This document shows positions 1 through 38,736 of a stretch of 38,736 nucleotides of DNA, in pieces. The stretch's first letter is position 1, and each line of letters begins with the position of its first letter. The stretch is from Cytophagales bacterium. Its GTDB lineage: Bacteria; Bacteroidota; Bacteroidia; Cytophagales; Cytophagaceae. The notes beneath the pieces were generated by a model. The model had not been told where the DNA came from. It saw nothing but the letters and a program-made list of their open reading frames with translations, and searched no databases. Location of the stretch: positions 1 to 38,736 of the forward strand of contig JAAFID010000014.1 in assembly GCA_013297765.1 (NCBI GenBank). The letters are read 5' to 3'. The translations under genes were made by a program, and so were the position numbers.

Positions 1-1213
1 TCATAAATGGAAGTGGAATACCTATAACTGGAAAAATGCCAATGGTCATACCAATATTGATGGCAAAATGAAGAAATATGATGCTGGCTACAGAGTAGCC
101 ATATACTCTAGCAAAGCGTTCTTTTTGTCTTTCTGCTAAAAAAATGATGCGCATTAAAAACAGCACGTAAACAATGATCAGCAGCGATGCCCCTATCCAG
201 CCATGCTCTTCGCCTATGGTGCAAAATATAAAATCGGTGCTTTGATCGGGTACAAAATCAAATTTAGTTTGTGTGCCTTGCAAAAATCCTTTTCCTAATA
301 TTTCACCAGAACCAATTGCAATTTTTGATTGTGTTACTTGGTAGGCTATTCCTTTGGTATCTGCAGATTCTGGGTCTATCAGTGCTACTATTCTGTCTTT
401 TTGGTGCGATTGTAACACATTGTTCATTAAAAAATTAACACTGATTACTACCCCTACACACACAGCAGCAGCAGCAATGGTGATGGCTATTTTTCTAAAA
501 ACATTTCTCAATCTCGTTATTTTTCGTTGAAGGGTGAGCAGAATATTGATGATGATTAACCCAGCAATTACACCTATACCAATAAATATGGTCTGCTGGT
601 CTAGCATCAAAGAAAACACAAGTAACGCTACTGCGGATACGCCAATGATTAAAAACCAAGGCGACAGACCCTCTCTGTAAAGCACTAGGACAAATGCCGC
701 AAATACCAATACTGTTCCTGTTTCATTTTGTAACAATATTAAAACTGCTGGTAGCCCTATGATGGCAAAGGCCGTAAGCTGGGTTGTCCATTTATCAAAT
801 CTTATATTGATTTTGCCTAAGTAAGTTGCCAATGCGAGTGCCGTTGCAAACTTGGCAAACTCGGCTGGCTGGATTCTTAAAGAACCCAACTCAAACCAAG
901 ATTTTGACCCTTTTACTTCTGTACCAAAAAAAATCGTGACCAAGCAAACGGTAATAATAGTACCATAAATCAAGTATGAAAAAGTACTGTAAAATTTATA
1001 ATCTATTGCCGAAATGAGGATGATAATAAGTACCGAAGTGCCTATCCAAATCAATTGTTTACCAGAGTTGATAGAGAAATCAAAAATATTCTGAGAGACT
1101 TCAGGATTATACACTGCCGCAAAGATATTGAGCCAACCTGCCAACACAAAAAAGACATAGAAACCCACTGTAATCCAGTCTATATTTTTAGAAATTTTAT
1201 CGTCGTTTCTCAC
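1..1213 (-). CDS. rodA: RodA, SEDS-family peptidoglycan glycosyltransferase (C-terminus cut by window edge)
   Basis: Polytopic membrane protein of the SEDS family, which polymerises lipid II during lateral wall growth together with PBP2. Translation of the minus strand gives about 404 codons of hydrophobic segments, including a stretch resembling the family's WFELGSLRIQPAEFAK motif (Q-P-A/S-E-x-x-K) and, at the window edge, GIPLPFM, the beginning of the conserved G-[IV]-P-L-P-F-[VM]-S-Y-G motif. The last part of the protein therefore lies outside the window. The start is a GTG at 1211-1213 that overlaps the mrdA stop TGA by two bases (GTGA), so the two genes are probably translationally coupled. 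It is the last visible gene of the mreD-mrdA-rodA run. Confidence 0.93.
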   Translation of the reverse strand, partial: MRNDDKISKNIDWITVGFYVFFVLAGWLNIFAAVYNPEVSQNIFDFSINSGKQLIWIGTSVLIIILISAIDYKFYSTFSYLIYGTIITVCLVTIFFGTEVKGSKSWFELGSLRIQPAEFAKFATALALATYLGKINIRFDKWTTQLTAFAIIGLPAVLILLQNETGTVLVFAAFVLVLYREGLSPWFLIIGVSAVALLVFSLMLDQQTIFIGIGVIAGLIIINILLTLQRKITRLRNVFRKIAITIAAAAVCVGVVISVNFLMNNVLQSHQKDRIVALIDPESADTKGIAYQVTQSKIAIGSGEILGKGFLQGTQTKFDFVPDQSTDFIFCTIGEEHGWIGASLLIIVYVLFLMRIIFLAERQKERFARVYGYSVASIIFLHFAINIGMTIGIFPVIGIPLPFM

Positions 1214-3042
1214 TCGGCAGTTTTTCTATATTTGGATACAAAATCTTTTCTCAGCACATATTCTTCCATTGGCTTGCGGCTGGTAGTATCTCGCAGGTAT
1301 TTGTCTATCATTAAATTGACAATGGGGGCTGCCGTCATAGCACCAAAACCAGCATTTTCTACAAAAGCACATATCGCAATTTTTGGATTTACTTTTGGTG
1401 CAAATGCCATAAATACAGAATGGTCGTTGCCATGCGGATTTTGTACCGTACCTGTTTTGCCGCATATTTCTATGCCTTGAATTTTGGTCCACGATGCGGT
1501 ACCACCTATTACTACTCGCTCCATACCATCTACCATTACCGGAAAATATTTTTCATCTACTGCTGTTTTGTGTTTTATCAATAGTTTAGGGTTGTTATTT
1601 GGTTTATTGCCTATGCTTTTAATAAAATGCGGAGTATAGTAATATCCTCTATTGGCAATGATAGCAGCCATATTGGCCATTTGGATTGGCACAATAAGCA
1701 ACTCGCCTTGGCCAATATCGAGAGAGCGAATGGTAGAATGCTTCCACCTATGGTTGCCGTACCATTTATCATAAAACTTTGTAGATGGAATAAGACCAGG
1801 TTTAATGTTAGGTAAATCTACATCTAGCTTGCTACCAAAGCCAAAAGACATGATTATTGACCGCCATTGATTATAGCCCATTTCAGAATCTATGTATTTA
1901 TTGGGATGTTTTTCTTGTTGAATAATATTGCGAAAAACCATATAGTAATAAGGGTTGCACGACCATTGAATAGAGCCTTGCAAATCGTTTGGAGATGGAT
2001 GTTCGTGGCATTTAGGACCCCAAGATTGATTGCAGGGATATATGGTACTTGGTTTTAAAACGCCCACTTGTTGCCCTACCAATGCTTGTGCTACCTTAAA
2101 AATAGAACCTGGTGGATACATCGCCATCAATGGGCGATTAAAAAGTGGTTTAAGGGTATCGTTTTCAAGTTGCTGATAATTTTTTGAAAATTCCCTACCT
2201 ATTAGCAAATTGGGGTCATAGCTGGGTGCGGAAATAAATGCCAAAATTTCGCCTGTAGCAGGCTCAATAGCAACAATACTTCCAATCATTTTGCCCATTA
2301 GTTGCTCGCCATACTGTTGCAGTGCAAGGTCTATGGTACTTTGTAGGTTTTGTCCAGGTATAGAAATAGTGTCCAATGCACCGTTTTTATATGAACCTTT
2401 TTCTACTCCATGCACATCTCGCATTACGAACTGCGAGCCCCGCCTACCTCGCAATTCTTTTTCATAACTTTGCTCTAGTCCGCTTAGCCCTATGTAATCG
2501 CCTTGTTCGTAATATTTGTCCTTTTGCTTATCTAGTAATCTTTTATTAATCTCTCCAATATAGCCAAGAACATGACCTAAGTTCTGATGTGGATATCCAC
2601 GAATGGTGCGAGATTGGGGGTAAAAACCAGGGTATTTGTAAAGAATATCTTCTAGTTTGGCAAAATCTTTTACCGATAGTTGTTTTAGAAAAGGAATGGG
2701 TTTTTTTCTAGAATAGCCTTTGTCTTGTTTTACCTTGATGATGGCTGCACGAAGTTCCTCTACCGTCATGCCAAAGTCAGTACAAAAAGTTACGGTATCT
2801 TTTATTTTTGCCTCACGCATAATGATGAGAATATCGAATACTGGTACATTATATACCAATAACTTGCCTTTTCTATCATGAATTAAACCTCGATAGGGAT
2901 ATTCTATTATTTTACGCAATACATTTTGCTGGGCTTCTTGCTTGTAGCGGTTGTCTAGGGCTTGAATAAAAAATAATCGAACGATGAACAATAGCCCTAC
3001 AGCAATAAAAATAATTTGAATAATTCCTTTTCTTTCCCACAT
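1210..3042 (-). CDS. mrdA: Penicillin-binding protein 2 (peptidoglycan transpeptidase of the elongasome)
   Basis: Class B PBP that cross-links peptidoglycan in the rod complex, working with RodA. The 610 residues show one N-terminal membrane anchor (about residues 7-27), a PBP dimerisation region with RG(L)I.DR.G (51-59) and the LSGLE motif (186-190), then the transpeptidase domain. The three active-site motifs are all present: S313-x-x-K316 (PGSIFK), SCN at 361-363 and KTG at 529-531. The length fits the family. It begins 18 bases after mreD and overlaps rodA, so these form one transcription unit. Confidence 0.96.
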   Translation of the reverse strand: MWERKGIIQIIFIAVGLLFIVRLFFIQALDNRYKQEAQQNVLRKIIEYPYRGLIHDRKGKLLVYNVPVFDILIIMREAKIKDTVTFCTDFGMTVEELRAAIIKVKQDKGYSRKKPIPFLKQLSVKDFAKLEDILYKYPGFYPQSRTIRGYPHQNLGHVLGYIGEINKRLLDKQKDKYYEQGDYIGLSGLEQSYEKELRGRRGSQFVMRDVHGVEKGSYKNGALDTISIPGQNLQSTIDLALQQYGEQLMGKMIGSIVAIEPATGEILAFISAPSYDPNLLIGREFSKNYQQLENDTLKPLFNRPLMAMYPPGSIFKVAQALVGQQVGVLKPSTIYPCNQSWGPKCHEHPSPNDLQGSIQWSCNPYYYMVFRNIIQQEKHPNKYIDSEMGYNQWRSIIMSFGFGSKLDVDLPNIKPGLIPSTKFYDKWYGNHRWKHSTIRSLDIGQGELLIVPIQMANMAAIIANRGYYYTPHFIKSIGNKPNNNPKLLIKHKTAVDEKYFPVMVDGMERVVIGGTASWTKIQGIEICGKTGTVQNPHGNDHSVFMAFAPKVNPKIAICAFVENAGFGAMTAAPIVNLMIDKYLRDTTSRKPMEEYVLRKDFVSKYRKTAE

Positions 3043-3060
3043 ATATTCAGTGATTGCACA

Positions 3061-3585
3061 CTAAGCCGACCTTCTTCTTACGGGCGAAAGCAGATACTGA
3101 AATAATATAACTGCAAATATGGTAAGCAATGAGGTGAAAAATGTTTTGGTAAGCACTGTACCTAAAGAGCCAAACCCCCATGCCTCTAGTACAAATAAAA
3201 ATAAATGATGAACAAATACTAATACCACACAATATGATATAATCCATTGAAAACCAAGTGATGAAATAGATAATTCGGTAGAGGCATCGTAACCGCCCCG
3301 TGGGGTAAGGGTATTGATAATGTGTAGTCGCACATATCCTAGCATAACGCTAGCAGCCATGTGTACACCTAGGGTATTGTAAAAAATATCGATAATAAAA
3401 CCATAACCAAATGCCAATAAAATAATCAGCAATGGCGGAAACTCGAAAGGTAATAACAATATAAAAGATACATAAACAAAGCAATAGGCAGTATCCATGA
3501 TGTTGAAATTTCTAAATATCACTATTTGCAAAAAAAGATAAATAAGAAAATTGCCAACGGCAGTAAAGATGCTTCTTTGACTCAT
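3061..3585 (-). CDS. mreD: Rod shape-determining protein MreD
   Basis: Small inner-membrane protein (174 residues, about five hydrophobic spans) of the rod complex. The sequence is almost entirely hydrophobic, with the family's F-x-P/D-x-x(n)-G pattern around LAFGYGFIIDIFYNTLGVHM (77-96) and a basic C-terminus. Identity is supported strongly by position, directly before mrdA and rodA. mreB and mreC do not precede it here; they lie near 31.4-33.4 kb on the same strand. mreD must therefore be expressed from a promoter inside or upstream of the 170-base gap behind it, or by read-through from the hydrolase gene. Confidence 0.88.
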   Translation of the reverse strand: MSQRSIFTAVGNFLIYLFLQIVIFRNFNIMDTAYCFVYVSFILLLPFEFPPLLIILLAFGYGFIIDIFYNTLGVHMAASVMLGYVRLHIINTLTPRGGYDASTELSISSLGFQWIISYCVVLVFVHHLFLFVLEAWGFGSLGTVLTKTFFTSLLTIFAVILFQYLLSPVRRRSA

Positions 3586-3623
3586 AGTTCAAATTTATTT
3601 CTTTTGGTTAAATAAATCATTCA

Positions 3624-3689
3624 CTACTATTAAATTTATTTCTGAATAAATAGTAGAAAATAATCCACAGTATAAAATATACTACTGTG
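3624..3689. other. Two AT-rich hairpins between the hydrolase gene and mreD
   Basis: Stem 1 pairs CACAGTA (3666-3672) with TACTGTG (3683-3689) around a 10-base loop. Stem 2 pairs CTACTA (3624-3629) and TTTATT with AATAAA and TAGTAG (ending 3656). On the minus strand they follow the hydrolase stop codon and precede mreD, so they could weaken read-through or form part of an mreD leader. Neither has a clean T run, so I do not call a terminator. Confidence 0.3.
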
Positions 3690-3755
3690 AATCATGGCAC
3701 CACTCAAATAATTTGCTCACCAATTACGGTAATAGGAGCGAGGAAACCACAATTC

Positions 3756-4607
3756 TTATTTCAAGCGTTCCCTAAAATACTTCACCGAGGTTTGGTAAGC
3801 TTCTTCTGTATAGGCTTTATTAAATTTAGGATTGCTAGGATTGGCAAAGGCATGGTCGGCCTCAAACATTTTTATACTGACTTTTTTTCCTGCTGCAGTC
3901 ATGTTCTTTGCAAACTTATCGACCACTTCTGGATTAACCCATTTGTCTTCTTTGGCAAATATCCCAAGCACATCTGTATTTAAGTTTTTTAGTTTACCTA
4001 CACTTTCTTCGGGCATTCCATAGTACATCACACAAGCCACTGCCTTATTGCCTGCCAGCAAAGATGCCTGTAATGACCAGCCACCGCCAAAGCACCACCC
4101 TATGGTGCCTACTTTTGCCCCTTCGCCAAAATAGTTGATTAGTCCACTCAATATAGCAACGCCACGGTCTTGCTTAAACTCGCCCATATATTTGCCAGCA
4201 GAGTCTCTATTGGTAGCTATCTTTCCATCGTACATATCTACAGCATAAACATTTACATTGCCTAGGTCTTTCTGTAATTTTTCTGCCTCTTTTTTGATAT
4301 AATCGTTCAATCCCCACCATTCTTGAATTACAATGATATTGTTCTTCGTAGGTTTGACGGCCATAATGGCAAATGCTTTTGCAGTCCCTCCATCGTTAGT
4401 TTTGAAGGTAATCATTTCTCCTTTTTCAGAAACATAGGTAAATGGTTTTGGGTTATCATGTCCTGCACGAAATTTTTTCTCTTTGGCAAATCCAGCGAAT
4501 GCATATATGGCATTAGACTCGCAGCAACTTTTGCTACACTGGGCAGCCAATTTTTTCAATGAAGTTACAAATAGTAGTAACAGACAAATGGAGGTGATTT
4601 TTTTCAT
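3756..4607 (-). CDS. Secreted dienelactone hydrolase family protein
   Basis: An alpha/beta hydrolase of the dienelactone hydrolase (DLH) family. A cleavable signal peptide (residues 1-22, ending LAAQ) sends it to the periplasm or surface. The mature part starts with a Cys-rich stretch (C24, C28, C29). The DLH catalytic triad is complete: C172 in GWCFGGG, D221 in KEDKW and H252 in ADHAF. E96 in QEWWG matches the conserved glutamate that gates the cysteine nucleophile. Length (283) is usual for exported DLH proteins. The true substrate is unknown; family members hydrolyse cyclic esters and many are uncharacterised. It stands alone, with a long inverted repeat in its 5' region (4650-4689). Confidence 0.88.
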   Translation of the reverse strand: MKKITSICLLLLFVTSLKKLAAQCSKSCCESNAIYAFAGFAKEKKFRAGHDNPKPFTYVSEKGEMITFKTNDGGTAKAFAIMAVKPTKNNIIVIQEWWGLNDYIKKEAEKLQKDLGNVNVYAVDMYDGKIATNRDSAGKYMGEFKQDRGVAILSGLINYFGEGAKVGTIGWCFGGGWSLQASLLAGNKAVACVMYYGMPEESVGKLKNLNTDVLGIFAKEDKWVNPEVVDKFAKNMTAAGKKVSIKMFEADHAFANPSNPKFNKAYTEEAYQTSVKYFRERLK

Positions 4608-4649
4608 AAATGATTTTTTCTTGGTAACAAATTAGGATAACAAAGGTTG

Positions 4650-4689
4650 AGAAATTATAAATCGTTGCTTCTATGGATTTATAATTTCT
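4650..4689. repeat. 14-bp perfect inverted repeat in the 5' region of the hydrolase gene
   Basis: AGAAATTATAAATC (4650-4663) is exactly complementary to GATTTATAATTTCT (4676-4689), separated by 12 bases. It ends 42 bases before the hydrolase start codon. No T run follows on the minus strand, so it is more like a 5'-UTR hairpin or protein-binding site than a standard terminator of the upstream OmpA gene, although that remains possible. Confidence 0.6.
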
Positions 4690-4855
4690 AACTAGATATA
4701 TTTTTACTACTAAAAAACAATACCCACAAATAGTAAAAATCAAAAGCTAATCAAGAAGAGATATAGATATTACCGAGCAAGAGGAGAGTAGCTTAAAAAA
4801 CAATAAATCAACCTAATTTACCATTATTACTTTAAACCCGCCTTCCCAATTCATG

Positions 4856-6898
4856 CTACTTTTTAAGAATTACAAATTCTACCCTTCTATTCAATTTTCT
4901 AGTTTCCTCTGTGCCATTGCTGGCGATAGGTTTAGTACCTCCATAGGCTTTAAACATGACTCTTTTTGCGGCTATTCCATTTTTTACCATGTATTGTTTC
5001 ACGGTACGCACCCTTCTTTCTGATAGTATCACATTGCCTTTAGGGTCACCTTGGTTGTCGGTATGGCCTTCCAGTTGAATGACTACTGTGGGGTTTTCTT
5101 CCATAAAATTGACCACATTGTCCAGTTCTATATAAGACGATTCTAACATTTCGGCTTGCCCTCGCTGAAACAGTAAGTTATTTAGCTGCACCACTTTCCC
5201 CACTTCTATAGGAATGAGGGCTACATTTTTTACGGCATCTTGAAATAAAGTATCTACCGAAACTTGAATATTTTCAGAGGCAGAAATGTAGCCAGAAGCA
5301 CTTATACTCAAGCTATACTGCGTTCCTTTGGGCAATACAATTTCAAAAGTTCCAGCGACTTCATTGGTTTGCACTGCCGCCATTTCTTTCTTTGTATTGT
5401 TGTCTGTCACTACCAATCTAGCAGATATGGTAGCCTTTGTATCTGCATTGGTTATCTTTCCTTTTATTCTTACCACAGGCTCATTCTTTAGCAAATCGGC
5501 ATCGGGTGGTAAACCTATTACATAAATATCGTGTTTTTTCTTTTCATTAAAATATTTGTAGCCATACGCAAATCGACCATCTTCAGTAATTACGAAACAA
5601 AATTCATCTTCTTCAGAGTTTACAATAGAACCTAGATTTACAGGGGCAGACCAGCTTTGCCAGCTATCGTCTAGCCGCTTTGCCATGTATATATCATAGC
5701 CGCCATAGCCATAATATCCATTGGAAGAAAAATATAATGTTTTTAAATCAGGTGCTAAAAAGACATTGGTTTCTGAGTTTACCGTATTGATTTTTGACCC
5801 CAAATTCAATGGGGAAGACCATGTGCCATCGCCTTTGTCAAAACATACATAAATATCCTGTTCTCCAAAAGATTGATCTTTGTCTTCAATAGCCATCAAC
5901 ATTATTTTCTCATTGTTGCCCATAAAAAAAGACACATGTTCGTGATTATTAAAAAAATTTTGAAGATTTATAGTTTGTGGCGACGACCAGGTAGTACCTG
6001 TCAAATGCGATACAGAGCAACCTTCGCTTTTGGCTGCACCACTAGTATGGTAGGTGTTGCCCAGCAATAGGGTATTGCCGTTGGCTGCTACCGAGGCCAC
6101 AAAATTATGGTCTTTGTTGTTTAGCGGTACACCAGCATTTACAGCCTCTGACCATTTTCCATTTTTTTGCTTTGTAGAAGACCATATATCCAAATCACCT
6201 TTAGATTCGCCACCCAAATTGCCAGGATGACCGAGTCTAGCAAAATATAGTTTATTACCATCTGGGCTTATAACTGGCGAATATTCATCGTATTCGCTGT
6301 TAATTTCTCCCCCTAAATATTGAATGGTAGGTAAGAATTTTTTATCGTTGTGCTCGTTTATTTTTAAAATTATTTTTTCTTTGGTGGTAGCAAGCCCCAC
6401 AGCATCTATACAGTTAGCCCCTTTAGATTTGCTAGGATCTGCCACAATCTTGACAGATGTAACGTCGCCTTCCATAGGCTCGAAGGTGATGGAAAGTAAA
6501 CGATTGGCAATATTTTCATCTTTGGGTTCAGCGGTATATATTAATCGTTCATTAGATTTATTGTCATAAATATATACCTCTTTAATAGCCCCTGGATTGA
6601 GGTTTTCAACAATGATTAATTGCTGTGCCTTGATGGCTTTGCAAAATTGCAATTTAACAAATATCTCGTTCTTGGTTTCCGTTTCATTTTCATCCAATCC
6701 GATGCCCCACGAACTCCCTATTTTTATGCGAGGATAGGTATTGGGTACGCCCAATAGAGACTTTGGCGACCAGTGCTGGGCATTGGCTACATCATTGGTC
6801 GCAGTTACCCTACAAGCCCATTCAATATTTTGAGCTGCCGAAAAGGTAATTAAGTAATGTAAAAAAAAAATTAGGAATGAAAATTTCGACCTGTTCAT
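4856..6898 (-). CDS. OmpA-family outer-membrane protein with PD40 beta-propeller repeats
   Basis: Envelope protein of 680 residues. It has a signal peptide (1-22), then a galactose-binding/discoidin-like region (about 25-170) with the frequent Bacteroidota pattern W-x-P-K-S-L-L-G-x-P-N. PD40/WD40-like beta-propeller repeats follow (about 203-470; SPDGNKLYFA, DLKTLYFSSNGYYGYGGYDIYMAK). Next is a carboxypeptidase-regulatory-like Ig fold (about 478-555), and last a C-terminal OmpA peptidoglycan-binding domain (about 565-680) with GHTDNQGD at 611-618 and RRVEF near the end. The PD40-CarboxypepD-OmpA order resembles T9SS component PorE, but the N-terminal TPRs and lipobox of PorE are absent and a discoidin-like domain takes their place. 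It probably tethers outer membrane and peptidoglycan; a specific role is not shown. Confidence 0.85.
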   Translation of the reverse strand: MNRSKFSFLIFFLHYLITFSAAQNIEWACRVTATNDVANAQHWSPKSLLGVPNTYPRIKIGSSWGIGLDENETETKNEIFVKLQFCKAIKAQQLIIVENLNPGAIKEVYIYDNKSNERLIYTAEPKDENIANRLLSITFEPMEGDVTSVKIVADPSKSKGANCIDAVGLATTKEKIILKINEHNDKKFLPTIQYLGGEINSEYDEYSPVISPDGNKLYFARLGHPGNLGGESKGDLDIWSSTKQKNGKWSEAVNAGVPLNNKDHNFVASVAANGNTLLLGNTYHTSGAAKSEGCSVSHLTGTTWSSPQTINLQNFFNNHEHVSFFMGNNEKIMLMAIEDKDQSFGEQDIYVCFDKGDGTWSSPLNLGSKINTVNSETNVFLAPDLKTLYFSSNGYYGYGGYDIYMAKRLDDSWQSWSAPVNLGSIVNSEEDEFCFVITEDGRFAYGYKYFNEKKKHDIYVIGLPPDADLLKNEPVVRIKGKITNADTKATISARLVVTDNNTKKEMAAVQTNEVAGTFEIVLPKGTQYSLSISASGYISASENIQVSVDTLFQDAVKNVALIPIEVGKVVQLNNLLFQRGQAEMLESSYIELDNVVNFMEENPTVVIQLEGHTDNQGDPKGNVILSERRVRTVKQYMVKNGIAAKRVMFKAYGGTKPIASNGTEETRKLNRRVEFVILKK

Positions 6899-7020
6899 GT
6901 ATTTGCTCCGCTCTGATATTTTAGGTAAAAAAGGAATTTATGAAAATATAGAATTAATATAACAATTTCTATATTTTTTATAATTTATTTATTAGTACTG
7001 CTTGAAATAAATGGAGACAA

Positions 7021-7725
7021 TTATTTTTTTACTTTTTTTACCAATGCAATAATTACCGCTTTGTAGTGTCCTGTTTGCTTATCCGTAACTTGAAAGATAT
7101 GGACTCCTACTGGGCTTATAGCCACTACAGCCTCGCCTTTTCTAGCTTTTAACAATACTTTATCAAACTGAGGAATCGTAGTACCCTCCCATATCCAACC
7201 TGACGCTCCTTCTGTACCTGGATTTTTACCCAGTTTTACTTTTTCTGCATATTTTTTAAAATCATCGCCTGATGAGGTCAATACTTGTGCAAATTCTGCT
7301 CCTTTATTAAGGTCTTTGGCTAGTTTTAAAGCTGTGCTGTATGCAGCTGCTGTATCGGCAGCATTGAAACCCTTTGGTTTAATGAAAATGTGACCTACAT
7401 TCCACCTACCTCTCATACTGTCTAGGCTTAATACTTTGAAAAGGTAATTATGTGTTCCTGCATTGAATGGCCCTACCACAGTATTAGGCTTTGCGTGATA
7501 AATAGCTTCTTCCACATCTTCCGGCTGATCGCCACGGCGCAAGAATATTTTTCTATAAGGTGAATCTCCAAACTTGGATATAAAAAGAGAGTCGTTGGCA
7601 GATTGCTGAAATTCTATTTTCTTTTTGTCCATCCACTCAAATAGCTGCAAGCCATCTTCGCTCATGCCTTGACCAAATAATGAAATAGTAGAAATAAATA
7701 ATAGACCAACAAGTATGTATTTCAT
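7021..7725 (-). CDS. Secreted parvulin-type peptidyl-prolyl cis-trans isomerase
   Basis: Periplasmic folding factor of the PpiC/parvulin type. Residues 1-19 are a signal peptide (ends SLFGQG). The parvulin core runs from about 112 to 215: VGHIFIKPKG, GAEFAQVLTSSGDD, GASGWIWEGTTIPQFDKVLLKARKGEAV and SPVGVHIFQVTDK, matching the family pattern of an H in the first strand, an F-x-x-L/V helix and a final G-x-H-I/F. The preceding 90 residues resemble the tail of another prolyl-isomerase or SurA-type chaperone segment. At 234 residues it is a single-domain version, shorter than SurA. It is transcribed alone, between the OmpA protein and the PLDGG protein. Confidence 0.83.
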   Translation of the reverse strand: MKYILVGLLFISTISLFGQGMSEDGLQLFEWMDKKKIEFQQSANDSLFISKFGDSPYRKIFLRRGDQPEDVEEAIYHAKPNTVVGPFNAGTHNYLFKVLSLDSMRGRWNVGHIFIKPKGFNAADTAAAYSTALKLAKDLNKGAEFAQVLTSSGDDFKKYAEKVKLGKNPGTEGASGWIWEGTTIPQFDKVLLKARKGEAVVAISPVGVHIFQVTDKQTGHYKAVIIALVKKVKK

Positions 7726-7787
7726 AATAGAAAATTAAATAGATTAATGTCAAAGTTGAAATTATCTAATTTAAAGATAGAATCATT

Positions 7788-7821
7788 CAAAAGTATAGAT
7801 TTTTTTTGAATAACTATCCAA
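7788..7821 (-). promoter_or_regulatory. Candidate promoter of the prolyl isomerase gene
   Basis: The minus strand reads TACTTTTG at 7788-7795, an exact match to the Bacteroidota -7 consensus TAnnTTTG. A TTG lies at 7819-7821, 23 bases upstream, slightly longer than the usual spacing. It leaves a 5' UTR of about 55 bases. Confidence 0.4.
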
Positions 7822-7868
7822 AAAAATTACAGCAAAAAAATGTATTGCCACAACACTATTAAATGATA

Positions 7869-8594
7869 TTAAGCCGATTTTTCTTTATTAAAAAATAATT
7901 TCTTGAACCCCATTAGAGATCCTAAAATTAAAAGTATAGAAGCTCCACCATCTAAAGGTACCTCATCGTCTGGTGTACCTGGAGCCATTGGTAAATCTAC
8001 ATTTCCACCACTATTGGATACTGTCTCAAAAAATTTGCTTCTGCCACCTGCGGTTTGATTTGCATTTACTTCATTTGATTTTTTTTCTTCCTTATCTTCG
8101 TCTCTTTTATTATTGCTTATAGGAATACCTATGGCCGCAGCGGGTATGCCAAGTGCATTTAATCCATCAGATACTCCTCCACTTGCACGATTTTCAGCGG
8201 TTGTGTTTGAGGTATATTCGTAAGATTCTTGGTCGTAATTACTACTTACTTGATTTTCTGGATGTACAGTAGAGGATGAAAAACTACCACCTGAGGCGAT
8301 GAAACTAGAAGGGTTGTTATTGCTATTTTGACTACTATTCACCTCGCTACTAGTCTCTACCTCTACGCCTATACTGCCCGAACCTGATACAGCATTGATA
8401 CTAAAGCTAGAACCACCTTCGCTATTACTACCCGAAGCATAGGCCATTCCGCTACTTCCACCAGACTGCCCTTTTGATTTTTTTTGATAAACGGAGGTTG
8501 GTGATTCAAAGTACTTCTTATTATAATGATACAAAGAATATATCGTTCCTATTAATAAGGTAAGAAATACGTATTTAAGATTAGATTTTTTCAT
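7869..8594 (-). CDS. Ser/Gly/Asn-rich surface protein with PLDGG-type C-terminal sorting tail
   Basis: Probable exosortase substrate of 241 residues. It has a membrane-inserting N-terminus (residues 8-22, no clear cleavage site) and a low-complexity region rich in Ser, Gly, Asn and Glu (about 40-205). A tripartite tail follows: PLDGG at 213-217, a hydrophobic span (ASILLILGSLMGF) and a basic end (KKLF...NKEK). This layout is that of the PEP-CTERM/PID-CTERM class of sorting signals. The tail closely matches that of the small protein at 37679-38005, which is coupled to an exosortase gene. I infer that the exosortase processes both. The Ser/Asn-rich middle fits an extracellular, perhaps glycosylated, protein. 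No enzymatic domain is visible. It is monocistronic with a good promoter match upstream. Confidence 0.75.
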   Translation of the reverse strand: MKKSNLKYVFLTLLIGTIYSLYHYNKKYFESPTSVYQKKSKGQSGGSSGMAYASGSNSEGGSSFSINAVSGSGSIGVEVETSSEVNSSQNSNNNPSSFIASGGSFSSSTVHPENQVSSNYDQESYEYTSNTTAENRASGGVSDGLNALGIPAAAIGIPISNNKRDEDKEEKKSNEVNANQTAGGRSKFFETVSNSGGNVDLPMAPGTPDDEVPLDGGASILLILGSLMGFKKLFFNKEKSA

Positions 8595-8629
8595 TAAAAT
8601 ACTTTTAAAAATATCTCAATAATGCTAAG

Positions 8630-8658
8630 CAAAATTAGATATATAACAAACACTTCAA
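8630..8658 (-). promoter_or_regulatory. Candidate promoter of the PLDGG surface protein gene
   Basis: The minus strand has TTG at 8656-8658, an 18-base spacer and TAATTTTG at 8630-8637, an exact TAnnTTTG match. Transcription would start about 30 bases before the start codon. Confidence 0.5.
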
Positions 8659-8681
8659 ATTAACAACTCTTACGGATAGGT

Positions 8682-8700
8682 TAATTTGATTATCAAATTA
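8682..8700. repeat. 19-bp palindrome upstream of the PLDGG gene promoter
   Basis: TAATTTGAT and ATCAAATTA form perfect 9-bp arms around one central base, 24 bp upstream of the putative -33 element. Size and position fit a binding site for a dimeric regulator. The sequence is very AT-rich, so chance is not excluded. Confidence 0.4.
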
Positions 8701-8873
8701 TTCGATAATTCTCAAATCTTTTCACATAAAGCATTAGTGCTTCCTTAAATTTAAGTAGGCTACTAGTAAAAACAACTTAACTAATTTCTCAAAGTTAATA
8801 TTAAATAATGATAAAAACTGATGTAAATAGATGAAAAAAAGTACGTGTTTGAACTTTTATTATTATCCCTTTT

Positions 8874-9785
8874 TTATGATTTTGTAGCGATTTGTTTTGC
8901 CACCATTTTTATTCCATTGATAAAACTTGTGGGTCTATAGCCCAATTCTTTTTTTGCTTTGTCAATTTTTAATCCTGTTTTTAATGGTCGAATGGCTATT
9001 TGTTTAAAAGTAGAAGAATCGGATTTGTTGATAAGCGACTTGTTAAGAGCGAAAAATTCAGCCGTCAAATTTGCCATTTCAAAGGGAGTCAGTATTTCGT
9101 CACCTGCTATGTTGAAAATTCCTGTGGCATTATTTTTTACAATTAGCAAGCAACCTTGAGCCAAATCCTCGGCCAAAGTTGGCGATCGCTCTTGATCATC
9201 TACCACATTTATTTTTTTTCCTTCTTCCAAATTTTTCTTTACCCACAAAATAATATTGGTTCTACTCATGTCGTGTGCTACGCCATAAACCAAAACAGTT
9301 CGTGCAATTGTGTATATAATCTTACTTGCCATCAACAATTCTTCAGCTTTCAATTTGCTTTCTCCATAATGGCTTAATGGATGTGCTTGAGATTGTTCGT
9401 GGTATGGCCCTGATATGCCATCGAAAATAAAATCGGTCGATAGGTGGATTAAATGGCAACTGTTTACTTCACAGGCTGCGATGAGGTACTTTACCGCAGT
9501 TACATTTTGATCCCAGCAATTATCTTTCTCTGTTTCACACTGATCTACGTTGGTCATGGCAGCAGTATGTATTACATAGTTGGGCTTGTGCTTGGTGATG
9601 ATAGACATGACCTCTAGCTCATTGGTAATGTCTAATGCTTCAAAAATATAATCTGCTTGATTGGGTAGTCGATTGCTGCCTCGTGCAGTAGCAATTAGTT
9701 TGTATTGTTTTTCTGCAACGATAAGTGCTACTAATTTTTGACCTAGTAACCCATTAGAGCCTGTGATAAGTATAGTTTGGTTCAT
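8874..9785 (-). CDS. RmlD-like NAD(P)-dependent sugar-nucleotide reductase (extended SDR family)
   Basis: Extended short-chain dehydrogenase of 303 residues, most like dTDP-4-dehydrorhamnose reductase (RmlD), the last step of dTDP-L-rhamnose synthesis. Seen: the Rossmann glycine motif GSNGLLG (9-15), an HTAA motif (73-76), the RmlD-type STDFIFDG (116-123) and the catalytic Y140-x-x-x-K144. No rmlA, rmlB or rmlC is nearby, so the exact substrate (rhamnose or another deoxysugar) is uncertain. It lies 40 bases downstream of lipB and may be cotranscribed with ruvX and lipB. Confidence 0.8.
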   Translation of the reverse strand: MNQTILITGSNGLLGQKLVALIVAEKQYKLIATARGSNRLPNQADYIFEALDITNELEVMSIITKHKPNYVIHTAAMTNVDQCETEKDNCWDQNVTAVKYLIAACEVNSCHLIHLSTDFIFDGISGPYHEQSQAHPLSHYGESKLKAEELLMASKIIYTIARTVLVYGVAHDMSRTNIILWVKKNLEEGKKINVVDDQERSPTLAEDLAQGCLLIVKNNATGIFNIAGDEILTPFEMANLTAEFFALNKSLINKSDSSTFKQIAIRPLKTGLKIDKAKKELGYRPTSFINGIKMVAKQIATKS

Positions 9786-9825
9786 TTTCTTATAATGAGT
9801 AAGTAATTCTAATTTTTTATTTTAA

Positions 9826-10545
9826 TTAAAGGCTTATCTGTGCGTTGAAGATTTGCTCAAATTTTTCTGTAAATACCTGCTCTACTGATTCTATATTTAT
9901 TGCTTTGCCCAATTCTTGTTGCATGGAAGTAACGGCTTTGTCAGCAATACCGCAAGGTACAATATTTTTAAAATAACTTAAATCTGTATTTACATTCAGA
10001 GCCAGTCCGTGCATAGTAACCCACCGACTCATCTTTACCCCAAAGGCTGCAATTTTTCTTGGGTTTGTTTGAGTTTCAAAATCTATCCACACGCCTGTGA
10101 GTCCCTCAATACGACCAGCATGAATATTAAAATAGGCTAAGGTTTGAATCACTACTTCTTCTAGTAGTCTCAAGTATTGGTGAATATCGGTAAAAAAATT
10201 ATCCATATCCATTACAGGGTATGCTACCATTTGCCCTGGGCCGTGGTAGGTAATGTCGCCTCCTCTGTTGATGTGCACATAGCCTATGCCTTCTTTATCC
10301 AATATTTCAGGCGTTAGTAGCAAGTTTGCTTCATTGCCACTTTTGCCTAGCGTGTACACATGTGGGTGCTGGCACAAAAAAAGATAGTTGGAAGTAATCG
10401 TTTGCTCGGCAATTGGCAAGTTTCTATTGGCTAGCTTATGCTGTATTATGGTGTCGAATACCTTTGCTTGAAAGTCCCATGATTGCTGGTAATCAATAGT
10501 GCCCAAGTGTTTTAAAATAATGTCTTTATTGGTGTGGGTGTTCAC
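9826..10545 (-). CDS. lipB: Octanoyl-[acyl-carrier-protein]:protein N-octanoyltransferase LipB
   Basis: Transfers octanoate from acyl-ACP to lipoyl domains, the first step of lipoate assembly. Numbered from the chosen start, it shows RGGDITYHGPGQ (94-105), the catalytic lysine in RKIAAFGVK (K164) and the catalytic cysteine in PCGI (C198). I start it at the GTG at 10543-10545, giving 239 residues that begin NTHTNKDIILKHLG, the normal N-terminus of the family. A longer reading from a TTG at 10617 would add 24 hydrophobic residues unlike known LipB and would overlap ruvX. Located between ruvX and the SDR gene. lipA is not in the window. Confidence 0.92.
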   Translation of the reverse strand: MNTHTNKDIILKHLGTIDYQQSWDFQAKVFDTIIQHKLANRNLPIAEQTITSNYLFLCQHPHVYTLGKSGNEANLLLTPEILDKEGIGYVHINRGGDITYHGPGQMVAYPVMDMDNFFTDIHQYLRLLEEVVIQTLAYFNIHAGRIEGLTGVWIDFETQTNPRKIAAFGVKMSRWVTMHGLALNVNTDLSYFKNIVPCGIADKAVTSMQQELGKAINIESVEQVFTEKFEQIFNAQISL

Positions 10546-10613
10546 AAGAAATATAAAATGTAGAATGATAATAAACTTAAAAATAACCTTTCCCGAAACA
10601 AGTTGCAAAGAGC

Positions 10614-11036
10614 TCAATAATTCCTAGACGTCGATTCCATATAACTTTGCAATATAATGGTCGCACTTATTTTATCAACATTGCCTTTTTCTCTGCGATT
10701 TTTCTTCTTCATACCGCCTGCTATCATAGCCTCTAGTGCCATAGAAGAGGTAAATCGCTCATCTACCGTGGCTATCGTTTTTGTGGGAAATGTTGTTTTT
10801 AGTTTTTCAATATACCCTTTTACCAAAGCGGTGGTATCTGTATCTTCGTTGTTTAATGTTTTGGGCATACCTATTACTATAATTTCAACCAGCTCTTTTT
10901 CCATATATTTTTTCAAATATGAAATCAAATCTTGGGTTAGTACAGTTTCTAAAGCTGTGGCAATAATGCGTAAAGTATCAGTAACGGCAAGCCCTGTACG
11001 CTTTGTGCCCAAATCTATGGCCAATATTCTTGACAT
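10614..11036 (-). CDS. ruvX: RuvX/YqgF, RNase H-fold nuclease (putative Holliday junction resolvase / pre-16S rRNA nuclease)
   Basis: 140 residues with the family's RNase H-fold motifs: AIDLGTKRTGLAVTD at the N-terminus (catalytic D8), IGMPK in the middle, VDERFTS and a C-terminal DKISATIILQSYME. The Yqgf family acts in processing the 5' end of 16S rRNA and has been proposed as an alternative Holliday junction resolvase; the sequence cannot decide between these. It is first in a minus-strand run with lipB and the SDR gene. Its start codon sits at the edge of a 30-bp perfect AT palindrome. Confidence 0.9.
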   Translation of the reverse strand: MSRILAIDLGTKRTGLAVTDTLRIIATALETVLTQDLISYLKKYMEKELVEIIVIGMPKTLNNEDTDTTALVKGYIEKLKTTFPTKTIATVDERFTSSMALEAMIAGGMKKKNRREKGNVDKISATIILQSYMESTSRNY

Positions 11037-11064
11037 ATTTATAAAAATTAATTTTTATAAATAT
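11035..11064. repeat. 30-bp perfect A/T-only palindrome at the ruvX start
   Basis: Two 15-bp arms with no spacer, exactly self-complementary, made only of A and T. It overlaps the first two bases of the ruvX start codon and lies in the 140-bp divergent region between ruvX and the ABC ATPase gene. As RNA it would place the ruvX start codon at the foot of a hairpin; as DNA it could be an operator or a cruciform-forming site. Confidence 0.6.
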
Positions 11065-11176
11065 AAACCCTTGTTGCCACAAATTTTCTGTTATATTCTT
11101 ACATATTCAATTTCTGCTGCTTCATTCTGATAAAAAATGTTTGTTTTGTAAATCCATTATACATATTAAAAATTCT

Positions 11177-11890
11177 ATGTTGTCTATTGCCATCGAACAA
11201 TTGTCTAAATCATTTAAAACTAATAAAGTACTCGATGTACCCTTGCTACATATTCACTCCGGCGAGGTGTTTGGGCTAGTGGGCAACAATGGTGCTGGAA
11301 AAACTACCTTGTTCCGACTAATGCTTGACCTTATCGCCCCTACCACGGGAAGTGTTTCGCTTGGTACTATCAAAGTAAATGAAAACGGAGCTTGGAAAGA
11401 AATAACGGGTGCTTACCTAGACCAAAGTTTTTTACTGGATTTTTTAAAACCGGAAGAATATTTTTACTTCATAGGCGATAGCTACGGCATTTCAAAAAAA
11501 GAAGTGACGCTAAGGCTAGAGCGGTTTACAGCATTTTTTAACGGGGAAATTTTGGGTCAAAAGCGAAAATTTATTCGAGATTTATCTACAGGCAATAAGC
11601 AAAAAGTTGGTATTGCTGGTGTGTTTTTAACTACACCTAAAATCATTATTCTGGACGAACCATTCAACGCCCTAGACCCTACCTCGCAAATGGCTTTGAA
11701 AAATTTAATTATAGACTACCACCGTACCCATGAGGCTATAACCCTAGTATCTAGCCACGACCTGAACCATATCACAGAACTGTGCAGCCGTATTGCATTA
11801 ATGGAAAAAGGTACAATTGTAAAAGATACAACGGTGAATGAAAATACACTTTATGAATTGCAACAATACTTCAATACCTCAGTTGCGTAA
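11177..11890 (+). CDS. ABC transporter ATP-binding protein
   Basis: Single nucleotide-binding domain of the type used in gliding/export and antibiotic-efflux transporters (CcmA/YhaQ-like). Numbered from the ATG at 11177 (237 residues): Walker A GNNGAGKTT (36-44), a slightly unusual signature LSTGNKQKVG instead of LSGGQ, Walker B IIILDEPFNALDP and the H-loop in SSHDLNH. An in-frame TTG at 11141 would add 12 residues unlike the family start, so I rejected it. No permease gene is adjacent in the window: the next gene is convergent with a 2-base gap. The partner is therefore elsewhere or lost, and the substrate is unknown. Confidence 0.85.
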   Translation: MLSIAIEQLSKSFKTNKVLDVPLLHIHSGEVFGLVGNNGAGKTTLFRLMLDLIAPTTGSVSLGTIKVNENGAWKEITGAYLDQSFLLDFLKPEEYFYFIGDSYGISKKEVTLRLERFTAFFNGEILGQKRKFIRDLSTGNKQKVGIAGVFLTTPKIIILDEPFNALDPTSQMALKNLIIDYHRTHEAITLVSSHDLNHITELCSRIALMEKGTIVKDTTVNENTLYELQQYFNTSVA

Positions 11891-11892
11891 AA

Positions 11893-12465
11893 TTATTTGA
11901 ATAACTGTTGTTTTTTAAGGGTAGAATCTTGCCGCATACGCTCATAAAAATTAGTTGATTTCTTGACCGCTTTGCTTGCAGTGTCAGGCAAAGACGAGAC
12001 AACTGGACCAACTGATTTCGGTAATTCTGTTGATACAACATTATTGATTTCATTATTCGTTTTATTATCAGATTTCGCATCTGTAACAGTCGTATTTTTT
12101 GCTGATATTTTAACTACTCTTTTTGGTTGAATTGTAACTAAATTTGATGCTGATTTTATTTGAGGAATCGCTTTGTTTTCCATAGTTGGAACAGTAATTT
12201 TTTGTTCCGTTTGAACCTTAGCAACCTTGATTTTACTAGCTTCATTACTAGTAAACCACCAGGTAATAATGACTACACTAATTACTAATGCTAAACCAGT
12301 CCATAATTTTACAGCACTAGGTATGGAGGTAGAGGTTTTAGCTGCCTCTCCTGCTTTCAACTTCTGATTGATAGCATCCCAAGCCATGTCTGGTGGTGCT
12401 GTCTCGAACTGCTGCAATTGCTGCTGTAGGTCTGCAAACCATTTATCATCTTTATGATTATTCAT
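11893..12465 (-). CDS. Probable anti-sigma factor (single-pass membrane protein)
   Basis: 190 residues: a cytoplasmic N-terminal helix-rich part with W-x-A/D-I-N-x-K-L (about 1-40), one transmembrane helix (about 53-71) and a Lys/Thr/Val-rich periplasmic tail with no recognised domain. The 8-bp overlap with the ECF sigma factor gene and the membrane topology suggest it sequesters that sigma factor. It lacks a clear zinc-binding HxxxCxxC motif, so this rests on context and topology. The stop lies 2 bases from the stop of the convergent ABC gene. Confidence 0.6.
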   Translation of the reverse strand: MNNHKDDKWFADLQQQLQQFETAPPDMAWDAINQKLKAGEAAKTSTSIPSAVKLWTGLALVISVVIITWWFTSNEASKIKVAKVQTEQKITVPTMENKAIPQIKSASNLVTIQPKRVVKISAKNTTVTDAKSDNKTNNEINNVVSTELPKSVGPVVSSLPDTASKAVKKSTNFYERMRQDSTLKKQQLFK

Positions 12466-13012
12466 ATCTGTAAATATTTTTTTGGTACAACAATTCTTTT
12501 AACATGGTTTTAGCATGGTACAGTTGCGATTTAGATGTTCCCTCGCTTACCCCTAACATTTCGCCAATCTCTTTGTGGGTAAAACCCTCTACTACATAAA
12601 GGTTAAACACCGTTTTGTAACCCACTGGCAATTGGTTAATGATGGTCACCAATTCCTTGGTAGCCATTTTCGTTACCGCATTTTCGTTTTCATGGATATG
12701 CACATCGCCTTCTGCAACTAGGTCTATCGACATATTCAGCTTGTTCATTTTTAAATGCTGCAAACATGCATTCACAGCTATTCGCCTTATCCAACCTTCT
12801 ATAGCCCCGTCGCCACGATACTGGTGAATGTTTTGAAATATTTTAATAAACACCTCTTGAAACATGTCCTCCGCATCTGCACGGTTGCAATACCGTACGC
12901 ACACACCCATTACCAGCCTTGAGTACAACTGATAGAGTTGCTGTTGCCCTTTGGCATTGTGCTGCTTGCAAAGTGCTATAACATCGGCTGCTTCATTCAT
13001 TATTAATTTCAA
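12458..13012 (-). CDS. ECF-type RNA polymerase sigma factor
   Basis: 184 residues with both ECF regions. Region 2 covers about 23-95 (DAEDMFQEVFIKIFQNIHQYRGDGAIEGWIRRIAVNACLQHLK). Region 4 covers about 125-175 (QLPVGYKTVFNLYVVEGFTHKEIGEMLGVSEGTSKSQLYHAKTMLKELL), including the helix-turn-helix. The start may be M1 or M5 (MNEAADV). Its 3' end overlaps the putative anti-sigma gene by 8 bp, so the two are expressed together. The regulon cannot be inferred from this window. Confidence 0.9.
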   Translation of the reverse strand: MKLIMNEAADVIALCKQHNAKGQQQLYQLYSRLVMGVCVRYCNRADAEDMFQEVFIKIFQNIHQYRGDGAIEGWIRRIAVNACLQHLKMNKLNMSIDLVAEGDVHIHENENAVTKMATKELVTIINQLPVGYKTVFNLYVVEGFTHKEIGEMLGVSEGTSKSQLYHAKTMLKELLYQKNIYRYE

Positions 13013-13121
13013 TTTTAGAAATTTGTAGTAAGAGTATATTTATGGAATAAAGGTTGTATAGACCAAGATTTATTTTTTAAATTTTAAATCAATTTCACAA
13101 CGCCAGCATTTTGTATAGCGT

Positions 13122-13598
13122 ATGAATGCTTTCACCAATAAAAATATGATACGTTCTTCCTTCTCTATTATTTTCTTTTGTTTGATTTTGCTTTTTTCAA
13201 ATTCAATAGCATTTGCCCAACCTTCGCAACCTCAAACTAGATTTTACATTATCAAAACCAATCGCCTACTGGGTGTGGCACACATGACGGTAAAGCGAAC
13301 GCAAAAATTTACAGGCGACCTAGCACTAGCTGTGCGACACGAACGCAAGGCTCTGGAACTTTACGAGGCCAAAGATTTTGCTAATGCAATTTATCATTCC
13401 AGAAGATGCAGAACACTGTGCCTAAAAATATTCGCAGAAAACAAAATTAAACTGCCTATGGATGCTAAGTACACTGCCGATGAAGAAGCATTGGCTGCAC
13501 AAGCCCCAACTGAGGAAGTACTAGATAAAAACCTAGAGAATGCAGCATTGAAAGATCAAGATTTCATGAATGGAAATATGCAGGTAGATATTAAGTAA
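13122..13598 (+). CDS. Small secreted protein of unknown function
   Basis: 158 residues with a signal peptide that is most natural from the second Met (ATG at 13146; MIRSSFSIIFFCLILLFSNS, ends AFAQ). The mature part, about 125 residues, is charged and helical. It includes an ALAVRHERKALELYEAKDFANAIYHSRRCR segment resembling one TPR-like helical hairpin, and an acidic C-terminus. I do not recognise the family. It is a single gene, divergent from the sigma factor gene and convergent with the mannose-1-phosphate guanylyltransferase gene, and its stop codon sits in the loop of a terminator hairpin. Confidence 0.7.
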   Translation: MNAFTNKNMIRSSFSIIFFCLILLFSNSIAFAQPSQPQTRFYIIKTNRLLGVAHMTVKRTQKFTGDLALAVRHERKALELYEAKDFANAIYHSRRCRTLCLKIFAENKIKLPMDAKYTADEEALAAQAPTEEVLDKNLENAALKDQDFMNGNMQVDIK

Positions 13599-13612
13599 CT
13601 ACCTGCATATTT
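13574..13612. terminator. Bidirectional terminator hairpin between convergent genes
   Basis: AAATATGCAGGTAG (13574-13587) pairs perfectly with CTACCTGCATATTT (13599-13612) around an 11-base loop that contains the stop codon of the small secreted protein. It lies between two convergent stop codons. Confidence 0.75.
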
Positions 13613-13613
13613 A

Positions 13614-14690
13614 TTAAGCATATTTTTCGTCTTTCTTCGATTTGGCATCGGCTACAAACTGTCGTACCCGTTGCTCTTGGTCTAGGCGACATATCATCAA
13701 TACGTTATCGTATTCGGCAACGATAAATTCTTCCAAACCCTCTACTACCACCAGCTTATCTTTTGGCATTTTTATAATACAATTTTTGGTATCGTAAAGC
13801 ATATAATTGCCCTCTGTAACATTGCCAAAATCATCTTTGCCCATATTCTCGTAAAGCGATTTCCAAGTTCCTAAATCAGACCAGCCAAAGTCGCTTAGCA
13901 TCACATAAACATTGTCGGCTTTTTCCATAATGCCATAGTCCATCGAAATGTTTTTGCACTGGCTATAGGCTTTGGCAAGAAAGGCTTCTTCATGTTCTGA
14001 AAAATATTTTTTATTGCCACTTACAAACACTTCTGCCATTTCAGGCAAGTAGGTATTAAAAGCCTGTATTAATGTTTGTGCATTAGCAATAAATATACCT
14101 GCATTCCACACAAAATCGCCACTTTCTATAAATTGTCTGGCCATTTCTAATACTGGTTTTTCGGTAAATGTCTTCACCTTTTTCAACCTAGAGTTGTTGG
14201 CTTCTAAATACTGAATATAGCCATAACCTGTATCTGGCCTACTGGGTTTAATGCCCAGTGTAACCATAATACTCTTATCAGAAGTCTCTGACAAGGCCGA
14301 ACGCATATCGTTTTCAAAATCTTTCTCTTTCAGTACAATGTGGTCTGATGGTGCCACGATGATATTTGCCTTGGCATTCTTCTTAGCAATTTTATAAGTC
14401 GCATAAGCAATACATGGTGCGGTGTTTCTACCTATTGGTTCTTTTAATATTTGATCTTCATGTATAAATGGCAACTGCTCTTTTACCAAAGCACCATACA
14501 TTTTATTAGTAACTACATATATATTTTCAGGTGGGCAGATGTGTTCAAATCGTTCGGCAGTTTGCTGTAAAAGTGTTTTGCCCGTACCTAGTACATCGTG
14601 AAATTGCTTCGGGTGATTGGTACGGCTAAATGGCCAAAACCTGCTGCCTATGCCGCCGGCCATAATGACCACAAAATTATTATTGTTCAT
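13614..14690 (-). CDS. manC: Mannose-1-phosphate guanylyltransferase
   Basis: Makes GDP-mannose from mannose-1-phosphate and GTP for surface polysaccharides and glycoproteins. 358 residues, the length of a stand-alone pyrophosphorylase without the isomerase domain of bifunctional AlgA/ManC. Seen: the nucleotide-binding GGIGSRFWPFSRTNHPKQF (12-30), EPIGRNTAPCIAYA, APSDH, and the product-site pattern FTEKP...GDFVWNAGIF. The SDGW-type motif appears as SDFGWSDLGTW. Divergent from dps and convergent with the small secreted protein gene. It could feed the sugar-nucleotide pathway implied by the RmlD-like and glycosyltransferase genes nearby. Confidence 0.93.
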   Translation of the reverse strand: MNNNNFVVIMAGGIGSRFWPFSRTNHPKQFHDVLGTGKTLLQQTAERFEHICPPENIYVVTNKMYGALVKEQLPFIHEDQILKEPIGRNTAPCIAYATYKIAKKNAKANIIVAPSDHIVLKEKDFENDMRSALSETSDKSIMVTLGIKPSRPDTGYGYIQYLEANNSRLKKVKTFTEKPVLEMARQFIESGDFVWNAGIFIANAQTLIQAFNTYLPEMAEVFVSGNKKYFSEHEEAFLAKAYSQCKNISMDYGIMEKADNVYVMLSDFGWSDLGTWKSLYENMGKDDFGNVTEGNYMLYDTKNCIIKMPKDKLVVVEGLEEFIVAEYDNVLMICRLDQEQRVRQFVADAKSKKDEKYA

Positions 14691-15029
14691 GCTGTAGGTG
14701 TTATAATCTATTTTTCAAAAAAAGGAATCATCAATATTAATGAAAAATATCATTGGATAAAATTTCAAAATTGCGGTTATATCAAATAACTAAGTAATTC
14801 TATTGGGTAAGGCAATCATTGTGTATTGTATTAAGAAAATAATTATTATTGTTTGCTTGTATGTTTTTTGGAATAATTTGTATTTGGATATTGGGGGCAT
14901 GATATTTTATAGAATAATTTGAAAATGAGTGATAAAAACAAATAGCTTATTTCGGTTGTTAGTTCAATGAAATGGCTGCAAATACAATTTCCCATTCAAA
15001 TACTTTTCGTCTAAACATTTTAATTAATT
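14691..15029. other. Divergent intergenic region between manC and dps (339 bp)
   Basis: AT-rich and non-coding. It must hold the promoters of both genes, but I find no convincing TTG plus TAnnTTTG pair. The best dps candidate is TACTTTTC at 15001-15008, one mismatch from the -7 consensus. A short repeated segment (GAATAATTTG) occurs twice, near 14871 and 14914. No RNA gene or palindrome stands out. Confidence 0.4.
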
Positions 15030-15500
15030 ATGAAAACAAACATTGGAATATCTGAAAAAGATGTAAAAATTACTTCTGGTATTTTGGCAACATTGCTTGC
15101 CGACCAGCATGTATTGTATGTAAAAACCCGCAATTACCACTGGAACGTAGAAGGTGAAAATTTCATTCAGCACCATGAGTTTTTTGAAAAGCAATATACC
15201 CAGCTTGCCGAAATGATTGATGAAGTTGCCGAGCGTATGCGTTACCTTGGCGTAAAAGCCCCTGGTACCATGGCTGAGTTTATAGATGCATCGCAATTAG
15301 TAGAGGCCAAAGATAAAAAAGTCAATGCTAAAGACATGCTTTCAAATTTGCTAGCCGACCATGAAACCATCATTAAAGCATTGCGAAGCGATATTGAGAA
15401 ATGCGATGAAACCAGCGATGCAGGCACAGTAGATTTCTTAACAGCAAATATGCAAGCCCACGAAAAAATGGCATGGATGTTACGCGCACATTTAATGTAG
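15030..15500 (+). CDS. dps: Dps-family ferritin-like DNA-protection protein
   Basis: Dodecameric mini-ferritin that oxidises and stores iron and limits oxidative DNA damage in starvation. 156 residues. The intersubunit ferroxidase ligands are all present with Dps spacing: H37 (RNYHWNVEG), H49, D64 and E68 (MIDEVAER). The N-terminus is short, without a long Lys-rich DNA-binding tail, so protection may rely mainly on iron oxidation. Transcribed alone, with a strong terminator directly after the stop codon. Confidence 0.94.
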   Translation: MKTNIGISEKDVKITSGILATLLADQHVLYVKTRNYHWNVEGENFIQHHEFFEKQYTQLAEMIDEVAERMRYLGVKAPGTMAEFIDASQLVEAKDKKVNAKDMLSNLLADHETIIKALRSDIEKCDETSDAGTVDFLTANMQAHEKMAWMLRAHLM

Positions 15501-15507
15501 ATTATAT

Positions 15508-15557
15508 AAGTCTGTTTGAGTATTACAATTTACCCAAACAGACTTTTGCTTGTTTTT
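15508..15557. terminator. Terminator between dps and the M1 aminopeptidase gene
   Basis: AAGTCTGTTT (15508-15517) pairs perfectly with AAACAGACTT (15536-15545) around an 18-base loop. On the plus strand it is followed by TTTT, GCTTG and a run of seven T. The 3' arm lies inside the last codons of the convergent aminopeptidase gene, so one hairpin can serve both directions. Confidence 0.85.
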
Positions 15558-18027
15558 TTATCACCTCATGTGGACTTTTTTCAGCGATGTTTTCCAATAC
15601 TTTTTTTGCGTCTGCTTTATGTTCTGTTGGCAAATAAGCAATGTACTTTTCAAACACAAAAAGCATGTTGTATTGTTTCTGACCATTGCCAGTATTTAGT
15701 TGTTTTTTAAACCAATTGTATTTTGAACTGTCTTGTTGCTTTACATAGTGCATACCTAGCGTCATGGCGATGTCTAGGTTTTCAGAAAATTCCAATTCCT
15801 TGGCTTTGGCAGCAGCTTCGGGGCTATTTTTCTTTAATAAAATATTCATTGCAGCACCGCAAACAGAGTATGGCAAAGCATTTAGATTGGCTTTGAAAAT
15901 TTCATCAAAAGAATTGCCACCTAGTGAGGCCAGCAACATCATGGCATTGGCTTTTACCTTTGGCTTGCTGTCGTTGATAGCCATATCCGATAGCTTTTTC
16001 AAATAAGATTCTAGGTTCGGCACTACTTGCACTGTAAACTGCTCTAAAGCATATTTCCGCACAGCCCAAAACGAATCGCTTAGTGCTTTGTCCAATACAG
16101 CATTGATTTTAGAGTCAGCAAAAACAGAAACCATTTGACCCTTTACAGTAGCTGGTGGATGGTCAAATAGGGCTCTCAAAGCCTTAATTTTGTTGGGATA
16201 GTTGTTTGCATTTTCGTATTGAAAAATCCATTCTTCATTGGTTTTTGTATGCTCTACAATTCCCAGCAATTGATTTTTAGAGTCAAATAATACCGATTGA
16301 GGCTTAGTTGCACAAGGCAATTCAAAAACTTGTTGTGCTTGAGTAATTTCAATTTTATGTTTTTTTACTACACCATTTTCCCAAACAGATATTTCTACAG
16401 GTAGGCGGTAAATAGGAAAAACAGAACTGTCTTGTAATTGAGTAACGTTTATTTTTAAACTGTTACCTGCAAAAGTATGCTTTACGTTCAACACAGGATG
16501 CCCAGAAGCTAAAAACCATTGATTGAAAAACCAATTCAAATCTTCGCCTGTCACTTCTTCAAATGCCAGCCGCAAATCGTGAATTTCTGTAGCCTTGAAC
16601 CTATTTTTTGTGAGGTAAACATTCAGCGATTTAAAAAATGCCTCGTCACCTACTTGGTGCCGCAGCATATTCAGCACTAGCCCGCCTTTGTTGTATGAGT
16701 GTCTGTCAAACATATCTTCACGGTCTTTGTAGCGAAACCGAATGAGATCTACGTTCTTATTTTTCGATTCTTCAAAATATTCTTTGGCTTCTTTCTCTGC
16801 ATGAAGGTAGGCCTCATCGATGCCAAATTTATATTCTGCCCACAAAAACTCTGAGTAGTTGGCAAACGATTCGTTCAATGGCAAATTGGCCCAAGACTCG
16901 CATGTAGCTAAGTCGCCAAACCAATGATGAAACAATTCATGGGCAATGATAAAATCCCAGTTATCATCCATCAATTCCCTATCATCAACTTGCAATGCTT
17001 CCATAAAAACTGATGCCGAGGTATTTTCCATAGCTCCCGACACATAGTCCCGTACCACTATTTGCGAATATTTTTGCCAAGGATATTTCACGCCAAGTCG
17101 AGTAGAGAAAAATTCAATCATTTCGGGCGTATTGCCAAATATATTTTTGGCATAAGGCTTAAACTTTGGCTCTACATAATATTTAATCTCAAAATCTTTC
17201 CAGTCAAATAATTTGCTTTCTTTCATTTGGTCATCAACCACAGCATACTCGCCTATCGCCATCATGAAAAGATAGGGAGCGTGGGGTAAATCCATTTTCC
17301 AATATTCTGTACGAGTACCGCCAGCATTGGCTTTAGAATATATGTATTCGCCATTGGTTAATATTTGAAAATTGGTATCTGCCGTGATATACATCTCTTG
17401 TGTGCAGCGTTCATTTGTAGCGTCAATGGTAGGAAACCAAGCCGAACTTGCTTCTGTCTCCCCTTGCGTCCATACTTGGCGGGGTTTGGCAAGGTCGCTA
17501 CCATCAGGATTGATAAAATACAAGCCCTTGTCTTCGGTAATGGCTGCACTTCCACCCTTTGGCAATTCATTTGGCTTTGCCGTATAGGAAATTTCTACAT
17601 AAAATGAATCAGACCGACTATAGGTCTCTTCAAGTGCTATTTCAATTACTTTTTTATCGTAGGCATATTTTGGTGTATATTTTTTCTTGCCCAGTATTTC
17701 TAGGCTATGTATCTCCATTCCTTTGGCATCAATTGCAAGCGAAGTTTGGTCGTAGAAATAAGGTTTCAGCAGCAAGGTGGCTTTCCCATTCAACTGTTGT
17801 TTTTGCCAATCTAGACTTACCTCCAGTTTGGTATGTAGCAAATCAAAAACCCTCGTCTTTGCTGGTCTGTAGGGATATTTTTCTATTGTTTTAGTAGTCG
17901 ATTTTTTTACTCCTGTACTAGTCTTCTGAGGGGTCAGTATTTTGCAACTACTCGCTAAAACTATGCAACACAATGGCAATGTAATTTTGAGCAATGAAGA
18001 AGAGATGGGATACATATTTTTAATCAT
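15523..18027 (-). CDS. M1-family zinc aminopeptidase, lipoprotein
   Basis: Metallo-aminopeptidase (PepN/LTA4-hydrolase family), 834 residues. The N-terminus is a lipoprotein-like signal (hydrophobic 11-27 then SSC28), so it is probably membrane-anchored outside the cytoplasm. An M1 N-terminal beta domain (about 55-255) is followed by the catalytic domain with GAMEN (331-335) and the zinc site HELFH (363-367) plus the third ligand E386 in NESF. A C-terminal helical HEAT-like region (about 600-834) completes the family layout. Start could be M1 or M5. It probably trims peptides for nutrition. Last in a minus-strand series after the glycosyltransferase gene (79-base gap). Confidence 0.92.
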   Translation of the reverse strand: MIKNMYPISSSLLKITLPLCCIVLASSCKILTPQKTSTGVKKSTTKTIEKYPYRPAKTRVFDLLHTKLEVSLDWQKQQLNGKATLLLKPYFYDQTSLAIDAKGMEIHSLEILGKKKYTPKYAYDKKVIEIALEETYSRSDSFYVEISYTAKPNELPKGGSAAITEDKGLYFINPDGSDLAKPRQVWTQGETEASSAWFPTIDATNERCTQEMYITADTNFQILTNGEYIYSKANAGGTRTEYWKMDLPHAPYLFMMAIGEYAVVDDQMKESKLFDWKDFEIKYYVEPKFKPYAKNIFGNTPEMIEFFSTRLGVKYPWQKYSQIVVRDYVSGAMENTSASVFMEALQVDDRELMDDNWDFIIAHELFHHWFGDLATCESWANLPLNESFANYSEFLWAEYKFGIDEAYLHAEKEAKEYFEESKNKNVDLIRFRYKDREDMFDRHSYNKGGLVLNMLRHQVGDEAFFKSLNVYLTKNRFKATEIHDLRLAFEEVTGEDLNWFFNQWFLASGHPVLNVKHTFAGNSLKINVTQLQDSSVFPIYRLPVEISVWENGVVKKHKIEITQAQQVFELPCATKPQSVLFDSKNQLLGIVEHTKTNEEWIFQYENANNYPNKIKALRALFDHPPATVKGQMVSVFADSKINAVLDKALSDSFWAVRKYALEQFTVQVVPNLESYLKKLSDMAINDSKPKVKANAMMLLASLGGNSFDEIFKANLNALPYSVCGAAMNILLKKNSPEAAAKAKELEFSENLDIAMTLGMHYVKQQDSSKYNWFKKQLNTGNGQKQYNMLFVFEKYIAYLPTEHKADAKKVLENIAEKSPHEVIKKQAKVCLGKL

Positions 18028-18106
18028 AAATGTACAAGGTAATCTGGGGTAAAATATAGTTAAAAATAGACAAACAAAATGAAGGATTATTACTTTTCAA
18101 CTTTTA

Positions 18107-19231
18107 CTAAAAAAGAATTTTGAGTAATTTTTCTAAAGAAGAATTATTGTTGCAATGGGCGTTAAAAAACATTTTTCGGTCTTGTACTTGTTCTTCAGTA
18201 AAAGGGAGAAGCACAAGTTGCTGCACCTTAGCCAGCATGGTTTCTGCATCATCTGCAATTTCGCACACTGTGCCTGCATCAGTGCCTGTAAGCATAAGAC
18301 TATTGGCCAAGCAATGTCTGCCGTTAAGTAAACTGTTAAATAGTTTCAGTTTAATTCCCGTTGGTTGTGCAGTAAACAATACATGCAGTTGAGCATCGGT
18401 CACCAGTTTTTGCATGGTTTCTCGGCTAGGGTTAGCAACTAGCTGAATATGCCCACTGTACTGCTTCACTTTATCTTGCAAAGACTGTGATGGATTTTTA
18501 CCCGCTATAATTACTGGAAAATCTATTTTAGAAAATAAGTTTTTTATCAAATAAGTAGCAGCTTGCTCATTTTCATTCACCGAAAGATTGCCATGGTAAA
18601 GTATGTACTGACCCATTCCTATTTGGGCATTGACCTCACTATTTTCTAGAAAGGGATCTATTAATGTAGTGGTGGATTCCTTATAATTTTCCCTAAAATA
18701 TATTTCGTCTGTTGTGGAAATAGGTAATAGGTGGGTAGCATTGACCAAAATTGCCTCAAACCATTTTAGTTTATAAGATTCTACCACATAATATATTTTT
18801 TTAAATAAATTAGCTTCCCTACTTGCCAACTGGCTGTAGTAGTTGTGCTCTACGTTGTGTAGGCGTACAATTTTTTTTCTATTGCTTAACTTTTTATGGT
18901 TTAAAAAATAGCATGTATGTAGCCCCTCAAATAATATTGGCCATTGGTTTAGTTGCAAATTGGCAAGTAGTTGCCAAGAATCTCTAGATGCCACGATATA
19001 TGGGCGAATGGACAACAACGTGTTGAAGCCTGAACGTTTGTAGTAGTAAACTTTTTCACAGTATTGCAGCAGTTCTGCAGCCTCTACTCGTCCATATTGA
19101 TAGGCGTGTAAATGAATTTTTACTCCTGCATTATGAAGTGCCTTTATTTTATTAAAAATTTCTATTACCCCGCCATAATCGGCAGGGTAGGGCACATCAA
19201 AAGCAACGATATGAAGCCCATGGTTGTTCAC
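18107..19231 (-). CDS. Glycosyltransferase (GT-B fold, GT4-like)
   Basis: 374 residues with the two-domain layout of a GT-B glycosyltransferase. The N-terminal acceptor half begins HIVAFDVPYPADYGGV, with a glycine-rich loop common in GT4-like enzymes. The donor half contains YILYHGNLSVNENEQAA, FPVIIAGKNPS, HIQLVANPS and FTAQPTGIKLKLFNSLLNGRHCLAN, corresponding to the usual G-x-L, AG-x-x-P and PT-G-x-K-x-x-E nucleotide-sugar site. The E of the EX7E motif seems replaced (FNSLLNG). Acceptor and sugar are unknown; a role in surface polysaccharide or protein glycosylation is likely. It starts 6 bases after ftsE, so the two are probably cotranscribed. Confidence 0.8.
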   Translation of the reverse strand: MNNHGLHIVAFDVPYPADYGGVIEIFNKIKALHNAGVKIHLHAYQYGRVEAAELLQYCEKVYYYKRSGFNTLLSIRPYIVASRDSWQLLANLQLNQWPILFEGLHTCYFLNHKKLSNRKKIVRLHNVEHNYYSQLASREANLFKKIYYVVESYKLKWFEAILVNATHLLPISTTDEIYFRENYKESTTTLIDPFLENSEVNAQIGMGQYILYHGNLSVNENEQAATYLIKNLFSKIDFPVIIAGKNPSQSLQDKVKQYSGHIQLVANPSRETMQKLVTDAQLHVLFTAQPTGIKLKLFNSLLNGRHCLANSLMLTGTDAGTVCEIADDAETMLAKVQQLVLLPFTEEQVQDRKMFFNAHCNNNSSLEKLLKILF

Positions 19232-19237
19232 CCAATG

Positions 19238-19942
19238 CTATTGTTTGGCGTAGGTAAATTCTCCTTTTGCGGAATCTAGCACTTTGCCTTGCTCTACTTT
19301 CAATATTCTTGAAGGATATTTATCTATCAATTGGTGGTTGTGCGTAGCCATCAACACTGCGGTTCCGCTTTTGTTGATTTCAAAAAATATACGCATAATG
19401 TCTTCCGATACTTCTGGGTCAAGGTTGCCTGTTGGCTCATCGGCTAGTAATATCAATGGTTCGTTAAGCAATGCCCTTGCAACTACTATTCTCTGTTGCT
19501 CGCCACCAGAAAGTTGGTGCGGCATTTTTGAGGCAAGGCCACTCAGGCCTACTTTTACCAACACATCTGTAATTCTTATTTTTATTTTGCTAGGCTCTGA
19601 CCAGCCTGTGGCTTTGAGCACAAATAGCAAATTGTCGTAAACTGAACGGTCGTTCAGCAATTGAAAATCTTGAAATATGATGCCAATTTTTCTTCTCAGC
19701 AATGGAATTTTAGAGCGACTTATTTTGTTGATTTCAAAATTTGCCACCTTTATTTCTCCTTGTTTAAAGGGCAAATCGGCATACAAAGTTTTTAGCAAAG
19801 AAGATTTACCACTACCTGTACGGCCTATCAAATAACAGAATTCGCCTTTTTCTATTTCAAAATTAATGTCTTTTAATATTACTGCATCGTCTTGCAGAAT
19901 ATTTGCTTTTTTTACACTTACGATGGTAGAGGAGCCAAACAC
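19238..19942 (-). CDS. ftsE: Cell-division ATP-binding protein FtsE
   Basis: ABC ATPase that with FtsX regulates peptidoglycan hydrolases at the septum. 234 residues: Walker A GRTGSGKSS (40-48), Q-loop IIFQDFQLL, signature LSGGEQQR, Walker B LILLADEPTGNLD and the H-loop in ATHNHQ. The F-Q-D-F-x-L-L and DEPTGNLDP wording is typical of FtsE rather than other LolD-like ATPases. No ftsX is adjacent, so the membrane partner must be encoded elsewhere. Packed between a 67-residue gene (3-base gap) and the glycosyltransferase gene (6-base gap). Confidence 0.87.
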   Translation of the reverse strand: MFGSSTIVSVKKANILQDDAVILKDINFEIEKGEFCYLIGRTGSGKSSLLKTLYADLPFKQGEIKVANFEINKISRSKIPLLRRKIGIIFQDFQLLNDRSVYDNLLFVLKATGWSEPSKIKIRITDVLVKVGLSGLASKMPHQLSGGEQQRIVVARALLNEPLILLADEPTGNLDPEVSEDIMRIFFEINKSGTAVLMATHNHQLIDKYPSRILKVEQGKVLDSAKGEFTYAKQ

Positions 19943-19945
19943 GAT

Positions 19946-20149
19946 TTATATTTCTAATTTTTGAAGTTTGCCAAAGGGAAGTATCGAAATAAGGTTTGAA
20001 AGTGCTACTTCCTTGCCATCCAATCCATATTTTGAAAGTTGTTTCAATGGGCGGTCGGCTCTAAAATAAGCTACCAATACAAAATCATCATTTCGCAATT
20101 GAATATAATCAGGAATTTTAGCTTTCCCTTTCACTTTTATGATATACAT
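19946..20149 (-). CDS. Small protein of unknown function in the ftsE operon
   Basis: 67 residues, beginning MYIIKVKGKAKIPDYIQLRNDDFVLVAYFRADR, with no signal peptide or membrane span. The length, good coding character and 3-base gap to ftsE support a real gene cotranscribed with it. The fold looks beta-rich at the N-terminus. I do not recognise a named domain; similar short proteins upstream of ftsE in other Bacteroidota would support a link to FtsE, but I could not check this. Confidence 0.65.
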   Translation of the reverse strand: MYIIKVKGKAKIPDYIQLRNDDFVLVAYFRADRPLKQLSKYGLDGKEVALSNLISILPFGKLQKLEI

Positions 20150-20198
20150 ATTGGTATTGCAAAATTATTTTTTGAATGTCAAATTTTCTATCATAACA

Positions 20199-20244
20199 AC
20201 AAAGAAATGGAATTGTTACTTTTTGCAACGCTCCATTTCTTTGT
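20199..20244. terminator. Hairpin terminator after the transaldolase gene
   Basis: ACAAAGAAATGGA (20199-20211) pairs perfectly with TCCATTTCTTTGT (20232-20244) around a 20-base loop. It begins 8 bases beyond the transaldolase stop codon on the minus strand and precedes the small gene of the ftsE operon. The following bases (TGTTATGATAG) are only weakly T-rich. Confidence 0.6.
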
Positions 20245-20252
20245 CATAAATT

Positions 20253-20909
20253 TTATCCGTTTACTTTTTTATGATCAGCCAAAAACTTAGCAAGTCCGCT
20301 ATCTGTCAAAGGGTGGTTTAGCAATGCTAGCATTACGCTTAGTGGCCCAGTCATTACATTGGCTCCTATTTCTGCACACTTGATCAGGTGCATGGTATGC
20401 CTTACCGATGCCGCTAATATTTGTGTTTCGTAAGCATAGTTGTCATATATCAATCTTATTTGCTCTATCAACTCTAGCCCGTCTTGACTAATGTCATCTA
20501 ACCTGCCAATGAACGGTGATACATAAGTAGCCCCAGCTTTTGCAGCTAATAATGCCTGACCAGCACTAAACACTAGGGTACAATTGGTACGAATGCCACG
20601 GTCAGAAAAATATTTGATGGCTTTGATGCCGTCCTTAATCATCGGTATCTTCACTACTATTTTATCGTCGATAGTTACCAATTCTTCGCCTTCTCTAATC
20701 ATGCCAGCAAGGTCAGTAGCGATTACTTCGGCACTTACATCGCCATCTACAATATCGCATATTGCTTTGTAATGCTTGAACACATTGTCTTTGCCACTAA
20801 TGCCTTCTTTGGCCATAAGCGATGGGTTAGTAGTAACACCATCAAGTACACCTAGTTCGTGTGCTTCTTTTATTTCACTAAGGTTTGCCGTGTCTATAAA
20901 AAATTTCAT
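20253..20909 (-). CDS. fsa: Transaldolase-like fructose-6-phosphate aldolase
   Basis: 218 residues, the short TalC/Fsa subfamily of class I aldolases, which either transfers dihydroxyacetone units (transaldolase in the pentose phosphate pathway) or cleaves fructose-6-phosphate. Seen: [16 protein letters not shown] at the start, GVTTNPSL (24-31), the Schiff-base lysine K87 in [38 protein letters not shown], and ASVRH in the late part. The sequence does not decide between transaldolase and aldolase activity. Monocistronic, with a terminator after it and the SRP RNA gene upstream on the same strand. Confidence 0.92.
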
Positions 20910-21041
20910 AGGATATTTTATTGCTAAAGTTAAATATATAAGTAATGTGCAAAGCTAAGCAAAACAATAAAACTTACTACTTGAAGCTAACAAAAAATCA
21001 ATGGGAAATGTGGAGGTGCGAATAGCAAAAAAATAAAAAAT

Positions 21042-21131
21042 GGCAAACCGAATATCGCACCGCTCAACCGTTTACCCTTGCTTTCTTCCAAACCTGGGGG
21101 ATTCACAGGAGCTGGTCGTACCAGCTTGCCG
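21042..21131 (-). ncRNA. ffs: Signal recognition particle RNA (4.5S-type, small bacterial SRP RNA)
   Basis: RNA of about 90 nt on the minus strand that binds Ffh and targets nascent membrane and secreted proteins. The domain IV core is at 21079-21095: AGGTTTGGAAGAAAGCA, which follows the universal AGGnCCGGAAGGAAGCA pattern. It keeps the GGAA tetraloop and the asymmetric AGCA side, with CC to TT and GG to GA changes that retain pairing. CCC upstream pairs with GGG downstream of the core. The ends close by GGCAAGC (5') with GTTTGCC (3'), 7 bp. A T-rich run (21031-21041) follows, and an exact promoter match precedes it. Ends are estimated to within a few bases. Confidence 0.85.
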
Positions 21132-21134
21132 ATG

Positions 21135-21165
21135 CAAACATAGAATTATAATTGCGATTGTGCAA
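21135..21165 (-). promoter_or_regulatory. Promoter of the SRP RNA gene
   Basis: The minus strand shows TTG at 21163-21165, a 20-base spacer and TATGTTTG at 21135-21142, an exact match to the Bacteroidota -33/-7 consensus. It lies directly before the predicted RNA 5' end. This is the clearest promoter in the window and a useful calibration for the others. Confidence 0.75.
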
Positions 21166-21426
21166 GTAATGGGCAAAAATGTTGGCTGGTTTGGGGTAAA
21201 TAATGAAAGATAGGATTAAAATTTCTTGAATATATGTATTTGAGAATGTGAGCAACAGAATTTACCAAATACACCATTTTTATTCAGGAAATTTTAATTG
21301 TAAAGTGTCGTGTTTCAAACAATAATTAATTTCTCTTAGCTAAAAGCATAGGGTAGTTTGTTTTTGAAAGATTTAACTTATTTCAAAAACTTACCACCAT
21401 TTTCTTCTTTTTTGGTATTCACTTCT
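21166..21426. other. Non-coding stretch between ffs and the carA promoter
   Basis: AT-rich, no ORF of note. The only clear structure is a 10-bp perfect inverted repeat, GTTTTTGAAA (21360-21369) with TTTCAAAAAC (21381-21390), lying 37 bp upstream of the candidate carA -7 element. It might be a regulator site. Confidence 0.35.
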
Positions 21427-21434
21427 TAACTTTG
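21427..21434 (+). promoter_or_regulatory. Candidate -7 element for carA
   Basis: TAACTTTG is an exact TAnnTTTG match, 80 bases before the carA start codon. A TTG occurs only 12 bases upstream, closer than usual, so the call rests mainly on the -7 element. Confidence 0.35.
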
Positions 21435-21513
21435 TAAAATTTTAGTGTGATTTGTTGCTGGTTTTTTCAATTACATTAAAAGTTACTTACGACTTACTCT
21501 CAATACATCATAA

Positions 21514-22611
21514 ATGAAATACGCTACACGTCCCGTTGCATGGTTGGTACTCGAAGATGGTACTACGTTTAAAGGTTTAGCCATAGGCAAAATAGGAACT
21601 ACAAGAGGTGAAATTTGTTTCAATACTGGCATGACCGGTTACCAAGAAATATATACCGACCCTTCTTATTTTGGTCAAATTATCGTCAATACCAACGCTC
21701 ATATAGGCAATTACGGCATCTCTAATTTGGAACAAGAATCGGGCACTGTTAAATTTAGTGGTTTGGTATGCAAGTCTTTCTCTGATATTCATTCTCGTTT
21801 TGCTGCCGATGGTTCATTGCAGCAATATTTTGAACAAAACAATATTGTAGGCATTAGCGATGTAGATACCCGTGAAATAGTACGCCACATACGCAGCAAA
21901 GGCGGTATGAACGCCATCATTTCTTCAGAAATAACCGATGTGGAAGCGTTGAAGGTAGAGGTGAAACTTATTCCCTCTATGAAAGGACTAGAGTTGTCTA
22001 GCAAAGTAAGTACTGCTGAGGCTTATGAAATAGGAGGGGAGCAATACAGCAAAAAAGTTGCGGTACTTGATTTGGGTATTAAAACCAGTATTTTGAGCAA
22101 TATGACCGATAGGGGTGTGCTGTGCAAAGTATTTCCTGCCAAGACTACTTTCGTTGAAATGCAACAGTGGAATCCTGATGGTTATTTTATATCTAACGGG
22201 CCTGGCGACCCAGCAGTAACGGCCTATGCTATAGATACCGTAAAGGAAATATTGGCAGCCGATAAGCCATTATTTGGCATTTGCCTAGGACATCAAATAT
22301 TGGCCGAGGCCAACGGGGTGCCTACTTTCAAAATGCACCATGGTCATAGGGGATTAAACCACCCAGTTAAAAATTTAATTTCAGGAAAATCAGAAATTAC
22401 TTCTCAAAATCATGGTTTTGCAGTAGATGCCGATAGTTTGGCAAACCATCCAAAAGTGGAAATAACCCACATTAACTTAAATGATAATACGATAGAAGGC
22501 ATTCGTATAAAAGATAAAAAAGCGTTTTCTGTGCAGTATCACCCCGAATCTTCACCTGGACCTCACGATTCTCGCTATTTGTTCGATCAATTTGTTGCGT
22601 CATTGAATTAG
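21514..22611 (+). CDS. carA: Carbamoyl-phosphate synthase small (glutaminase) subunit
   Basis: Hydrolyses glutamine and passes ammonia to CarB to make carbamoyl phosphate for pyrimidines and arginine. 365 residues, normal length. The N-terminal CPSase_sm domain contains LEDGTTFKG, FNTGMTGYQEIYTDPSY and SDVDTR. The C-terminal class I glutamine amidotransferase domain contains the triad C257 (FGICLGHQ), H343 and E345 (QYHPES). carB is not adjacent on this side. A strong terminator follows, which separates it from the trp operon. Confidence 0.95.
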   Translation: MKYATRPVAWLVLEDGTTFKGLAIGKIGTTRGEICFNTGMTGYQEIYTDPSYFGQIIVNTNAHIGNYGISNLEQESGTVKFSGLVCKSFSDIHSRFAADGSLQQYFEQNNIVGISDVDTREIVRHIRSKGGMNAIISSEITDVEALKVEVKLIPSMKGLELSSKVSTAEAYEIGGEQYSKKVAVLDLGIKTSILSNMTDRGVLCKVFPAKTTFVEMQQWNPDGYFISNGPGDPAVTAYAIDTVKEILAADKPLFGICLGHQILAEANGVPTFKMHHGHRGLNHPVKNLISGKSEITSQNHGFAVDADSLANHPKVEITHINLNDNTIEGIRIKDKKAFSVQYHPESSPGPHDSRYLFDQFVASLN

Positions 22612-22695
22612 TAAGAAGTTGTTCTTTGCTGCCTGAAATAGATTGACATCTATATTTTGTTGCAATTGCCGCTTCCATTATAGAACATAAATTTT

Positions 22696-22733
22696 ACCTC
22701 TGTTCATCCTTTGATGAATAGAGGTGTTTTTTT
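22696..22733 (+). terminator. Intrinsic terminator of carA
   Basis: ACCTCTGTTCATC (22696-22708) pairs with GATGAATAGAGGT (22713-22725), 13 bp with one G-U, around a CTTT loop. G and seven T follow. It lies 85 bases after the carA stop codon. Confidence 0.9.
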
Positions 22734-22823
22734 ATAAGACGAATTCAAGTGGTAAATCCAGCTTTGTTAAAACATTTTCCAGCGAAAATTTCGCAATTAA
22801 TTTTTTTTTCCTAATTTTAAAAT

Positions 22824-22877
22824 ATGAAAAATCTATTGCACAAATCATGGTGGTGGCACAGTAAGCAAATCGCTTAG
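22824..22877 (+). CDS. trpL: trp operon leader peptide with three tandem Trp codons
   Basis: A 17-codon ORF, MKNLLHKSWWWHSKQIA, followed by TAG. Codons 9-11 (22848-22856) are TGG TGG TGG. Trp is the rarest amino acid, so three in a row in a tiny ORF 135 bases before trpE and directly before a terminator is the hallmark of a regulatory leader peptide. The stop codon overlaps the first base of the antiterminator 5' strand (22877-22883). When Trp-tRNA is scarce the ribosome stalls on codons 9-11 and leaves that strand free; when Trp-tRNA is plentiful the ribosome reaches the stop codon and covers it. Function is inferred from this geometry. Confidence 0.88.
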   Translation: MKNLLHKSWWWHSKQIA

Positions 22878-22943
22878 TGAACATCGTAGTTTGTGTAGTT
22901 TAACCAATATCACAAGGCTTGCTGTTCACAGCAGGCTTTTTTT
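22877..22943 (+). promoter_or_regulatory. trp transcription attenuator (mutually exclusive antiterminator and terminator)
   Basis: Terminator: AGGCTTGCTG (22915-22924), loop TTCA, CAGCAGGCTT (22929-22938), 10 bp with two G-U pairs, continuing into a T run to 22943. Antiterminator: GTGAACA (22877-22883) pairs perfectly with TGTTCAC (22923-22929), and inside it TTGTG (22891-22895) pairs with CACAA (22911-22915). The outer antiterminator helix takes up the last two bases of the terminator's 5' arm, its loop and the first base of its 3' arm, so the two folds exclude each other. Together with trpL this is a complete ribosome-mediated attenuator for trpEGDCFBA. Confidence 0.85.
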
Positions 22944-23011
22944 ATGTTTTTAAATTACTTTTAGAAAGCCTGATAAATAAAATCAACATCTTATAAATTA
23001 TCTCTTTAAAA

Positions 23012-24418
23012 ATGTATCATATCAAAACGATATACAAAAAAATGCTGGCCGACATCATTACGCCAGTAAGTATCTATTTAAAATTACGTGACAAATTTCC
23101 CAACAGCATATTGCTTGAGAGCTCTGATTACCACGGAAACGAAGACATATACTCTTACATTTGTTGCCAGCCAGTTGCGGGAATTAAAATAGAAAAAAAT
23201 ATCCTGAGTACTTATTTTCCAGATGGAAAAACAACTGAGGTAAGTATTACAAAAGCAACCAACATACCTAAAGAAATAAGCAATTTTGCTGCTTCGTTTG
23301 ATTCGCCAAAACTAGATTTACCCTTTATGACCGGCGGAATGTTTGGCTATTCTAATTACGATGCTGTGCGGTATTTTGAAGATATAGAAATTGACACTTA
23401 TACCACCGACCGTCGTCGCATTCCAGATTTGCAATACCATGTTTACCAATTTATAATTGTATTTAATCACTTCAACAATGAAGTTTGTATAATTGAAAAT
23501 ACAAGCAGCGAGCCCAGTGTTTCCAATTTAGAATTGTTAGAAAATTATATTTTTCGGAAAGATTTTCCTTCTTACAATTTTGGATTGGTCGATAAGGAAG
23601 AGTCCAATTTTACAGACGAAGAATTTTTAAAAATATTACAAAAAGGAAAAGACCACTGCCATCGTGGCGATGTATTTCAAATAGTATTGTCACGCCGCTT
23701 TTTACGCCAGTACTCAGGCGACGACTTCAATGTTTATCGCAGTTTGAGGTCAATAAATCCATCACCTTATTTGTTTTATTTTGATTATGGCAGTTTCCGA
23801 ATTTTGGGTTCTTCGCCAGAGGCTCAAATAGTGGTAAAAAAGGGCAAAGCCACAATATATCCTATTGCTGGTACTTTTAAGCGGTCGGGCAACGACATTC
23901 AAGATTACGATTTAGCAAAACAATTGCTAGACGACCCAAAGGAAAATGCAGAGCACATCATGCTGGTAGATCTTGCTCGCAATGACCTAAGCCGCCATTG
24001 CCATCATGTGAAGGTAGAGACCTTGAAAGAAGTGCAATATTATTCTCATGTGATACATTTGGTTTCCAAAGTAAGTGGGATTCTTGAAAATCAGGATAGT
24101 TTCATGGACATTGTAGCAGATACTTTCCCAGCAGGTACCCTCTCGGGAGCCCCTAAATACAAGGCGATGGAAATTATTAATCAATTGGAAAATGGGAATC
24201 GTGGTTATTATGGTGGTTGTATTGGATACATTGGGTTTAACAATGAATTCAACAGTGCCATCATGATTCGCTCTATATTGAGCAAAGACAATGTGCTGTA
24301 CTACCAAGCCGGAGCAGGCGTAGTAGCACTTTCAAAAATCGAAAACGAATTGCAAGAAGTAAACAATAAGTTGGCGGCATTAAAAAAAGCAATAGAACTG
24401 GCGGCGGCGGTTAATTAA
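23012..24418 (+). CDS. trpE: Anthranilate synthase component I
   Basis: Converts chorismate to anthranilate using ammonia from TrpG; the first committed step of tryptophan synthesis. 468 residues. The N-terminal domain holds LLESS (34-38), the Trp-binding motif of feedback-sensitive TrpE. The chorismate-binding domain contains GDVFQIVLSRRF, NPSPYLFYFDYG, GSSPEAQI, YPIAGTFKR, HIMLVDLARNDL, PAGTLSGAPKYKAM and YYGGCIGYIGF. The operon is therefore controlled both by attenuation and probably by allosteric feedback. Start at 23012 is the first ATG; M11 (MLADIITPVS) is an alternative. Confidence 0.95.
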   Translation: MYHIKTIYKKMLADIITPVSIYLKLRDKFPNSILLESSDYHGNEDIYSYICCQPVAGIKIEKNILSTYFPDGKTTEVSITKATNIPKEISNFAASFDSPKLDLPFMTGGMFGYSNYDAVRYFEDIEIDTYTTDRRRIPDLQYHVYQFIIVFNHFNNEVCIIENTSSEPSVSNLELLENYIFRKDFPSYNFGLVDKEESNFTDEEFLKILQKGKDHCHRGDVFQIVLSRRFLRQYSGDDFNVYRSLRSINPSPYLFYFDYGSFRILGSSPEAQIVVKKGKATIYPIAGTFKRSGNDIQDYDLAKQLLDDPKENAEHIMLVDLARNDLSRHCHHVKVETLKEVQYYSHVIHLVSKVSGILENQDSFMDIVADTFPAGTLSGAPKYKAMEIINQLENGNRGYYGGCIGYIGFNNEFNSAIMIRSILSKDNVLYYQAGAGVVALSKIENELQEVNNKLAALKKAIELAAAVN

Positions 24419-24448
24419 TACTTCTATCATTAAATATTTCATAAAAAC

Positions 24449-25018
24449 ATGAAACTACTTATTCTCGACAACTACGATTCATTTGTTTACAACATCGTTC
24501 ACATCATACGTGAATTGGGCTTTGGCAAAGAAATGGACATATTTCGCAACGATAAAATTGCCCTTGCCGATGTTGCCAAATACGATAAAATATTGCTTTC
24601 TCCTGGCCCAGGAATTCCTTCTGAAGCTGGCATAATGCAGGATTTGGTAAAACAGTATGGAAGTACAAAAAGTATATTTGGCGTATGCCTCGGTCACCAA
24701 TGTATAGGAGAAGTTTACGGTGCATCACTCACCAATCTGGCAAATGTGTATCATGGTTTAGCCATTCCTACCAATATTCTTTCCGATGATATTTTATTTC
24801 AAAATATTCCTAAAAAAATTACCTGCGGACGCTATCATTCTTGGGCAATAGATCCAAAGTCTGATTTGTCAAATATAACCGTAACTGCTACCGATGATGA
24901 AGGTAATATTATGGCTATAAGGCATAAAAAATACGATGTATGCGGCGTACAGTTTCACCCTGAGTCTGTAATGACAGAACATGGAAAACTGATCATTGAA
25001 AACTGGTTGAACAATTAA
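24449..25018 (+). CDS. trpG: Anthranilate synthase component II (glutamine amidotransferase)
   Basis: Glutaminase subunit supplying ammonia to TrpE. 189 residues of class I amidotransferase: LDNYDSFVYNI at the start, SPGPGIPSEAG (51-61), the nucleophile C80 in GVCLGHQ, RYHSW (128-132), and H170/E172 in QFHPES. It lies 30 bases after trpE and 18 before trpD. In many bacteria this subunit also serves para-aminobenzoate synthesis; no pabB is visible here, so a dual role cannot be judged. Confidence 0.95.
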   Translation: MKLLILDNYDSFVYNIVHIIRELGFGKEMDIFRNDKIALADVAKYDKILLSPGPGIPSEAGIMQDLVKQYGSTKSIFGVCLGHQCIGEVYGASLTNLANVYHGLAIPTNILSDDILFQNIPKKITCGRYHSWAIDPKSDLSNITVTATDDEGNIMAIRHKKYDVCGVQFHPESVMTEHGKLIIENWLNN

Positions 25019-25036
25019 AATATTTCAAAATTTCAA

Positions 25037-26029
25037 ATGAAAGAAACACTACAATTTCTTTTTGAACACCGCACTTTGTCAAAAGAGCAAGCGAAACTTG
25101 CACTAGTAGATTTGGCACTAGGTAAGGCTAACCCAGCTCAAATGGCAGCGTTCATGACCGTGTTTATGATGCGGACTGCTACCGTAGAAGAGCTTGAAGG
25201 CTTTAAAGATGCTATGCTAGAGCTTTGTATTCCTATAGATTTAGCGGCATACAACCCCATAGATTTGTGTGGTACTGGTGGCGATGGCAAAGATACTTTT
25301 AATGTGAGCACTATCGCTTCTTTTGTGGTTGCAGGTGCAGGTGTAAAGGTGGCCAAACATGGCAATTATGGCGTATCGTCGGCGGTGGGGTCTTCTAATA
25401 TTTTAGAACATTTTGGAATTAAATTTTCTAATGAAATAGACGTGCTGAAAAAGCAAATAGAAAATATTGGAATATGCCTGTTACATGCTCCGCTATTTCA
25501 CCCAGCCATGAAGAACGTTGCTCCCATCAGAAAAGAACTGGGGGTGAAAACTTTTTTCAATATGTTGGGACCATTGGTGAACCCATCTCGGCCTAAAAAA
25601 CAAATGGTAGGTGTATTTAGCCTAGAATTGGCAAGGCTCTATGCGTATTTATTTCAAAAAACTTCCACACAATACACCATCTTACATTCGCTTGGTGGCT
25701 ATGATGAAATATCGCTTACCAGTGGAGTAAAAATAATTTCTAACCAATCAGAAAAAATTGTATTTCCAGCCGATTTGGGTTTTGAAAGACTTGATGCAGC
25801 AGCTATAGTCTCAGGTAAAACCATAGAAGCATCGGCAAAAATATTTGCCAATGTGCTGAACAATGAAGCCACTACTGCACAGAAAAATGTAGTATTGGTC
25901 AATGCTGCCATGGCGATACAAACGGCATTGCCACAGCTTTCTTGGGCGGAAGCCGTTGAGAAAGCTAATGAATCATTAACATCAAAAAAAGCACTAAACG
26001 CTTTTACAACATTATTGAATTTTAAGTAA
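25037..26029 (+). CDS. trpD: Anthranilate phosphoribosyltransferase
   Basis: Adds phosphoribose from PRPP to anthranilate. 330 residues with the family signature GTGGDGKDTFNVST (79-92), KHGNYGVSSAVGSSNILEHFG and RKELGVKTFFNMLGPLVNPSRP. Stand-alone (not fused to trpG). Eight bases separate it from trpC. Confidence 0.96.
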   Translation: MKETLQFLFEHRTLSKEQAKLALVDLALGKANPAQMAAFMTVFMMRTATVEELEGFKDAMLELCIPIDLAAYNPIDLCGTGGDGKDTFNVSTIASFVVAGAGVKVAKHGNYGVSSAVGSSNILEHFGIKFSNEIDVLKKQIENIGICLLHAPLFHPAMKNVAPIRKELGVKTFFNMLGPLVNPSRPKKQMVGVFSLELARLYAYLFQKTSTQYTILHSLGGYDEISLTSGVKIISNQSEKIVFPADLGFERLDAAAIVSGKTIEASAKIFANVLNNEATTAQKNVVLVNAAMAIQTALPQLSWAEAVEKANESLTSKKALNAFTTLLNFK

Positions 26030-26037
26030 GCACGACT

Positions 26038-26847
26038 ATGCCACAAAATATATTAGATCAAATCATAGAACGCAAAAAACAAGAAGTAAAAGCTGCTAAA
26101 GCCCGCACTCCAGAGCACATACTGGAGCGTACAGAGGCATTTGGCGAGAAGGCAATATCATTTGCAGCCGCCATTCGCAACCAAGACAAGGCTGGAATTA
26201 TTGCTGAACACAAGCGGCAATCGCCATCAAGAGGAATAATTAACGATAAAGTTACTTTGAAACAAGTAGTGCTGGGGTATCAAAATGCAGGAGCTTCGGC
26301 AGTATCAGTGCTTACCGACACAGATTTTTTTGGTGGTAGCAATAATGATTTGATAGAAGCCCGTGCACTATTGCAACTGCCTATACTTCGCAAAGATTTT
26401 ATCATTTCAGAATATCAAATTTTAGAAGCCAAGGCACTAGGTGCCGACGCAATATTGCTAATAGCTGCGGCATTAAAGCCAAATAAGCTCAACTCGCTTG
26501 CAGCCTACGCCAAAGAAATGGGACTGGAAGTATTGATGGAAGTGCACAACCGTGAAGAACTAGAAAGTAGCCTGAACGACTACATAGACGTGGTAGGCGT
26601 AAATAATCGCAACCTCAAAGATTTCTCGCAAAGTATAGAGACGTCGATTGAATTGGCTGAATTTATTCCGAAACAATTTTTAAAAATCTCTGAAAGCAGC
26701 ATCAGCAAAGCAGATACGATTATGACGTTGCGTAAACATGGGTATAGAGGTTTTTTAATTGGTGAAACATTTATGAAACAACCCAACCCTGGCGAGGCTT
26801 GCAACGAGCTATACGAGCAAGTAAGAGGGTTGCTTATTAAAAATTAA
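26038..26847 (+). CDS. trpC: Indole-3-glycerol phosphate synthase
   Basis: TIM-barrel enzyme closing the indole ring. 269 residues with IIAEHKRQSPSRGII (54-68, conserved E and K), LRKDFII (117-123, the catalytic-acid lysine is K119), LMEVHNREEL (E168), GVNNRNLKDF (187-196) and ISESSI (217-222). Not fused to trpF, which follows after 5 bases. Confidence 0.96.
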   Translation: MPQNILDQIIERKKQEVKAAKARTPEHILERTEAFGEKAISFAAAIRNQDKAGIIAEHKRQSPSRGIINDKVTLKQVVLGYQNAGASAVSVLTDTDFFGGSNNDLIEARALLQLPILRKDFIISEYQILEAKALGADAILLIAAALKPNKLNSLAAYAKEMGLEVLMEVHNREELESSLNDYIDVVGVNNRNLKDFSQSIETSIELAEFIPKQFLKISESSISKADTIMTLRKHGYRGFLIGETFMKQPNPGEACNELYEQVRGLLIKN

Positions 26848-26852
26848 AAACG

Positions 26853-27494
26853 ATGAAATTAAAAGTCTGCGGCCTTAAATATACCTCAAACATTGCTGCA
26901 TTGGCAACAGTGCAGCCCGATTATATGGGCTTTATATTTTACCCCAAATCGAAGCGGTATGTGGGTCTAGAGCTGGCTTTAGAAACATTGGCTGCTGTAC
27001 CCACAACGATTGAAAAAGTAGCCGTATTTGTGAATGAAACTTTAGAAAATATGCTGTTGATTTGTATAAAATATGGATTTAAAACGATACAACTTCATGG
27101 CGACGAAACCACTGATACTGCTGAACAATTGAGCAAATTAGGCTATACCGTTATCAAAGCATTTTCGGTCGATAAAGATTTCGATTTTAAAAATACATTG
27201 CCCTACAGAACTTTCTGTAGCTATTTTTTGTTCGATACCAAAGGCGATGGTTACGGCGGTACAGGGCATCAATTTGACTGGAATTTACTTTGCAATTATG
27301 ACCAAATAACCCCTTACTTTTTAAGTGGGGGAATAGACCTGCAAAATGTAGAAGCCATCAAAAAAATGACTAACTTCAATATACACGCCATCGACATCAA
27401 CAGTAAGTTTGAGCTAGAGCCGGGCTTGAAAGATGTGGAAAAAGTAAGGTTATTCAAACAAAAGATGGATACCGATAAGGTAACAGACCAATAA
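26853..27494 (+). CDS. trpF: Phosphoribosylanthranilate isomerase
   Basis: Amadori isomerase on the path to indole-glycerol phosphate. 213 residues: KVCG with the general base C6, GFIFYPKSKRYV, VAVFVNE, IQLHGDE, the catalytic D128 in LFDTKGDGYGGTG, FLSGGI and a phosphate-binding end AIDINSKFE. The last motif departs slightly from the usual D-x-S-S-G-V-E. Short gap to trpC; 41 bases before trpB. Confidence 0.94.
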   Translation: MKLKVCGLKYTSNIAALATVQPDYMGFIFYPKSKRYVGLELALETLAAVPTTIEKVAVFVNETLENMLLICIKYGFKTIQLHGDETTDTAEQLSKLGYTVIKAFSVDKDFDFKNTLPYRTFCSYFLFDTKGDGYGGTGHQFDWNLLCNYDQITPYFLSGGIDLQNVEAIKKMTNFNIHAIDINSKFELEPGLKDVEKVRLFKQKMDTDKVTDQ

Positions 27495-27535
27495 TAATTT
27501 CAGTTAAAAAACACTAGCACTACAATAAATAGACT

Positions 27536-28729
27536 ATGCAATACTCAGTAAACGAAAAAGGATATTACGGAAATTTTGGCGGTGCATATATCCCCGAAAT
27601 GCTGTACCCAAATGTGGAAGAACTGCAACAAAAATATTTGCAAATAATATACGAGCCATCGTTTCAAGCAGAGTTTCAGCAATTGCTGGAAGACTATGTG
27701 GGGCGGCCTACACCACTGTTTTATGCTAAGCGACTTTCTGAAAAATACCAAACAAATATTTACCTGAAAAGGGAAGACTTGTGCCATACCGGTGCTCATA
27801 AAATCAACAATACCATAGGGCAAATATTGCTTGCCAAGCGATTAGGTAAAACCAGAATAATTGCTGAAACTGGGGCTGGGCAACACGGGGTTGCTACTGC
27901 TACAGTGTGTGCATTGATGGGCTACGAGTGTATTGTGTACATGGGTGCAGTGGATATTGAGCGGCAAAAACCTAATGTAGAGCGTATGCGGATGCTAGGG
28001 GCAGAAGTGCGACCTGCAGTTTCAGGTAGCCAAACGTTGAAAGACGCCACCAACGAAGCCATCAGAGACTGGATAAATAATCCTGCAGATACCCATTACA
28101 TCATAGGTTCTGTGGTTGGGCCTCATCCTTATCCTGACATGGTCGCGAGATTTCAATCAGTGATAAGTGAGGAAATTCAAGAGCAATTACTAGAAAAAAC
28201 GGGGCATTCAAATCCCAATTATGTAATAGCCTGTGTAGGCGGCGGCAGCAATGCGGCTGGTGCATTTTACCATTATCTTGACCAATTGGACGTAAAATTG
28301 ATAGCCGTAGAAGCTGCTGGGAAAGGCGTAAATAGTGGGTTTTCGGCAGCTACCACGTATTTGGGCAAACCTGGAATTATTCACGGAAGTAAAACCTTGC
28401 TAATGCAAACCGAAGATGGGCAAATAGTAGAACCACATTCCATATCCGCAGGGTTAGACTACCCAGGCATAGGACCTATTCACGCCCATTTGTTCGACTC
28501 TGGCCGAGGAGAATTTTTCAGCATCACCGACGAAGAAGCATTCAAAGCCGCCATGATGTTGAGCCGTACCGAGGGCATTATTCCTGCACTAGAAACAGCT
28601 CATGCAATTGCAGTATTGGAAAATATAAGTTTCAAGAAAGACGATGTGGTCGTTATTAATCTTTCTGGCAGGGGCGATAAAGATTTAATGACGTATATCA
28701 CCAGAAAAGAAGAGTTTATGAGCAAGTAG
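27536..28729 (+). CDS. trpB: Tryptophan synthase beta chain
   Basis: PLP enzyme joining indole and serine. 397 residues, the TrpB1 type that pairs with Trp[14 protein letters not shown] at the start, PLP lysine K89 in HTGAHKINN, the catalytic E111 in [17 protein letters not shown] for the PLP phosphate, GLDYPGIGP, and LSGRGDKD at the end. Directly followed not by trpA, as in most operons, but by a coiled-coil PD-(D/E)XK-like gene. Confidence 0.96.
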
Positions 28730-28787
28730 ATGAACTCAGTTTTGTAATGAATAAAAATATTTGAAAAATTAAAAAAGAATAAAAGCC

Positions 28788-29441
28788 ATGGCAGCAATCA
28801 CTTATGAAAGCGTAATGGAGTTAATCCAAAAAAGCACTGAAAATATAGATCGTGTCTCTGATAATTTATCTCAACGGATTACTGAAACGAATGATCGATT
28901 AACTAAGCAAATTACTGAAACGAATGATCGATTAACTAGAAGCATAGAGCAAGTTTCTAGAAATATGGACAGGCGGAATGATGAACTTAACAAAAAAATA
29001 AGCGAATATGGTGATACGCTAGGGCGACTAGCTGAAGAGCAGGTAAAAGAAGATTTGGTAAACAAATTTGAAAAATGGGGCATTCCCATACACACCTACA
29101 CCACTCACCTAGTGCACATGGACAAGAAAGGAATTTTTAAATATGAAATTGACATTTTGCTTTACAATACCGATTATGTAGTAGCCATAGAAGTAAAAAA
29201 TCAATTAAAAAAAGACCATATTGATGAGCATTTGGCAAGAATTAAAAAAATTCAAGAACACCCTATGTCAGGTATTGAAGGCAAAATAATATTAGGTGGT
29301 GTAGCCAGTATGATTATTCCTGAACATTTGAATGAATACGCACAATCCAAAGGTTTATTTTTAATAAAGCCAAGTGGAGAAATGATGAAAATTGCCAATA
29401 ACAAAAAAACCTTTAAGCCTAAAGAATGGCGAGTAAAATAA
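28788..29441 (+). CDS. Coiled-coil protein with PD-(D/E)XK nuclease-like domain, inside the trp operon
   Basis: 217 residues. Residues 10-85 form a polar coiled coil with an internal 11-residue repeat (ITETNDRLTKQ / ITETNDRLTRS). Residues 84-195 look like a PD-(D/E)XK nuclease-fold domain: E84 or E85, D122 in YEIDILL, then E135-x-K137 in AIEVKNQ. The motif spacing fits the restriction-endonuclease-like fold, and the layout resembles DUF3782-type proteins. Whether it cuts DNA is unknown. It lies in the same orientation 58 bases after trpB and 68 before trpA, so it must be carried on the trp mRNA. It has no known role in tryptophan synthesis and looks like an inserted gene. Confidence 0.75.
   Translation: MAAITYESVMELIQKSTENIDRVSDNLSQRITETNDRLTKQITETNDRLTRSIEQVSRNMDRRNDELNKKISEYGDTLGRLAEEQVKEDLVNKFEKWGIPIHTYTTHLVHMDKKGIFKYEIDILLYNTDYVVAIEVKNQLKKDHIDEHLARIKKIQEHPMSGIEGKIILGGVASMIIPEHLNEYAQSKGLFLIKPSGEMMKIANNKKTFKPKEWRVK
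28878..28938 (+). repeat. Tandem repeat in the coiled coil (period 33 bp)
   Basis: A 28-bp unit at 28878-28905 is repeated exactly at 28911-28938, encoding ITETNDRLT twice. Perfect identity at DNA level indicates a recent duplication; such repeats can gain or lose copies in steps of 11 residues and stay in frame. Confidence 0.85.
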
Positions 29442-29509
29442 TTTCTAACACATTAAATTCTATTTAGAACCACTTACCATTTTTTCTCTTACACATTTAA
29501 CAGCGTAAC

Positions 29510-30301
29510 ATGATGCATACCCAAACTAAAATAGCCAATAGATTAACCACACTTTTTGAAACCAAAAAGAAGAATTTATTAAACATATATTTCACTGCTG
29601 GGTTTCCAGCCCTAGAAGATACTGTAACTATTCTTAAAGCCCTAGAAAAATCAGGGGTAGATATGATAGAGATAGGCATGCCATTCTCTGACCCATTGGC
29701 CGATGGGCCTACCATTCAACAAAGTAGCGAGGTGGCACTAGAAAATGGAATGTCTATTAAAAAATTATTTGAACAATTGGCTGGTATTCGTGAGCATATT
29801 TCTGTACCCATTATGCTCATGGGCTACCTCAACCCTGTGATGCAATATGGTGTAGCAGCTTTCTGCCGCAAAGCTGCCGAGGTGGGTGTCGATGGGTTGA
29901 TATTGCCCGATTTGCCTTTTGATGAATTCAATGAATTTTACAGCAGTTATTTTGAAGAAAATAACTTGTCAAATGTATTTTTGGTTACTCCAGAAACGTC
30001 TGATAAGCGACTGAAACAAATTGATGAGAGTGCTTCAGGCTTTATCTACGCCGTATCTACCAACAGCACTACTGGTGGTGCCAAAGATTTGAAGCAAGCA
30101 GAAGGTTATTTTCAAAAGCTAAAAGATGCCAATTTGAAAAATCCATTAATGATAGGTTTCAACATCAATAATAAAGAGAATTTTGATTTTGCCTGCCATT
30201 ATGCAAGTGGTGCTATCATTGGCAGTGCGTTTGTAAAAGCTATTAAAGACAGCAATAATTTGGAAAATGATGTTCAAAATTTCGTGGCTGGTCTAAGATA
30301 A
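29510..30301 (+). CDS. trpA: Tryptophan synthase alpha chain
   Basis: Cleaves indole-glycerol phosphate and channels indole to TrpB. 263 residues: YFTAGFP, the catalytic E54 in IEIGMPFSDPLADGPTIQ with D65, PIMLMGYLNPV, GVDGLILPDLPFDE, and AVSTNSTTGG. Two adjacent ATGs are possible starts. Last gene of the operon, followed by a long hairpin terminator. Confidence 0.95.
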   Translation: MMHTQTKIANRLTTLFETKKKNLLNIYFTAGFPALEDTVTILKALEKSGVDMIEIGMPFSDPLADGPTIQQSSEVALENGMSIKKLFEQLAGIREHISVPIMLMGYLNPVMQYGVAAFCRKAAEVGVDGLILPDLPFDEFNEFYSSYFEENNLSNVFLVTPETSDKRLKQIDESASGFIYAVSTNSTTGGAKDLKQAEGYFQKLKDANLKNPLMIGFNINNKENFDFACHYASGAIIGSAFVKAIKDSNNLENDVQNFVAGLR

Positions 30302-30390
30302 AATTGCCTTATATTCAATATTTAATAGTTTGCCAATTCAAAATTTAAAATTGAACACATCTATTTTTTTAAAGCCAATATTAGTTTTAA

Positions 30391-30436
30391 GCAAATTCAT
30401 GGAGTAAATGAGTTTCATTTCACTTCATGAATTTGC
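30391..30436. terminator. Terminator between trpA and the convergent secreted-protein gene
   Basis: GCAAATTCATG (30391-30401) pairs with CATGAATTTGC (30426-30436). The helix continues inward by about 10 more pairs with one bulged base, to a three-base loop. About 21 bp in total, between convergent stop codons. Confidence 0.8.
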
Positions 30437-30450
30437 CTTTTCATTTAATA

Positions 30451-31314
30451 TTATTGATGTATGTTTATTTTTAAAATTTGATTTTCAGTAGTTTTTACTA
30501 CATATATGCCATTTGGTAAATCTGAAATATTGATTTTTTCCGTATCTTTTAAAGTAGTAACCTCACCGCCCCAAACGGCAAATAATATTCCTGAAATGGA
30601 TTTATTGAGAAGTATGTAATCTTCATTTTGGCTTACTATTTCTAAGCTAGATGAGGCATCAATAACATTTTCTATTGCCAACAAACTGCTGCTGGTTTCT
30701 ATTCGCAAATTATCTATAATTACTTTAGCAACTGTTCCCGCAGAGTCTTTGGAAATTATGCCTGTAAATCTTAAAATTAGTGTGTCTGGGTTAGGCACCA
30801 CATTATTGGTATAAGTGATATAATTCTCTACTTTCCCATTTGTATTTAGGAAAGTATCAATCACAATTTCTTTAGAAAAACTTTTGCCATTGTCCCAAGA
30901 AGCAGCAAAGTTTAAAAAAGTGTATTTGGTATCTTGAGCATTCCCATTTTTCATGCTTTTTGCATCGAAAAATATTCTTGCTTTTTTGATAGTGGAAATT
31001 TCTGTTACATTTATTTTTATTGCTATTTGAGGGTTAAAGGTAGATGTGGGTGTCATGCCTAAAGAACTTTTGCCAGATATGGGGCTTTTTATTTCGGCAT
31101 ATACCCGTGAAGTTGTTTTTGCTTCATTGGCTATAATATATGGTTGTACCATTACCTCGCAATCTAATTTTGTGCAGCCAGTTGGGCTTACGGCAAATGG
31201 AGATTCAAAATCTGCCTTAAATTTTTCAATATAAGTTTCCGTATCCTGTGCATCAACTTTAGATAGTGTAAAAACGAATGCTAATAGCAAGGTGGTTGAA
31301 AATATCAGTTTCAT
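30451..31314 (-). CDS. Secreted protein with T9SS C-terminal sorting domain, function unknown
   Basis: 287 residues from the ATG at 31312-31314, beginning MKLIFSTTLLLAFVFTLSK with a signal peptide ending VDAQ. A longer reading from a TTG at 31383 would put 23 residues before the signal peptide and is rejected. The middle (about 25-215) looks like a beta-sandwich with paired Cys (CTKLDC). The last 75 residues resemble a type A T9SS sorting domain, ending ISDLPNGIYVVKTTENQILKINIHQ. So it is probably exported across the outer membrane and attached or released. Same strand as mreC, 106 bases downstream of it. Confidence 0.75.
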   Translation of the reverse strand: MKLIFSTTLLLAFVFTLSKVDAQDTETYIEKFKADFESPFAVSPTGCTKLDCEVMVQPYIIANEAKTTSRVYAEIKSPISGKSSLGMTPTSTFNPQIAIKINVTEISTIKKARIFFDAKSMKNGNAQDTKYTFLNFAASWDNGKSFSKEIVIDTFLNTNGKVENYITYTNNVVPNPDTLILRFTGIISKDSAGTVAKVIIDNLRIETSSSLLAIENVIDASSSLEIVSQNEDYILLNKSISGILFAVWGGEVTTLKDTEKINISDLPNGIYVVKTTENQILKINIHQ

Positions 31315-31420
31315 ATTGTTTTTTTTGGTCGATGAAAAATTTAAATTGATTGTAAAAATATATCCCTCAAAGATATATTCCAAATTAAATTTCTATAATT
31401 TGACGGTAAAAATGTCGTGT

Positions 31421-32266
31421 TTATTTTTTAGCTGAACCCAGTTGCAGCGTGTCCATCTCTAGCGAATCACGCTCTACAGAAAGATAATTTTCGATGATAT
31501 ACACATAGCTAAGTTTTGAAAAATCGGTCGATAGCAGCACTTTTATTTTGTAAAACGGTTTGCCTTCATCCATCGCAATCTCTTTTACTTTCCCTATTGC
31601 AATGCCTTTGGGGTACACTGAATTAAATCCTGAGGTAACTATGGTGTCGTTTATTTTCAACTGGTGGTGGCGACCTACATACAGCATTTGGGCATAACGA
31701 GGGTTTTTACCATCCCACTTTACAATGCCATCTATATTACCACGCTCTATTTGGGCCGATACTGCCCACTTACCATGCAACAACGATATTACGGTCGAAA
31801 AATGATTAGAACAAGCATTGACCTTGCCTACTACGCCTAGTGGCGAGACCACACCCATGCCTGGTTTGATACTGTCATCGTAACCCTTGTCTAAAGTCAA
31901 GTAATTGTTAAATCTGTTTGTTGAATTGTTGATAACCCTTGCAGATTTAAATTGAAAAGCATGATTTCTCAAATACACAGATTGGCCAGGAATAGCCTGC
32001 TCTTGAATGTTTCTTTTAGCTGTTAGTAATTGCCTTAGTTCCGCATTTTCTTTGGCCAATTGGTCGTTGATACTTTGCAATCTAAAATAAGAATAGACAT
32101 TGTTGATGACCAATAGTACCCTTCCAGAAATTCGGTTGGCAGAATTAAAATATACTGCACTTTGATAACTATTGCTCTGCACCACAAACGACAAACTTAA
32201 TATTTGCAATAGTGCAAATACAATAAAAGTTCGGTAGCGGTATAAAAATTGAAATAACTTATGCAT
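31421..32266 (-). CDS. mreC: Rod shape-determining protein MreC
   Basis: Periplasmic scaffold of the rod complex, linking MreB to PBP2. 281 residues: N-terminal membrane helix (about 12-30), coiled coil (about 60-90; NDQLAKENAELRQLL) and the double beta-barrel core with KGYDDSIKPGMGVVSPLGVVGKV and VTSGFNSVYPKGIAIGKV, both typical. It lies 115 bases downstream of mreB. mreD should follow, but the next gene on this strand is a T9SS secreted protein and mreD is found near 3.1-3.6 kb. Confidence 0.93.
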   Translation of the reverse strand: MHKLFQFLYRYRTFIVFALLQILSLSFVVQSNSYQSAVYFNSANRISGRVLLVINNVYSYFRLQSINDQLAKENAELRQLLTAKRNIQEQAIPGQSVYLRNHAFQFKSARVINNSTNRFNNYLTLDKGYDDSIKPGMGVVSPLGVVGKVNACSNHFSTVISLLHGKWAVSAQIERGNIDGIVKWDGKNPRYAQMLYVGRHHQLKINDTIVTSGFNSVYPKGIAIGKVKEIAMDEGKPFYKIKVLLSTDFSKLSYVYIIENYLSVERDSLEMDTLQLGSAKK

Positions 32267-32381
32267 TAGCTTTGTAAATAGGTATCAATAATAATTTTGC
32301 TAATACGCAGAGGTTAATTGCTGCAAAGCATTGTCTATATTCATCTGCAGCCATGTAAAATTATTCTTTTTAAACATTAAA

Positions 32382-33410
32382 TTACCTCATCAATACAGCA
32401 CTGTAGCGTTTGATGTCTTTAATGGCAATGCCAGTACCCTTTACCACCGCCAGCAAGGGAGCTTCTGCAACGTGAATGGGTAGTTTGGTTTTCATTGCCA
32501 ATCGTTTGTCGAGTCCACGCAGCAATGCACCACCGCCTGTAAGGTGAATGCCATTGTCGTAAATATCAGCCGATAGCTCTGGTGGTGCTACTTCTAGTGC
32601 TTTTAATACTGCTTCTTCTATTTTAGAAACAGACTTGTCTAGGGCAAAAGCAATCTCTGAATACGTGACTTTAATAACTTTAGGAATACCAGTCATCAAA
32701 TCTCTACCTCTTATTTCAAAATCATCGGGTGGGTTGTCTAGCTCTGTCAATGCCGATCCTACTTCTATTTTGATGCGTTCGGCACTACGCTCGCCTATCA
32801 GTAAGTTGTGCTGACGACGCATGTAGTCCAATATATCTTTGTTGAATACATCGCCTGCTATGCGTATCGACTGCTCGCAGACAATTCCCGAAAGGGCAAT
32901 CACCGCAATCTCTGTAGTACCGCCACCTATATCTACTATCATGGCACCTATAGGCTGCTCTATGTCTATGCCCAAGCCAATGGCTGCCGCAATAGGTTCA
33001 AATATCATATATACTTCTTTTGCACCTGCATGCTCGGCAGAGTCACGCACGGCACGTTTCTCAACCTCGGTAATACCCGATGGGATACAGATGGCCATAC
33101 GATGAGAAGTAGCACCAAAGAAGCTTCTGCCCAAGTCTATCATTTTGATCATGCCACGAATCATCTTTTCGGCAGCGTCAAAGTCTGCAATTACGCCATC
33201 TTTAAGGGGGCGAATTGTTTTGATATTTTCATGGGTTTTTTCGTGCATCTGCATTGCTTCACGACCAATGGCACGTACCTTTCCAGTCAATTTATCAAGT
33301 GCTATGATGGATGGCTCATCGACAACTATTTTTTCTTTATGAATAATAAGGGTGTTTGCCGTACCCAAATCTATGGCAATGTCACTGGTAAAAAAATCGA
33401 ATAATCCCAT
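32382..33410 (-). CDS. mreB: Rod shape-determining protein MreB (bacterial actin)
   Basis: Actin-like filament that positions the elongation machinery. 342 residues: phosphate 1 motif DIAIDLGTANT, IRPLKDGVIADF, CIPSGITEVEKRAV, FEPIAAAIG, phosphate 2 motif VDIGGGTTEIAVI, and the adenosine motif HLTGGGALLRGLD. N-terminal GLFDFF is the amphipathic membrane anchor region seen in many MreB. First gene of the operon, with a -7-like element and a 21-bp palindrome upstream. Confidence 0.97.
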   Translation of the reverse strand: MGLFDFFTSDIAIDLGTANTLIIHKEKIVVDEPSIIALDKLTGKVRAIGREAMQMHEKTHENIKTIRPLKDGVIADFDAAEKMIRGMIKMIDLGRSFFGATSHRMAICIPSGITEVEKRAVRDSAEHAGAKEVYMIFEPIAAAIGLGIDIEQPIGAMIVDIGGGTTEIAVIALSGIVCEQSIRIAGDVFNKDILDYMRRQHNLLIGERSAERIKIEVGSALTELDNPPDDFEIRGRDLMTGIPKVIKVTYSEIAFALDKSVSKIEEAVLKALEVAPPELSADIYDNGIHLTGGGALLRGLDKRLAMKTKLPIHVAEAPLLAVVKGTGIAIKDIKRYSAVLMR

Positions 33411-33448
33411 TGGTATATTGTAAGTTACTTACTGTAATTTTCTATTTG

Positions 33449-33474
33449 CAAAAGTAGCACAAGTGTTGTGCTAC
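33449..33474 (-). promoter_or_regulatory. mreB -7 element overlapped by a 21-bp palindrome
   Basis: The minus strand has TACTTTTG at 33449-33456, an exact TAnnTTTG match. GTAGCACA (33454-33461) and TGTGCTAC (33467-33474) are perfect 8-bp arms separated by 5 bases, and the palindrome covers the first three bases of the -7 element. Position and symmetry suggest an operator. No TTG is visible at the usual distance, which fits an activated or regulated promoter. Confidence 0.5.
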
Positions 33475-33824
33475 ATACGTAAAAATTTTACGAATTTAAA
33501 AACAATTTACAAGTAATTAAAAATAGTACCTTCAATTTGATTGATTTTTTTTTAACTATTTCACATAATGTTATACACGGTAACAAAGCATACATTTTTA
33601 ATTTTTAAATATCTTCCACTTTTTGTTAGCAAGTCCAGTAGCTTCTTGGTTGTATTTTGTCGAGTTCAGTGAAAAGGACACATTTGGGATTTGGGATTTA
33701 AGAAATTCACCTCAGATTCTTACCCAATGCTCTGCAAAAAAATAAACATAGTTTTTAACGATTTTCAAGGTTTGCAACCGTTGAAAACCTTGCATAACCT
33801 GCGTCATCATTCATCACGCATAAC
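33475..33824. other. Non-coding region between mreB and the MerR gene
   Basis: No gene visible. It contains an inverted repeat CAAGGTTT (33766-33773) with AAACCTTG (33785-33792), embedded in an alternative pairing TTTTCAA / TTGAAAA, so two hairpins compete for the same bases. It resembles intergenic palindromic repeats found in many Bacteroidota, but only one copy is in the window. It could also end MerR transcription. Confidence 0.35.
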
Positions 33825-34169
33825 TCACTCCGACGGTAAACTCTGTTTCAATTCTACCAAAAAACCTTTTATTTTTTTCAGCGATTCTAGCATGGTCATA
33901 TTGTCTTTTAGCTTTTTTTTGTTGTGTCGCAAGGCTTCTTTTGCACCTTGTAGGGTCAGGCCTTTTTCCTTGACCAAGTGGTACACCAGCCTGATGTTGT
34001 CTATGTCATCTTGGGTATATTGCCTTAAGCCAGTTTTACTTTTTTGAGGGCTGATGCTGTCAAACTCCGATTCCCAAAAACGAACTAGTGAAGTAGCTAC
34101 GCCAAACATAGCTGCTACCTCGCCAATAGCGTAATACTTTTTTAAGATGTCTTTAGGTTTGTAAGGCAC
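33825..34169 (-). CDS. MerR-family transcriptional regulator
   Basis: 114 residues with a GTG start at 34167-34169. It begins MPYKPKDILKKYYAIGEVAAMFGV, the typical opening of a conserved Bacteroidota MerR protein. The winged helix-turn-helix covers about 13-80 (YAIGEVAAMFGVATSLVRFWESEF, then TGLRQYTQDDIDNIRLVYHLVKEKGLTLQGAKEAL), followed by a short helix for dimerisation. There is no effector-binding domain and no Cys cluster for metals, so the signal is unknown. TATTTTTG at 34184-34191 on the minus strand could be its -7 element. It is divergent from the 1037-residue T9SS protein gene. Confidence 0.85.
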   Translation of the reverse strand: MPYKPKDILKKYYAIGEVAAMFGVATSLVRFWESEFDSISPQKSKTGLRQYTQDDIDNIRLVYHLVKEKGLTLQGAKEALRHNKKKLKDNMTMLESLKKIKGFLVELKQSLPSE

Positions 34170-34527
34170 AATATTTTTTTATTCAAAAATAACAAACAAA
34201 TGGATAACTATTGCCAGTTTGCTAGATGGTTGGTAATATTTATTTCAAAATGCTATATTACAATAGTATAAATAAATCACATCATCATGCGTGTTTAAAC
34301 ATGTACTTGTTATAATTCTATTTTTTGTTTAATTGCTTATACTTTACCTTATTGAAAAACCTTCATAATGTTTGGTAAAGGTATCTCGCTTTGCCCTAAA
34401 GTTTGCCATGCAAAAGATATAGTACTATTTTGTTTACAAAAAAAATACTATATTTGAAATTGAACCAATATAGCTTTAACCGATTAATACAACACATAAC
34501 ACACATACACCACTATATACTACACTT
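34170..34527. other. Divergent intergenic region upstream of the surface-protein/exosortase genes
   Basis: 358 bp, AT-rich, no gene seen. It holds the putative MerR gene promoter at its left end and the promoter of the T9SS protein (34429-34456) at its right. Around the latter, ATATAGTA (34416-34423) and TACTATAT (34446-34453) are 8-bp inverted repeats flanking the -33 element and overlapping the -7 element, possibly an operator for the divergent MerR protein. Confidence 0.4.
34429..34456 (+). promoter_or_regulatory. Candidate promoter of the T9SS protein / exosortase cluster
   Basis: TTG (34429-34431), 17-base spacer, TATATTTG (34449-34456), an exact -7 consensus. The start codon lies 71 bases downstream. 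Confidence 0.45.
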
Positions 34528-37500
34528 ATGAAAAAATTATTATTGATAAGCTTATTCTTTTTGATTGCCTTTTTGGAAGGGAATGCTACTAATTATTATA
34601 CTAGAGTTGCTGGTGGTAAGATTGCTAATGTACTTTCAGATTGGACAACTGACCCTGATGGGCTTCCAGGAATTTCTCCAGCTAATTTTACTGCCGCTGG
34701 AGATATATTTAACTTAACTGATGATATGACTACCACAGCTCAGTGGGACGTTACAGGATCAGGTTCTAAGGTAATAATTCCAGCAGCTATTAGGTTAACT
34801 ACCTCCCACAATAACACTATTACAGTAGAAATGCAAGGAAGCGGCAGAATAACACAAACTGGCATTTATTCAAACCTAATATTTGGTACTTTGTCTACTT
34901 TATCTCTTTTTGAATTAAAGAGTAATCCTTTAACTGACCTAAGATTAGATTTAACATATAGAAATTTACTACTTGCACCTACAGCTGATTTTATAGGAAG
35001 ATTACCAGGAAATTTGAATGTAAATAATAATTTAACATTAACACTTACTTCTGCCTCGGAACTATATGTCGCTAGAACTGGGGGAGCTATAACATGGAAT
35101 ATTGGAGGGAATCTGACTTTAAATTCTGGCATATTTTACGTTGCATATTCAACTAACTCTGGTACACTCAATGTTACAGGTAATGTTAACATATCCGGAG
35201 GAACTTTCAATGGTACTTTTGGAAATGGAAATGCTACAGTAAATTGTGCTCAATTAAATTTAACAGTACTAGGAACAATTAACATGATTGACGGCAATGG
35301 AGGTGGTACAGGTGTTCCCACAATTACTCTTACAGGGAATTTAAACTTAGCTAGCGGTACTTACAATGCTCAAGCCAATGGAGCTACAAATTTTCCAATT
35401 ATTAATCTTAATGGAACTGGGGGTAAAACGATTTCAGGGCCAGCATTGTCAGATGCCAACCATAATGTAAACCTTAATGGTTCTTATACACTGGCTACAA
35501 ACTTTACTGTTGGTGGTACGCTCAATCTTAACAATGCATATACTCTAAATTTGAACGGTAAAAAAGCAACATTGAATGGTGGTTTGTCAGTTGTTGGTTC
35601 AGGAGGAACATTTGATGCAAGCGGCACTGGATCTGAGGTTGAATTTGGTTCAGGCACTGTTCCCGCTAATCTTCCAGGTGCAATTTTCTACAACTTAAGA
35701 ATAAATAGACCATCACAAACAATTTCTATGTTAGGTGATGTTATTGTGTCGAATGACTTGTCAATTTCTGCTGGGACTTTGTCAATAGGAAATAATGAAT
35801 TAACAATACAACGTGCTTTATCTGCTTCTGGGACTTTGCTTGGCGGTTCATCATCCAATATAACTATTAGTTCCAATGGAGTAACATCAATTGGTGTATT
35901 TCCATCAGTTACTGTAAATAATTTATTTATTGATAGGGTACCGGGTGTGACTTTAGGCGGTTTAGTAACCGTAAATGGAACATTGACATTGCAGGCAGGT
36001 GTATTATCAAATCCATCAAATAGGCTAGCTTTTGGAAATGGAGCAACAATTATTAGAAACAATTCAGGAACAGCTGGTTCTTTAAGTGTAGCACCAATTT
36101 TTGGAACTTCTGTTAATGTGTCTTATACTGGCGATGTTGCTATTTTAAGCACAAGCACAGAATTACCAAGTTCTACAACAGTACTTAATAACCTAACAGT
36201 AAATAACTCGGGTGGTATAACTGTTTCAGGAGTAAGAACTGTCAACGGTGCATTAACTTTGACAGATGGAGTGTTAACACTAACTGGTACATTAACTTTG
36301 AATCTAAATTCGGGTTATATAGCTAATAGTGGAAATGGTTCTATATTGGGCGATATCACTTGTACGAAGACTATCAATAGAAGTTCATATACCATGTTAG
36401 GTTCACCACTTACTGGCACTATTACATTTCCATCTACTTCTTATTTTAATCTTTACAATGAGCCTACTCACCAAAGAAATCTTGCAGGTACAGATGATGC
36501 AGGCTGGCAAACGGTTTCTTCAACTCAAACTATATTAGCTGGAAATATTATGAGAGGTTATTCAGCATATTATACAGCAGGTTCTACTCCATTGAGCGTT
36601 AAAGGCGCTTATGACCATACTGCTGATTATTCCATAAACTTAACGAACACAAACGACCCATTAGATCCAGACCCATTAAATGATGGCTGGAACATAATTG
36701 CTAATCCATTTCCATCCAACTTTAATTTTGATGGAGTTACTATTCCTTCTCAAATAGATAATCAAATTCACTATTGGGATGGTAGTGCTTACCAATCCTA
36801 CACATCTGGAGCAGGTGGCGGTTCTGGTACTTTAGCACCATTTCAAGCGGTGTTCATGCGTGCAAATACATTGGGTAGTCATTCATTAACTTTTTCTAAA
36901 CTCAATAGAGTAAATGGCACAAAAGCATTAGTAAGAGAAGGTAGAAGTAACCTAGACAACATATTAGTGGTAAGTGCTGTATCGGGAAATTTAATGGATA
37001 AATCGTATGTTAGACTCCATAACGAATCCACTAATAAATTTGATAGCAAATGGGATGCAAACAAACTCGACAACGACCCACAAGTACCTATGTTATATAC
37101 AGAATCACTAGGAATGAAATATGCAATCAATACTTTTCCATTGAATAAATTAGATTCTAATGGAATGATTGCATTGAAAATTAAATCTCCAATTTCTGCA
37201 AATTATTCTTTTAATTTTGCAGAAGATGCCGCAATTGAAGAGAATATTCAAATATTACTTGTAGACAAATTATTGAACAAAACTCAGGACATTCGATTGA
37301 ATCCAATTTATAATGCAACTATTAATAAAGAAGACACTGCGGCAAGGTTCTTTATAGTATTTAAGGGGGAAATTACGGCAATAGAAGAAGCACAAGATGT
37401 GTTTTCTGCATCTACAGATAATAAAAATGTAATTGCTTATTTTAAAAATGTAAATGCAAAAACTTCCCGAATTGATTTAATGAACAGCATGGGGCAGGTG

Positions 37501-37641
37501 GTGTACAGCAACCCAAAAGCAGATATTACTACCAATAAGTTCTCATTTACCCCAAATGTGGCAAACCATGCGGGTGTATATATATTAAAAGCAATCGTAG
37601 GAAATAAAGTGTACACCCAGAAAATTCTGTTGAACGATTAA
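34528..37641 (+). CDS. Large T9SS-exported beta-helical surface protein
   Basis: 1037 residues with a signal peptide (1-20, ends GNAT). Residues about 80-640 are a long series of short beta-strand repeats rich in Asn, Gly, Thr and Leu (for example LNVTGNVNISGGTFNG and TVNGTLTLQAGVLSN). This pattern predicts a right-handed parallel beta-helix or autotransporter-like stalk. A second region (about 650-950) has Trp/Tyr-rich beta domains (GWNIIANPFPSNFNFDG). The last 80 residues form a type A T9SS sorting domain (IDLMNSMGQVVYS...NHAGVYILKAIVGNKVYTQKILL). Probably an adhesin or surface-layer component; no enzyme motif is visible. The next gene starts 37 bases downstream, so they may be cotranscribed. 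Confidence 0.82.
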   Translation: MKKLLLISLFFLIAFLEGNATNYYTRVAGGKIANVLSDWTTDPDGLPGISPANFTAAGDIFNLTDDMTTTAQWDVTGSGSKVIIPAAIRLTTSHNNTITVEMQGSGRITQTGIYSNLIFGTLSTLSLFELKSNPLTDLRLDLTYRNLLLAPTADFIGRLPGNLNVNNNLTLTLTSASELYVARTGGAITWNIGGNLTLNSGIFYVAYSTNSGTLNVTGNVNISGGTFNGTFGNGNATVNCAQLNLTVLGTINMIDGNGGGTGVPTITLTGNLNLASGTYNAQANGATNFPIINLNGTGGKTISGPALSDANHNVNLNGSYTLATNFTVGGTLNLNNAYTLNLNGKKATLNGGLSVVGSGGTFDASGTGSEVEFGSGTVPANLPGAIFYNLRINRPSQTISMLGDVIVSNDLSISAGTLSIGNNELTIQRALSASGTLLGGSSSNITISSNGVTSIGVFPSVTVNNLFIDRVPGVTLGGLVTVNGTLTLQAGVLSNPSNRLAFGNGATIIRNNSGTAGSLSVAPIFGTSVNVSYTGDVAILSTSTELPSSTTVLNNLTVNNSGGITVSGVRTVNGALTLTDGVLTLTGTLTLNLNSGYIANSGNGSILGDITCTKTINRSSYTMLGSPLTGTITFPSTSYFNLYNEPTHQRNLAGTDDAGWQTVSSTQTILAGNIMRGYSAYYTAGSTPLSVKGAYDHTADYSINLTNTNDPLDPDPLNDGWNIIANPFPSNFNFDGVTIPSQIDNQIHYWDGSAYQSYTSGAGGGSGTLAPFQAVFMRANTLGSHSLTFSKLNRVNGTKALVREGRSNLDNILVVSAVSGNLMDKSYVRLHNESTNKFDSKWDANKLDNDPQVPMLYTESLGMKYAINTFPLNKLDSNGMIALKIKSPISANYSFNFAEDAAIEENIQILLVDKLLNKTQDIRLNPIYNATINKEDTAARFFIVFKGEITAIEEAQDVFSASTDNKNVIAYFKNVNAKTSRIDLMNSMGQVVYSNPKADITTNKFSFTPNVANHAGVYILKAIVGNKVYTQKILLND

Positions 37642-37678
37642 TTTATTATTAAAATTTATTTCCTTAATATTGAGAAAT

Positions 37679-38005
37679 ATGAAAAAAATTCTAATTACCC
37701 TTTTTATTGCTGTTTCATTTGCTGTAACTCCCTTGTGGGCAGGCTTTGGTGATAATAAGAGTCCTTTTGCTACAGAGGAAAACACAGATGAGCAAATAGA
37801 CCAATCCAACAATATAGAGCAAAATAATGCTAATGACTTTGGTAGCGATGATAAATTTAGTAAAGAATCATTTGCTAAAAGTGGTGGTGAAGAAGTAATG
37901 GCAGGCCCACCTCCACAAAAACCCATCCCCCTTGATGGTGGCGTTAGTCTATTATTGTTGGGCGGTATAGGTTTAGGGATTAAAAAATTATTTGGTAAAA
38001 AGTAA
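37679..38005 (+). CDS. Small secreted protein with PLDGG sorting tail, probable exosortase substrate
   Basis: 108 residues from the ATG at 37679 (a TTG three codons upstream is less likely). Signal peptide 1-21 (ends LWA), then an acidic, Asn/Gln-rich linker (about 22-80). It ends in the tripartite tail PIPLDGG (82-88), hydrophobic span VSLLLLGGIGLG and basic KKLFGKK. The tail is very like that of the 241-residue protein at 7869-8594, including PLDGG and KKLF. The stop TAA shares its last base with the start of the exosortase gene (TAATG). I infer that it is the dedicated substrate. With only about 65 mature residues before the signal it might be a structural or carrier peptide rather than an enzyme. 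Confidence 0.8.
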   Translation: MKKILITLFIAVSFAVTPLWAGFGDNKSPFATEENTDEQIDQSNNIEQNNANDFGSDDKFSKESFAKSGGEEVMAGPPPQKPIPLDGGVSLLLLGGIGLGIKKLFGKK

Positions 38006-38613
38006 TGAAGTTTTATTTTAGCAACTTTTTAGTTTCAAAATTTCCCACTTTACAAAAATACAAACCTGGCATAGAATTTCTGGCCAGGTTATTTTTTTTG
38101 GCTGTTTTGGGGTTGGCAAGCAAGAAGTTGTTTTGGCTAATATCAGACGCAGGTGGTACGTTCACCCTCCCTTTAATATCGGGCTTTAACCCTATAGAGG
38201 CATTGCGCAACAGCCTTATTGCTGCTACCGCATTCTTCTTGCAATTGTTCGGCTACACCAGTTTTATTGCTGGTTGGGTGGTGGGCATTCCCCAAGTAGC
38301 GGCGGTAAAGGTAGAAACACCTTGTTTAGGTATTAATGTATGCTTGGTTTTTATAGTGCTTATTGTTGCTTATCCCTCTGCTATGCGGGGTTGGTTGCAG
38401 GCATTGTACCTTGTGGTAGGTGTATTAATTATTCAAATTTTTAATATTGCCCGCATGGTAGCCATGGTATTTGTAATTAAAAATCGCTACCAATTACCCA
38501 TAGAACATCACGACCTATTCAACATGGTCATCTATGCTGTTATTTTTGCGTTATTTTATCTTTTTATTTCGCTTTCCACGTTGTCCACGGTCGCAGACCT
38601 TGACAATCGTTAA
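38005..38613 (+). CDS. Exosortase family membrane transpeptidase/protease
   Basis: 202 residues, mostly membrane spans. The three residues known as essential in exosortases/archaeosortases are present in order: C107 (ETPCLGINVC), R150 (FNIARMVAMV) and H168 or H169 (EHHDLFN). The family cleaves C-terminal sorting signals at the outer face of the inner membrane and attaches or releases the protein. The short length and compact form match the Bacteroidota exosortases (XrtF/XrtN/XrtX types), without the EpsI domain of proteobacterial EpsH; I cannot assign the exact subtype by eye. Start ATG overlaps the upstream stop codon, so the pair is translationally coupled. Confidence 0.86.
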   Translation: MKFYFSNFLVSKFPTLQKYKPGIEFLARLFFLAVLGLASKKLFWLISDAGGTFTLPLISGFNPIEALRNSLIAATAFFLQLFGYTSFIAGWVVGIPQVAAVKVETPCLGINVCLVFIVLIVAYPSAMRGWLQALYLVVGVLIIQIFNIARMVAMVFVIKNRYQLPIEHHDLFNMVIYAVIFALFYLFISLSTLSTVADLDNR

Positions 38614-38736
38614 TAGCCCCCTCGCCACCATATTTTACACTTGCAGGGCTGAGATGTTTTTTTTGAAATTCATTTAGGTTTTCAAAGTTCTAGCGTTAAA
38701 TCTCATAATTAATAACCATAACCCATCATTCGCAAT
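38614..38736. other. Right end of the window, no gene visible
   Basis: AT-rich, with a run of eight T at about 38656-38663 but no matching hairpin that I can support. Genes of the exosortase cluster may continue beyond the window. Confidence 0.3.

Follow-up and report, generated by a model that had tools for sequence, protein, structure and literature searches.

Between carA and trpE, the window (the whole stretch of 38,736 nt that was analysed) contains a short ORF with three consecutive Trp codons, followed by a hairpin and a run of T residues. This arrangement raises the question whether the trp operon is controlled by translation of a leader peptide, and whether such control would be new for the Bacteroidota. 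From the analyses presented here, the element very probably serves the trp operon as a ribosome-mediated transcription attenuator and is related to the Rfam family RF01692 as a divergent homologue. The switch is of a known kind: the observation is confirmed, its interpretation is supported, and its novelty is low.

The leader and its predicted switch

The features of the locus are listed below with coordinates, strand and basis of assignment.

up to 22611, +, carA (end of the gene), confirmed upstream of the leader by Pfam
22695..22733, +, intrinsic terminator of carA, hairpin ACCTCTGTTCATC/GATGAATAGAGGT followed by TTTTTTT
22785..22819, +, putative promoter for the Bacteroidota primary sigma factor, degenerate in the window
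22824..22877, +, leader peptide ORF of 17 codons, MKNLLHKSWWWHSKQIA and stop, from the sequence and the WWW mini-ORF conserved in relatives
22835..22845, +, strand 1, protector hairpin, pairing with 22889-22899 in the MFE and centroid folds
22848..22856, +, three tandem Trp codons (codons 9-11), the sensing codons, from the sequence and relatives
22877..22899, +, strand 2, with GTGAACA and TTGTG; 22889-22899 pairs with strand 1
22911..22929, +, strand 3, 3' side of the antiterminator, with CACAA and TGTTCAC
22914..22943, +, intrinsic terminator, 11-bp hairpin (22914-22939) and then seven T
23012..24418, +, trpE, anthranilate synthase component I (Pfam PF00425 and PF04715), the first controlled gene
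24449..30301, +, remaining operon: trpG, trpD, trpC, trpF, trpB, an unrelated ORF and trpA (Pfam, ORF list)

Read directly from the sequence, the leader ORF between carA and trpE starts with ATG at 22824 and ends with TAG at 22875-22877. The stop codon shares one base with GTGAACA (22877-22883), which is the exact reverse complement of TGTTCAC (22923-22929), and TTGTG (22891-22895) and CACAA (22911-22915) constitute the inner helix of the antiterminator. The WWW ORF and these two pairings, described in an earlier note on this DNA, were borne out, as were the coordinates given there for the ORF and for GTGAACA/TGTTCAC. Regarding the terminator, that note was right about the hairpin, the T run (22937-22943) and the 68 bases to the start of trpE, but not about a stem of 10 bp at 22915-22938, since in the fold 11 bp are formed between 22914-22924 and 22929-22939 around a loop of 4 nt. 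Strand 3 overlaps the 5' arm and the loop of this terminator. The 120-nt region has an MFE of -39.1 kcal/mol (z = -4.8), none of 200 dinucleotide shuffles being as stable, and a WWW mini-ORF did not arise in any of 5000 dinucleotide shuffles of the upstream region.

Because carA possesses its own terminator, it is separated from the trp operon. Downstream of the leader, Pfam searches yielded the gene order trpE-G-D-C-F-B-A. The seven genes of the operon described earlier as trpEGDCFBA are thus present in that order, but the description omitted the unrelated ORF between trpB and trpA. This ORF (28788-29441, 217 aa) interrupts the operon, its N-terminal half is coiled-coil-like, and a Pfam search with it gave nothing over the cut-off. 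On the other side of carA, a small SRP RNA (RF04183) is located at 21038-21137 on the minus strand, next to the gene at 20253-20909, which we take to be transaldolase-like from our own reading of the sequence.

Judging from the sequence, the switch most likely shuts down the operon under an ample supply of tryptophan. RNA polymerase would start just upstream of the leader ORF. With charged tRNA-Trp in plentiful supply, the ribosome would reach the stop codon and cover GTGAACA, strand 3 would join the terminator, and transcription would end near 22943. When charged tRNA-Trp runs short, the ribosome would halt on the WWW codons and leave GTGAACA free as strand 3 emerges. The antiterminator would then form before the 3' arm of the terminator exists, and trpE to trpA would be transcribed. 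In an untranslated leader, hairpin 1:2 would occupy strand 2 and the terminator would win.

Folding of the window with the positions of a ribosome masked agrees with this scheme and with the earlier proposal that stalling at the Trp codons frees the antiterminator strand, which is covered at the stop codon. Without a ribosome, hairpin 1:2 forms with a probability of about 0.97. For the full-length RNA, the terminator has a probability of 0.96 without a ribosome and of 0.93 with a ribosome at the stop codon, and values of 0.51 and 0.36 were obtained with the ribosome on the second and third Trp codon, respectively. On the first Trp codon the value is still 0.83, so the effective codons are the second and the third. 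When the RNA ends at 22929, the probability of the antiterminator is 0.99 with the ribosome on either of these two codons and 0.00 with the ribosome at the stop. In silico, the choice between a mutually exclusive antiterminator and terminator is therefore set by the position of the ribosome, as in ribosome-mediated transcription attenuators.

The same procedure was applied to homologues of the leader. The 5' arm of the terminator was more sequestered with a ribosome stalled on Trp than with one at the stop position in 68 of 73 cases (mean 0.62 versus 0.18). At full-length equilibrium, most homologues favour the terminator even when a ribosome occupies the Trp position (median probability 0.96 versus 0.97), and a shift of more than 0.2 was seen in only 10 of the 73. 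Equilibrium folding of the full-length RNA alone shows no switch for most of them, and since it prefers the terminator, the switch has to be kinetic, operating during transcription.

Relation to RF01692 and other trp leaders

RF01692, "Bacteroidete tryptophan peptide leader RNA", goes back to the Bacteroid-trp motif described by Weinberg et al. (2010, PMC2864571). The window matches this model over its full length (1-131, E 0.023-0.054) with 32.6 bits, below the curated cut-off of 49, and by the gathering cut-off, the formal criterion for annotation, it is not a member. At this score, the element is missed by automatic annotation; a default-cut-off Rfam scan of the window reported only an SRP RNA, and RF01692 was found by searching relatives and relaxing the threshold. 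RF01692 exceeds the cut-off with up to 67.9 bits at orthologous loci in genomes of the same family, and with up to 88.5 bits in genomes from a different family of the class. A second model, R1, was built only from 17 homologues passing RF01692, none of them from the genus of the window. R1 scored 78.3 bits on the window (E 1.6e-12 genome-wide), its best match in the genome, and 86.8 bits on a relative of the same genus. By this independent profile, the window is homologous to accepted members of the family. Further R1 matches in the genome (C10, C13) were rejected as leaders; they are plain terminators, one of them just past a gene end.

The window also shares the arrangement of the family. 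Its element is situated immediately 5' of a trp biosynthesis gene, here trpE, in a member of the Bacteroidota with relatives among Cytophagales MAGs, and contains a short ORF with tandem Trp codons, an ATG-AAA-rich start, UGG repeats inside a hairpin, and a terminator beginning with AAGGCUUG. Unlike the description given here, the Rfam model ends in the 5' arm of the terminator and does not include the switch between antiterminator and terminator. By comparison with these models, the element is a divergent RF01692 homologue, formally below the Rfam cut-off and homologous according to the independent model. Attenuation had been regarded as surprising for Bacteroidota in the earlier note. This view is not supported, as RF01692 is the same element, catalogued in 2010, and as a study of Flavobacterium psychrophilum, a member of the same phylum, reports from RNA-seq data leader-peptide attenuators before operons for amino-acid biosynthesis (PMC9723704). 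In the literature searched, which covered few subscription journals, no experimental test of a Bacteroidota trp attenuator was found. An older computational survey (Lopatovskaya et al. 2010) is cited in PMC4833913.

The Trp_leader model of Proteobacteria (RF00513) gave 21.0 bits on the window, below its cut-off of 41, and no match in the genome. The E. coli trp leader follows the same logic as the window, with tandem Trp codons, hairpins 1:2, 2:3 and 3:4, and an intrinsic terminator before trpE. Unlike in E. coli, TrpR is missing from the genome, and the leader ORF probably has little or no 5' UTR and no Shine-Dalgarno sequence in front of it.

Conservation in the phylum and alternative explanations

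Upstream regions of trpE were collected from named records and from genomes sharing the genus, family, order, class or phylum of the window, resulting in 96 distinct sequences that were searched for mini-ORFs within 300 nt, with 3840 shuffled sequences as control. A mini-ORF with WWW was detected in 65 of the 96 regions (0% of the shuffles) and one with WW in 75 (0.6% of the shuffles). At least five of the 21 regions devoid of a WW ORF have other Trp-rich mini-ORFs, in which WRW, WLW, WFWQW or WAWFW occur (in VWRWQ, TWLWQ, FWFWQW and TWAWFWF). In one locus, L030, the terminator GGCTTGCTGTTCGCAGTAAGCC is kept 5' of trpE together with a mini-ORF containing one Trp codon (HCWRIF); judged by its sequence, this is perhaps a decaying attenuator.

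A terminator hairpin with a T run is present 3' of 73 of 77 WW leaders, and overall peptides and hairpins vary widely between lineages. The switch pairing is GUGAACA/UGUUCAC in the order of the window, UCGUGA/UCACGA in Flavobacteriaceae-like genomes, and GGCGAUAAGUC/GACUUAUCGC in further lineages. In 32 lineages with unlike terminator sequences, leaders pair with their own terminator arm at -16.2 kcal/mol on average, versus -10.7 with the arms of others, an advantage reached in none of 20,000 permutations. In these sequence comparisons, such a preference is covariation of the switch, beyond that of a hairpin. The pairing of the window ranks eighth of the 32 and is not uniquely good, since GTGAACA/TGTTCAC is widespread in the order. 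The two comparisons proposed in the earlier note came out in its favour: tandem TGG codons are conserved phylum-wide before trpE, and the strands of antiterminator and terminator co-vary from lineage to lineage.

RF01692 exceeded its cut-off in 5 of 59 genomes of the order and in 12 of 158 genomes of the phylum, and in the latter sample nothing was detected outside the class. A WW leader is found in 10 of 15 sampled genomes from other classes of the phylum. Given that a WW leader precedes most of the trpE genes sampled, the RF01692 model is too narrow. A weak match to RF01692 (40.9 bits) in genome G193, at C8:40166-40295 on the minus strand and apart from the trpE of that genome (C1), may be a second Trp leader.

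These data bear on other explanations of the locus. The mini-ORF might act mainly through translational coupling, Rho or transcript stability instead of an intrinsic terminator, as reinitiation after a leader ORF close to a gene start can increase translation of the downstream gene (PMC4833913). The leader ORF ends 134 nt from trpE, compared with the 11-14 bp reported for Bacteroidetes in the same study, and an intrinsic terminator with a T run intervenes, as in nearly all WW leaders, which makes this mode of action highly improbable. A constitutive intergenic terminator beside a chance ORF, serving no regulation by tryptophan, would account for the hairpin and the T run, and the plain terminators among the other R1 matches of the genome fit it. 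This explanation is likewise highly improbable, as the WWW mini-ORF is conserved before trpE and absent from the shuffles, as strand 2 of the leader changes together with the terminator in 32 lineages, and as a constitutive terminator would serve no purpose before trpE. Trp genes in Bacillus and enterobacteria are controlled by TRAP, TrpR or T-boxes, but such a sensor acting on this leader is extremely unlikely, since none would need tandem Trp codons, since the genome lacks TrpR (PF01371; E. coli control detected) and TRAP (PF02081; Bacillus subtilis control detected), and since no T-box or other Rfam family exceeded its cut-off in the carA-trpE intergenic region. The suggestion that this lineage would control its trp operon by leader-peptide attenuation is supported by conservation, co-change of the strands and masked folding.

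Start of the leader transcript and significance

Upstream of the leader, a -33-like AAAATTTC(G) is located at 22785-22793 and a -7-like TAATTTTA at 22812-22819, the latter with one mismatch to TAnnTTTG and 4 nt before the leader ATG. Both agree in place and spacing with CAAATTTG...TATATTTA in a member of the sister genus (L002), the degenerate TAATTTTA aligning with TATATTTA. An exact TAnnTTTG was found within 40 nt in 40 of 75 leaders (shuffle rate 4.8%), in all 40 of them 2-25 nt before an in-frame ATG, and TTG or TTTG usually lies 21-24 nt further upstream. Both the consensus of this box and its position at -12 to -5 come from F. psychrophilum (PMC9723704). With the same placement, 18 of the 40 leaders would have a 5' UTR of at most 6 nt, five of them none at all; in B. 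thetaiotaomicron only about 3.7% of 5' UTRs are shorter than 10 nt (PMC7366714). Leaderless trp attenuators with mapped transcript starts are known from Sinorhizobium meliloti (trpL, PMC7298713) and Streptomyces lividans (trpL1, MFAHSTRNWWWTAHPAAH, PMC8079986). Like the window, both have a tandem-Trp leader before trpE and a start at or near the leader AUG, but they belong to other phyla, and the start in the window is predicted from the promoter motif. Tentatively, and with somewhat less than even confidence, it is proposed that Bacteroidota trp attenuators have near-leaderless mini-ORFs, with the -7 box TAnnTTTG 4-10 nt before AUG in many lineages and the first ribosome loading at the 5' end without a Shine-Dalgarno sequence, and that they reach into classes in which RF01692 was not detected.

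In two loci from one genus of the same order, a tRNA-Trp (CCA) gene lies between the terminator of the attenuator and trpE (L025, 1388-1461; L024, 2956-3029). Another tRNA-Trp gene, about 74% identical, is present elsewhere in the same genomes near a tRNA-Thr gene. The sensor's own tRNA would here come under control of the attenuator. A mini-ORF, MQSNFILSSRLIVVSIAYR, was observed about 80 nt before ilvD in L114 (reverse strand, 1257-1313; own genome, C224). Its run of Ile, Leu and Val codons suggests a branched-chain leader, and no clear terminator was seen 3' of it. No evidence for leaders was obtained at the loci of HisG and homoserine dehydrogenase.

The predicted near-leaderless mini-ORFs, the spread to other classes and the second tRNA-Trp gene are less documented aspects of these leaders. 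In a phylum whose promoters are unusual and whose Shine-Dalgarno sites are few, the locus offers a trp attenuator that is clean and testable. RF01692 fails to find the majority of its own relatives, and an improved model would allow trp control to be annotated in a large part of the Bacteroidota.
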